From assembly GCA_937863605.1 (NCBI GenBank), contig CALMGN010000181.1:1-43986 (forward strand): DNA of 43,986 nt. Reading direction: 5' to 3'. Below the pieces are notes generated by a model. That model was not told the DNA's origin and ran no database searches. It saw only the letters and a list, made by a program, of their open reading frames with translations. Of the stretch, positions 1-43,986 are shown in pieces. Origin of the DNA: an uncultured Anaerolineaceae bacterium (lineage in GTDB: Bacteria; Chloroflexota; Anaerolineae; Anaerolineales; Anaerolineaceae). Position 1 is the stretch's first letter. The number at the start of each line of letters is the position of its first letter. A program made the position numbers and the translations under genes.

Positions 1-409
1 CGGGTACAGTATCACGTGTCAGGGTCTTTTCGGCGCTGAACGGCGTGACCATTACCCGGTGGTCGATCCAGGAGGAGGCGCTGTCGATGATCGGCAGCAG
101 CATGAAGACCCCCGGGCCACGCAGTCCTTTGAACTTGCCCAGGCGCAATACAACCGCCTTTTCCCACTGCCGGGCTACCTGCACACCCAACAGGAGCGCA
201 ACGCCAACCAAAATCAGGACGGTCACATACGCCGCAATCCAGCCGTCGACGATTCGTCCGTCCATCAATGCCACCCCGATAACGATGATCACCATGACCA
301 GGGCAAAAAGCGCCGCCCCCAGCGCGCTCACCCGAACATTGCTGTTGATCTGGTTTAAACGCGCCGTCATTACGCTAAAATTTTCTCGTGCTTTTGTCTG
401 CTTGTCCAT
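1..409 (-). CDS. SPFH/band-7 (stomatin-like) protein, truncated by the window edge
   Basis: The reading frame runs off the left end of the window, so only the first 136 codons are visible. After a short polar N-terminus there are two hydrophobic segments at about residues 27-47 and 54-75. They are followed by the typical start of an SPFH domain: QWEKAVVLRLGKFKGLRGPG, then an FMLLPIID motif and an RTVxVTPF-like stretch. Stomatin/prohibitin-like proteins of this kind form membrane-anchored oligomers that organise lipid domains and often regulate membrane proteases. Two membrane segments before the domain resemble the bacterial slipin class. The ATG at 409 has an AAGAGG ribosome-binding site five bases upstream. 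The gene follows the lipoprotein hydrolase by 33 bases on the same strand, so it is probably the third gene of the GntR-led operon. The family call is firm, the subfamily is not. Confidence 0.8.
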   Translation of the reverse strand, partial: MDKQTKARENFSVMTARLNQINSNVRVSALGAALFALVMVIIVIGVALMDGRIVDGWIAAYVTVLILVGVALLLGVQVARQWEKAVVLRLGKFKGLRGPGVFMLLPIIDSASSWIDHRVMVTPFSAEKTLTRDTVP

Positions 410-442
410 GATTTCCTCTTCTCTTAGAATGTCTTATTAAAC

Positions 443-1810
443 CTACTGATTAATCCAGTTGGCAATATCATCGATGACCAGCGCGTCCACGTGGCCCATG
501 ACTTCGTATTCAGCCGGCAAAGACGGACCCAGCCCAGCAATAAAAAGGTGATTTAAAGCCGGGTATGACTTCAAAGTGACATTCGTTCGGCTGCTGAAGA
601 TCTTTTCCCAGGCCGCAAAGTCGGTCATAGTGACCTGGTAATCGCGCTCGCCCTGCAAAATGAGCATGGGCAGCGTGAGTCCTTCAGCCGTAGCGACCGG
701 GTTGTATGCCAATAAATCCAGCCAATAAGCCGGAGCAGCTCCTAAAATCAGCCCATCGGGGTCGATGTCAGCCTGGTCAGGCAGCGCCTTCACCTGCTCG
801 ACCAACCCCTGTAGCCCGGCGAGCTGGTCCGCCTCATTTTTGTCGATTTCACCGTCAGCATGCGCCAGGTAAGTGGATTGCTCCAGCATCAAATCCTCGA
901 TCGGCCGGGTGGCGCCAGCCAGCAGCACCAGACCGGCAACTTGATCGTCCTGCTCGGCAATTTTCGGCGCCAGGGTTGCGCCCAGGCTGTGCCCGACGAT
1001 ATAGATGCGTTCTGGGTTAATTTCAGGTCGGGTTTGCAGCAAACTTACGGCTGCCAGAGCATCATCAATCACCTCGCTTTGCGTAGTCAGGCTGCTCATC
1101 AAGTCGCCGGTAAACCGACTGGCATATTCGCGGGTGCGTTTTTCATAACGCAGCACGGCAATCCCGCGGGATGCCAGCCCCCAGGCCAGATCTTTAAAGA
1201 CCCGGTTCGGCCCGATGGACTCATCCCGGTCATTGGGACCAGAGCCGTGCACCAGCACCACCACCGGGAACGGCCCGCTTCCAGTTGGCACGGTCAACGT
1301 CCCCGGTAGCTGCCATTCACCACTGCCCACTACAACTTCCTCTTCGTAAAATTCATTCACATCCGCATAGGATGGGGGGTTGTATTCGGGCGCCATAGCT
1401 GTCGTGTCAGCCGCAGGTTGAAAGAACAACCCGGAAATTTTACCTTTGGAGTTAAATACAACCTTCACGTCCAACGCACCTAACCCGAAGCGGCAGGTGA
1501 CATAGACGATCTGGTAATCACCTTGAGTCTCGCGGCGGGTTTCTCCTTGTTTGTCGAAAGTCCCAGCCTGCTCTTGCAGCGTTGCCCATAAATCCTGCAG
1601 TTTTTTCTGGCTTAGAGCCAGGCGCATGGTGGTGTCAAAATCCTGGCGAGCTTCCTTGTACTGCCCGGCTTCCATCCGGGTAACGAATTCACGCGCACGT
1701 TCCTCGAGCACGGAGCCGGTCACCGGTGCATCCGATCCGGGTGCAGCGCTGCAGCTAGAGAATAACCCCATCAGCAGGATGAGTAGGACGATTCGGGCAA
1801 TGAACTTCAT
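443..1810 (-). CDS. Lipoprotein serine hydrolase, DUF3887 plus alpha/beta hydrolase
   Basis: This 455-residue protein begins with a lipoprotein signal peptide: basic start, hydrophobic core, LFSSC lipobox with Cys20. It should therefore be anchored on the outer face of the membrane. Residues about 33-140 resemble the small DUF3887 domain that often precedes secreted hydrolases. From about residue 160 a dienelactone-hydrolase-like alpha/beta fold follows, with the oxyanion HGSGPNDRDES segment. The likely catalytic triad is Ser275 in GHSLGA, Asp390 in GERDY and His421 in LNHLF. The substrate is unknown; an ester or peptide is possible. Its start overlaps the end of the GntR-type regulator by four bases, which indicates translational coupling, so the regulator probably controls it. 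Nothing in the sequence suggests that it is broken. Confidence 0.88.
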   Translation of the reverse strand: MKFIARIVLLILLMGLFSSCSAAPGSDAPVTGSVLEERAREFVTRMEAGQYKEARQDFDTTMRLALSQKKLQDLWATLQEQAGTFDKQGETRRETQGDYQIVYVTCRFGLGALDVKVVFNSKGKISGLFFQPAADTTAMAPEYNPPSYADVNEFYEEEVVVGSGEWQLPGTLTVPTGSGPFPVVVLVHGSGPNDRDESIGPNRVFKDLAWGLASRGIAVLRYEKRTREYASRFTGDLMSSLTTQSEVIDDALAAVSLLQTRPEINPERIYIVGHSLGATLAPKIAEQDDQVAGLVLLAGATRPIEDLMLEQSTYLAHADGEIDKNEADQLAGLQGLVEQVKALPDQADIDPDGLILGAAPAYWLDLLAYNPVATAEGLTLPMLILQGERDYQVTMTDFAAWEKIFSSRTNVTLKSYPALNHLFIAGLGPSLPAEYEVMGHVDALVIDDIANWINQ

Positions 1811-2235
1811 TCTTCTCCTCTTGAACCATTTTCTGTAGGCAGCTCGTTAAATTTGCGCGCCAATTCACGTTCGATCTCAGCGTGGATCTCGTCCACGGTA
1901 AAACCCATCAAAGCCGCGTCGTTCAAAAAATGGCGCGTGATCTGCGTCAATGCACGCAAGCGGCGTTCAGCGCTATCGCCCGGCTCAGGCGGTTCCCATA
2001 TATACGTACCGCGCCCCTGCTGGGTGGAAATCAAGCCCAACTCATCCAGGATGCGGTAAGCACGCGCCACTGTGTTGAAATTGACTCTCAGTTCTGCCGC
2101 CAACTGGCGGACCGTCGGCAGCTGGTCGCCAGGCTTAAGTTGACCACTCAACAGCCGTTTCTGCACCTGCTCCACAATCTGGGTGGTTATGGCGGTATCG
2201 GAACGAAAATCGATATGGACATCTGACAGGGTCAA
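1807..2235 (-). CDS. GntR-family (YtrA-type) transcriptional regulator
   Basis: A short regulator of about 142 residues with an N-terminal winged helix (TTQIVEQVQKRLLSGQLKPG, then PTVRQLAAELRVNFNTVARAYRILDELGLI and the wing QGRGTYI). A small C-terminal helical tail of about 50 residues follows. This size and layout match the YtrA subfamily of GntR, which lacks a large effector domain and usually controls neighbouring transport or envelope genes. I chose the TTG start at 2235 because GAGG lies six bases upstream and the protein then begins just before the conserved DFRSDTAI segment. The frame stays open to an ATG at 2274, but that codon has no ribosome-binding site and the extra residues would be encoded by the ATTGTATC operator repeats. 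The gene leads an operon with the lipoprotein hydrolase and the SPFH protein, and is probably autoregulated. Confidence 0.85.
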   Translation of the reverse strand: MTLSDVHIDFRSDTAITTQIVEQVQKRLLSGQLKPGDQLPTVRQLAAELRVNFNTVARAYRILDELGLISTQQGRGTYIWEPPEPGDSAERRLRALTQITRHFLNDAALMGFTVDEIHAEIERELARKFNELPTENGSRGEE

Positions 2236-2248
2236 AGTGAACCTCGTA

Positions 2249-2280
2249 ATTGTATCTTTGTAGAATTGTATCATTGTATC
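2249..2280. promoter_or_regulatory. Three ATTGTATC direct repeats, candidate operator of the GntR-type regulator
   Basis: ATTGTATC occurs exactly at 2249-2256, 2265-2272 and 2273-2280. The first two copies are 16 bases apart and the last two are adjacent. They lie between the predicted transcription start (about 2282) and the TTG start codon at 2235, where a bound repressor would block its own operon. That this is the regulator's binding site is inferred from position only. Confidence 0.5.
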
Positions 2281-2288
2281 ACAGTCTT

Positions 2289-2316
2289 ATTTTATATGAT
2301 GATCCGGAAATGTCAA
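2289..2316 (-). promoter_or_regulatory. Sigma-70-type promoter of the GntR-hydrolase-SPFH operon
   Basis: On the minus strand a perfect TTGACA -35 box (2316-2311) is followed after 16 bases by TAAAAT (2294-2289). Transcription would start near 2282, directly beside the ATTGTATC repeats. The divergent nrfHA promoter lies less than 100 bases away on the other strand. Confidence 0.6.
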
Positions 2317-2365
2317 GAGGGAACCCGAGTAAAAGTTCACAACATCACAAAATAGCTGCTTTCAA

Positions 2366-2406
2366 TTGATTAATGTCAATGTGACGACTAAAAAATAGAT
2401 TAAAAT
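2366..2406 (+). promoter_or_regulatory. FNR/CRP-type site and -10 box upstream of nrfHA
   Basis: TTGAT-TAAT-GTCAA at 2366-2379 differs from the FNR consensus TTGAT-N4-ATCAA at one position. A TAAAAT -10 box lies at 2401-2406, which places transcription start near 2413. The site is then centred about 41 bases upstream, the class II activation position. A plausible AAAGGAG ribosome-binding site precedes the nrfH ATG. Activation by an FNR/CRP-family protein under low oxygen is inferred. The regulator itself is not in the window. Confidence 0.6.
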
Positions 2407-2442
2407 AAGTTAAGTGCCCCGATTTCCATTCAAAGGAGCTGC

Positions 2443-2949
2443 ATGAGAATTCCCCTGATACTCGGAATCGCCGCCCTGGCGGTCGTCCTGGGCGTTGGCA
2501 TGTTCACGACAGAATTCATCACCTACCTCGGTGATGACCCCACCACCTGTAACAACTGCCATGTGATGGATGCGGTTTATGAAGGTTGGTATCACGCCGG
2601 ACATCAGGCCTGGGCGAACTGCACCGACTGCCATGTTCCGCATGCTTTCATACCCAAGTATTTTATGAAAGCCAAATCCGGGTATAACCACGTGAGGCAC
2701 TTTACCTTTGGCACCATCCCGGAACCGATCCGCGCCAAAGAAGAGACGGACACCATCATCCAGGCGAACTGCATCCGCTGCCACGCCGAAACCGTCTCAG
2801 CCATTGCGGATGGTCAAATGGACTCCGGACGCTACTGTTTTGACTGCCACCGCAGCGTGGCACACGGCGAGCGCGGTATCAGCATTTTGCCGCACCAGGA
2901 TAAAGGCATATACGACCCCGAATCGATTCAGCTGCACGAGGAGAAATAA
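2443..2949 (+). CDS. nrfH: Cytochrome c nitrite reductase small subunit NrfH
   Basis: A 168-residue tetraheme cytochrome of the NapC/NirT family. One N-terminal membrane helix (about residues 3-24) anchors it. Four CxxCH heme sites begin at Cys36 (CNNCH), Cys60 (CTDCH), Cys110 (CIRCH) and Cys132 (CFDCH). NrfH takes electrons from menaquinol and passes them to the catalytic subunit NrfA outside the cytoplasmic membrane. Length, heme count and order fit the family. NrfA starts six bases after the stop, so the two are co-transcribed and translationally linked. The upstream FNR-like site fits anaerobic expression. No cytochrome c maturation genes are in view, so these must be elsewhere. Confidence 0.95.
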   Translation: MRIPLILGIAALAVVLGVGMFTTEFITYLGDDPTTCNNCHVMDAVYEGWYHAGHQAWANCTDCHVPHAFIPKYFMKAKSGYNHVRHFTFGTIPEPIRAKEETDTIIQANCIRCHAETVSAIADGQMDSGRYCFDCHRSVAHGERGISILPHQDKGIYDPESIQLHEEK

Positions 2950-2955
2950 TTCCCA

Positions 2956-4233
2956 ATGAACCGTTCCAAAATCACCCCAATCGTCCTCAGCGTAATTATC
3001 GTCATCCTGGCAGCGGCGGTAGTCCTGCTGCTGATTTTCATGAAGAATCAGCCGATCGAAACTCGCGGCGTTCCGGCCTTGATCGAAATTGCTGCCATGG
3101 AACCGGACAGTGAAAAATGGGGCGTCAATTTCCCCAACCAGTACACCACGCTGCTCAAAACTGAGACCAACAACACCCAAACCGCTTACGGCGGTTCTGA
3201 CCCGATCCAGAAATTGGAAGAGGATCCGCGCCTGGTGACCCTGTTCGCCGGTTACGGATTCAGCAAAGATTACAAAGAAGACCGCGGTCACATGAATTCA
3301 GTCACCGATGTGCGCGCAACCCTGCGGGTCAACGACAAAACTCCCGGTACCTGCTATTCGTGTAAAAGCGCCAGCAACCCGATGTTGTGGGCTGAAATGG
3401 GGATGGCTGCTTATGACAAGACTCCCTTCAATGAATTAGGCGCGCGCATCGAAGAGCCAATCGGCTGCGCCAACTGTCACGAAGCCGGCACCATGCGCCT
3501 GATCGTCACCAACCCGGCCTTGGAAGAAGCGCTGGAGGCGCAGGGAAAAGATTGGACCACCTTCACCCGCCAGGAAATGCGCTCGGTGGTGTGCGCCAAC
3601 TGCCACGTTGAATACTACTTCAAGGGTGACGGCAAGTACTTGACCTTCCCATGGGCAAGCGGGACCTCCATCGAAGCCATTGAAAATTATTACAACGAAT
3701 ACGGCTTCAGCGATTGGACCCATCCCGACAGCGGCACCGAGATGATCAAGATGCAGCACCCCGATTACGAATTGTTTACTGCGGGCAGCACACACTTTAC
3801 CGCCGGCGTCGCCTGCGCGGACTGCCACATGCCCTACACCCGCGATGGGTCGGTCAAATTCTCCACGCACGACGTGCATAGCCCGCTCACCAACCCGGCG
3901 CAAGCCTGCGGCGCCTGCCACACAGATGTTGACTACGTTGTCGGCCGGGTGACCGCCATCCAGAACCAGGTCGCCGCCACGATGTACGCAACCGAAGATG
4001 CTATCGTGGACGCCATCGACGCCATTAAAACTGCCGCAGCAGATAGCAAAGCGGATGCCAAATTGATCGAAGAAGCCCGCGCCTTGCACCGCTCCGCGCA
4101 GCTGCGCTGGGACTTCATCGCTGCTGAAAACAGCATGGGCTTCCACAACCCTGAAGAAGCGCTGCGTATTTTGGCCAGCGCCACCGACCTTGCCCGCCGC
4201 GCCCAGTTGAAGGCTGTCCAGGCACTGCCTTAA
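2956..4233 (+). CDS. nrfA: Ammonia-forming cytochrome c nitrite reductase catalytic subunit NrfA
   Basis: A 425-residue pentaheme cytochrome that reduces nitrite to ammonium with six electrons (dissimilatory nitrate reduction to ammonium). The active-site heme motif is the diagnostic CxxCK form, CYSCK at residue 133, in which Lys is the heme ligand. Four CxxCH motifs follow at 171, 213, 287 and 318. The CANCHVEYYFKG and CADCHMPY contexts carry the expected active-site Tyr and His neighbours. An uncleaved signal anchor occupies about residues 9-29, so the protein is likely held on the outer membrane face with NrfH. The GAGGAG ribosome-binding site lies inside the last codons of nrfH. All catalytic motifs are intact. 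Confidence 0.96.
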   Translation: MNRSKITPIVLSVIIVILAAAVVLLLIFMKNQPIETRGVPALIEIAAMEPDSEKWGVNFPNQYTTLLKTETNNTQTAYGGSDPIQKLEEDPRLVTLFAGYGFSKDYKEDRGHMNSVTDVRATLRVNDKTPGTCYSCKSASNPMLWAEMGMAAYDKTPFNELGARIEEPIGCANCHEAGTMRLIVTNPALEEALEAQGKDWTTFTRQEMRSVVCANCHVEYYFKGDGKYLTFPWASGTSIEAIENYYNEYGFSDWTHPDSGTEMIKMQHPDYELFTAGSTHFTAGVACADCHMPYTRDGSVKFSTHDVHSPLTNPAQACGACHTDVDYVVGRVTAIQNQVAATMYATEDAIVDAIDAIKTAAADSKADAKLIEEARALHRSAQLRWDFIAAENSMGFHNPEEALRILASATDLARRAQLKAVQALP

Positions 4234-4315
4234 GGTTCTAGTAGGGTGTCGTTCGCCCCGAGTGGTCGGTACTTATTTCTACCAGACCATGCAAATTTAA
4301 AAATGAGTTGTGGCG

Positions 4316-4406
4316 AACGCACCGATTTTATAGGAAATTTTATTCGGTGCGTTGCTCCTGTTCGTACATGACTGTAAATTTTCACCTGTTTGAGGAGCGA
4401 TACACC
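4316..4406. repeat. Inverted repeat and 61-nt palindromic element, copy 1
   Basis: In the 260-base gap after nrfA, AACGCACCGA (4316-4325) is matched by TCGGTGCGTT (4344-4353). Overlapping this, a 61-base unit (4346-4406) starts with GGTGCGTTGCTCCT and ends with AGGAGCGATACACC, its near reverse complement. A second unit of identical length lies at 18541-18601. No reading frame is credible here. Confidence 0.6.
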
Positions 4407-4437
4407 TGCTCTTGCAAGGCCATAAAAGATTAAATGA

Positions 4438-4470
4438 AGGTGCAACGCACTTTTGAAGTGCGTCGCACCT
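4438..4470. repeat. 15-bp hairpin of the GGTGCGTTGC repeat family
   Basis: AGGTGCAACGCACTT (4438-4452) pairs with AAGTGCGTCGCACCT (4456-4470) around a three-base loop, with a single mismatch. It lies just beyond the 3' end of the minus-strand L,D-transpeptidase gene. No T-run follows on either strand, so it looks like a repeat element, although it could protect transcript ends. Confidence 0.6.
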
Positions 4471-4493
4471 AAGTGTTCTCGTGCCTGCTGTCC

Positions 4494-6032
4494 CTACCCG
4501 GTGATTTCCACCACCACACCCTTCTCTGCCCAGGTGTACAACCACTCGGCGTCTTCCAGGGTGAGGATAATGCAGCCGAATGAGGCTGGCTTTCCCAAAA
4601 TACTGGCCCACAGCCGCGTTCCATTGGATAGTTTGGGCAAGCCGTGGAAACCATTCATGAACCCCGGCCAGGCTTCGTAAATGCCAATGAAATGCGGCAT
4701 ATACAAATTCCAGACCGAAGCATACGCTTCCAACTCGTGGGTTTGCACCTGAAACACTCCCGGCTGCGTGGGCGACCGGTCGATGCCCGTGCTAATGACG
4801 AACTCTTTGATCTGGCTGCCGTTTTCAAACACCCGCAAGCGCTGGTCAGGAATCGAAAGCACCAGGCGTTTCCCCACGACGACGGGATACGGCAGCAGGT
4901 CATTTTTTGACGGCAGATGGATAGCCTGTCCGGCAGGAAGGTTTTCCATGTCCATGCCCGGGTTTGATTCCAGAATCATCCAGAATGGAATTCCGGTGCG
5001 CCATGCGATCTTGAGCAGCGTGTCACCTGCCTGAACATCGTACAGGGTTGGCGGGTGCCGGATGATGACGGTATATGCCTGCCCGGTCTGCCAGCGCTCG
5101 TTCAGGTTATAAGCGACAGCCGGCAGGATAAAGCTGCGACCGTCGGTCATTTCTTTTTCCAGCGAGACGATGTAGGCGCCAAACCCTGATTCGTTCAGCG
5201 TAACGCCAATCTCGTCATTTACCAACGCCGGCTGCAGCCAGGAAGAAAGCAACTCGCGCGGGACGCTCCATTCCAATGTGTCATTCGAAATTGGATCATA
5301 TGCATGCACCAATAGCGGGCGGTCAAGCTGTGCTTGCATTTCGTTTAATTTTTGCTGCAGCTGGTTTACCGGCGAAGGCACCGGGCGTGTAATCAGCGGC
5401 AGGTAACCGCTGCGTAATATCAGCGCAGGACTGTCCGCCAGCGCTTTCAGCGTCGCCTCGGAATCGTAGGCGATTCCGTCAGCCCCAGGTTTGGCGATCC
5501 ACTGGCCGCTCTCAAAAGCAATCGTGGCTGCGCCAGGCGCTTTTTCTACCAGGGTCCCCCAGTAGGCTAGCTGCTCTGCTGCCACTTTCGGACTGAAGAC
5601 CACTTCCGGCAGGATTTCCGGCGGCGTTGTGCCCGTCAGCATGCCGGCCAACTCGGCCCAGCGCTGGCTGCCGCGTCCGTACTCGTAGGCTTTCCGGGCA
5701 GTCGCATTGGGATCCACCCATAAGCCAAATTCGAGCGGGTTGCCCTCAAAAAGCTGGTCGCCGTTACCGATTAACAAAACGCGATTGCGGTTCCACTCGT
5801 TATCGATACGCACCGCCGCTTGCTCGACGGTCAGCCCGCCGACCTCGGTATCCCCCACTTTCACCCCCGAGACAATCGGTCCGGCCGCGCGAAAATAGAG
5901 ATAGACGCCGATCAACAGCCAGCCCACTGCCAATAGAATGGCAGCGATCCCGAGCCAGGGAGCCCAGGACTGGCGTTCGTCATCAGGTTGAGGATGAAGC
6001 CCGCTCGCTTGTGATTTAGAAACCAAAGCCAT
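4494..6032 (-). CDS. Membrane-anchored LysM/YkuD L,D-transpeptidase
   Basis: A 512-residue cell-wall enzyme. A cytoplasmic tail is followed by one membrane helix (about residues 24-48). A long extracytoplasmic region resembling the VanW/peptidoglycan-binding-4 domains comes next (about 55-310). A LysM module follows (YDVQAGDTLLKIAWRTGIP, about 333-377), then a C-terminal YkuD domain (about 385-510). YkuD enzymes make 3-3 peptidoglycan crosslinks through a Cys with a His partner. Here His463 (FHGLPK) and Cys487 (SFGCI) are present, but the usual SHGC motif reads SFGC, with Phe485 in place of the second conserved His. The gene stands between nrfA (convergent) and amrS on the same strand. Family assignment is secure. 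Activity is likely but the motif variant is worth noting. Confidence 0.87.
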   Translation of the reverse strand: MALVSKSQASGLHPQPDDERQSWAPWLGIAAILLAVGWLLIGVYLYFRAAGPIVSGVKVGDTEVGGLTVEQAAVRIDNEWNRNRVLLIGNGDQLFEGNPLEFGLWVDPNATARKAYEYGRGSQRWAELAGMLTGTTPPEILPEVVFSPKVAAEQLAYWGTLVEKAPGAATIAFESGQWIAKPGADGIAYDSEATLKALADSPALILRSGYLPLITRPVPSPVNQLQQKLNEMQAQLDRPLLVHAYDPISNDTLEWSVPRELLSSWLQPALVNDEIGVTLNESGFGAYIVSLEKEMTDGRSFILPAVAYNLNERWQTGQAYTVIIRHPPTLYDVQAGDTLLKIAWRTGIPFWMILESNPGMDMENLPAGQAIHLPSKNDLLPYPVVVGKRLVLSIPDQRLRVFENGSQIKEFVISTGIDRSPTQPGVFQVQTHELEAYASVWNLYMPHFIGIYEAWPGFMNGFHGLPKLSNGTRLWASILGKPASFGCIILTLEDAEWLYTWAEKGVVVEITG

Positions 6033-6095
6033 ACCTCTAGGACGAATTTTTCTCGCGCAGGTTCCCGTCCTTAAGTGTACCCGAAATGCGCCGGT

Positions 6096-7217
6096 TCACC
6101 AGCGCGCCGGCCGCGGCATACCGATCCCATTCAGCCGTACCGACCGCGGGTCGTCCGCCCAGACGCCGGCGATTTTACTGCCGCAGGTCGGGCAGGCGCC
6201 CAGAGAGGTCAAAGCATAGCCAGTCACCGTATAGCCGCGGCGTTCGACCAGAACCTGGCCGCAGGTTGGGCAAACCGTATTTTCCAGCGAACCAACCCGG
6301 CCAGGCAGGTTGCCGGCATAAACGTAATGCAGCCCGGCCTCTTGCCCAATCTCCGCTGCTTGCTGCAAAGCGCGCGCTGAAGTGGGCGGCGGATCCGTCA
6401 TTTTGTAGTCCGGATGAAAGGCCGTCACGTGCCAGGGGATATCCGCTGAAACGGAAACCAGAAAGCGGGCTGCTTCCCACAATTCGTCCGGGCTGTCATT
6501 GAACCCTGGGATGACCAGGGTGACCACCTCAACCCACAGCCCAAGATCATGCGCCTGCTGGATGGTGTCGAGCACGTTCTGCAGTACACCGCCCAACTGA
6601 CGGTAGCGCTTATCCTGCATGGTTTTTAAATCAACTTTGTAAGCGGACAGATACGGGCGGAGATAAGCCAGAGCTTCTGGAGTGGCGTTGCCGTTGGAGA
6701 CAAAAGCGCACTTCAGACCGGCCGCTGAGGCTTCTTTGAATACACTCACAGCCCACTCGGAGGTGATCAGCGGTTCGTTATAAGAGGAGACCACCACTCG
6801 GGCGCCGCGTTTTACCGCAATAGCCGTTAATTGCTCCGGTGAAATCCGCCGGATTTCGTTGATGCCTGGCCCGGCAGCCGGGTCGCGCAGTGTCTGCGAG
6901 GTGACCCAATTCTGGCAGAAATCGCAGTGGAAATCGCAGCCCAGCATGCCAAAGGTCAAGGCGTCGCTGCCGGGCAGAACATGCGAAAAGGGCTTCTTTT
7001 CGATAGGATCCATCTGCAGTGATGCCACATAGCCCCACGGCGCCAACAATTCGCCGTCCCGGTTAAAGCGTACTTTGCAGATGCCGCGCCGCCCGGGTTT
7101 GATCAGGCAGCGGTGCGCGCAGGCCAGGCAGCGCACGGCTTCTTCATCCAACCGCTCCAGCAGTTCTGCCGGGCGGGTTAATTCGTCCAGTTGGTCCGCC
7201 AGTGTAACCATCATCAA
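6096..7217 (-). CDS. amrS: AmmeMemoRadiSam-type radical SAM protein AmrS
   Basis: A 373-residue radical SAM protein. The cluster motif is Cys94-xxx-Cys98-xx-Cys101 in GCDFHCDFCQN. It is preceded by an N-terminal Cys-rich segment (CLACAHRCLIKPGRRGIC) and followed by a C-terminal zinc-ribbon-like pair (CPTCGQ near 310 and CPTCGS near 345), as in AmrS, formerly annotated as a pyruvate formate-lyase activase relative. AmrS usually works with AMMECR1-like and Memo-like proteins in a system of unsettled function. Neither partner is in this window, so they would have to be encoded elsewhere. Three ATG codons in a row mark the start and I use the first. Confidence 0.88.
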   Translation of the reverse strand: MMMVTLADQLDELTRPAELLERLDEEAVRCLACAHRCLIKPGRRGICKVRFNRDGELLAPWGYVASLQMDPIEKKPFSHVLPGSDALTFGMLGCDFHCDFCQNWVTSQTLRDPAAGPGINEIRRISPEQLTAIAVKRGARVVVSSYNEPLITSEWAVSVFKEASAAGLKCAFVSNGNATPEALAYLRPYLSAYKVDLKTMQDKRYRQLGGVLQNVLDTIQQAHDLGLWVEVVTLVIPGFNDSPDELWEAARFLVSVSADIPWHVTAFHPDYKMTDPPPTSARALQQAAEIGQEAGLHYVYAGNLPGRVGSLENTVCPTCGQVLVERRGYTVTGYALTSLGACPTCGSKIAGVWADDPRSVRLNGIGMPRPARW

Positions 7218-7367
7218 CCTCGTTCCATATCCAATACCGGTATATCTCTATTATACGACCCACCCGTTTTTGATGCGTTGCACCTGGTTTTGGGTGGTTA
7301 TTCTCCGTGGACTCCGTATCTCCGTGGTAGATGTCTTCGCACCTGACTTACATGCGGTATAATCCCG
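7218..7367. other. Intergenic region with repeat fragments
   Basis: This 150-base gap holds TGCGTTGCACCT (7274-7285), a member of the dispersed palindrome family. It also holds a pair of similar phrases around CTCCGTGGACTCCGTATCTC (7302-7321) that read like a small internal repeat. The promoter of the next gene is at its right end. No coding frame is credible. Confidence 0.45.
7358..7363 (+). promoter_or_regulatory. TATAAT -10 box abutting the acetyltransferase start
   Basis: A perfect TATAAT ends five bases before the GTG at 7368 and 14 bases before the ATG at 7377. Transcription would begin at about 7370, so the message would be leaderless or nearly so. No convincing -35 box is seen. Confidence 0.5.
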
Positions 7368-8390
7368 GTGACGCACATGGAACTTACATACCACACCACC
7401 TTCCCCATTGACCTCCGCGATGAATGGAACGCGCTGCTGGACGAAAGTGTCAGCCACGTTCCTTTTTTACGCTACGATTACATCCAGACCTGGTGGGAAC
7501 ACCGCGGCGGCGGTGAATGGCCCCAGGCTGAACTGGCACTGGTGACCGCCCGCCAGAACGGCAGCTTGATCGGCATTGCTCCGTTCTTTTTCACACCGGT
7601 CCATGATGGCCACCCCGCCCTCATGCTGCTAGGCAGTATCGAGATATCCGATTACCTCGACTTGCTTGTTCGACCGGCTGACCTATCCGCCTTCCTCGAC
7701 CAGCTTCTGCCCTTCCTGTGTCAACCCGGCCGCCCCGCCTGGCAGACCATTGACCTTTACAACCTGTTGGATTCATCGCCGACCCTGCCAGCGCTTGAAG
7801 CGGCAGCCAAAAATCACAGCCTCGCCTATCGCCAGGAACAATTGCAGCACTCCCCCTACATTCCACTGCCTGGTGACTGGGAGACCTATCTGGCTTCCAT
7901 CGACAAAAAACAGCGCCATGAAATCCGCCGCAAAATGCGCAGGGCGGAGACCGCTGAGGTTCCAGCCCGCTGGTATATCGTCACCGATGACGACTCACTG
8001 GACAGTGAAATTGACGCCTTCCTGGCGATGATGGAACAGGATGAAGAAAAAGCGGCGTTCCTGACGCCCGTCATGCGCCAGGCGATGCACGATATTATTC
8101 GCTGCGCCTTCGAAGAGGACTGCCTGCTGCTGGCTTTCATGGAAGTGGACGGTCAAAAGGCTGCCGGCTACATCATGTTTGATTACCTCGACCGGGTTTG
8201 GGTATACAACTCCGGCTTTGACCGCCGATTCATGGAATATTCACCTGGCTGGGTTCTGCTTGGTTATTTGCTGCAGTGGGCCATCGAACACCAGCGCATC
8301 GAATTCGACTTCATGCGTGGCAACGAGGATTACAAGTACCGCTTTGGCGCCGTGGACCGTTTTGTAATGCGCGCCGTCCTCGCCCGCTGA
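7368..8390 (+). CDS. BioF2/FemAB-like GNAT acetyltransferase (Acetyltransf_6)
   Basis: A 340-residue two-lobe acyltransferase-like protein of the CelD/BcsL (Acetyltransf_6) group. The first half has the FLRYDYIQTWWEHRGGG signature. Mid-protein there is the basic KKQRHEIRRKMRRAE helix typical of this group. The C-terminal lobe (about 190-330) holds the GNAT core, with GYIMFDYLDRVWVYNSGFD and EFDFMRGNEDYKYRFG near the end. Such proteins act on cell-envelope polysaccharide or peptide precursors, but the substrate here is not evident. Start: the frame opens with GTG at 7368 and has an ATG at 7377. No ribosome-binding site is visible for either, and the -10 box implies a leaderless message, so the ATG may be the real start. 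mrp follows after 16 bases. Confidence 0.82.
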   Translation: MTHMELTYHTTFPIDLRDEWNALLDESVSHVPFLRYDYIQTWWEHRGGGEWPQAELALVTARQNGSLIGIAPFFFTPVHDGHPALMLLGSIEISDYLDLLVRPADLSAFLDQLLPFLCQPGRPAWQTIDLYNLLDSSPTLPALEAAAKNHSLAYRQEQLQHSPYIPLPGDWETYLASIDKKQRHEIRRKMRRAETAEVPARWYIVTDDDSLDSEIDAFLAMMEQDEEKAAFLTPVMRQAMHDIIRCAFEEDCLLLAFMEVDGQKAAGYIMFDYLDRVWVYNSGFDRRFMEYSPGWVLLGYLLQWAIEHQRIEFDFMRGNEDYKYRFGAVDRFVMRAVLAR

Positions 8391-8406
8391 GAAAGGCCCG
8401 GTCGCT

Positions 8407-9474
8407 GTGACCACCAACGAGCAAATTTTCGAGGCGCTGCGCAAAGTAGTTGACCCCGAATTGGGGCATAACATCGTCGAACTGGGAATGGTGCGCGATC
8501 TTGCCATCCGTCCAGGCGGCGAAGTGTCCTTCACCCTGGCGTTGACCATTCCAACCTGCCCGATGAAAGACCAAATGGCATTCAACGCGCGTCAGATACT
8601 CACCACCCTGCCTGGCGTGAATAAGGTCGAGGTCACGTTTGGCGAGATGAATACCGAAGAACGCAAAAAAGCCTTTGCCATGGCGAGCCCCATCCCGCCA
8701 AAATTAAATGCCTTTAACAAAATCGGCCAGGTAATTGCAATCATGAGCGGTAAAGGAGGCGTGGGAAAATCCACGCTTACCGCCCTGCTGGCGGTCATGC
8801 TGGCGCGCAGCGGTAAAAAGGTCGGCATTCTGGACGCGGATGTCACCGGCCCGAGTATTCCAAAATTGTTCGGCCTGCCGGCTGGCGGACTGCGCGGCAG
8901 CGCTCAGGGCATTCTACCCGCCATTACCCCGCTCGGGATTCGCATTGTCTCCACCAATTTGCTGGTACCGGAAGAGGATACCGCTGTCATTTGGCGCGGA
9001 CCGATGATCTCCGGCACCATCCAGCAGTTTTACAATGAAGTGCTGTGGGGTAAGTTGGATGTGCTCCTGGTGGATTTGCCCCCGGGCACCGCTGATGCCG
9101 CCATCACGGTGATTAAGAATTTACCGCTTTCTGGCGCGGTACTGGTCACATCACCGCAGCAGCTGGCTGCCCTGGTAGTGCGCAAAGCAGTTCACATGCT
9201 GCAGAGCCTCGATATTCCGGTGATTGGTCTGATCGAAAATTACAGCTACTTTCGCGACCCGGAGACCGGCAGAATTCACGAAATCTTTGGTCCGAGCCAT
9301 GCCGGTGAAATCGCTGAGTTGCTCGGGGCACCGCTGCTGCTGCGTTTACCAATCGACCCCGCGCTTACCGCCCTTTGCGACACCGGCCGGATCGAACAAG
9401 CAGTAACCACCGCGCTGGAACCTCTGCTTGAACAGTTTCTCCCGAACAGCACGGATGGAGTGAACAAAAATTAA
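8407..9474 (+). CDS. mrp: Mrp/ApbC-type P-loop ATPase, iron-sulfur cluster carrier
   Basis: A 355-residue protein with an N-terminal MIP18/DUF59 domain (about 1-85, with the conserved TCPM Cys) fused to an Mrp/NBP35 ATPase. The deviant Walker A GKGGVGKS is at 115-122, switch I follows at ILDADVTGPSIPKL, and Walker B reads LLVDLPPGTAD. Proteins of this family carry and transfer Fe-S clusters in the cytoplasm. The C-terminal CxxC found in many family members is absent: the segment after IENYSYF reads DPETGRIHEIFG. Some long-form homologues share this, so cluster binding may rely on other residues. The start is GTG at 8407 with AAAGG ten bases upstream. The frame ends overlapping the convergent small membrane-protein gene by four bases. 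Confidence 0.92.
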   Translation: MTTNEQIFEALRKVVDPELGHNIVELGMVRDLAIRPGGEVSFTLALTIPTCPMKDQMAFNARQILTTLPGVNKVEVTFGEMNTEERKKAFAMASPIPPKLNAFNKIGQVIAIMSGKGGVGKSTLTALLAVMLARSGKKVGILDADVTGPSIPKLFGLPAGGLRGSAQGILPAITPLGIRIVSTNLLVPEEDTAVIWRGPMISGTIQQFYNEVLWGKLDVLLVDLPPGTADAAITVIKNLPLSGAVLVTSPQQLAALVVRKAVHMLQSLDIPVIGLIENYSYFRDPETGRIHEIFGPSHAGEIAELLGAPLLLRLPIDPALTALCDTGRIEQAVTTALEPLLEQFLPNSTDGVNKN

Positions 9475-9788
9475 GCCGCGTAGAAGATCACGAGCATACA
9501 GGCGGCAATGATCACAAAGAACAGCCCGGAAAGAAGTTGATTCCCCTGGTTGAGTGCCGCATACAACCCAAACGGCGCGAGAATTAACGCCAGCATGGCA
9601 GCAACAGCTGTATAGAACCGCCGGTTCTTACCCCCAAAATTTAAAAGGCGCAGTTTCTTGTGACCCTGAGGTGTATCTTTTGGTTTCACGGGTGTAATTG
9701 TACTTGAGGCTGCCGGTTTTAAACGCGGTGTGCAGAACTTCATACCGATCGGTGACTTTTTTAGCAGGTTTTGGTGACAATCGGCCAT
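9471..9788 (-). CDS. Small predicted membrane protein, unknown function
   Basis: A 105-codon frame not recognised as any family. The N-terminal half is polar and basic. The C-terminal half has two hydrophobic segments (about residues 61-78 and 84-104) separated by a short polar turn, so a two-pass membrane protein with a cytoplasmic tail is likely. The stop overlaps the end of mrp by four bases in a tail-to-tail arrangement. Two starts are possible: ATG at 9788, with only AAAGA upstream, and ATG at 9743, which would drop 15 residues. A TAGAAT -10-like box lies at 9817-9812 on the same strand. It is probably a real gene because the hydrophobic pattern is well formed, but no family evidence supports it. 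Confidence 0.5.
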   Translation of the reverse strand: MADCHQNLLKKSPIGMKFCTPRLKPAASSTITPVKPKDTPQGHKKLRLLNFGGKNRRFYTAVAAMLALILAPFGLYAALNQGNQLLSGLFFVIIAACMLVIFYAA

Positions 9789-9878
9789 CCATTCTTTAAG
9801 CCAGGTGTGCTATTCTATCCCCTGTAAATTGGATCCATTTCAATTACTGTCCGAGATGTAGAGGAAAGGAATTTCTCC

Positions 9879-10049
9879 ATGGCTTACGTAATTACGGATG
9901 ATTGCATTCAGTGCGGCGCTTGCGAGCCCGAGTGCCCGGAAGGCGCTATCGCTGAGGTCAGCGGCCTGTATGTGATCGATGCCTCCAAGTGCCAGGATTG
10001 CGGTTCGTGCGCGGATGTTTGCCCGACCGGTGCGGCGCAACCAGCATAG
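9879..10049 (+). CDS. Small 2[4Fe-4S] ferredoxin
   Basis: A 56-residue bacterial-type ferredoxin. The first cluster motif is CIQCGACEPECPEGAI (Cys9, 12, 15 and 19), the second CQDCGSCADVCPTGA (Cys38, 41, 44 and 48). These give the two classic CxxCxxCxxxCP sites for two [4Fe-4S] clusters. Length and spacing match clostridial-type ferredoxins, which are low-potential electron carriers in the cytoplasm. An AGGAAAGGAA ribosome-binding site lies about eight bases before the ATG. A strong terminator follows 18 bases after the stop, so it is the last gene of its transcript and may be monocistronic. Its partner enzyme is not evident from the neighbours. Confidence 0.95.
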   Translation: MAYVITDDCIQCGACEPECPEGAIAEVSGLYVIDASKCQDCGSCADVCPTGAAQPA

Positions 10050-10067
10050 TTCGACCAGTAGTATCTC

Positions 10068-10101
10068 AACAGGGCAGCATAAGGCTGCCCTGTTTTGTTT
10101 T
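10068..10101 (+). terminator. Rho-independent terminator after the ferredoxin gene
   Basis: AACAGGGCAGC (10068-10078) and GCTGCCCTGTT (10084-10094) form a perfect 11-bp stem with a five-base loop, followed by a T-rich tail (TTGTTTT). Confidence 0.9.
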
Positions 10102-10147
10102 ATGCAACAATCCGAGACTTCCCTCCGCCGGGGCTTAATTGGCCGCG

Positions 10148-10156
10148 TGATATAAT
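10148..10156 (+). promoter_or_regulatory. Extended -10 promoter giving a leaderless dsbA-like transcript
   Basis: TGATATAAT is a TGn-extended perfect -10 box. It ends six bases before the ATG at 10163, so transcription should start on or next to the A of the start codon. Confidence 0.6.
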
Positions 10157-10162
10157 TTTGAA

Positions 10163-11005
10163 ATGATTGAACAACCTCCCTCCTCTGCTGGTCAAATGGA
10201 AAACAAGCACCGCGTGCGGCCAAAAACCAATTGGCGCCCACTGGCGCTGGTTGGTGGATTGGTACTGTTTTTCGCGCTGGGACTGGGTGTTGGTTTTTTT
10301 ATGTGGGGGCGCCCTTTAGCCGCCGCCAGAGTTGAATTGGCCAGCGTAAAAGCGGATTTGGAAACCCTGCAGGCATCGGTCAAAACCGCTGAGGGGCAGG
10401 CCAGCCAGTTGGAATCCTCCCCGGCAGATCCCGCTCAGTCAGTTGCAGATAGCGAGATCCGGCAAGTCACCCGTTACCCGGTTACCGAAGACGGCGACCC
10501 CTCCTACGGTCCGGCCAATGCCCCCATTACCATTATCGAATTCAGCGATTTTGAGTGCCCCTACTGCCAGCGCTGGCACGTTGAAGTCTGGAAAAAATTA
10601 GTTGCAGCTTATCCAGACAAGATCCGGCTGGTTTACCGCGACTTCCCGCTTTACAGCATTCACCCGAATGCCGCCCCGGCTGCCAATGCCGCAGAATGCG
10701 CCAATGAACAGGGAAAATATTGGGAGTTCCACGACTTGCTCTTTAGCGGTGGTCAAAAATTGAGTGAAGCTGCCTACCAGACCTATGCCAACGGGTTGAA
10801 CATGGACTTGACTGCTTTCCAGCAGTGTCTGGACGAAAACCGCTACGCGGATGAGATCACCGCTGATTTTGAATATGCTTCCAGTATCGGGATATCCTCT
10901 ACTCCCACTTTCTTTCTGAACGGAGTGGCGTTAATTGGTGCGCAGCCGTTTGAGGTATTCCAAGAAATCATCGAATTGGAATTGGCTGGAAAATTATCTC
11001 AATAA
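10163..11005 (+). CDS. Membrane-anchored DsbA-like thiol-disulfide oxidoreductase
   Basis: A 280-residue protein with a short cytoplasmic tail and one membrane helix (about residues 27-48). A brief coiled-coil-like linker (RVELASVKADLETLQASVKT) is followed by a DsbA/thioredoxin-4 domain from about residue 110. The redox motif is Cys132-Pro-Tyr-Cys135 in SDFECPYCQRWH, with the expected cis-Pro segment SSTPTFFLNG near the end. Such proteins make or reshuffle disulfides in exported proteins outside the membrane. The ATG has no ribosome-binding site but sits six bases after an extended -10 box, which fits a leaderless message. The deoxynucleoside kinase starts 10 bases after the stop and is likely co-transcribed. 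A second DsbA-like domain occurs in the fusion at 25746. Confidence 0.92.
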   Translation: MIEQPPSSAGQMENKHRVRPKTNWRPLALVGGLVLFFALGLGVGFFMWGRPLAAARVELASVKADLETLQASVKTAEGQASQLESSPADPAQSVADSEIRQVTRYPVTEDGDPSYGPANAPITIIEFSDFECPYCQRWHVEVWKKLVAAYPDKIRLVYRDFPLYSIHPNAAPAANAAECANEQGKYWEFHDLLFSGGQKLSEAAYQTYANGLNMDLTAFQQCLDENRYADEITADFEYASSIGISSTPTFFLNGVALIGAQPFEVFQEIIELELAGKLSQ

Positions 11006-11015
11006 CGGGGGCTTA

Positions 11016-11678
11016 ATGAAAAAATTTATTGCTGTAGCCGGTAATATAGGCGTGGGAAAATCCACCCTGGTCCATCTGCTGTGCGAAAAAATGGGTTGGG
11101 AACCCTTTTACGAGCCCGTCACCGAAAATCCCTACATCGCCGATTTCTATAAGGATATGAATGCCTGGAGCTTTCATTCGCAGGTGTTCTTTTTAACCCA
11201 CCGGCTGCGCATTCACCAGCGCATCCTCTCTTTCCCCGGTTCGGTCATCCAGGACCGCAGCATTTACGAGGACGCCGAAGTCTTTGCCCACAACCTGCAC
11301 CTGCAGGGAAACCTCAACGAGCGCGACTATGAAACGTACCGCGCGCTATACCTGACTGTGGCGGAATTTATTCCCCCGCCTGATCTGGTCATCTACCTGC
11401 GCGCTACCTCAGACACCTTGCAGAATCGTATCAGCCTGCGCGACCGCGATTATGAGCGTAAAATTCCCACCGAATATCTCGACCAACTGAATCAATTGTA
11501 CGAACAATGGATTAACAACTTCACGCTATGTCCAGTGTTGACCGTCCCCGCTGACGATCTGGACTACGTTGCCCACCCGCGGCATTGCGATTTAATTATG
11601 GCTAAGGTGCAGGAAAAACTAACCGGCAAAGATGAAGTCATCTTCTCTGCCGAAGAAGTAAATATGGCGACCGATTAA
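11016..11678 (+). CDS. Deoxynucleoside kinase (dGK/dAK-like)
   Basis: A 220-residue P-loop kinase of the dNK family, which phosphorylates deoxynucleosides at the 5' position in the salvage pathway. The P-loop is GNIGVGKST at residues 9-17. The catalytic EPVTENPYI segment follows, then the DRS motif in IQDRSIYEDAEVFA, and the arginine-rich lid in ISLRDRDYERKIP. The open frame extends upstream into the dsbA-like gene, but the P-loop position and family alignment favour the ATG at 11016, ten bases after the preceding stop. Substrate preference cannot be read with certainty; DRS with this spacing is usual for purine-type dNKs. A second paralogue lies at 13642 on the opposite strand. Confidence 0.92.
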   Translation: MKKFIAVAGNIGVGKSTLVHLLCEKMGWEPFYEPVTENPYIADFYKDMNAWSFHSQVFFLTHRLRIHQRILSFPGSVIQDRSIYEDAEVFAHNLHLQGNLNERDYETYRALYLTVAEFIPPPDLVIYLRATSDTLQNRISLRDRDYERKIPTEYLDQLNQLYEQWINNFTLCPVLTVPADDLDYVAHPRHCDLIMAKVQEKLTGKDEVIFSAEEVNMATD

Positions 11679-11726
11679 TCCTCTGGCCGCGTTTGTTCAT
11701 TCCCCAGCTACACTATAAGCAGCCCA

Positions 11727-11987
11727 TCACCGCGGTTCTACGGTTATTTTTATGGCCGTACGCACTTTTCCATCGATATCCACATCGACGAATTCAGGGA
11801 TGCAAACGATTGGGATGCCGTCTTCAGCCAAATAACCTCTGGCCAAAACCAGCGCCTTTACAGCCTGGTTAACCGCGCCAGCACCAATTGCCTGCACTTC
11901 TGCATGCTTGTGCTCGCGCATCACCCCTGCGATTGCCCCGGCTACTGCGGCGGTACGAGAGTTTGCTTTGACCTTAATGACGTCCAT
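11727..11987 (-). CDS. spoVS: SpoVS-family protein
   Basis: An 86-residue protein matching SpoVS almost end to end: MDVIKVKANSRTAAVAGAIA, then an AIGAGAVNQAVKALVLARGY core and a C-terminal KTAIKITVEPR-like strand. SpoVS is a small Alba-like protein known from spore formers but also common in non-sporulating bacteria, where its role is unclear; nucleic-acid binding is proposed. The frame stays open 12 codons further upstream. I chose the ATG at 11987 because family members begin there and AAAGGA lies about nine bases upstream. It reads away from the DnaA-box-rich gap on its right. Confidence 0.92.
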   Translation of the reverse strand: MDVIKVKANSRTAAVAGAIAGVMREHKHAEVQAIGAGAVNQAVKALVLARGYLAEDGIPIVCIPEFVDVDIDGKVRTAIKITVEPR

Positions 11988-12181
11988 GGCTAAGGATCCT
12001 TTCTCGTGGTTGGTCGACGCCAAGCAAACAATTTTGCCCAGGGACAGGAATCATACACCAATTCCATAAAAATTGTACAAGAATTACAGCCCAGATACAA
12101 GCATCTAGCAACAAACTGGTCTATACAATTAGAATTTCCTGCTTATTGTGACGGTCAGTGTCCTATTGGATTGATTCTTTT

Positions 12182-12530
12182 TTATCCATAAGGGAAATAG
12201 ATTTAGAAGCAATAGTAGGGGATGTGGAAATGTGGATAACCGCGCTGTAGCCCGGGATTAAGCCCATGGGTGAGTGAATTTAGCTGTAGTTGATCCAAAC
12301 AAGGGATAGAAAAATTGTTCCTTTATGCGCTGCCTCTGTGGAAAAAGTTGCAGAACTTTTACGGATTTTCGCACTTATTTCCACAGGCGTGATACATTTC
12401 GGTCATGAGTCATGCACACCCCCATATATGGGGGTGTGGGGTGGTGTCTTTAACCTTATAAATCGAACGTTTTTTCAGATTTGTCCACAGTTCAACCGCT
12501 TTATCCACAGTTTTTGGGGAGTTATCCACA
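12182..12530. other. Candidate replication origin: DnaA-box cluster in a gene-free block
   Basis: The 599-base gap 11988-12586 has no credible gene. It holds three exact TTATCCACA boxes: 12231-12239 (minus strand), 12501-12509 and 12522-12530 (plus). Near matches are TTATCCATA (12182-12190), ATTTCCACA (12223-12231 minus; 12377-12385 plus), TTTTCCACA (12337-12345 minus) and TTGTCCACA (12481-12489). The three boxes at 12481, 12501 and 12522 are 20 and 21 bases apart, on the same helical face. AT-rich stretches lie at about 12056-12200 and 12450-12478, the latter touching the first phased box. This is the usual build of a bacterial oriC. dnaA, dnaN and rpmH are not in the window, so the call rests on the boxes alone. 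Confidence 0.65.
12415..12438. repeat. 24-bp perfect palindrome inside the candidate origin
   Basis: A perfect inverted repeat without loop: left half CACACCCCCATA, right half TATGGGGGTGTG. The core CCCCCATAT occurs again near 12572, between the last DnaA box and the neighbouring gene. It may bind a dimeric protein. Confidence 0.75.
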
Positions 12531-12586
12531 TCTTTAGCTGGATAGGCGTAAAAATCTTGCAGGGGATACCCCCCATATTTAGTCGG

Positions 12587-13591
12587 CTATACGCCATATT
12601 TTTTCGCCCAATCATCCAGCGTTTCCTCAACACCGTCCAGATAGCTGTCCAACATGACAAGCCGGTCACCAAAAGGTTTGTCGTTCAGTCCCAGTTCTTG
12701 ACAGGCATTTTCCCACGGTTTGTGAAGATTGGCGTCCGTCTTTAGAACGCTGACAGCCAGCGTCCAGGTGCGCAGCACCAGCCATAAAGCAGCCGGTGTA
12801 TTTTCCTCATTGAGCGCTGCCGCAGCACGTTCGTAATAAAGCAAACGGGGCGGCGCCAGTCGCGCTGGCGCGTTCTCGATCTGGCTGGCCGCCTGTAAGC
12901 TTGCTTTCCAGGGCTCAAACCATTGGATCAGGTCTTGCGCGGAAAAACCATCCGGCGTGAAAAGGTCCAGCAACCCGGCAGCCAATCCCGGCCGACCTAC
13001 CGCCAGGGCGTACTCGGGGAATTGCAGAATGAAACGCCGCTCGGCCAACGGCGCTGCATGGATGGCGGTGATACTGTTGGCGGCATTCTCGAGTGCGGAC
13101 AAATAAACCAGTAGCCGGGAAGGAGAGTAGGTATCGGGCTGCAGGTGCAAACTCATCCAACTTTGCCGCGCTTCATCCGACAACTTTCGCGCCCGGTTAA
13201 CCACATTCTCAGGCTGATTAAATTGCGCTCCGGCGCTTGCCTGGGTGAATTCAAACCAGTGCTGCGTGTCATATAACGCCGCCGCATTGTTGACCAGGTG
13301 CGACCCAACCCACGGATCCACCCGCAGATGGCGCGGCTGGTGGAAAACCGTCTGCGAGTAATGGGCAATGTCAAGATGCACCTCATCCAAGAGATGAACG
13401 ACCTCACGCGGGAAGGCGGGCGTATTGGTATGCACGCAAACCAGGTCGATATCGGTGGTGCCCCCCAGCAGCGGCGAGTCGCTCAGCAGCGAACCTGTTA
13501 GATAGATGCAAGCCAACCCGCGGTAGCGCCGGGCGTATTTTTCGGCAGAGTCACGGGCGATGGAGTGTAAGGCTTCTCGGGTGATACGCAT
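12587..13591 (-). CDS. Pol-beta-superfamily nucleotidyltransferase domain protein
   Basis: A 334-residue protein. The N-terminal 100 residues hold a nucleotidyltransferase fold with the GSLLSDSP motif and the metal-binding DID of GGTTDIDLVCV (about residues 45-53), plus a third acidic position in HLDIAHY. This pattern is shared by aminoglycoside adenylyltransferase-like and minimal nucleotidyltransferases. The remaining 230 residues are mostly helical and have no motif I recognise. The substrate may be a small molecule, RNA or protein and cannot be stated. The gene's 3' end borders the candidate origin. The second deoxynucleoside kinase lies about 50 bases upstream on the same strand and may be co-transcribed. 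Confidence 0.75.
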   Translation of the reverse strand: MRITREALHSIARDSAEKYARRYRGLACIYLTGSLLSDSPLLGGTTDIDLVCVHTNTPAFPREVVHLLDEVHLDIAHYSQTVFHQPRHLRVDPWVGSHLVNNAAALYDTQHWFEFTQASAGAQFNQPENVVNRARKLSDEARQSWMSLHLQPDTYSPSRLLVYLSALENAANSITAIHAAPLAERRFILQFPEYALAVGRPGLAAGLLDLFTPDGFSAQDLIQWFEPWKASLQAASQIENAPARLAPPRLLYYERAAAALNEENTPAALWLVLRTWTLAVSVLKTDANLHKPWENACQELGLNDKPFGDRLVMLDSYLDGVEETLDDWAKKYGV

Positions 13592-13641
13592 TCGTTTTCC
13601 CCTGCGCGGTTAGATGGTTCTGCGGTTGGCGGGATGCTAAG

Positions 13642-14292
13642 CTACGCGGCGTGCCCGCCTGCCAGCGGCAGTTCGGGTTGGAAGGGCGGCAGTTGCAGCG
13701 CCTGGCGAATCCGGTTCTCGATCCAATCCAAATCCTCGGGCTTGTGGACGAAATCCAGGGCGTTACTGTCGATGACCAGCACCGGAGTTTTAGGTTTTGG
13801 ACTCAGGTAGAATTCGTCGTAAGCCTGGTTCAGTTCCTGAATGTACCCCACCTCCATGTTGCGCTCGTAAGGCCGGTCGCGCATGGTGATCCGCTGCAGC
13901 AGGGTGGTGGTCTCGGCACGCAGGTAAACAACCAGCGCCGGGGTCGCCATTTTCTCAGCCAGCGCCTCATGAACCCGGTAATACATCTCCAACTCGTCGC
14001 CTTTTAAGTTGATCGAGGCGAACAGGGCGTCTTTTTCAAAGGTATAGTCGCTGATCAGGTGCGCCCCCTGGTTCAACAGCTGCGGGACATTGCGGTTCTG
14101 CTGGTGGTAGCGGCTGAGCAGGAAAAAAATCTGGGTCTGAAAGGCATAACGCGCCCGGTCTGCGTAGAAATTGCTCAGGAACGGGTTTTCTTCGAACACT
14201 TCCAACAGCAGGTTTGCCTCGATGCGTGGTTGGAGCAGCCGGGCCAATGTCGTCTTTCCCACCCCGATGACACCTTCGATTGCAAAATACAT
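13642..14292 (-). CDS. Deoxynucleoside kinase, second paralogue
   Basis: A 216-residue dNK-family kinase. The P-loop is GVIGVGKTT at residues 7-15. FEENPFLSNFY follows as the substrate-binding segment, and RITMRDRPYERNM is the lid. At the position of the DRS motif it reads SDYTFEKD, which separates it from the paralogue at 11016 and resembles the dAK/dCK-like half of the two-kinase systems known in Firmicutes. Such pairs can form heterodimers with complementary specificity; whether these two do is an inference. A good AAGGAG ribosome-binding site precedes the ATG, and an extended -10 box lies about 55 bases upstream. Confidence 0.9.
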   Translation of the reverse strand: MYFAIEGVIGVGKTTLARLLQPRIEANLLLEVFEENPFLSNFYADRARYAFQTQIFFLLSRYHQQNRNVPQLLNQGAHLISDYTFEKDALFASINLKGDELEMYYRVHEALAEKMATPALVVYLRAETTTLLQRITMRDRPYERNMEVGYIQELNQAYDEFYLSPKPKTPVLVIDSNALDFVHKPEDLDWIENRIRQALQLPPFQPELPLAGGHAA

Positions 14293-14347
14293 GCCGCTCC
14301 TTGTTTCACCCAGCGCAGACCGCCACTGTAGAAATTAGCCTGCGTTT

Positions 14348-14356
14348 AATATACCA
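14348..14356 (-). promoter_or_regulatory. Extended -10 promoter of the second deoxynucleoside kinase
   Basis: On the minus strand the sequence reads TGGTATATT, a TGn-extended -10 box, about 55 bases before the ATG at 14292. The gap 14293-14446 otherwise shows no gene. Confidence 0.45.
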
Positions 14357-14446
14357 TAAGTTGGGTTTGGGTCCGGGCGGGCGGGAGCGGTCAGATACAT
14401 TCGCCATCAGAATGCACCCGACAAAGTTCCGTTTTTATTTTGACCG

Positions 14447-15295
14447 TTATTCTGATCGGGTGCTGGGTTTGGATCGCGGGACGCTCGCGGTTTCGCGGGG
14501 GAATTCGGTACGCAGCGGGAAGTGCGCATGCCATGCCAGTAGATCATCCAGGAAATGCTTCAATCCTGCCGCCAGCGCAACGGGTTGCTCGCGGGGCAGC
14601 AGGTGACCGGCGCCGTGGATTATGTCAAGGCGGGCGATCGGCAGGCTGTTCGATAAGAAATGCGCCTGGGCTGGCGGGGTAAGCAGGTCTTCTCGTCCAC
14701 AGGCTACAAACGCTGGTACGTTAATCTGGTACGCCTGGTCGTGCAGGTCAAAGCGGCTGCAAGCCAGCCAATCGCCGTAGAGCACGCTGGGCCGGGCGGA
14801 AGTCATGGCTTTGAAGCCGTCAGCTACAACGGTTTGCGGTGTATCAACGCATGCCAGCCGTGCTTGTAAGATTTGATAACCGGCTGCAGCGGTTGATGAG
14901 CTGCTCAGGTAATTGGTGAGTTCAACGGGCAGATTGAAATTGGCGCCGGTCGAAAGCACGCCGATCCCAATCACATGCTGCGGAAAATCCAGCGCCAGTT
15001 GCAAGGCAATTGCGCCGCCTAGCGAATGACCGACAAAAGCTGCCTTGAAAATATTCATGGCAGCTAAAAATTCTGTAACAGCGGCCGTATAGTCGCTGAC
15101 CGACTGAAACCCGACGCCATTGGACCGCCCGTGGCCGGGTAAATCCAGGGCAATGACGGTGTGACCCACCAGCCGGCGAATTTCGGCCGGCCAGATTAAA
15201 TGGCTGCTGCCCGCTCCATGAATCAGGATGACGGGCTTTTGATCTGGCTTCCCCCCTTCATGCAGCGAATAATAAAATCCGGCCTTGAAGGGCAT
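14447..15295 (-). CDS. Alpha/beta-fold hydrolase
   Basis: A 282-residue cytoplasmic alpha/beta hydrolase of the esterase/epoxide-hydrolase-like class. Visible are the oxyanion HGAGSSHLIW segment (about 26-35), DLPGHGRS at about 51-58, nucleophile Ser91 in GHSLGG, the acid in ACGREDLLTPP and His in IIHGAGHLLP near residue 240. There is no signal peptide. The last 20 residues (RTEFPRETASVPRSKPSTRS) are basic and disordered-looking, beyond the usual end of the domain. The substrate cannot be predicted. It stands alone on the minus strand with gaps of 154 and 232 bases on either side. Confidence 0.88.
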   Translation of the reverse strand: MPFKAGFYYSLHEGGKPDQKPVILIHGAGSSHLIWPAEIRRLVGHTVIALDLPGHGRSNGVGFQSVSDYTAAVTEFLAAMNIFKAAFVGHSLGGAIALQLALDFPQHVIGIGVLSTGANFNLPVELTNYLSSSSTAAAGYQILQARLACVDTPQTVVADGFKAMTSARPSVLYGDWLACSRFDLHDQAYQINVPAFVACGREDLLTPPAQAHFLSNSLPIARLDIIHGAGHLLPREQPVALAAGLKHFLDDLLAWHAHFPLRTEFPRETASVPRSKPSTRSE

Positions 15296-15527
15296 TCACA
15301 ACCTGCATTTTAGAAATTAGCGGGAAATTAGCTTTTTGACCCAATCATGGGCCAACAGCATCCTTAGATTGTAACCGAAATTGTCAAAGCCGCCGGTAAA
15401 AATTCCATCGAATATTCATCAAGATAAACTGGTTTTCCAATCTCCGGGAAGTGCAGCGAGAAAGATCTACCCGGGCAGACGGGGCGTTTCTTTAAATTGT
15501 TATAAAATCATTACCAGGAGTAACCCC

Positions 15528-16136
15528 ATGACCGCTGGATTTTGGTGGGTACTGGTTTCCATGGCCGCATACGGTGGCCTGCATTCGTTGTTGGCGTCGC
15601 GCCGGTTTAAGGACGCCCTGCAGCGCCGATTTGGCTCGAGCGGGATGCGCTATCACCGGTTTGCTTTCTCCCTCCTGGGCGGGCTGACGTTATTGCCATC
15701 CATGGCGTTGGTGGTGCTGCTGCCTGACCGCCAGATCTATACGATTCCCTATCCTTATTCAAGCTGGCTGAGGTTGTTGCAGTTTTCCGGTTTAATTGGA
15801 CTGGTCTATGGGGTGTTGCAGACCGGCTTTTTCAATTTTATCGGGCTGGACCGCGTGTTCGACCCCGCAGCCATGCAGCGCCCGCAGCAAATGGTGACCG
15901 GCGGCCTTTACCGCCTGGTGCGCCACCCGCTCTATACCTGCGCCATGCTCATCCTGTGGGCGTCGCCATCCTTAAGTTGGAACCGGTTGGCTTTCAACCT
16001 GGGCGTCAGTCTGTATTTGATCGTCGGCAGCTTCTTCGAGGAACAGAAGCTGCTGGACGAATTTGGCGGGGATTACCAGGCCTACCGCCAGCGCACCCCG
16101 GCCTTTTTACCGCGCCTGCGCCGTCCGCAGGACTGA
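15528..16136 (+). CDS. Isoprenylcysteine carboxyl methyltransferase (ICMT)-like membrane protein
   Basis: A 202-residue integral membrane protein with about five hydrophobic segments. Its C-terminal half matches the ICMT/phospholipid methyltransferase family: RHPLYTCAMLILWASPSL, then FFEEQKLLDEFGGDYQAYRQRTPAFLP. The RHP and EE.L..FG..Y..Y residues bind S-adenosylmethionine in this family. Bacterial members methylate unknown lipids or small molecules. The frame is open upstream, but the ATG at 15528 is preceded by CCAGGAG at good spacing and TATAAA about 25 bases upstream, and the protein then starts with the first membrane segment. The comEC homologue begins three bases after the stop. Confidence 0.85.
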   Translation: MTAGFWWVLVSMAAYGGLHSLLASRRFKDALQRRFGSSGMRYHRFAFSLLGGLTLLPSMALVVLLPDRQIYTIPYPYSSWLRLLQFSGLIGLVYGVLQTGFFNFIGLDRVFDPAAMQRPQQMVTGGLYRLVRHPLYTCAMLILWASPSLSWNRLAFNLGVSLYLIVGSFFEEQKLLDEFGGDYQAYRQRTPAFLPRLRRPQD

Positions 16137-16139
16137 ACC

Positions 16140-18434
16140 GTGCCGCTGCTGTGGCTGGCGCTGGCGTTTTTGGCAGGCATCCTGCTGGCTGCTGCTGTGC
16201 CGGCATCTGCCTGGGTATGGGTGATCAGCGTACTGGCAGCGGGAGCCCTTGGATTGGCCGAACGCCGCTGGTTTTCAGGTTACCGAATATGGATACGCCT
16301 GCGGGGTTGGCTGCCGCTCCCGCTCGGCGTACTTATGGCAGGGTTGTTTCTGGGGGCGCTGCGCGGGCAAACCGCTGTGCCCGTCTGGGAGCCGGGCGAC
16401 CTGGCTTATTTCAATGGCAGTACTGACGCTGAACTGACAGGCTGGGTGGCCGATTATCCTGACCGGCGGGAAAGCGCGGTTTTGCTGCGGGTTCGCATCG
16501 AATCCATTCAACGGGATGGGAGGGTTTCTGTCCCAGTGGAAGGGACGGCCTTGCTGCGCCTGCCAGCTGGCCGAGATTATCAGTACGGGGACCGCCTGGT
16601 CATTTGGGGCGGCCCTGAAGAACCGCCGGATGAGTCTGATTTTTCCTACAAAGATTATCTCGCCCGTCAGGGAATTCACACCTATCTGGCATACCCGGCA
16701 GTGCGCCAGATAGGCAGCGGAGCGGGGAGTCCGCTCATGGCAGGTATCTACCGGCTGCGGGAAAACGCCTATGCCACGCTCAACCGCATTTTTCCGCAGC
16801 CTGAGGCTGCACTTCTCGCGGGGGTGCTGCTCGGCCTGGAACGCGACCTTCCGGACGAAATTGTCTCAGCCTTCCAGGACACTGGCACGGCGCACATCGT
16901 TGCCATCTCGGGTTTCAACATGAGTGTTTTGGCCGCGCTTTTGATCGGGCTGCTCGGACGTTTTTTGCCGCGCGGTTGGGCAGCGCTGGCGGCTGCAGGT
17001 ACCATTGGGTTTTACACGGTGCTGGTAGGCGCCAATCCGGCCGTTGTGCGGGCTGCCATTATGAGCAGCCTGGCGTTGTTCGGGCGGTTGATCGGGCGCG
17101 GCTCCAGCGGATTGACGCCGCTAGCCCTCAGCGCTGCGGTAATGTGCGGAATCAATCCCCTGCTGCCGTGGGATGCCGGTTTTCAACTCTCTTTTACTGC
17201 CACGCTCGGCCTGATTTTGTACGGCGATCCGCTGCAGCAGGCTTTCGAAACCTGGGCTGAAAACCGTTGGGGGGACGCAGTCGCCAGACGCCTGGCTGGA
17301 CCGGTGAGTGAATATTTCCTCTTCACACTGGCTGCTCAGGTGACCACGCTGCCCGTGGTGTTGGTTCACTTTAACCGGCTGTCATTGACGGCCATGTTGG
17401 CCAATCCGCTGATTCTGCCGGTTCAACCGGGAGTCATGATATTGGGCGGAACGGCTTTAATTGCGGGGATGATTTTGCCAGCCGTCGGTCAGATTCTGGC
17501 CTGGCTGGCGTGGCCGCTGGCAGCCTACACCCTGCGCGTGGTCGAGGGTCTGGCGCGCATCCCCTCCGGGGCAGTATCAATCAGCGAATTTACCCCCTGG
17601 ATGGCGCTGACCTGCTATGCGGTCTTGTTCGGCCTGACTTTTGGCCGGAAACACCTGGCGCCGCTGCGTGAAAAGCTCAGGCCAGGTCTGCTGTTTGCCG
17701 GGCTGGGGCTGGTGGTGTTGGTGTCCTGGAGTGCCGTATTGCGCCGCCCGGACGGGCGTCTGCATCTTTTCGTGATGGATACACCGGACGGGCAGGCGGT
17801 TGTGCTGCACTTGCCGGCCGGGCAGCGGGTACTGATCGGCGGCGCGCCGGGCGCGAATCAACTCTCCAGCCAGTTGGGTCAGCTGACTGGCCCGCTGGAT
17901 CGCCGGCTGGATGCGCTGGTGTTGAACTCAGCCAGCGCCAGTCAACTGGAAGGACTGCCGTTGTTAATCGAACGCTTTCCGGTAGAGCAGGCCTTCTGGG
18001 CGATTTCTCCGCCGGATAAACGCGCTGCGAACCGCGTTCGTGACGCCTTGATAAAGTCTCAGACGCAAGTGTCGTTGTTGGAAAAAGAGGCGCAGATCCA
18101 GTTGGATGAGGGTGTGCGGCTGCATGTTTTAGCAGTGGACGCGGAACATGCCGCCCTGCAGCTGGAATTCGGCAACCTGTGCGTGGTGTGGCCTGAGGGA
18201 TTTTCACCAGAAAAGCTCAAGCGTTCCGGTGAACGGGTGGACGGCTGCGTACTGTTAATCGATGAAACGGTGGATATCGATACCTGGGCAAGCCAACGAC
18301 CGGTACAGTTCGTATTCTTTGGAAATGCTCCACCCTCCCTGCCCGGCGCCCTGGCCACCAGTCAATTTGGCCAGATCGAGTTGGTCAGCGACAGCGTCAG
18401 TCTATGGGCCAAAGGTGAAAAAGTGTTGAAATAG
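16140..18434 (+). CDS. comEC: ComEC/Rec2-family DNA uptake channel with degenerate C-terminal domain
   Basis: A 764-residue polytopic membrane protein. The N-terminal helices and an OB-like DUF4131 segment (about 75-200) are followed by the Competence domain. Its hallmark TGTAHIVAISGFNMSVLAALL is near residue 250, with about eight membrane helices up to residue 515. ComEC normally carries single-stranded DNA into the cell during transformation. The C-terminal metallo-beta-lactamase-like domain (about 535-760) is present in outline, but its HxHxDH site is replaced by LNSASASQLEGL (about 594-606) and the later GHHGS motif is missing. Metal-dependent nuclease activity should therefore be lost. 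The start is GTG with AGGA seven bases upstream. Other com genes are not in the window, so competence cannot be asserted. Confidence 0.9.
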   Translation: MPLLWLALAFLAGILLAAAVPASAWVWVISVLAAGALGLAERRWFSGYRIWIRLRGWLPLPLGVLMAGLFLGALRGQTAVPVWEPGDLAYFNGSTDAELTGWVADYPDRRESAVLLRVRIESIQRDGRVSVPVEGTALLRLPAGRDYQYGDRLVIWGGPEEPPDESDFSYKDYLARQGIHTYLAYPAVRQIGSGAGSPLMAGIYRLRENAYATLNRIFPQPEAALLAGVLLGLERDLPDEIVSAFQDTGTAHIVAISGFNMSVLAALLIGLLGRFLPRGWAALAAAGTIGFYTVLVGANPAVVRAAIMSSLALFGRLIGRGSSGLTPLALSAAVMCGINPLLPWDAGFQLSFTATLGLILYGDPLQQAFETWAENRWGDAVARRLAGPVSEYFLFTLAAQVTTLPVVLVHFNRLSLTAMLANPLILPVQPGVMILGGTALIAGMILPAVGQILAWLAWPLAAYTLRVVEGLARIPSGAVSISEFTPWMALTCYAVLFGLTFGRKHLAPLREKLRPGLLFAGLGLVVLVSWSAVLRRPDGRLHLFVMDTPDGQAVVLHLPAGQRVLIGGAPGANQLSSQLGQLTGPLDRRLDALVLNSASASQLEGLPLLIERFPVEQAFWAISPPDKRAANRVRDALIKSQTQVSLLEKEAQIQLDEGVRLHVLAVDAEHAALQLEFGNLCVVWPEGFSPEKLKRSGERVDGCVLLIDETVDIDTWASQRPVQFVFFGNAPPSLPGALATSQFGQIELVSDSVSLWAKGEKVLK

Positions 18435-18440
18435 CGTATT

Positions 18441-18512
18441 AGGTGCATTGCACCTAGTCTTGGTGCGTTGCACCTGCACTTGCCTTGTCCTTGCCCTCGG
18501 TGCATTGCACCT
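18441..18512. repeat. Three short palindromes, GGTGC(A/G)TTGCACCT
   Basis: AGGTGCATTGCACCT (18441-18455), GGTGCGTTGCACCT (18462-18475) and GGTGCATTGCACCT (18499-18512) lie in the gap between comEC and ychF. The first is a perfect 15-base palindrome around one T. The 61-nt element copy follows directly. The gap holds no gene. Confidence 0.75.
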
Positions 18513-18540
18513 GCCTTTGACCTTTGGCCTCGCAATGGCA

Positions 18541-18601
18541 GGTGCGTCGCTCCTTAATCCGTGGTCGATTGGCTTCCCTGTTGACCCAGGAGCAACGCAC
18601 C
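18541..18601. repeat. 61-nt palindromic element, copy 2
   Basis: The unit begins GGTGCGTCGCTCCT (18541-18554) and ends AGGAGCAACGCACC (18588-18601). The two ends are reverse complements with one mismatch. It has the same length and end sequences as 4346-4406, while the middles differ except for a shared CCTGTT. Confidence 0.65.
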
Positions 18602-18609
18602 CGGTATTA

Positions 18610-19677
18610 TTACCCCGAGTGCCGGATGTTGAGCACCTCGCCGTCCTGGACGATGTACTCCTTGCCTTCCAGACGCAGCTTGCCTTTGGCGCGCGCTTCG
18701 CTCAGCCCGCCCAGGCTCACCAGGTCGTCATAGGTGACCACCTCGGCGCGGATGAAGCCCTTCTGCAGGTCGGTGTGAATTTCACCGGCGGCTTCGGGGG
18801 CGGTCGCCCCGCGCCTGACCGTCCAGGCGCGTACCTCGTCCGGCCCAACCGTGAAAAAGGACTGCAGCCCGAGCAGATCGTACGACAGCCGGATCATGCG
18901 GTTCAGGCTGGGTTCTTCGATGCCGTATTCTTCCATAAATAACTGGGCGTCTTCAGCCGGCAGGTGGGCAATATCCATTTCCAGCTTGCCCTGCAGAGCA
19001 ACCAGCTGGCTGTGCCGGTGGTCATAAGCGATCTCCGGCGCAGCTTGCCCTTCCGCCAGGTTGAACACCACCAGCACTGGTTTGCGGCTGAGGAAACCGA
19101 AACCGGAGAGCATTTTCTCTTCTTCGGCAGAAATATCAATGTCGCGCAGCGGAATTTCTTCGTTCAGGGCAGCCTGCAGCCGCTCGAACAGCACAATTTC
19201 GCGGTCGATGGTGGCGCGGTCGCGCCCGGCGCCTTTTTTGCGTTCTTCAGCAAGCCGTTCCAGCTTGCGCTCGGCCGCGATCAGGTCGTTGAGCACAAAT
19301 TCGCCATCCATGGCAGCCAGGTCGCGGGCTGGGTTGATGCTGCCCTGCGGGTGCGGCACGGCTTCATCCTCGAAGCAGCGTACCACATGGATAAAGCCGT
19401 CCATCTGGGTCAGTTGATTGAGCAGTGTGCCTGCAATGCCACTCTTGCTGGCTGAGCCGTCCAGGCCAGCGATGTCGGCGTAGGTCACCTTGGCGTAAAT
19501 GGTCTTTTTGGGATTAAACATGCGTGAAAGCACATCCACCCGCGGGTCGGGCACTTCCACCACCGCGGTATGCACTTCGATCTTACCGGTCGTACCGGTT
19601 GGTTGGGTCGCACGGGTGAGGGCGTTGAACAGGGTTGTTTTGCCGGATTGCGGCAGGCCGATAATTCCGAGGCGCAT
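18610..19677 (-). CDS. ychF: YchF/OLA1-family ATPase
   Basis: A 355-residue Obg-related P-loop protein. The G1 motif is GLPQSGKTT at residues 7-15 and G3 is DIAGLDGSA. The nucleotide-specificity motif reads NLAE instead of NKxD, which is the YchF signature and explains ATP rather than GTP preference. A helical coiled-coil domain (about 130-200) and a C-terminal TGS domain (LQSFFTVGPDEVRAWTVRRG to the end) complete the family layout. YchF associates with ribosomes and is implicated in translation and oxidative-stress responses. In most bacteria it reads PNVGKST in the P-loop, so the Q and T residues are mild variants. It reads away from tRNA-Leu. Confidence 0.95.
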   Translation of the reverse strand: MRLGIIGLPQSGKTTLFNALTRATQPTGTTGKIEVHTAVVEVPDPRVDVLSRMFNPKKTIYAKVTYADIAGLDGSASKSGIAGTLLNQLTQMDGFIHVVRCFEDEAVPHPQGSINPARDLAAMDGEFVLNDLIAAERKLERLAEERKKGAGRDRATIDREIVLFERLQAALNEEIPLRDIDISAEEEKMLSGFGFLSRKPVLVVFNLAEGQAAPEIAYDHRHSQLVALQGKLEMDIAHLPAEDAQLFMEEYGIEEPSLNRMIRLSYDLLGLQSFFTVGPDEVRAWTVRRGATAPEAAGEIHTDLQKGFIRAEVVTYDDLVSLGGLSEARAKGKLRLEGKEYIVQDGEVLNIRHSG

Positions 19678-19690
19678 GGGGGTGAATACC

Positions 19691-19720
19691 TTGACCCTTC
19701 TGGTAATTTTGCGATATACT
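19691..19720 (+). promoter_or_regulatory. Promoter of tRNA-Leu
   Basis: TTGACC (19691-19696) and TATACT (19715-19720) are 18 bases apart, placing transcription start near 19727, seven bases before the tRNA. The -35 box lies just upstream of the divergent ychF start. Confidence 0.65.
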
Positions 19721-19733
19721 CATCAATGCAAGC

Positions 19734-19818
19734 GCCGGAGTGGCGGAACTGGCAGACGCGCACGACTCAAAATCGTGTTCCGTAAGGAGTGTGGGTTCGA
19801 TTCCCACCTTCGGCACCA
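19734..19818 (+). tRNA. tRNA-Leu (anticodon CAA)
   Basis: The acceptor stem is GCCGGAG pairing with CTTCGGC, followed by discriminator A and an encoded CCA. The anticodon stem-loop ACGA-CTCAAAA-TCGT gives anticodon CAA, which reads UUG. The T-arm GGGTTCGATTCCC is canonical. The 85-base length reflects the long variable arm expected of a class II tRNA. Confidence 0.95.
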
Positions 19819-19826
19819 AAATTATA

Positions 19827-19860
19827 ACACGCCCCCCTTGTCAGGCGGGGCGCTGTGTTT
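19827..19860 (+). terminator. Terminator-like hairpin after tRNA-Leu
   Basis: CGCCCC (19830-19835) pairs with GGGGCG (19847-19852), extended by ACA/TGT with a small bulge, and followed by a short T-run (TTT). Confidence 0.5.
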
Positions 19861-19940
19861 AATATGGATCTGCTAGTAGATTAATTTGACATTTGTATAC
19901 TTATACAATATACTAATTTCAATCCAGTTATCTGGAGGTT

Positions 19941-19983
19941 GAAGGCATATGCCTTCGAAAAGACCCCGGCAGGGGTCTTTTTC
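19941..19983. terminator. Strong hairpin terminator with adjacent 16-bp palindrome
   Basis: AAAAGACCCC (19958-19967) and GGGGTCTTTT (19972-19981) form a stem with loop GGCA. Both strands end in a T-run, so it can stop the DUF3800 transcript from the right and any read-through from the left. Directly before it lies a perfect palindrome, GAAGGCATATGCCTTC (19941-19956). Confidence 0.85.
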
Positions 19984-20766
19984 TTATGGCAACCATTTTT
20001 GACCCCAACCTTGGATTTGACCCCTCGGGCTACGAGAGTATTTACTTTCCTCTAAAATTTCGGCAATTAATCCGCCAAAATTATCTGGTAATTTTTCGTT
20101 GTTATGACGGGCTAATGTTGCCCGGTAACTGGGATAAGCTAAAATATCAGCGAGTTGAAGCCCCGCAATATTGTTGCTTTTCGGCTTTACTTTGAGCTGC
20201 CGACTAGTCAAATAATTTGAAAATGCTGCCGCTTCTAGAAAATCTGATCCTTTTTCATAAACACGAAGGAACGATTCTTTTAATCGTAAATCAGGTTTTC
20301 CTCCCCGAGATTCTGCCATAACATCTCCCATAGCCGAATTAGCGCGCAACCACATTACGAATCGTTCGACAAGTACAGTCAAACAATAATGGTATGGATC
20401 AAAACGCCAAATTTGATAGCGTTGCTGATGTTCCAATTTATCAATGACCGTAGTGAATACGGTGTATTCCATATTGCGAATTAGTTCAAGCAATTCCTGG
20501 TTGAATGATTGTTCAACTATGGGGTCTCGGAGACTCTCGAAGGGGATTCGTTTGTTAATAATTTCCTTCCGGTGAAGGATTACGGGGTCATCAGGATGAG
20601 AATTAAAATATTTTGATTTTAAGGACTCTACTGCAGGGAAAACAACCTCCTGAACATACCCCAATTCCAAAACAATCCCCGTTAAACTCAAATATCGATG
20701 ATTGGGATTTGACGAAGCTCCAAGATCAGAGTTTCCAACCTCATCAATGTAGAGGCGATATTTCAC
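19984..20766 (-). CDS. DUF3800 domain protein
   Basis: A 260-residue protein of the DUF3800 family: YRLYIDEVGN at the start, LTGIVLE, the HRKEI motif near residue 67 and the C-terminal QLADILAYP. The family is thought to have an RNase H-like fold with conserved acidic residues, and is often found on mobile or defence-linked DNA; its function is not established. Here the usual DESG reads DEVG, though the acidic pair is kept. I chose GTG at 20766 because GGAG lies eight bases upstream and family members begin at this point. An in-frame ATG at 20784 lacks a ribosome-binding site. The gene looks clearly AT-richer than its neighbours, stands alone beside tRNA-Leu and may have been acquired. Confidence 0.82.
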   Translation of the reverse strand: MKYRLYIDEVGNSDLGASSNPNHRYLSLTGIVLELGYVQEVVFPAVESLKSKYFNSHPDDPVILHRKEIINKRIPFESLRDPIVEQSFNQELLELIRNMEYTVFTTVIDKLEHQQRYQIWRFDPYHYCLTVLVERFVMWLRANSAMGDVMAESRGGKPDLRLKESFLRVYEKGSDFLEAAAFSNYLTSRQLKVKPKSNNIAGLQLADILAYPSYRATLARHNNEKLPDNFGGLIAEILEESKYSRSPRGQIQGWGQKWLP

Positions 20767-20850
20767 AGCTTGAACTCCATGCATTCAGTAGATTTTTTGA
20801 CGACGGTCAGCAAGATAAATTATATTTGTCCTTTAAGATTTCAAAGTCCG

Positions 20851-20880
20851 TTTACATCCTTAATTTCCCCGTGGTAGAAT
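20851..20880 (+). promoter_or_regulatory. Promoter of pdxST
   Basis: TTTACA (20851-20856) and TAGAAT (20875-20880) are 18 bases apart; transcription should start near 20887. A GGAGG ribosome-binding site precedes the pdxS ATG. Confidence 0.55.
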
Positions 20881-20913
20881 CAAACTGAAATTATCAGGTA
20901 TTGCGGAGGCAAG

Positions 20914-21801
20914 ATGGAGCAGGAAACTGGTTCTTTTACGATTAAAAAAGGTTTAGCTCAAATGTTAAAAGGCGGTGTCATCATGGACGTGGTCACCGCA
21001 GAGCATGCCAAAATTGCCGAAGACGCCGGCGCTTGCGCGGTAATGGCGCTCGAACGCGTCCCGGCGGATATTCGCGCTCAGGGCGGCGTAGCCCGCATGA
21101 GCGACCCGGAACTGATCCACCAGATTATGGAGGCAGTTACCATCCCGGTCATGGCAAAAGCCCGCATTGGCCATTTCGTCGAGGCGCAGATTCTCGAGGC
21201 GCTTGGCGTGGATTACATTGACGAATCCGAGGTTCTTACCCCGGCTGACGAAGAGCACCATATCTACAAACACGCTTTCAAAGTACCGTTTGTCTGCGGT
21301 TGCCGCAACCTGGGCGAGGCTTTGCGCCGCATCGGCGAAGGCGCTGCCATGATGCGCACCAAGGGCGAGGCAGGCACCGGTGACGTGGTCGAGGCGGTGC
21401 GCCATGCGCGCAGTGTGCTGGGTGACATTCGCCGGCTGCAGAACATGCCGGACGAAGAGGTGATGGCTTTTGCCAAAGAGCTCGGCGCCCCCTACGAACT
21501 GGTGCTAGAGACGCGCGAGCTGGGACGTCTGCCAGTGGTCAACTTTGCTGCTGGCGGTATTGCCACTCCCGCGGACGCCGCCTTGATGATGCAGCTTGGC
21601 GTGGACGGCGTGTTCGTCGGTTCCGGCATCTTTAAATCTGGCGACCCGGCCAAACGCGCTGCGGCAATTGTCAAAGCGGTCACCTATTACAACGATCCCC
21701 ACATCCTGGCTGAAATCAGCCGCAACCTGGGCGAACCCATGGTTGGGCGGCAGGTTTCTGCGCTGCCCGAAGGCGAATTGCTTGCCGGACGCGGGTGGTG
21801 A
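20914..21801 (+). CDS. pdxS: Pyridoxal 5'-phosphate synthase subunit PdxS
   Basis: A 295-residue (beta/alpha)8 PdxS (Pdx1/YaaD) that forms PLP from ribose 5-phosphate, glyceraldehyde 3-phosphate and ammonia. Family signatures are [20 protein letters not shown], the catalytic Lys in [22 protein letters not shown], the second catalytic Lys in [10 protein letters not shown], and [19 protein letters not shown] with the phosphate-binding GSGIFKS. The length matches the family. pdxT follows after 21 bases, forming the usual two-gene DXP-independent PLP pathway. The gene has its own promoter at 20851. Confidence 0.98.
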
Positions 21802-21822
21802 GCCAGCGAAACTGAGACCTGG

Positions 21823-22416
21823 ATGAATATCGGCGTACTGGCCTTACAAGGCGATTTTCTAGAACATCAAAAAATGCTCGAACAGTTGGGCGCCCGGGTG
21901 ATTCAGGTGCGCCTGCCGCAGCATTTGCAGGATCTCGACGGGCTGATCATTCCCGGCGGCGAGTCAACCACCATTGGTAAACTGGCTGTTGATTTCGGGT
22001 TGTTGGAACCGCTGCGCGCGTTCGCGCGCGACCATGCGGTCTGGGGTACCTGCGCCGGGGCGATTTTCCTGGCGCGGAATATTGGCCTTGACCAACCGCT
22101 GCTGGGCGTGATGGATATCACCGTGGAACGCAATGCATTTGGCCGCCAGGTGGACAGTTTCGCGACCGATCTGGACGTTCCGGTGTTAAAAGAAGTAGAT
22201 CCCGATAACCGCCCGTTCCGCGCTGTGTTTATCCGTGCGCCGAGGATAGCGAAAGCTAACGGCACAACCCGTATGCTGGCGTCCCTACCGGACGGGACGA
22301 TTGTGGCAGTGCGCCAGAATCGCTGGCTGGCGACTTCCTTCCACCCCGAACTGACCGGCGATGACCGCTTCCACCGATATTTTATGGAGATGGCGCAATC
22401 GAAGCTCGACCTTTAG
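21823..22416 (+). CDS. pdxT: Pyridoxal 5'-phosphate synthase glutaminase subunit PdxT
   Basis: A 197-residue class I glutaminase that supplies ammonia to PdxS. It begins MNIGVLALQGDFLEH. The PGGESTTI loop is at about residues 45-52, the nucleophile is Cys77 in WGTCAGAI, and the catalytic His174 and Glu176 are in SFHPEL. All catalytic residues are intact. The frame for the following GNAT-like protein is already open within the last 15 codons of pdxT. Confidence 0.97.
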   Translation: MNIGVLALQGDFLEHQKMLEQLGARVIQVRLPQHLQDLDGLIIPGGESTTIGKLAVDFGLLEPLRAFARDHAVWGTCAGAIFLARNIGLDQPLLGVMDITVERNAFGRQVDSFATDLDVPVLKEVDPDNRPFRAVFIRAPRIAKANGTTRMLASLPDGTIVAVRQNRWLATSFHPELTGDDRFHRYFMEMAQSKLDL

Positions 22417-22457
22417 CCTGGCACGACCTCATCACCCTCTACCGGTACCGCAATCAG

Positions 22458-23393
22458 GTGCAGTGCCTGGATACCGCCATGTCTCTGACGCGCGGCAACC
22501 CGGTAGGCGCCTGGGCGGTACTGGACAACCTGCGGCTGGAGTACGGCAGTTATACCAAAGTCCTGCGCCAGAACGGCAATCTCCCGACCTTGATCGGGCA
22601 GATGCACTACACCCCTGGCGAGCGGGCAGCCCGGCTGTCCTTCGTCACCCCGGACCACGGTCTGGATTCGCCCGGACTGGCTGCCCTGTTGGAAAGCCTG
22701 GCCTGGGAAGCCGGCGAGCGCGGCGCTTGTTCTTTGTTGGCTGAAGTCGAAGAGAGCAGTCCGGCATTTGAAGTCTTGCGCCGGGTAGGTTTTAGTGTGT
22801 ATGGCTGGCAGCGCGTCTGGAAAATCAACGAACGGGTCAGCAGCATTTCCACCCCCTATGTTTGGGAAGCTGCAAACGACCTGGATGCCGTGCCCATCCG
22901 CGCGTTATACCAGGCGCTGGTCCCGCCGCTCGTTCAGGGCGCTGACCCGATGGTCGAGCGCGCCTTAACCGGGCTGGTTTACGAGCAAACCGGTGAATTG
23001 TTAGCCTATATTGAGCCAACCTACGGCCCGCGGGGTATTTACCTGCAGCCGCTCATCCACCCCGCAGTGGACGACGTCCTGCGGCTGGTGCGTTCTTTCC
23101 TGGGCGGGTTATCCTTTCACCTGGGACGGCCAGTCTATCTCTCCATTCGCTCCTACCAGGCCTGGCTGGAAAATGCACTGTCTGAACTGGACGTTGACGT
23201 CAGTGAACGCCAGGCTTTGTTGGTCAAACATCTGGTGGTGCAGCAGCGCTCCCCGGCTTTTGCCGCAGCGCGCAACAGCACCTTCGAGAACCGCCAACCA
23301 GCGATGATGGTCACTCCCAACGGTGAGCCGCCGCTGCCGCTCGCGCCAACCAGCTTCAAACGCAGCCAGCCGGAGAATCTATCCAGGAATTGA
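22458..23393 (+). CDS. GNAT-like acetyltransferase domain protein
   Basis: A protein of at least 311 residues with GNAT-like features in the first half: a PTLIGQMHY strand, then SLAWEAGERGACSLLAEVEESSPAFEVLRRVGFSVY, which is the typical helix and C-terminal strand of the acetyl-CoA-binding fold. The second half may be a second, degenerate GNAT repeat (LLAYIEPTYGPRGIYLQPLI). The substrate is unknown. The first standard start is GTG at 22458, with no clear ribosome-binding site. The same frame is open back to 22365 and encodes a protein-like stretch, EARPLAWHDLITLYRYRNQ, just before that codon, so the true start may be a rare codon such as ATC at 22398, eight bases after GGAG. It lies between pdxT and the R3H ATPase on the same strand. 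Confidence 0.75.
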   Translation: MQCLDTAMSLTRGNPVGAWAVLDNLRLEYGSYTKVLRQNGNLPTLIGQMHYTPGERAARLSFVTPDHGLDSPGLAALLESLAWEAGERGACSLLAEVEESSPAFEVLRRVGFSVYGWQRVWKINERVSSISTPYVWEAANDLDAVPIRALYQALVPPLVQGADPMVERALTGLVYEQTGELLAYIEPTYGPRGIYLQPLIHPAVDDVLRLVRSFLGGLSFHLGRPVYLSIRSYQAWLENALSELDVDVSERQALLVKHLVVQQRSPAFAAARNSTFENRQPAMMVTPNGEPPLPLAPTSFKRSQPENLSRN

Positions 23394-23437
23394 TTTTAAC
23401 GCCGCATCTCGATCATGAGGTTTAATTATTCAGGATT

Positions 23438-25057
23438 ATGAAACAACGCAGAATAACGGATGACCTGCAAGCCCTGCTCAACGTGCTGCCTACCCGGATT
23501 ACCGAGGCAGTCATTCTGGCGGATGACAGCGACAACCTGCTGGAAATTGTGCTCGATCTTGGGCGCGTTCCGGTGGCGCGATTTGTTAACCGCGAGGTGA
23601 TCCTCAGCGAGGTTGAAACCACCCACGAGGATATCGACGCAGTGGTGTCCAACATCGGCGAGTTTGATGCGGACAACCGTGCCGGCCTCGAACGCACCCT
23701 GCACCGTATTTCTGCCATCCGCAACCGCCACGCACACATTGTCGGCCTGACCTGCCGCGTCGGCCGGGCGGTGTACGGCACCATTGACATCATCGAGGAC
23801 CTGCTGGCGACCGGTCAGAGCATTCTCCTCCTTGGCCGGCCGGGGATTGGCAAGACCACCATGCTGCGAGAGTCGGCGCGTATCCTGGCGGAAGACAAGC
23901 GCGTGATTATTGTGGACACCTCGAACGAAATTGGCGGCGACGGCGACGTGCCGCACCCGGCGGTCGGGCGCGCCCGCCGCATGCAGGTGGCCAAACCCTC
24001 CTTGCAGCACGAAGTGATGATCGAAGCGGTTGAGAATCACAATCCCGAAGTGATTATCATCGATGAAATTGGGCGCGAACTGGAAGCATTGGCTGCGCGC
24101 ACCATTGCCGAGCGCGGCGTGCAGCTAGTTGCCACTGCCCACGGCCGCACCCTGGAAAATTTACTGCTCAACCCCACCCTTTCCGACCTGGTCGGCGGGA
24201 TTGAATCGGTTACCCTCTCGGATGAAGAAGCCCGCCGCCGCGGCACGCAAAAAACCGTCCTGGAACGCCGCTCTCCGCCCACCTTTGACGTATTGATTGA
24301 AATTGAAGAGCGCGACCGCTTACACGTCCATGCGGATGTCGCTACTGCAGTCGATTCACTGGTGCGCGGCTACCCGCCGGCTCCCGAAGTCCGATACCGC
24401 GATACCGTTGGCGAGGTGGTCATCGAAAAACCGGCTCCGCAGCCAGCCATGCGCCCTACCCCGCAAACTTCGCGGCGTGCCTTTGCCAGCAACGGCGAAA
24501 TTACGCAGCCGCTTAGCCGGGCAGCGCGCGGCAACCCGGTTCCAGCCCAGCCGGAAACGGTTAGTCCGGTGCCGCCGGAGGTCAACAAAACCCTGCAACC
24601 GGTGCACATTTACCCGTACGGCGTGGCGCGCAACCGCTTGATCCAGGGAGCTCGCCGTTTGGGCGTTCCGGCGGTGGTCGTTGCCAACCTGGAAGAAGCC
24701 GAAGTACTGATGACCTTGCGCACCTACTACCGATCGCGCCAGCATCCGATTCTGGAGGCTGAAGCGCGCAGCATGCCTATTTACGTCCTGCGTGCCAACA
24801 CCATCAACCAGATGGAACAGTCGTTGGCGGAACTGTTCAACCTGTCGGTCGAAAGCGGCCCATCCGAGTGGGATATTATTGCCGCTCAGACCCAGGTTGC
24901 CATTCAAAACGTTTTGAACGGACAGCATTTTGTTGACTTGCCACCAGCCGCCGCGGGAATCCGCCGCTTGCAGCATGATATGGCGCGTCAGGCTCAATTG
25001 ATCTCGCATTCTTACGGTAAGGATCCCAACCGGCGCGTACGCATTTTCCGCGAATAA
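23438..25057 (+). CDS. R3H/SpoIIIAA-like AAA ATPase (Ycf45 type)
   Basis: A 539-residue protein. A short N-terminal domain (1-100) is followed by an SpoIIIAA/Ycf45-type ATPase with Walker A GRPGIGKTT near 133-141, DTSNEIGGDGDVPHP, Walker B VIIIDEIG and the ATAHG sensor. A linker rich in Pro and Ala (about 325-385) leads to a second conserved region with HIYPYGVARNRLIQGARRLG and a C-terminal R3H-like segment, where R3H domains bind single-stranded nucleic acid. The family is widespread in cyanobacteria, plastids and Chloroflexota. A role in RNA or DNA handling is likely but not proven. tmk follows after 32 bases. Confidence 0.87.
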   Translation: MKQRRITDDLQALLNVLPTRITEAVILADDSDNLLEIVLDLGRVPVARFVNREVILSEVETTHEDIDAVVSNIGEFDADNRAGLERTLHRISAIRNRHAHIVGLTCRVGRAVYGTIDIIEDLLATGQSILLLGRPGIGKTTMLRESARILAEDKRVIIVDTSNEIGGDGDVPHPAVGRARRMQVAKPSLQHEVMIEAVENHNPEVIIIDEIGRELEALAARTIAERGVQLVATAHGRTLENLLLNPTLSDLVGGIESVTLSDEEARRRGTQKTVLERRSPPTFDVLIEIEERDRLHVHADVATAVDSLVRGYPPAPEVRYRDTVGEVVIEKPAPQPAMRPTPQTSRRAFASNGEITQPLSRAARGNPVPAQPETVSPVPPEVNKTLQPVHIYPYGVARNRLIQGARRLGVPAVVVANLEEAEVLMTLRTYYRSRQHPILEAEARSMPIYVLRANTINQMEQSLAELFNLSVESGPSEWDIIAAQTQVAIQNVLNGQHFVDLPPAAAGIRRLQHDMARQAQLISHSYGKDPNRRVRIFRE

Positions 25058-25089
25058 CAGCGCAACCCACTTTGAGGAGCAGGAATCCG

Positions 25090-25707
25090 GTGTTCATCAC
25101 ATTAGAAGGCCCCGAAGGCAGCGGTAAGACCTCGCAAATGGCGCCCCTGGCGGATTTTTTATGCCAGTTGGGCAATTCGGTGGTCACATTGCGCGAGCCA
25201 GGCGGCAGTGATATCGGCGAGCAGATTCGCAGCGTAATTATGGAAATGAACAATACCGCCATGAATCCGCGCACCGAAATTCTGCTGTTTTTGGCTTCGC
25301 GCGCCCAATTTGTTGAGGAAGTTGTGCGCCCGGCTTTGAACGCCGGCCGGTGGGTGCTGTGCGACCGTTATGCCGATTCGACTCTGGCCTATCAGGGATA
25401 TGGCCACCAGGTGGACCTGGATATTTTGCGCAGGCTGCTCAATTTTGCGACCGGCGGTCTGACCCCTGACCTGACCCTGCTGCTGGATATCGAAACCAAT
25501 GCCGGGCTGAGCCGCAAACGCAAAGCGGGCGGCGAGTGGAACCGCCTGGACGCCTACCCGCCCGAGTTTCACCAGCGGGTACGCCAGGGGTATCTGGAAC
25601 TGGCTCACCAGGAACCGCAGCGCTGGGTGGTGATTGATGCCAGCCAGCCGCTCGAGATGGTACAATCGGCCATGCGCCAGGCAATCCTTGCCCGCGTTCA
25701 AGCCTGA
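25090..25707 (+). CDS. tmk: Thymidylate kinase
   Basis: A 205-residue dTMP kinase that makes dTDP for DNA synthesis. The P-loop is EGPEGSGKT at residues 6-14, LREPGGSDIGEQIR binds the substrate, and the DRY motif is in CDRYADSTLAYQGYG. The lid region RKRKAGGEWNRLD has basic residues. I chose GTG at 25090 because family members begin F-I-T-L-E-G right there and AGGA lies five bases upstream. An in-frame TTG at 25072 would place the ribosome-binding site inside the gene. It completes a nucleotide set with the two deoxynucleoside kinases elsewhere in the window. Confidence 0.96.
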   Translation: MFITLEGPEGSGKTSQMAPLADFLCQLGNSVVTLREPGGSDIGEQIRSVIMEMNNTAMNPRTEILLFLASRAQFVEEVVRPALNAGRWVLCDRYADSTLAYQGYGHQVDLDILRRLLNFATGGLTPDLTLLLDIETNAGLSRKRKAGGEWNRLDAYPPEFHQRVRQGYLELAHQEPQRWVVIDASQPLEMVQSAMRQAILARVQA

Positions 25708-25745
25708 GATTATCCCAATACCGCTTACTCGACAGGAAATGGTCT

Positions 25746-26987
25746 ATGCGTAAATTATGGCTCACTGCTGCTTTATTCTCATTGCTAATACTGGCTGCTT
25801 GCTCAGGCGCCGCTACCGGCCAAAATTCAACCGGTGCTGACCTCCCGGCCGGGGTTCCGATGGAATGCACCCTGACCAGTGTCTTTCCCGATCCAACCGA
25901 CCTGGCGTCAGCTAAACTGCCCGAAGTGACCAACGCTGACTGGTCGCGCGGCTCCAAAGAGGCCCGCCTGATGCTGGTGGAATACAGCGACTTCCAATGC
26001 CCTTATTGCTCCGTTGCCGGCCGCAGCCTGCAGGAGTTCGAAGCCGCCCACCCTGACCAGGTGCGGGTCGTGTTCCGCCATTTCCCGCTCCCTTCGCACG
26101 ATAAAGCGTCACTGGCTGCCCAGGCTGCCGAAGCCGCCGGGCTGCAGGGCAAGTTCTGGGAAATGCATGACCTGCTTTTCGAAGAGACCCATTGGGATGC
26201 CTGGACAGCCATGACCACGGCCGATTTCGAAAGCTGGGTGGTTGACCAGGCCGGCGGCATCGGCCTTGACAGCAAAAAATTTGCCAGCGACCTGAAATCC
26301 GATGCCCTGGTGGGCAAGGTTGAAAAAGCCTACGGCAGCGCCATTTCGAGCGACCTGAACAGCACGCCTTCGCTCTTCATCTTTGTGGACGGTCAACTGA
26401 CCTTTCTCCCGGCTGACCAGATCCCGTATGACACCGATACGCTTGAACTCTTACTGACACTCTCTGATTTGAGCGCGCGCGAGTACGATGTCTGCCCGCC
26501 CACAGTCGTTGACTCGGGCAAAGACTATTCCGCTACCCTGACGACCACCCAGGGCGATATCACTGTGCAGCTTTATGCCGATAAGGCTCCGCTGGCAGTC
26601 AACAGCTTTGTATTCCTGGCCCGGCAAGGGTGGTTCGATAACGTCAGCTGGCACCGCGTGCTACCTGATTTTGTCGCGCAAACCGGCGACCCCTCCGGGA
26701 CCGGCTTTGGCGGCCCGGGATACCAGTTCAAAAATGAAGTTAGCGACTCGCTCAAATTCGACCGCGAAGGTCTGCTTGCGATGGCAAATTCGGGCGCGGA
26801 CACCAACGGTTCGCAGTTTTTTATCACATATGGACCGACAACCAACCTGGACGGCGGCTACACCATTTTTGGCGAGGTCACCGCGGGCATGGATGTGGTC
26901 AAGAAACTGACCCCGCGGGACCCCTCAAAGGGGGGCGCGCTGCCGGAAGGCGATATGATCCTGTCCGTTACCATTGAGGTCAAGTAA
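25746..26987 (+). CDS. Lipoprotein fusing a DsbA-like domain to a cyclophilin-type PPIase
   Basis: A 413-residue exported lipoprotein (lipobox LILAAC, Cys19). Residues about 55-235 form a DsbA/thioredoxin-4 domain with the redox motif Cys85-Pro-Tyr-Cys88 in SDFQCPYCSVAG and the cis-Pro segment NSTPSLFIFVDG. After a short linker, residues about 260-413 form a cyclophilin-type peptidyl-prolyl isomerase, with FDNVSWHRVLPDFVAQTGDP, GGPGYQFKNE, SQFFITYG and LDGGYTIFGEV. The catalytic Arg, Phe and Gln of the cyclophilin site are present. The protein should combine disulfide formation and proline isomerisation on exported proteins at the membrane surface. An AGGA ribosome-binding site precedes the ATG. 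Confidence 0.93.
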   Translation: MRKLWLTAALFSLLILAACSGAATGQNSTGADLPAGVPMECTLTSVFPDPTDLASAKLPEVTNADWSRGSKEARLMLVEYSDFQCPYCSVAGRSLQEFEAAHPDQVRVVFRHFPLPSHDKASLAAQAAEAAGLQGKFWEMHDLLFEETHWDAWTAMTTADFESWVVDQAGGIGLDSKKFASDLKSDALVGKVEKAYGSAISSDLNSTPSLFIFVDGQLTFLPADQIPYDTDTLELLLTLSDLSAREYDVCPPTVVDSGKDYSATLTTTQGDITVQLYADKAPLAVNSFVFLARQGWFDNVSWHRVLPDFVAQTGDPSGTGFGGPGYQFKNEVSDSLKFDREGLLAMANSGADTNGSQFFITYGPTTNLDGGYTIFGEVTAGMDVVKKLTPRDPSKGGALPEGDMILSVTIEVK

Positions 26988-26991
26988 AGGC

Positions 26992-28332
26992 ATGACGGAT
27001 CAGCCGCCCGCACCGGCTGCCTGGCGCAGTTGGCTGCTGCTGATCATCAGCGGCAGCGGCGGCTTCTTGGCGATTGTCGGTGCCGGGTTGTTGTTCGCCG
27101 CGGGCAGTATCGGGTTGGTCAGTTCGGCCATTCCCGGGCTGCAGTCGGTGACCCTTTTCAACCTGGCCTGGGTTATGCTGCTGGTGGGACTCCTTTGCAT
27201 TCCGGCAGTTGTTTATTCGGTACTGGAAATTCGCGGCAAACGCTTCGTTTCGCAGCCAAAACGGAGGTACTTCCTGGTTGCCAGCGCCGGGATCCTGGTC
27301 TGGGGACTCCTGGTATTGCTGTTTAAACCGGTAGAGACCTCGCAGCTGGCCTGGCTGCTGTTACCCCCGCTGGTGCTGCTGGTGACCGTCCTGCCGTTAC
27401 GGTGGTATTTCGAAATCGGGCGGCGCGGATTAACCCTCTCCTCCCCGACACAGACCTGGGGCGTGATCAGTTTCAGTCTGGTGTTCACCCTGCCGGTCAT
27501 TCTCGCCCTTGAACTGCTGGTGCTGGGGTTGATCCTGGTATTCGGCGGCATTTACATCAGTACCTCGCCTGCTTTTACCGAACAGCTTGCCATCTTGCAG
27601 CGAATGGTATCGGACCCCAATTTTGATCCACAGATTCTAGCGGATATGCTCACCGGATTGCTAGCGCGGCCCGGAGTGATCTTTGGCCTGCTGGTGGTTG
27701 TGTCCGGCGTCATCCCTCTACTGGAGGAAATGTTCAAACCGTTGGCGGTCTGGCTGTTTGCCGGTGATAAATTGACTCCCGCGCAGGGTTTCGTCGCCGG
27801 GATGTTGAGCGGCGCCTGTTTTGCCCTGTGGGAAAACCTGACCGCCCTGAGCGCCTCCGGAGACGGCTCCGGAACCTTCATTTTAGTCGCCAGAGTAGGT
27901 ACCGGCCTGCTGCACATCGTCACCGCGGGCATGGTCAGCTGGGGGCTGGCCTCCTTCTGGCAATCGCGCCGCTACCTGGGGCGTATGATCGGCGCCTATG
28001 TACTGGCGGTGATGCTGCACGGTCTGTGGAATGCCAGCGGCGTGCTCACGGGTATTGGTCCGATGCTGCAAATCCCTGTTGATGAAGCGACCATCACCCA
28101 GACGGTCGAATCTGTCGCTGTAGCGATGTTGATCACGCTGGTTTTCGTCAATCTTGGGCTGCTGCTGTTCTTCAACGCTCGACTGCGCCGGGTAAATTCC
28201 GCTGAGGGAGGGGTTGTTGCTGCACAGGTTTCTGTTCCCTTGCAGGCCAACCCGGATGCTGCAAGTTTATTAGGCTCTTTACTCGCAGACGAATCTGAAC
28301 TGGTTGTCGATCCATCTCCAAAAGAGGAATAG
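26992..28332 (+). CDS. PrsW-family intramembrane protease
   Basis: A 446-residue polytopic protein with about ten membrane segments. The four PrsW hallmarks are present in order: LLEEMFKPL (EExxK), CFALWENL (FxxxEN), TGLLHIVTAGM (conserved His) and VMLHGLWNAS (HxxxN). PrsW proteases cleave membrane proteins, for example anti-sigma factors in Bacillus. No anti-sigma factor is seen nearby, so the target is unknown. The C-terminal 60 residues are soluble and polar. I use the ATG at 26992, four bases after the fusion protein's stop. The frame is also open from a TTG at 26974, but that lies inside the previous gene and has no ribosome-binding site. Confidence 0.88.
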   Translation: MTDQPPAPAAWRSWLLLIISGSGGFLAIVGAGLLFAAGSIGLVSSAIPGLQSVTLFNLAWVMLLVGLLCIPAVVYSVLEIRGKRFVSQPKRRYFLVASAGILVWGLLVLLFKPVETSQLAWLLLPPLVLLVTVLPLRWYFEIGRRGLTLSSPTQTWGVISFSLVFTLPVILALELLVLGLILVFGGIYISTSPAFTEQLAILQRMVSDPNFDPQILADMLTGLLARPGVIFGLLVVVSGVIPLLEEMFKPLAVWLFAGDKLTPAQGFVAGMLSGACFALWENLTALSASGDGSGTFILVARVGTGLLHIVTAGMVSWGLASFWQSRRYLGRMIGAYVLAVMLHGLWNASGVLTGIGPMLQIPVDEATITQTVESVAVAMLITLVFVNLGLLLFFNARLRRVNSAEGGVVAAQVSVPLQANPDAASLLGSLLADESELVVDPSPKEE

Positions 28333-28483
28333 AATCATTTGTGTGGAATGGATGCTTCCAACGATGGAAATGGTTTGCTGAAAAGGTAAGAATCAAGAGC
28401 AAGGACGATGACACGCTATGAGCCGAGACCAGCAGAGGTATATAGAAAGTTCCGGTAAAAAAATGGAGCTCCAGGAAACCAGC

Positions 28484-29158
28484 ATGAAACGCACCCGAAT
28501 CCAACGTCTTTCCCATTGGCTCATCAAAGCGCTGACCAACACCGTTTATATCGGTACTGAAAATTTACCCCTTGAGGGCGGTCTGATCGTCGCGACCAAC
28601 CATGTCAGCCGTTTGGATATTATGGTTCTGTTTGTCAATCCGGTCCGCCCGGACATCACTGCCCTGGTCGCCAACAAATACCTGCGCTACCCGCTTTTTC
28701 GCTGGATTACCGAGTCCGCCGGCGGCGTTTGGATAGACCGCAGCATTGCCGATTTTGGCGCTTTCAGCAAGTCGATGGAAGTGCTGCGCAGCGGTCGGGC
28801 GTTGGGGATCGCCCCGGAAGGCACCCGCAGCACCACCCACGCACTGATTGAGGGAAAATCCGGTACCATGCTGCTGGCGCAGCGTTCCGGACTGCCGGTG
28901 GTTCCGGTCGGCATTGAAGGCTCCGACACCGCCACGGGCAAAATTCTCACCTTCCGCAAGCCGACGATTAAGGTGGTGTTTGGCAAGCCGGTGACCCTGC
29001 CGCCCGCACCGCGTGAAAATCGCGAGCAGGTCATGCAGCAGCAAACGGATGAGATCATGTGCCGCATCGCAGCGCTGCTGCCCGAATCGTACCGCGGCGT
29101 GTACGCCAATCACCCGCGCACGCTGGAACTGCTGGCTAACCCGGAACTCTTCCGCTGA
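28484..29158 (+). CDS. PlsC-family 1-acyl-glycerol-3-phosphate acyltransferase
   Basis: A 224-residue acyltransferase that would attach an acyl chain to lysophosphatidate in phospholipid synthesis. Motif I is NHVSRLD (the catalytic HxxxxD), motif III is APEGTRS, and motif IV is LPVVPVGIEGS. The frame is open from 28418, but the ATG at 28484 has CAGGA at seven bases and gives the usual start just before the membrane-associated helix. The earlier ATGs at 28418 and 28463 lack a ribosome-binding site. The exact acyl acceptor is inferred from the family only. The 151-base gap before the chosen start shows no other gene. Confidence 0.9.
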   Translation: MKRTRIQRLSHWLIKALTNTVYIGTENLPLEGGLIVATNHVSRLDIMVLFVNPVRPDITALVANKYLRYPLFRWITESAGGVWIDRSIADFGAFSKSMEVLRSGRALGIAPEGTRSTTHALIEGKSGTMLLAQRSGLPVVPVGIEGSDTATGKILTFRKPTIKVVFGKPVTLPPAPRENREQVMQQQTDEIMCRIAALLPESYRGVYANHPRTLELLANPELFR

Positions 29159-29183
29159 GATTCTTGACTCTCAGCCGATTTTT
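29154..29183 (+). terminator. Terminator hairpin at the plsC / methyltransferase convergence
   Basis: GCTGAGA (29154-29160) and TCTCAGC (29169-29175) form a 7-bp stem followed by TTTTT. The hairpin overlaps the ends of both convergent genes and works only for the plus strand. Confidence 0.6.
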
Positions 29184-29926
29184 CGCCAGGCCTGGTATAA
29201 CCCCAACCGGCTGCCATCTCCGTCCGATTCAAATTCAGAATCAACCGTGAACCCCGCCTGAGCAGCCAGTTCGGCCAGTTCCTCGCGGGTGAACAGGTGC
29301 ACATAACGCAGTCCCACCTGCTCGGGTTGGCCTGGCAGGGCGTAACGCCAGTCGAGCAAGGTGTCGCCTGGTTCCAGGTTGGATTCGTCGATTCCCACCG
29401 TTTCCCAGGGCACGCGCCGCGCCATTAATTTGGCGGAATGTTGAAACTGCCACTCGGAGTGGATGAAAACCCCACCCTCCGGCAGCAGCTCGTTGACCTG
29501 ACGCAGAATTCGCAGGCGCACGGTGCTGTCGGGCAGGTGGTGCAGTACCGCAAAAGCCAGCACGACATCCACTGGATGCCCGGCTGCCAGATCGACCCAA
29601 TCCGCATCGGTCAGGTCAGCCCGGGCAAAGCGGACATCCACCCCGCCTGGTTTTGCGCTGTGCAGCGCGCTGCGGGCTTCGGCGAGAAGCTGAGCGCTGA
29701 AATCCAATCCCAGGTAGGATCCGGTGATCCACAGCTTATCCAATTCCAGCGCCAACGCGCCTGAACCGCAGCCCAGGTCGAGCAGCCGCCCACCCACGGG
29801 CAGCCCGGGCAAAATCCGGCGAACCCCGGGTTGAATTCGTCGGCGGGTTGCAGCAAACGCTGGTCCGAATTTCTGGTAAAATTCTTGATTAAGGTGTAGC
29901 AGGCGTTGAAAGGTGAGTGAATCCAT
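29171..29926 (-). CDS. SAM-dependent methyltransferase (class I)
   Basis: A 251-residue methyltransferase with the Rossmann motif I LLDLGCGSGALALEL near residues 48-62, an acidic post-I residue in YLGLDFS, motif II DVVLAFAVLHHLPD and a C-terminal EELAELAAQAGF helix typical of UbiE/Methyltransf_25-like enzymes. The substrate is unknown. A TATAAT box lies 12 bases before the ATG, so the leader would be about five bases long. It is convergent with plsC. Confidence 0.85.
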   Translation of the reverse strand: MDSLTFQRLLHLNQEFYQKFGPAFAATRRRIQPGVRRILPGLPVGGRLLDLGCGSGALALELDKLWITGSYLGLDFSAQLLAEARSALHSAKPGGVDVRFARADLTDADWVDLAAGHPVDVVLAFAVLHHLPDSTVRLRILRQVNELLPEGGVFIHSEWQFQHSAKLMARRVPWETVGIDESNLEPGDTLLDWRYALPGQPEQVGLRYVHLFTREELAELAAQAGFTVDSEFESDGDGSRLGLYQAWRKIG

Positions 29927-29938
29927 GGTCCGCAGGGA

Positions 29939-29944
29939 ATTATA
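29939..29944 (-). promoter_or_regulatory. TATAAT -10 box of the methyltransferase gene
   Basis: A perfect minus-strand TATAAT ends 12 bases before the ATG at 29926, so the transcript would have a very short leader and no room for a normal ribosome-binding site. Confidence 0.45.
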
Positions 29945-30108
29945 ATTTTAGGCTAATCGCCTTTTTTTGAATTTTTGGGGGAATGTGCTTTGAGCAGAAA
30001 TATTTTTCTGCCGCACGGTCCCTTTAACGATTTGTTTTTTTCTGAGAGGGTATTGGCAGCCGTCTCAGGCCATGTTTTGAGTTTACCACGCTCCTACGTG
30101 GAGGGTTT

Positions 30109-31140
30109 ATGTCTGCTGAATATTCCATCGAGACGGAAGGTCTCGGGCGTACGTATCGTCTGCGCGAAAACAAGAAAAAGAAAGATCAACCGCGTGAACT
30201 GGTTGCTTTAACGGGCGTCAACCTGCAGGTGCAGCGCGGCGAGTTGTTTGGTCTGTTAGGTCCCAACGGCGCCGGCAAGACCACCCTCATCAAAATTCTA
30301 ACCACATTGCTGGGGCCAAGTACCGGTTGGGCAAAAGTCGCCGGGTACGACGTGCACCGTGAAACGGTCAAGGTCCGCCCGTTGATCAACATGGTTTCCG
30401 GCGGCGAATCCTCTGGATACGGCTTACTAACCGTGCGAGAAAACTTATGGATGTTTTCGCAATTCTACGGCATGCAGTCTGTCGAGGCCTATAAATACAT
30501 CGACCAACTGCTGGCAGAGTTTGGGCTTGCTGACCGCGCCAACACCAAATCATCCGACCTGTCCACCGGGCTGCGTCAAAAAATGAACATTATCCGCGGA
30601 TTCATGACCGGCCCCGAGGTGCTGTTTTTGGATGAGCCAACCCTGGGTTTGGACGTCGGCGCTTCACGGGATGTGCGCAGTTTTGTCCGCCGCTGGATCA
30701 ACGAAAACCCGCGCCGCACGCTGCTTTTGACCACCCACACCATGGTGGAGGCTGACGAGTTATGCGACCGGGTCGCTATCATCAACCGCGGACGCGTTCT
30801 GGCCTGCGACACCCCGGCAGCGCTCAAGCATGAACTACAGCAGGAAGCCATTTTCAACCTGGATGTCAGCGCGCAGAACGGGTTGGAAGCAGCTGCCTTT
30901 GAGGCCTTACCCGGCGTGCGCAAAGTGCAGCTTACCCCGCTTGATGGTCACTCGCAGCTGCAGTTCATCCTGGCTGAGGAATCGGTGTTAAGCGCCGTCG
31001 TGAATACACTGACCCAACGCGATGTGACCATCCTCAACCTGACCAAGCGCGAGCCGACCCTCGAGGATGTGTTCGTCACCCTGGTCGGGCGCAGCATGGC
31101 TGAGGAAGAAAAGGTTGGCAGCAATGGAAACGGCCATTAG
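30109..31140 (+). CDS. ABC transporter ATP-binding protein (NatA/DrrA type)
   Basis: A 343-residue ABC ATPase. Walker A is GPNGAGKTT near 51-59, the signature LSTGLRQK near 151, and Walker B VLFLDEPTLGLD near 171-182. The H-loop is in LLTTHTMVEADELCD. About 100 extra C-terminal residues (from about 240) form the extended tail typical of DrrA-like exporters. Together with the two permeases that follow it should power an ABC-2-type exporter of a drug, lipid or polysaccharide. A GGAGGG ribosome-binding site precedes the ATG. The first permease starts inside its last codons. Confidence 0.94.
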   Translation: MSAEYSIETEGLGRTYRLRENKKKKDQPRELVALTGVNLQVQRGELFGLLGPNGAGKTTLIKILTTLLGPSTGWAKVAGYDVHRETVKVRPLINMVSGGESSGYGLLTVRENLWMFSQFYGMQSVEAYKYIDQLLAEFGLADRANTKSSDLSTGLRQKMNIIRGFMTGPEVLFLDEPTLGLDVGASRDVRSFVRRWINENPRRTLLLTTHTMVEADELCDRVAIINRGRVLACDTPAALKHELQQEAIFNLDVSAQNGLEAAAFEALPGVRKVQLTPLDGHSQLQFILAEESVLSAVVNTLTQRDVTILNLTKREPTLEDVFVTLVGRSMAEEEKVGSNGNGH

Positions 31141-31960
31141 AAAAAACACCGGCTGGCGGCTTTTCATTCAGACTATCCTCGGACGCGCTTACCCACGGGT
31201 TGTTGGTATGGCGCGCGAGAAATCCTGGCTGTTCTTCGAGATTTTCCTGCCAATGCTGTCCGTTTCGGCCTATGTGTTTGTTTACCGCGCCATCGGCGCT
31301 CCTAAGGAATATATCGGTTTTGTGGTGATGGGCGGTGCTATGACTGCTTTCTGGATGAACATCCTGTGGAGCATGTCCAGCCAATTGTACTGGGAAAAGG
31401 AGACCGGCAATCTGGCCTTATATATCATGGCGCCAACCCAGTTGATGGCGATCCTGCTTGGCATGGCGCTGGGCGGGCTGGTGGCCACAGCGCAGCGTGC
31501 TTTGGCGATCATCCTGCTGGGAAGCCTGGCCTTCAAGGTCGAGTATGCTCTTGGCAGTTTCTGGCAGTTATTGCTGGTATTCTTTCTGGCGATGGCAGCC
31601 CTGTACGGCATGGGAATGATGACCTCATCGCTTTTTCTCCTGCTCAGCCGCGAAGCCTGGCACCTTGCCAACCTGGCGCAGGAACCGATTTATCTGGCGT
31701 CGGGGTTTTACTTTCCGATCAAAAGTTTCAACTTTTGGGTAGCTGCGGCAGCATCCATCATCCCGCTTACCCTGGGGCTGGATGCCATGCGGCAGCTGGT
31801 GTTCCCTTCCGGTGCGCTGCTCGGTTTCTTGAGTGTTAAGGTTGAGATCGCAATCCTGTTCGGGCTGATGGTTGTGTTTATTTCATCTGCACGGCTACTG
31901 CTTGGAAAAATGGAACGGCTGGCGATCCGTGAAGGCCGCCTGACCGAGAGCCGGAGGTAA
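31124..31960 (+). CDS. ABC-2-type transporter permease
   Basis: A 278-residue membrane protein with six predicted membrane segments, no signal peptide and the ABC2 fold (KSWLFFEIFLPMLSVSAYVFVYR, then a late GLDAMRQLVFPSG segment). The frame is open earlier, but the ATG at 31124 is the natural start: family members begin with a short cytoplasmic helix, and this start overlaps the ATPase gene by 17 bases, which indicates coupling. It probably pairs with the next permease to form a heterodimeric channel. The substrate is unknown. Confidence 0.88.
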   Translation: METAIRKNTGWRLFIQTILGRAYPRVVGMAREKSWLFFEIFLPMLSVSAYVFVYRAIGAPKEYIGFVVMGGAMTAFWMNILWSMSSQLYWEKETGNLALYIMAPTQLMAILLGMALGGLVATAQRALAIILLGSLAFKVEYALGSFWQLLLVFFLAMAALYGMGMMTSSLFLLLSREAWHLANLAQEPIYLASGFYFPIKSFNFWVAAAASIIPLTLGLDAMRQLVFPSGALLGFLSVKVEIAILFGLMVVFISSARLLLGKMERLAIREGRLTESRR

Positions 31961-31963
31961 ACC

Positions 31964-32806
31964 ATGAATCTGCGCTCATTTCGGACTGCGGCCTGGTTGG
32001 GCTGGAAAATCGAGTCGAACTGGACCGATCCCTTTCTATTCGCGGTCTATTCGATCGTAAAACCGTTGTCGGGCGCGGCGATTCTGGTGGTGATGTACAG
32101 CGTCATCACCAACGGCAACTTCACCGACCCGCTCTTCCCGTACATCTACCTTGGCAACGCCTTCTATATGTATGTCGGCGCGGTGATGACCGGCGTCTCA
32201 TGGGCGATTATTGATGACCGCGAGCATTACCGCACCCTCAAATACATGTACGTCGCACCCATCCGCATCCCGCTCTATTTAATTGGGCGGGCGGTGGCGC
32301 GCTTCCTCACCGGCAGCTTCTCGGTATTCATTACCATCGTGTTCGGGGTGCTGTTTCTACATGTGCCCATTAACCTGGCGGAGGTGAACTGGCTTTTGTT
32401 TATCATCAGTTTGCTAATGGGGGTGGTGCTGCTGGCGCTGATGGGCCTGACCCTGGCGGGCGTCACCCTGCTCTTGGCGCGCCACGGCGATTACCTTGGC
32501 GATGCCGTCGCTGGCGGGTTATATTTGTTCAGCGGGGCTGTTTTCCCGCTGGATGTGCTGCCTGCCTGGCTGCGTCCGCTCGGATATGCCATGCCGATCA
32601 CCTACTGGCTGGAACTGCTGCGGCGTTCCCTGGTTGGGTCGGTGGCGCAGGCCTTTCCCAGCCTCTCGGCAATGAGCAACGGGCAGCTGCTGGCAATCCT
32701 GGCAGGGATGATCGTGCTGGCCGCGGTAATCGCGGTAATTACCTTCCGCTGGTGTGATTATCAAGCGCGCGAGCGCGGCTATATTGACCGCACCACCAAT
32801 TATTAA
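31964..32806 (+). CDS. ABC-2-type transporter permease, second subunit
   Basis: A 280-residue protein with six membrane segments and the ABC2 features YRTLKYMYVAPIRIPLYLIGRA and a late YWLELLRRSLVG segment. It starts three bases after the first permease, so the three genes form a tight operon. ATPase plus two unequal permeases is the standard layout of a heterodimeric exporter. Nothing nearby identifies the substrate. Confidence 0.9.
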   Translation: MNLRSFRTAAWLGWKIESNWTDPFLFAVYSIVKPLSGAAILVVMYSVITNGNFTDPLFPYIYLGNAFYMYVGAVMTGVSWAIIDDREHYRTLKYMYVAPIRIPLYLIGRAVARFLTGSFSVFITIVFGVLFLHVPINLAEVNWLLFIISLLMGVVLLALMGLTLAGVTLLLARHGDYLGDAVAGGLYLFSGAVFPLDVLPAWLRPLGYAMPITYWLELLRRSLVGSVAQAFPSLSAMSNGQLLAILAGMIVLAAVIAVITFRWCDYQARERGYIDRTTNY

Positions 32807-32829
32807 TAATTAATGGTACATTCCCTATC

Positions 32830-34413
32830 ATGAACGAGTGGAGCAAGAACAAAGTCATCACCCCTGAAAACCAGGAAACTGCCCGTACCGTGCTGGACGA
32901 AGTCCGGGGCGGGCGGGATGTGATTAAGTCCATCCGGCGCCACCCCCTCCCCGAAGGCGGCTACCTGGCCAAGTCGGTGTTGGTGGCGGCTTACCACGGC
33001 CTGGTTGCCAGCGGTGAATGGGCAGCCGATAACGAATTGCTCTCCCGCATCCGCATGAAACCGGTGCGCACATTATCCGGCGTCACCACGGTCACCGTGC
33101 TGACCAAGCCGTACCCGTGCCCCGGCAAATGTATTTTCTGCCCGACCGACGTGCGCATGCCCAAGTCGTACTTGCCGGATGAACCCGGCGCGGCGCGCGC
33201 TTTCCAGAACGACTTCGACCCCTATGCCCAGGTGCGCTCGCGGCTTGAGTCCTATCAGGCCAACGGCCACCCAACCGATAAAATTGAGCTGCTCATCCTG
33301 GGTGGCACCTGGTCTTCATACCGCCGCGACTACCAGGAGTGGTTCGTCCAGCGCTGCTTCGATGCGCTCAACCAGGTGGATTCGTCCTCTCTGTCCGAGG
33401 CGCAAAACCTGAACGAAACCACTGCCCACCGCAACGTTGGACTGGTGATCGAGACTCGCCCGGACGAAATTACGCCAAAGGAGTTGGCCTGGCTGCGCTA
33501 CCTGGGGGTCACCAAGGTGCAAATGGGTGCGCAGTCGTTGGATGACCGCATCCTGAAACTGAACCAGCGCGGGCATACCGCCGCAGAAACCTTGCAGGCT
33601 ACCGCGCTGCTGCGCGCTGGCGGCTTTAAAGTGGTGCTGCATTGGATGCCCAACCTGTTGGGCGCTACGCCTGAATCCGACCGGGAGGATTTTGTAAAGC
33701 TGTGGCAGGGTTATTGCCCGGACGAGATCAAAATCTACCCCTGCCAGTTGCTGGAAAATGCTGATCTGTACGCTTACTGGCAGCGCGGCGAGTACCACCC
33801 CTACACCACCGAGCAACTGGTGCAACTGATCGCCGATGTCAAGCTGTCGATTCCGGCTTACTGCCGGGTCAACCGTGTCATCCGCGACATCCCGTCCACG
33901 CACGTGGTGGAGGGCAACCGCCGTACCAGCCTGCGGCAGGATGCGCTGGCAGAACTGGCTGCCCGCGGGCAGTCCTGCGGCTGCATCCGCTGCCGCGAAG
34001 TGCGCGGTGAAAAAGTCGAAATCGAGACACTGCGGCTGGAAGACCTGGCCTATCCGGCAGCCTATGCCGAGGAACATTTTTTGCATTTCTTGACGCCCGA
34101 CGGACAAATTGCCGGGTATTTGCGGTTGTCACTGCCGCAGGCCGGCGCCCCGGAACTGGGGCTGGCTGACCTGACCGGCGCCGCTCTGATCCGCGAGGTA
34201 CACATTTACGGGCAGTCGCTGCCGGTCGGCGGCGGGCAGGATGGCGCCGCCCAGCATGCCGGACTGGGCACCCGCCTGCTGGTCGAAGCGGAGCGCATCG
34301 CCAGCGAGCGGGGTTATGAGCGCATGGCAGTCATCGCTGCCATTGGCACGCGCCGCTATTACCAGGCGCGGGGCTTTGAATCCGGCGAGTTGTATTTGGT
34401 GAAGATGATTTAA
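32830..34413 (+). CDS. Elp3-family radical SAM / acetyltransferase
   Basis: A 527-residue Elp3 homologue that would modify the wobble uridine of tRNA (cm5U-type). The radical SAM cluster motif is Cys97-xxx-Cys101-xx-Cys104 (CPGKCIFC), followed by ETRPDEIT and GVTKVQMGAQSLDD. The GNAT domain (about 430-527) holds the acetyl-CoA loop GGGQDGAAQHAGLGTRLL and ends YYQARGFESGELYLVKMI. A Cys-rich CGCIRCRE segment near 378 is typical. The ATG has no clear ribosome-binding site. A weak TTGACC / TAATTA pair lies about 20-45 bases upstream. A partial diverged copy of the last 75 codons lies 250 bases downstream. Confidence 0.92.
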   Translation: MNEWSKNKVITPENQETARTVLDEVRGGRDVIKSIRRHPLPEGGYLAKSVLVAAYHGLVASGEWAADNELLSRIRMKPVRTLSGVTTVTVLTKPYPCPGKCIFCPTDVRMPKSYLPDEPGAARAFQNDFDPYAQVRSRLESYQANGHPTDKIELLILGGTWSSYRRDYQEWFVQRCFDALNQVDSSSLSEAQNLNETTAHRNVGLVIETRPDEITPKELAWLRYLGVTKVQMGAQSLDDRILKLNQRGHTAAETLQATALLRAGGFKVVLHWMPNLLGATPESDREDFVKLWQGYCPDEIKIYPCQLLENADLYAYWQRGEYHPYTTEQLVQLIADVKLSIPAYCRVNRVIRDIPSTHVVEGNRRTSLRQDALAELAARGQSCGCIRCREVRGEKVEIETLRLEDLAYPAAYAEEHFLHFLTPDGQIAGYLRLSLPQAGAPELGLADLTGAALIREVHIYGQSLPVGGGQDGAAQHAGLGTRLLVEAERIASERGYERMAVIAAIGTRRYYQARGFESGELYLVKMI

Positions 34414-34440
34414 CTGCTCAACGCGCAAAGGACATAAAAG

Positions 34441-34477
34441 CCTCCCCTAAAATCCGCTTTTTGGATTTTGGGGGAGG
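34441..34477. repeat. 15-bp hairpin in the elp3 spacer
   Basis: CCTCCCC-T-AAAATCC (34441-34455) pairs with GGATTTT-G-GGGGAGG (34463-34477), a 15-bp stem with one G-T pair and a seven-base loop. No T-run follows, so a terminator is not certain. It may be a repeat or may mark the end of the elp3 transcript. Confidence 0.6.
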
Positions 34478-34657
34478 TTGGAGGGGGGTGTAGGTTGGGT
34501 TGAGGGGCGATGAATAGCGTGTATTAATAATTGTGTTTGCAGCCCCGAAACCCAACACCTCGGATAAAATTTTGTCGGATTTCGGGCAATAAAGGTGGCT
34601 TCTACATGAGGATTAATCACCCGCCCTCAATCCGACCTACAACTACAACTAACCCAC

Positions 34658-34891
34658 GCCGCATTGATTCGCGAGGTACACATTTACGGGCAGTCGCTGC
34701 CGGTCGGCGGCGGGCAGGACGGCGCGGCCCAACATGTTGGCCTGGGTACCCGCCTGCTGGTCGAAGCTGAGCGCATCGCAACTGAGCACGGCTATAAGCA
34801 CTTGGCGGTCATCGCCGCTATCGGCACGCGCCGCTATTATCAGGCGCGCGGTTTCGAGCGCGGCGAGTTGTATTTGGTGAAGAATTTATAA
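34658..34891 (+). pseudogene. Diverged partial copy of the elp3 C-terminus
   Basis: The frame reads AALIREVHIYGQSLPVGGGQ and onward to GFERGELYLVKNL and stops at 34891. It matches codons of elp3 from about 34184 to its stop, with scattered substitutions (for example AQHVG for AQHAG and ATEHGYKH for ASERGYER). The first 50 or so bases are nearly identical and the rest differ at many third positions. It lacks the radical SAM domain and any ribosome-binding site, so it is likely a remnant of a second elp3 allele or a recombination scar. The acetyl-CoA loop is kept, so a tiny free-standing product cannot be excluded. The 244-base spacer before it holds no gene. Confidence 0.7.
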
Positions 34892-34894
34892 CAA

Positions 34895-35015
34895 TGTCAT
34901 TGCGAGCGCAGCGAAGCAATCTATCTCGATCATCCAGCGCAATAGTCTAAGGACAGCAGTCTTAGTCAACAACCGCGGATTGGTTCACTTCCCTGCGCTG
35001 CGTTCGCAAGGACAA
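34895..35015. repeat. TCATTGCGAGCGCAGCGAAG-type palindromic repeat running into rnhB
   Basis: The left arm (starting TCATTGCGAGCGCAGCGAAG, 34896-34915) and a degenerate right arm near 34976-35015 (CTGCGCTGCGTTCGCAAGGA) are inverted copies of a repeat widespread in bacterial genomes. The right arm overlaps the last coding bases of rnhB. Confidence 0.65.
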
Positions 35016-35655
35016 CCTCTCTCACCGGCGCAAAGCTGAACCGGTGTATCCGGCACGGTCCCAGCCCATCCAACCCGGCGCGGTGTACCGCGGTGCCGTA
35101 GCCTTTGTGACGGGCAAAGCCGTAACCTGGAAAGACCTCGTCCATTTCCTGCATCAACGCATCCCGCGCGGTCTTGGCCAGCACAGATGCAGCCGCGATG
35201 CTCAACGAACGCGCATCCCCCTTGATCAAGGCTTGCTGGGGGAGGTTTACCCCCGGCAGACGCAGCGCATCCACCAACAAGTGTTCCACCACGCACCCGC
35301 AGCCGGCAAGCGCGCGTTCCATGGCCAGACGGGTGGCGGGCACAATGCCAAGCGCGTCCACCTCGGACGCTTCAGCAAAACCTACGCCCCAGGCCAGGGC
35401 TGCCGCCCGGATCTGATCCGCCCAGACCGAACGCTGCCGGACGGTCATTTGCTTCGAATCGCGCACGCCGTGCAGCCGTTCCAGCAACCCGTTTTCCGTC
35501 GGAAGCACAACCGCCGCTGCGGAAACCGGTCCAGCCCAGGCGCCTCGCCCGGCCTCATCCAGACCAGCCACCGCTGTCACCCCTTTTGACCACAACGGGG
35601 ACTCGAAACGCAGGTCAGGGAACTTCGGTATCTCAGTTTTTGGCAGGCGCGCCAT
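34966..35655 (-). CDS. rnhB: Ribonuclease HII
   Basis: A 229-residue RNase HII that removes ribonucleotides from DNA and RNA primers. The catalytic AGLDEAGRGAWAGP segment is near residues 29-42, with the metal-binding Asp-Glu pair, and VRDSKQM, HLLVDALRL (third acid) and KGYGTAVHRAGLDGLGPCRIHR follow in the normal order. A GGAG ribosome-binding site lies six bases before the ATG, and the start overlaps the glycosyltransferase gene by 23 bases. The last residues (about NAAQGSEPIRGC) are encoded by the palindromic repeat to the left, so the natural C-terminus has been altered. Confidence 0.93.
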   Translation of the reverse strand: MARLPKTEIPKFPDLRFESPLWSKGVTAVAGLDEAGRGAWAGPVSAAAVVLPTENGLLERLHGVRDSKQMTVRQRSVWADQIRAAALAWGVGFAEASEVDALGIVPATRLAMERALAGCGCVVEHLLVDALRLPGVNLPQQALIKGDARSLSIAAASVLAKTARDALMQEMDEVFPGYGFARHKGYGTAVHRAGLDGLGPCRIHRFSFAPVREVVLANAAQGSEPIRGC

Positions 35656-36373
35656 TGTATACTCCGCGCCGGGCGTTGTTGCGGATGCGAATTAAATCCT
35701 TGACCATGTTCCAGGAATCCTTAAACATGCGCACTTTGGAATCGGCATTGTAATGCCACGGCACGCCGATTTCTGTGATCGTGTAACCATGCAGCCGTGC
35801 GATATACAGTACCTCTACGTCAAACGTCCAGCCAAAAATGGTCTGGCGCTGGAATACATCTTCGGCTACGTCGTCACGGAACAACTTGAAGCCGCATTGC
35901 GTGTCTTGCAACCCTGGTAGCGCGATCCAGCGCACCAGGGAGTTGAACACCCGCCCGGAAAGATGCCGGATTTCCGGCTCGCCGTAGCGCACCGCACCGG
36001 GCACTTCGCGCGACCCGATCACCACCTGCGGGTCGGGTACCTGCGGGGGCAGGAAGCGGGTGATCTCCTCGATCGGCATCGAAAGATCAGCGTCGCCAAA
36101 GAAGCGGTATTTGCCGCGCGCTGCCAGCATGCCAGCCCGTACGGCGCGGCCCTTGCCGCGCTGCGCTTCATGCAGCACCCGGATGTCTGGATTGGTGTTG
36201 GCGAAACTTTTTGCAATCTGCAGCGTCTGGTCGCTGCTGCCATTTTCGACTACCAGCACCTCAGCCTGATAGGGCTGCTGATCCAAAAAGCGCTCAACGG
36301 TCTTAAGGGTGCCCGGCAGGCGGGTTTCTTCGTTATAGGCGGGGATAATGATGGAAAGCAGCGGGGAGGTCAA
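35633..36373 (-). CDS. Family 2 glycosyltransferase (dolichyl-phosphate glucosyltransferase-like)
   Basis: A 246-residue GT-A enzyme. The start SIIIPAYNEETRLPGTL, GKGRAVRAGMLAARGKY, the DxD motif in FFGDADLSMP and QCGFKLFRDDVAEDVFQRQ match the ALG5/DPG-synthase group, which transfers a sugar from UDP- or GDP-sugar to a polyprenyl phosphate. No membrane segment is obvious. The start is TTG at 36373; the frame runs on upstream without ATG or GTG and no good ribosome-binding site is seen, so the start is uncertain by a few codons. It may feed the GT-C-like membrane protein at 38727. Confidence 0.88.
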   Translation of the reverse strand: MTSPLLSIIIPAYNEETRLPGTLKTVERFLDQQPYQAEVLVVENGSSDQTLQIAKSFANTNPDIRVLHEAQRGKGRAVRAGMLAARGKYRFFGDADLSMPIEEITRFLPPQVPDPQVVIGSREVPGAVRYGEPEIRHLSGRVFNSLVRWIALPGLQDTQCGFKLFRDDVAEDVFQRQTIFGWTFDVEVLYIARLHGYTITEIGVPWHYNADSKVRMFKDSWNMVKDLIRIRNNARRGVYNGAPAKN

Positions 36374-36424
36374 GGGCCGACCAATTTTTTGCGAAAAGGG
36401 TGATCGACCCGCGTCAAACGCAGG

Positions 36425-36769
36425 TCAGAACAGCGGCGCTTCTTCTAATTCAACTTTTCCGTCAGGACTGTTGGCGGTGGCGAGCTTCTCTTTTCCGCCA
36501 TTGCTGATGATTTCCACCCGGGCGATCAGGTCAAAAGTGCCGCCCATATAAATTTTTCGCTCGCCCACCATAAATTTCTCGCCTTTTTTCAAACGCTTGA
36601 CCAGATCATCACGGTTGATCAGCATATGGTCGGACCAGGTGGGACCGCGCCGTTCAAAGAAGCGGGCGATTTCAATTTCTCCATCGAGGCCACGGCGAAC
36701 AGCCTCGATCACACCGTCGAATTTCTTAAATTCATTTGAAACATTTTTTTTGCGAGAGAAAAATCCCAT
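36425..36769 (-). CDS. Conserved-looking small protein, unknown function
   Basis: A 114-residue soluble, highly charged protein not recognised as a named family. It starts MGFFSRKKNVSNEFKKFDGV, has an arginine-rich middle (VRRGLDGEIEIARFFERRGPTW), then a segment KGEKFMVGERKIYMGGTFDLIARVEII and an acidic tail. The open frame continues upstream across tRNA-Pro, which cannot be coding, so I chose the ATG at 36769. No ribosome-binding site is visible there. Base use is ordinary for the region. It lies 51 bases upstream of the glycosyltransferase on the same strand and may be co-transcribed with it. Confidence 0.6.
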   Translation of the reverse strand: MGFFSRKKNVSNEFKKFDGVIEAVRRGLDGEIEIARFFERRGPTWSDHMLINRDDLVKRLKKGEKFMVGERKIYMGGTFDLIARVEIISNGGKEKLATANSPDGKVELEEAPLF

Positions 36770-36866
36770 ATTTTGTCTACGATTCACCAGAATTTGGCTG
36801 GAAGAAAGATTTGGAAGCCCTGTTTTTACCCACTCCCACTTCAGCAAGGAATTTTCCAAAGAAAGG

Positions 36867-36939
36867 TCGGGGTGGGCGGACTTGAACCGCCGACCCCCGC
36901 GTCCCAAACGCGGTGCGCTGCCAACTGCGCTACACCCCG
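36867..36939 (-). tRNA. tRNA-Pro (anticodon UGG)
   Basis: The acceptor stem is CGGGGTG pairing with CACCCCG. The D-arm is AGCGCAGTTGGCAGCGC, the anticodon loop TTTGGGA gives anticodon TGG, and the T-arm GGCGGTTCAAGTCCGCC is canonical. A full CCA tail is not encoded: the bases after the discriminator read CCT. Confidence 0.94.
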
Positions 36940-36948
36940 GCAGACCCG

Positions 36949-36978
36949 AGTATAATCTGAACAATGGAGAGACGTCAA
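36949..36978 (-). promoter_or_regulatory. tRNA-Pro promoter overlapping the divergent esterase promoter
   Basis: Minus-strand TTGACG (36978-36973) and TATACT (36954-36949), 18 bases apart, sit four to five bases before the likely tRNA-Pro start. On the plus strand TATAAT occupies 36951-36956, so the two -10 boxes share bases and the tRNA -35 box lies inside the esterase coding start. Confidence 0.6.
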
Positions 36979-37896
36979 GCCAAATTGCAGGGGCGCTGGA
37001 TCATGGGGGTGTGCGCCAGTGTTTTATTATTGGGTTCAGCCGCCTGTAAACCGTGGGTCGCGCTGCCAGCCGCCGGTGAAGGGTTGCCGCAGCCCGGTTT
37101 GACCGCAACCATCGCACCGCCCACTGTCGCGCCTAGCTCGCTGCCAACCTTCACCCCAACGGTCACTCCCGTACCGGGCTGCACCGAAACCACGGGAAGG
37201 CTTCAGGATCTTTCGATTGACTCGAAATTCGTCGGGAAAGCTGTGCCGCTCATCCTGTACACCCCGCCATGCTACGATCCGCAAGGTGAATACCGCTATC
37301 CGGTGCTATATATGCTCCATGGGCAGAGTTTTATTCAGGATCAATGGGTACGCCTCGGGATGCCGTCAACTGCCGATGCTTTGATCACCGCCAGGGAGTT
37401 GCCGCCTTTCCTGATCGTCATGCCGTATGAGGAATACAACCTGAATAACCCCTTCGAAAAAGGCTTTGAGAAGGCGGTGGTGGAGGAGTTGATCCCCTGG
37501 GTGGATGCCAATTATTTCACCTGCACCCAGCGCGCCTGCCGGACGATAGCCGGGCTTTCCCGCGGCGGTTCCTGGGCGCTCTATCTGGGGGTTGCCCACT
37601 GGGAATTATTCGGCTCGATTGGCGCCCATTCCACCGCGCCATTCTTTGGCATGGACGGTTGGCTGTCGTATTACCTTGGGCAAATGGGCAAAGAGAATTT
37701 TCCACGCCTGTTTGTTGATTTTGGCGAGAACGATTCACTGCTGCCGTATATGACTGAATTTCAGAAGAAACTCGACGGCTATAAGCTGAACTATGATTTC
37801 CACCTCTACCCCGGTAATCACACTGAGGAGTACTGGTCAGCGCACGTGGAGGAATACTTGCGCTGGTATTGGAAGCTCTGGAGCCCGGCGGGATAA
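36964..37896 (+). CDS. Esterase-family (PF00756-like) lipoprotein
   Basis: A 310-residue exported lipoprotein (lipobox LGSAAC, Cys28) with a Pro- and Thr-rich linker (about 45-73). The enterochelin-esterase/esterase-D-like alpha/beta hydrolase domain begins near residue 80 with LQDLSIDSKFVGKAVPLILY and has YPVLYMLHGQ as oxyanion loop. The triad is Ser199 in GLSRGGS, Asp257 in GENDSL and His286 in GNHTEEYW. The substrate is unknown. The ATG starts seven bases after TATAAT, so the message should be leaderless. The divergent tRNA-Pro shares this promoter space. Confidence 0.87.
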   Translation: MERRQAKLQGRWIMGVCASVLLLGSAACKPWVALPAAGEGLPQPGLTATIAPPTVAPSSLPTFTPTVTPVPGCTETTGRLQDLSIDSKFVGKAVPLILYTPPCYDPQGEYRYPVLYMLHGQSFIQDQWVRLGMPSTADALITARELPPFLIVMPYEEYNLNNPFEKGFEKAVVEELIPWVDANYFTCTQRACRTIAGLSRGGSWALYLGVAHWELFGSIGAHSTAPFFGMDGWLSYYLGQMGKENFPRLFVDFGENDSLLPYMTEFQKKLDGYKLNYDFHLYPGNHTEEYWSAHVEEYLRWYWKLWSPAG

Positions 37897-37908
37897 ACGC
37901 TTTTTGCC

Positions 37909-38442
37909 TTACAAATCGATCCAATACCGCCGTACGAGTTGATTGCTGTCCTCGGGAACCACTTTGTTTAACAATTTACCCCCATTTTTCTCAATCACCC
38001 GCGCTGAAGCGTAATTATCATCGTCGCAGGTGACCAGTACGCTCTTCAACCCCAGACTGCGTGCCTCTTCCAGCGTTAACGCCAGCAGCAGGGTGGCGTA
38101 ACCCTTGCCGCGCTGCGAGGGGCGCACATCATAGCCGATATGCCCGCCTTCCTGTTCCAGCAGCGGCGTCAGTGTGTGCCGCAGCCGGCTCGACCCGATA
38201 ATAAAGCCCCCGTCACGCACCAGAAAATAGACCGACTGCGGTACGCGTCCAACAGGCAGCCCTTCGTTTCGCGAGTCAGCATCCAGCCTGTGCAGCAGCA
38301 CGGCGTATTTCTCCCAATCCATCTCTGCGGTGATGTATGCGTAGCGATCCTCGCCGGCCGCGCGAAATTCGGCAGCGTATTCGATCAATGCCTCCCGCAT
38401 CTCGGGGCGCAGTACTGTCAGAGTCAGAATGCTATTATCCAT
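37909..38442 (-). CDS. GNAT-family acetyltransferase
   Basis: A 177-residue GNAT protein: LRPEMREALIEYAAEFRA at the start, the acetyl-CoA pyrophosphate loop in DVRPSQRGKGYATLLLALTLEEAR, and the late segment LVTCDDDNYASARVIEKNGG. The layout matches predicted acetyltransferases of the RimJ/YjaB-like group. The substrate is unknown. It is convergent with the esterase gene, 12 bases apart. A TATACA -10-like box lies ten bases before the ATG and no ribosome-binding site is seen. Confidence 0.87.
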   Translation of the reverse strand: MDNSILTLTVLRPEMREALIEYAAEFRAAGEDRYAYITAEMDWEKYAVLLHRLDADSRNEGLPVGRVPQSVYFLVRDGGFIIGSSRLRHTLTPLLEQEGGHIGYDVRPSQRGKGYATLLLALTLEEARSLGLKSVLVTCDDDNYASARVIEKNGGKLLNKVVPEDSNQLVRRYWIDL

Positions 38443-38688
38443 GCTGGTTAAATGTATACCTCGGAATGACCAAACCCCTGTAATGCAGCTATCGATTTAG
38501 CATAACGGTCGGCTAATCATATCAAATTAATGGCTGTCTGGTGGGTGAACCTTGCCAGGGGTCGAAAACAAGGGGCAATTCCCCGCTTGCATTTTGACGG
38601 AAATGCCACGAGTCCAATCTCACCTGGGTCGCGAGGATTGTAAGATCGAATTTGAGGCACCGCCCCGACTAACCGGGTCTGCAGGGTC

Positions 38689-38697
38689 TGTTATAAT
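38689..38697 (+). promoter_or_regulatory. Extended -10 promoter of the large membrane protein
   Basis: TGTTATAAT is a TGn-extended perfect -10 box. Transcription should start near 38704, about 23 bases before the ATG at 38727. The rest of the 284-base gap 38443-38726 shows no gene or repeat that I can recognise. Confidence 0.5.
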
Positions 38698-38726
38698 TTT
38701 TCAACCTCTGCAGGCACACGACCCCG

Positions 38727-40604
38727 ATGGTTTTTACCCCCGCTCAAACTGCAACTTACAGCCTTGCGGCGCTGCTCGTCCTACTCCTGCCTGGTGCAGC
38801 CCTGTTAGTCTGGTCGCCCGGGCGCTGCGGCTTTCTATCCCGCCTAGCCGATAGTGTCGGTCTTTCCATTGCACTGACTGCCATCGCGGCGCTGATCGGT
38901 TTTCTTACCGGACTGCACTTAACCCGTCCGCTGGTTGTCAGCCTGTACGTGTTTTGCGCTCTGGTTCTGGCAGCTGGTCTGATCTGGCGCGCGACTCGAC
39001 CAGCGGCGTTGGCCAAAATGAATTGGAAAAGGGTGGCTGTCAGTGTTCTGGGGCTCGCCGCGCTGACCGGCCTGGCTGCCTGGCGTTTGTACCAGGCGCG
39101 CGACCTGGTGCTGCCAGCCTGGGTGGATTCGGTTCACCATACGCTCATCGTGCGCTTGATCATGGAAAACGGCGGGCTGCCTGCCACCATGACGCCGTAC
39201 CTGCCAGTCGAATTCAGCTACCATTACGGCTTTCACGTGCTGGCCGCGCTGTTTACCGGCATCACCCGCGTCGAGCCGGCGGTTACGCTGCTCTGGTTTG
39301 GCCAGATTCTCAACATGCTGGTGGCGCTGTCAGTTTACCGTTTGGCCATGGAGGTCTGGAACGATTGGCGCCGGGCAGTTTTGGCGGCGCTTCTGGTTGG
39401 ATTTGGCCTGCACATGCCGGCATATTACCTGACCTGGGGCCGTTACACGCTCATTACTGGCCTGGTGATCCTGCCGCTGGCAATGGCTGCATTGCTGCGA
39501 GTCTCACGCCGGCCAACAGACCGCTCGTCCATAATTGCCGCGGTAATTTTGACAGCCGGCGCCGCTCTTTCGCACTATACTGCTTTGCTGCTGTTGGGTT
39601 TCTTTACAATAATTTTGTTCATTGGGCGGCTGCTGCAATCCCGTGCGCCGGATGAAAGCGAGTCCCGGCTGCTGCGCTGGCAGACCGTCTGGCCTGCTGC
39701 TTTGGCTGCGCTGGGCGGCGTGCTGATCGCTTCACCCTGGCTGCTGCGCGTCTGGCAGCAGTTGAGCGCCCTGGGTACCCTCTCTGTAGTTTCGCCGCTG
39801 GATTCCGGACAGGCAGAGTATTGGGATTACATCCTTTATCTGCTCGGTCCCGCGCACAACGTTGTCTGGTTGGCTGTTGGCGGTATGGGGCTGATCTGGG
39901 CGTTGCTGCGAAAACCCGCTCGCCCTCTGGCGGTGTGGGCCTTACTGCTGGCACTCTTGACCCTACCCTGGGGGCTGCGTCTTGGACCATTTCGCCCGGA
40001 CCATATGGCGATTGTGCTCTTTTTGCCCGCGTCGCTGTTAGCTGCTGACCTGGTGTTCAACCTGGTCGAACTCGCGGGCGGCCTGTCCTGGCGGTGGCTG
40101 AAGCGACTGACCCGGGCCGCAGTCATTTTGGCCGCGCTGGCGGGTGTTGGCTGGGGCGGCTGGCAAACGCGCAATATTCTCAATCCCAGCACCGTTTTTA
40201 TTACCCGGGCTGACGTGGATGCGTTGAATTGGGTGCGGGAAAACACGCCAGCGGAGGCGCGTTTTATAATTAACACCACCGGCTGGATGGGAAACATCTA
40301 CCGCGGCGTGGACGGCGGCTACTGGTTACTTTCCTATTCCGGCCGGCAGGCCATTTTACCGCCAGTGATGTATACTTATGCAGCGAGAAATTTTGTCGCG
40401 CAAATGGAAGAATGGGCGAAACAATCCAGTAAGCTGACAACCTGTGATGCTGCATTCTGGCAGTTGGTGGACGAGTTCGATGCCAGTTACGTCTATTTGC
40501 GGCTAGGGCAAGGTGCCTTGCAACCAGGGGCGCTGGAAAACTGCCCGCAGCTGGTCAACGTGTACCGGCGTGGAGGCGTTTCCATCTATGAAATCGCCCA
40601 ATAA
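38727..40604 (+). CDS. GT-C-like / DUF6541-like polytopic membrane protein
   Basis: A 625-residue protein with about 12 membrane segments and a C-terminal soluble part (about 500-625). After the first helices the extracytoplasmic loop VLPAWVDSVHHTLIVRLI and a later FSYHYGFHVLAALF segment resemble the GT-C superfamily of polyprenyl-phosphate-dependent glycosyltransferases and DUF6541 proteins. The soluble C-terminus has TADVDALNWVRENTP-like and FDASYVYLRLG segments seen in these families. The acidic residue of the first loop is Asp in WVDSVHH. It may use the lipid-linked sugar made by the glycosyltransferase at 35633, which is inference only. Confidence 0.7.
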   Translation: MVFTPAQTATYSLAALLVLLLPGAALLVWSPGRCGFLSRLADSVGLSIALTAIAALIGFLTGLHLTRPLVVSLYVFCALVLAAGLIWRATRPAALAKMNWKRVAVSVLGLAALTGLAAWRLYQARDLVLPAWVDSVHHTLIVRLIMENGGLPATMTPYLPVEFSYHYGFHVLAALFTGITRVEPAVTLLWFGQILNMLVALSVYRLAMEVWNDWRRAVLAALLVGFGLHMPAYYLTWGRYTLITGLVILPLAMAALLRVSRRPTDRSSIIAAVILTAGAALSHYTALLLLGFFTIILFIGRLLQSRAPDESESRLLRWQTVWPAALAALGGVLIASPWLLRVWQQLSALGTLSVVSPLDSGQAEYWDYILYLLGPAHNVVWLAVGGMGLIWALLRKPARPLAVWALLLALLTLPWGLRLGPFRPDHMAIVLFLPASLLAADLVFNLVELAGGLSWRWLKRLTRAAVILAALAGVGWGGWQTRNILNPSTVFITRADVDALNWVRENTPAEARFIINTTGWMGNIYRGVDGGYWLLSYSGRQAILPPVMYTYAARNFVAQMEEWAKQSSKLTTCDAAFWQLVDEFDASYVYLRLGQGALQPGALENCPQLVNVYRRGGVSIYEIAQ

Positions 40605-40660
40605 AACAGTTTGGACAAATACTCCCTGTTTTGTGAAATTTACCACCAAGGGTAGGTTTG

Positions 40661-40669
40661 TGATATACT
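40661..40669 (+). promoter_or_regulatory. Extended -10 promoter of the nuo operon
   Basis: TGATATACT is a TGn-extended -10 box about 43 bases before the nuoA ATG. The -35 region is weak. AAAGGA precedes the ATG. Confidence 0.45.
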
Positions 40670-40711
40670 TGCCCAAATAAGACAATCCCCGTACACATTG
40701 AAAGGATGGCG

Positions 40712-41068
40712 ATGGCTGAGCAATATCTGCCTTTCTTAGTCATCTTTGCGGTCGGAACATTGATCGCGTTGATCGCACTCACGCTGGGAATGATCTTCGG
40801 TCCGCGCAGACCGACTGAACGAAAATCAGCTCCCTATGAATCGGGCATGGTCCCCTACGGCCCTGGCCGCCGGCGAATTTCAGTGCGTTACTACATGATC
40901 GCCGTGCTCTTCATCCTCTTCGACATCGAAGTGGTATTTGTGGTTTCCTGGGCGGTAGTGCTGCGCAAGCTCGGTATGTACGGGTTAATTGGAATGCTCG
41001 TCTTTCTGGTCGTTTTAGAGGTAGCTCATTTGTACGCGTGGAAGAAAGGAGCATTGGAATGGGACTAG
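40712..41068 (+). CDS. nuoA: NADH-quinone oxidoreductase subunit A
   Basis: A 118-residue, three-helix membrane subunit of complex I. The family loop [36 protein letters not shown] is fully present. NuoA lies at the junction of the peripheral and membrane arms near the quinone site. I use the second ATG at 40712 because AAAGGA lies five bases upstream; the earlier ATG at 40706 overlaps that site. It starts the run nuoABCDEF. nuoB begins inside its last codons. Confidence 0.96.
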
Positions 41069-41541
41069 AGGAAAAGACCGGCAATATGGGCGTTGTCACC
41101 ACAACGCTGGAGTATGTAGTGAACTGGTCGCGCACCAATTCGATGTGGCCTTTATTGTTTGGCCTGGCCTGCTGTGCGATCGAAATGATGGGCGCCCAGG
41201 CCAGTAATTACGACTTGAGCCGATTTGGCATGGAACTCAATCGCGCCAGCCCGCGTCAGTCTGACCTGATGATCGTGGCCGGTCGCGTTTCCCGCAAAAT
41301 GGCTCCCGTACTGCGCCAGTTGTACGACCAGATGCCAGACCCCAAATGGGTATTGGCAATGGGCGACTGCGCTTCGTGCGGCGGCGTCTTCAATAATTAT
41401 GCTGTTGTTCAGGGGGTGGACGAGGTTGTGCCGGTGGACGTTTATGTATCGGGTTGTCCGCCGCGCCCCGAGAGTCTGATTCATGGTATTTTGACTCTGC
41501 ACGAAAAAGTTAAAAAGGAAAAAATTACCCACTGGGCATAG
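41059..41541 (+). CDS. nuoB: NADH-quinone oxidoreductase subunit B
   Basis: A 160-residue peripheral-arm subunit that carries cluster N2, the last cluster before quinone. The cluster ligands are the Cys pair in [10 protein letters not shown], Cys in GDCASCGG and Cys in [10 protein letters not shown] chose the ATG at 41059, which has AAAGGAG seven bases upstream and overlaps nuoA by ten bases. The GTG at 41038 in the same frame is not needed. Length and motifs are normal. Confidence 0.97.
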
Positions 41542-41618
41542 TTTGGAGCCCCGGCAAATCCTGGCGGTTAATAACGCCGGGCATCGCTATGATTAAATAA
41601 CAGGATGGGCTGAAGCCA

Positions 41619-42131
41619 ATGAGTGAAACGCTTGAGCAAATTGTAAAAGACATGAAGGAACGGTTCGCGGCTGAAAGTACGGAATACGCCGGCGACAAAA
41701 CCTTAATTCTTTCGCCGGAATATCTCCTGGCTGCCATTCAAACGCTGCGCGATGAGTACCACTTCAACATGATCGTTGATGTCACGGCGGTGGATTATTG
41801 GCCGCAGCAGGAACCGCGGTTCCACGTGGTGTATCACATTTATTCAATGCTGAACAACGACATTCTCCGTGTGCGGGTTCCGCTAAATGGGAATGGACCG
41901 CACCTGGACACCATTGAAAAAATCTATCCCGGCGCCAACTGGAAAGAACGCGAAGTCTGGGATTTGTTTGGCATCACCTTCGACGGTCACTCTGACCTGC
42001 GCCGCGTCGTCATGCCGTATGACTGGCAAGGGCACCCCCTGCGTAAAGATTACCCGCTCGGCTACGAAGAGGTCCAATTCACCTTCAATGCCGCGGAAAT
42101 TGACAAGCGCAAGCCCTACGCCAAAGATTAA
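41619..42131 (+). CDS. nuoC: NADH-quinone oxidoreductase subunit C
   Basis: A 170-residue peripheral-arm subunit. The C-terminal family signature WKEREVWDLFGITFDGHSDLRRVVMPYDW and LRKDYPLGYEE is complete. NuoC and NuoD are separate here, not fused as in E. coli. The 77-base gap after nuoB holds a weak GCCCCGGC / GCCGGGC hairpin. No strong ribosome-binding site precedes the ATG. Confidence 0.96.
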   Translation: MSETLEQIVKDMKERFAAESTEYAGDKTLILSPEYLLAAIQTLRDEYHFNMIVDVTAVDYWPQQEPRFHVVYHIYSMLNNDILRVRVPLNGNGPHLDTIEKIYPGANWKEREVWDLFGITFDGHSDLRRVVMPYDWQGHPLRKDYPLGYEEVQFTFNAAEIDKRKPYAKD

Positions 42132-42148
42132 GAGCCGAGGTCGCAATT

Positions 42149-43378
42149 ATGACGAATATCCGTGAAGTAACAGTTGATGAGCTTCGCCACCTGGTCTCCG
42201 ACCGGGCGATGACCGGCGAGACCATGCTGCTGAACATGGGTCCTCAGCACCCGAGCACCCACGGCGTGTTGCGCCTGCTGCTGGAACTGGATGGCGAGAT
42301 TGTCGTCAACTGCATCCCCGACATCGGCTTTTTGCACACCGGCGTTGAAAAAAACATGGAAGCCAAGACCTACCAGAAGGCCGAGGTGATGACCGACCGG
42401 CTCGATTATATGAACTCGATCGGCAACAACCTGGCTTACTGCCTGGCGGTCGAAAAGTTGGTGGATCTGGATGTGCCCGTCCGAGCACAGGTTTTGCGGG
42501 TCATTCTGGCGGAGTTGCAGCGCATTTCATCGCATTTACTCTGGCTGGGCACCAGCTGCCTTGACCTGGCGGCCATGTCCGTTTTCCTGTACGCTATGCG
42601 CGAGCGCGAAATGATCCTGAGCGTGATGGAAATGATCTCCGGTCAGCGCATGATGACCACCTACATTCGCCCCGGCGGTGTGTGGCGCGATGTACCCCAA
42701 GAATTTGTTCCGGCGGTGCAGCAGATCGTAGAAGTCATGCCCGGCCGTATCGCTGAATATGAATCGATGCTGACTAAAAATATGCTATTCACCGAGCGTA
42801 CCCAGGGAATTGGCGTTATCTCGGCTGAGGACTGCGCCCGCTACGGTCTGAGCGGCCCGGTTATTCGCGGTTCAGGTGTTGCCTTTGACCTGCGTAAAGC
42901 CCGTCCCTATAGCGGCTACGAGCAGTACGATTTTGAAGTCCCAACGTATGATACCGGCGATATTTTCGGGCGGTACATGGTACGCATGGAAGAAATGCGG
43001 CAGTCCGTGCGCATCGTCCGCCAGGCGCTTTCCAAACTGTCCAACGGCCCTGTTCGCAGCGACAACCGCAAATTTGTCCCGCCACCGCGTTCTGAAATCG
43101 GCGTGAGCATGGAAGCGCTCATCCACCACTTCAAACTGTGGACCGAAGGCTTTAATGCGCCGAAAGAATCTGTCTTCGTCACCACCGAAAGCCCGCGCGG
43201 TATTCTGGGTGTATTTATGGAAGGCGATGGCGGACCCAAACCGTACCGCGTCCACTACGTTACCCCCTCATTTGTCAACCTTCAATCCATGCCGCTGCTC
43301 ACCCGACAGCACTTCGTGGCTGACGTGGTCGGCATTATCGGCAGCATTGATATTGTTCTGGGAGATGCAGACCGTTGA
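42149..43378 (+). CDS. nuoD: NADH-quinone oxidoreductase subunit D
   Basis: A 409-residue peripheral-arm subunit that forms the quinone-binding pocket with NuoB. Family hallmarks are NMGPQHPSTHGVLRLLLELDGE near the start, GFLHTGVEKNMEAKTY, SSHLLWLGTSCLDL and the C-terminal DVVGIIGSIDIVLGDADR. It has no ligands for a metal site, as in other complex I forms. The stop overlaps the nuoE start by four bases (TTGA). Confidence 0.98.
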   Translation: MTNIREVTVDELRHLVSDRAMTGETMLLNMGPQHPSTHGVLRLLLELDGEIVVNCIPDIGFLHTGVEKNMEAKTYQKAEVMTDRLDYMNSIGNNLAYCLAVEKLVDLDVPVRAQVLRVILAELQRISSHLLWLGTSCLDLAAMSVFLYAMREREMILSVMEMISGQRMMTTYIRPGGVWRDVPQEFVPAVQQIVEVMPGRIAEYESMLTKNMLFTERTQGIGVISAEDCARYGLSGPVIRGSGVAFDLRKARPYSGYEQYDFEVPTYDTGDIFGRYMVRMEEMRQSVRIVRQALSKLSNGPVRSDNRKFVPPPRSEIGVSMEALIHHFKLWTEGFNAPKESVFVTTESPRGILGVFMEGDGGPKPYRVHYVTPSFVNLQSMPLLTRQHFVADVVGIIGSIDIVLGDADR

Positions 43379-43896
43379 ACGAACTGCTTGCCAAATACCC
43401 CACTGAGATCAACACAATTCTGGCAAAATATCCGCCGGAATACAAACGTTCGGCGGTTATGCCGCTGCTGCACCTGGCCCAGAGCAGCCCGGGTTACGTT
43501 ACCGTCCAGGCGCTGCAGGACATCGCTGAAATTTGCGGCATTTCGATCACCGAGGTCGGCTCGATCGTCGGGTTTTACACGCTCTACTACGATAAACCTC
43601 TTGGCCGCTACCACATCCAGGTTTGCACCGATATGCCTTGTGCACTGCGCGGTGCCGACAAGTTCCTTAAAGAGCTGTGCGAACGGCTGGGCGTAAAAGT
43701 CGGCGAACCAACTGCTGACGGGCTATTTGTCATCGAAGAGGTGATGTGCCTGGCAGCCTGCCACCGGGCACCGATGTTCCAGGTGCACGGCGATGGCGAC
43801 CTGGTGTATCACGAGCATCAAACGGTGGAAACCGCCCTGGCAGTTCTGGATGTGCTGCGCCAGAAAGCGGTCGTGGATAAGGAGGGGAAAGCATGA
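43375..43896 (+). CDS. nuoE: NADH-quinone oxidoreductase subunit E
   Basis: A 173-residue subunit that carries the [2Fe-2S] cluster N1a. The ligands are in VCTDMPCALRG (two Cys, four residues between) and in VMCLAACHRAP (two Cys, three residues between). The start is TTG at 43375, overlapping the nuoD stop by four bases. nuoF starts with an ATGA overlap at the other end. The presence of nuoE and nuoF indicates an NADH-oxidising input module. Confidence 0.95.
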   Translation: MNELLAKYPTEINTILAKYPPEYKRSAVMPLLHLAQSSPGYVTVQALQDIAEICGISITEVGSIVGFYTLYYDKPLGRYHIQVCTDMPCALRGADKFLKELCERLGVKVGEPTADGLFVIEEVMCLAACHRAPMFQVHGDGDLVYHEHQTVETALAVLDVLRQKAVVDKEGKA

Positions 43897-43986
43897 GCGA
43901 GTACGTTCTTCTACGCCATCGCGATATCCCTGACCTCGACCAGTTGACGGTTTATATCAAAAACGGCGGCTTTGAAGCCTGGAAGA
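43893..43986 (+). CDS. nuoF: NADH-quinone oxidoreductase subunit F, truncated by the window edge
   Basis: The last 94 bases encode the start of a protein, MSEYVLLRHRDIPDLDQLTV and onward, ending in ...GGFEAWK at the window edge. Length and position after nuoE fit NuoF, the FMN- and NADH-binding subunit; the visible part is too short for its diagnostic motifs. A GGAGGGG ribosome-binding site precedes the ATG, which overlaps the nuoE stop as ATGA. Confidence 0.85.
   Translation, partial: MSEYVLLRHRDIPDLDQLTVYIKNGGFEAWK

Follow-up and report, generated by a model that had tools for sequence, protein, structure and literature searches.

The intergenic gap between spoVS and a nucleotidyltransferase-like gene (12024-12586, 563 bases) in a 43,986-nucleotide stretch of an uncultured Anaerolineaceae (Chloroflexota) genome, hereafter the window, is very probably the chromosomal origin of replication (oriC) of this organism. 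We reach this reading because the gap holds the sole DnaA-box cluster in the assembled genome, its box array recurs across the order, GC-skew minima of relatives fall at or near that array, a basal unwinding system (BUS) is present, and no skew flip occurs at dnaA. What was computed is which elements are present, how they are conserved and spaced, where the skew minimum lies, and that dnaA is separate; that replication initiates here is what we infer from this.

Organization of the locus

The anatomy of the gap was derived from an alignment of relatives together with 83 extended loci. Its left part begins with an AT-rich DNA unwinding element at 12165-12203, recognized from the sequence, which contains a single-mismatch plus-strand DnaA box at 12182 (TTATCCATA); the corresponding DNA of relatives has an A+T content of 75%. 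The DnaA-trios TAG-AAG-CAA-TAG-TAG follow at 12204-12218 (plus strand; the 3'-GAT-5' type, read 3' to 5'), and comparison with the loci of relatives places a GC-rich spacer, GGGA, at the junction of trios and boxes (12219-12222). The spacer adjoins two tandem boxes on the minus strand (12223-12239), consisting of the two-mismatch box ATTTCCACA at 12223-12231 and an exact TTATCCACA box at 12231-12239. A single-mismatch middle box, TTTTCCACA, occupies 12337-12345 (minus strand); many relatives have a box ~140-155 bp left of the array. The array itself (12481-12530, plus strand) comprises the single-mismatch box TTGTCCACA at 12481-12489 and exact TTATCCACA boxes at 12501-12509 and 12522-12530. 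An earlier note, made from the sequence of the window, had counted three exact boxes and at least four with one or two mismatches, and had given a spacing of 20 and 21 bases across 12481, 12501, and 12522; all boxes that it located were recovered where it had placed them.

In relatives, the order from left to right is AT-rich stretch, trios, GC-rich spacer, minus-strand tandem boxes, often a middle box, palindrome, and plus-strand array. In 70 of the 83 loci, the trio-spacer-box unit scored higher than the 99th percentile obtained from dinucleotide shuffles; its median distance from the array, to the left, was 266 bp. The published BUS layout consists of a box or tandem boxes, a spacer, and at least three N-A-N trios (PMC8287927); the window has tandem boxes, a spacer, and trios of this kind, arranged as that layout describes. 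Because the trio-spacer-box unit has the BUS layout and lies ~260 bp left of the array, the unwinding site is assigned to 12165-12239. This corrects the earlier note on one point: the conserved unwinding element is at 12165-12239 and not in the AT-rich stretch beside the array.

The boxes exceed chance expectation: 13 with at most one mismatch were observed in the window versus 6.3 expected, a count reached in 0 of 100 shuffles. Genome-wide, TTWTCCACA occurs at 53 sites in 2.86 Mb, close to the 45 of a reversed-pattern control. Four of the 53 lie in one 300-bp stretch inside the spoVS/nucleotidyltransferase gap, and other 1-kb stretches contain at most two each; no other cluster of DnaA boxes exists in the assembly (299 contigs totaling 2.86 Mb, 92% complete). 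Two features expected of an oriC, an intergenic box cluster beyond chance and an AT-rich unwinding element beside boxes, are found together.

The left neighbor, spoVS (11727-12023, minus strand; Pfam SpoVS, E 4.9e-35), encodes an Alba-fold superfamily protein and is transcribed away from the origin. A conserved ATTGTACA at 12072-12079 (minus strand), kept in most aligned relatives that have spoVS, is probably where the spoVS promoter has its −10 region (TACAAT). On the right, the 334-aa nucleotidyltransferase-like gene (12587-13591, minus strand) turns its 3' end toward the three-box array; its label was assigned from a GS..D.D motif (LTGSLLSDSPLLGGTTDIDLVCVH), and Pfam and NCBIfam searches of its protein returned no match. 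A deoxynucleoside kinase (13642-14292, minus strand; Pfam dNK) lies upstream of it and is conserved beside it, and the spoVS and nucleotidyltransferase pair is flanked by two such kinases. Of the neighbors named in the earlier note, Pfam bore out spoVS and both kinases, and the nucleotidyltransferase stands as a motif-based name. The nucleotidyltransferase-like protein is kept beside the origin throughout Anaerolineaceae. Elsewhere in the window, a DUF3800 gene (19984-20784) has a local GC of 0.405 versus ~0.57 around it and was probably acquired recently.

Conservation across the order

A scan based on the nucleotidyltransferase recovered 26 related loci from Anaerolineaceae and groups close to it, including Bellilinea, Longilinea, Levilinea, Ornatilinea, Thermanaerothrix, Leptolinea, Flexilinea, and MAGs; in most, boxes at spacings of 21 and 20 follow immediately downstream of the nucleotidyltransferase, and further boxes lie on the opposite strand. 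A fixed-spacing three-box pattern (27 positions, one free, at most three mismatches) matched 275 of 400 genomes of the order, with hits across most of the 15 families drawn, and its reversed control matched none of the 400; 80 of 150 genomes drawn from the class also matched. Conservation of the boxes in relatives had been proposed in the earlier note as a check, and the boxes are indeed kept at the same place across the order.

The strict pattern is absent from many genomes of the own-family genera g3, g5, and g9, in which the origin may have diverged boxes or another layout. Two genomes of the family carry three or four pattern matches close together on one contig each (G222:C8:91225-114648 and G260:C25:40488-42715), possibly reflecting a duplicated or expanded origin.

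The array lies at most 4 kb from spoVS in 7 of 13 own-family genomes and 10 of 12 genomes of family f12. In Longilinea arvoryzae (L012), ~4 kb separate the nucleotidyltransferase from the array, which stays by spoVS. The boxes might instead be DnaA-responsive operators of spoVS or of the nucleotidyltransferase operon, given that the block is upstream of spoVS and includes a conserved −10-like motif; such a role could also exist alongside origin function. We consider this highly improbable, since array and BUS are both retained in genomes that lack spoVS or have it hundreds of kb distant (G346, G147, family f14), and also where the right neighbor is a different gene.

GC skew and linkage to dnaA

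Skew in genomes of the same family supports placement of the origin at the array. For G334, assembled as one contig of 3.52 Mb, the local cumulative minimum at 327,025 is 380 bp from the array at 326,645, and the opposite skew flip falls at 1.87-2.10 Mb; in G346 (2.72-Mb contig), the array at 2,120,894 is ~0.9 kb from a local cumulative minimum at 2,121,780, with the opposite flip at 0.62-0.80 Mb. Across 60 sampled stretches of the 4.15-Mb L. arvoryzae scaffold, skew is mostly negative to ~665 kb and positive beyond, with a cumulative minimum at 664,869, 13 kb from the array at 677,669, and skew flips back at 2.75-2.80 Mb. In all three, array and opposite flip are separated by about half a chromosome. 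The 13-kb offset in L. arvoryzae speaks against the placement, as does G350, the closest of the relatives sampled: its skew, although clearly negative ahead of the array, is noisy beyond it, and the local minimum is 28 kb off. The cumulative minimum of the window is at 12139, ~65 bp from the trios; the genome consists of 299 contigs, and this minimum is local to the window. The GC-skew check suggested in the earlier note thus came out in favor of its proposal, and the candidate chromosomal origin is supported by skew minima and conserved boxes alike.

Linkage between the array and dnaA was tallied in 52 genomes of the order. The gene is at most 2.5 kb from the array in all nine genomes of families f2, f3, f4, f10, f11, and f15, as compared with none of the 43 genomes of families f1, f5, f7, f8, f9, f12, f13, and f14, which include the family studied here; those 43 have dnaA either on a different contig or, where it shares the contig of the array, at a distance of 0.3-2.6 Mb (325 kb in G334 and 320 kb in G346). 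Outgroup families of the class are mixed, many having dnaA adjacent. In the dnaA-linked examples examined (f4, f20, f39), the 3' end of dnaA faces the right side of the array, the place taken here by the nucleotidyltransferase. The simplest reading is that the dnaA-linked origin is ancestral and that dnaA became separated in some lineages.

The dnaA gene of the genome itself (L004:2907-4253) is on an 8.1-kb contig (C298 of G000), not adjacent to the array, between FAD/amine-oxidase-like and MiaB-like genes (neighbors named by eye); no dnaN was seen on that contig. The earlier note had remarked that dnaA is missing beside the candidate origin and that, if the origin is real, its context departs from the common one, and this holds, dnaA being 0.3-1 Mb away in relatives. 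The dnaA locus was considered as a second origin and rejected: no DnaA-box cluster was found at the genome's own dnaA, and no skew flip at dnaA was seen in either of the two chromosomes checked, L. arvoryzae and G334, where the gene is at 3.83 Mb and 1.5 kb, respectively, in the negative skew arm of each. In G334, a dnaA match at G334:C1:1457-1663 lies that close to the contig start and the skew minimum is at 327 kb; coordinate zero is therefore probably not the origin of that chromosome.

Box clusters away from dnaA that serve DnaA titration or reactivation exist in E. coli, and the earlier note had raised titration or regulation of DnaA as an alternative. On this precedent, the locus would resemble datA or DARS, and the origin would be elsewhere, for example, at dnaA. 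This is very unlikely and found no support: skew flips at the array or close by and does not flip at dnaA, the genome has no second cluster and none at dnaA, a full BUS with trios is present, and outgroups have the same array and BUS inside a dnaA-linked origin. A cluster of the datA/DARS type would lack an unwinding element and lie away from the skew minimum, and the present one does neither. DnaA boxes also occur in plasmid origins, which would allow for the origin of an integrated plasmid or mobile element. We regard this as next to impossible; no replication-initiator gene was found among the neighbors tested, and order-wide conservation at the chromosomal skew minimum of relatives refutes it.

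DnaA protein and trio bases

The DnaA of this genome is full-length (TIGR00362) and matches the B. subtilis DnaA structure 8BTG (E 7.5e-132). Its residues N185 and I188, numbered by hand on a printed alignment, align with Asn187 and Ile190 of B. subtilis DnaA. At trio positions 3 to 5, those left out of scoring, the middle base in relatives' loci is A in 127 cases, C in 74, T in 6, and G in 3 (n=210; the genomes are related and the counts thus not independent), and 188 of the 210 trios begin with T. Trios with C in the middle (TCG/TCT) appear in families f1, f4, f7-f10, f12-f14, f24, and f42; those of the window have A only.

A published trio search program demanded three consecutive N-A-N trios (PMC8287927). 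Counted from the boxes, only 24 of 70 loci have three such trios in a row, because C often replaces A. In B. subtilis assays, cytosine, and not guanine or thymine, can substitute for the middle adenine, and it was suggested that other DnaA proteins may read other sequences (PMC10721633). On comparative grounds, the class-wide choice of A or C in the middle is natural evidence for the substitution rule reported for B. subtilis (PMC10721633). Trios with A or C, and with T and G nearly absent from the middle, look like a new detail.

A phased palindrome flanking the array

A 24-bp perfect palindrome, CACACCCCCATATATGGGGGTGTG, lies between the two box groups at 12415-12438. Its core, CCCCCATATATGGGGG (12419-12434), has a single exact copy in the genome, the next best match having two mismatches. 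A degenerate right-hand copy, CCCCCATATTTAGTCG, with three mismatches, is at 12570-12585; right copies in relatives are at +78 to +110. In the extended loci of relatives, CCCCCANATNTGGGGG (allowing up to 2 mismatches in its 14 specified bases) has a density of 2.2/kb from −290 to +130 of the array versus 0.009/kb elsewhere, a ~240-fold difference. Measured from the array, the positions of left copies are −41, −51/52, or −61/63 and those of right copies 78-80, 88-89, 98-100, or 110. When each genus contributes a single site, these distances are coherent in phase at 10.5 bp, with R = 0.95 for left copies (n = 26, Rayleigh p 7e-11) and R = 0.91 for right copies (n = 14, p 9e-6). Copies sometimes flank the BUS as well as both sides of the array. 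This placement of a palindrome around the array in helical register looks new.

The left palindrome is present in 10 of 10 genomes of f12, 4 of 4 of f9, and 4 of 5 of f14. Only 14 of 38 genomes in the own family have it, and it is therefore not essential everywhere. A common genomic motif was rejected as an explanation, given the one exact copy in this genome and the oriC copy being the only one in 1.24 Mb sampled from L. arvoryzae. SpoVS was likewise tried as the binding protein and rejected; with genomes divided by spoVS presence, the palindrome occurs in 24 of 40 versus 3 of 8, which is not significant (Fisher p 0.27).

From this arrangement, we infer how initiation might proceed at the proposed oriC. 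DnaA, encoded elsewhere, would bind two box groups facing opposite ways. At the left group (12204-12239, the BUS), the tandem pair would load DnaA onto the trios and the adjoining AT-rich stretch, and the strands would open. On the right, the three boxes of the array (12481-12530), in helical phase, would serve as a platform for nucleating a second DnaA assembly, which may feed or stabilize the first via looping of the ~250 bp between the groups; the phased palindrome between them is probably a protein-binding or bending site that would aid this folding. The chances appear evenly balanced that CCCCCANATNTGGGGG is the site of an undescribed Anaerolineae origin protein or DNA-bending factor working with DnaA, and that in nature the DnaA of the class recognizes either A or C as the middle trio base, which would make amino-group recognition a general rule.

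Comparison with described origins and implications

An oriC distant from dnaA is already known in other bacteria. The oriC of E. coli lies between mnmG and mioC, ~40 kb from dnaA, and two DnaA subassemblies there flank a central bending site (IHF) beside the DUE. The present locus is similar in that the origin is apart from dnaA and two putative DnaA subassemblies flank a central site beside the DUE, but E. coli has another box layout and other neighbors, and is without a palindrome of this kind. Anaerolineae origins that adjoin dnaA (f2, f3, f4, f10, f15, and outgroups) have this array too, and most of those examined have a BUS that is the same or can be recognized; there the 3' end of dnaA faces the array, in contrast to the nucleotidyltransferase or other gene found here. 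As in B. subtilis (PMC8287927, PMC10721633), there are tandem boxes, a GC spacer, and trios in an AT-rich stretch, and in DnaA the residues at the positions of Asn187 and Ile190 are retained. Unlike that oriC, the locus is not beside dnaA, has a conserved three-box array facing the opposite way ~260 bp off, belongs to a class whose trios have A or C and not only A in the middle, and includes a palindrome not described there.

Our literature search found no described Anaerolineae replication origin. Three things are new: an origin identified for this lineage, trios with A or C in the middle, and a palindrome in phase with the array. Origin-finding tools take dnaA as the default indicator gene (PMC10225481), and within this one order, oriC and dnaA are separated; the locus identified here is the correct zero point for coverage-based growth-rate estimates. 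The lineage also offers a natural test of two mechanisms, DnaA reading single-stranded trios and a factor binding a phased palindrome.
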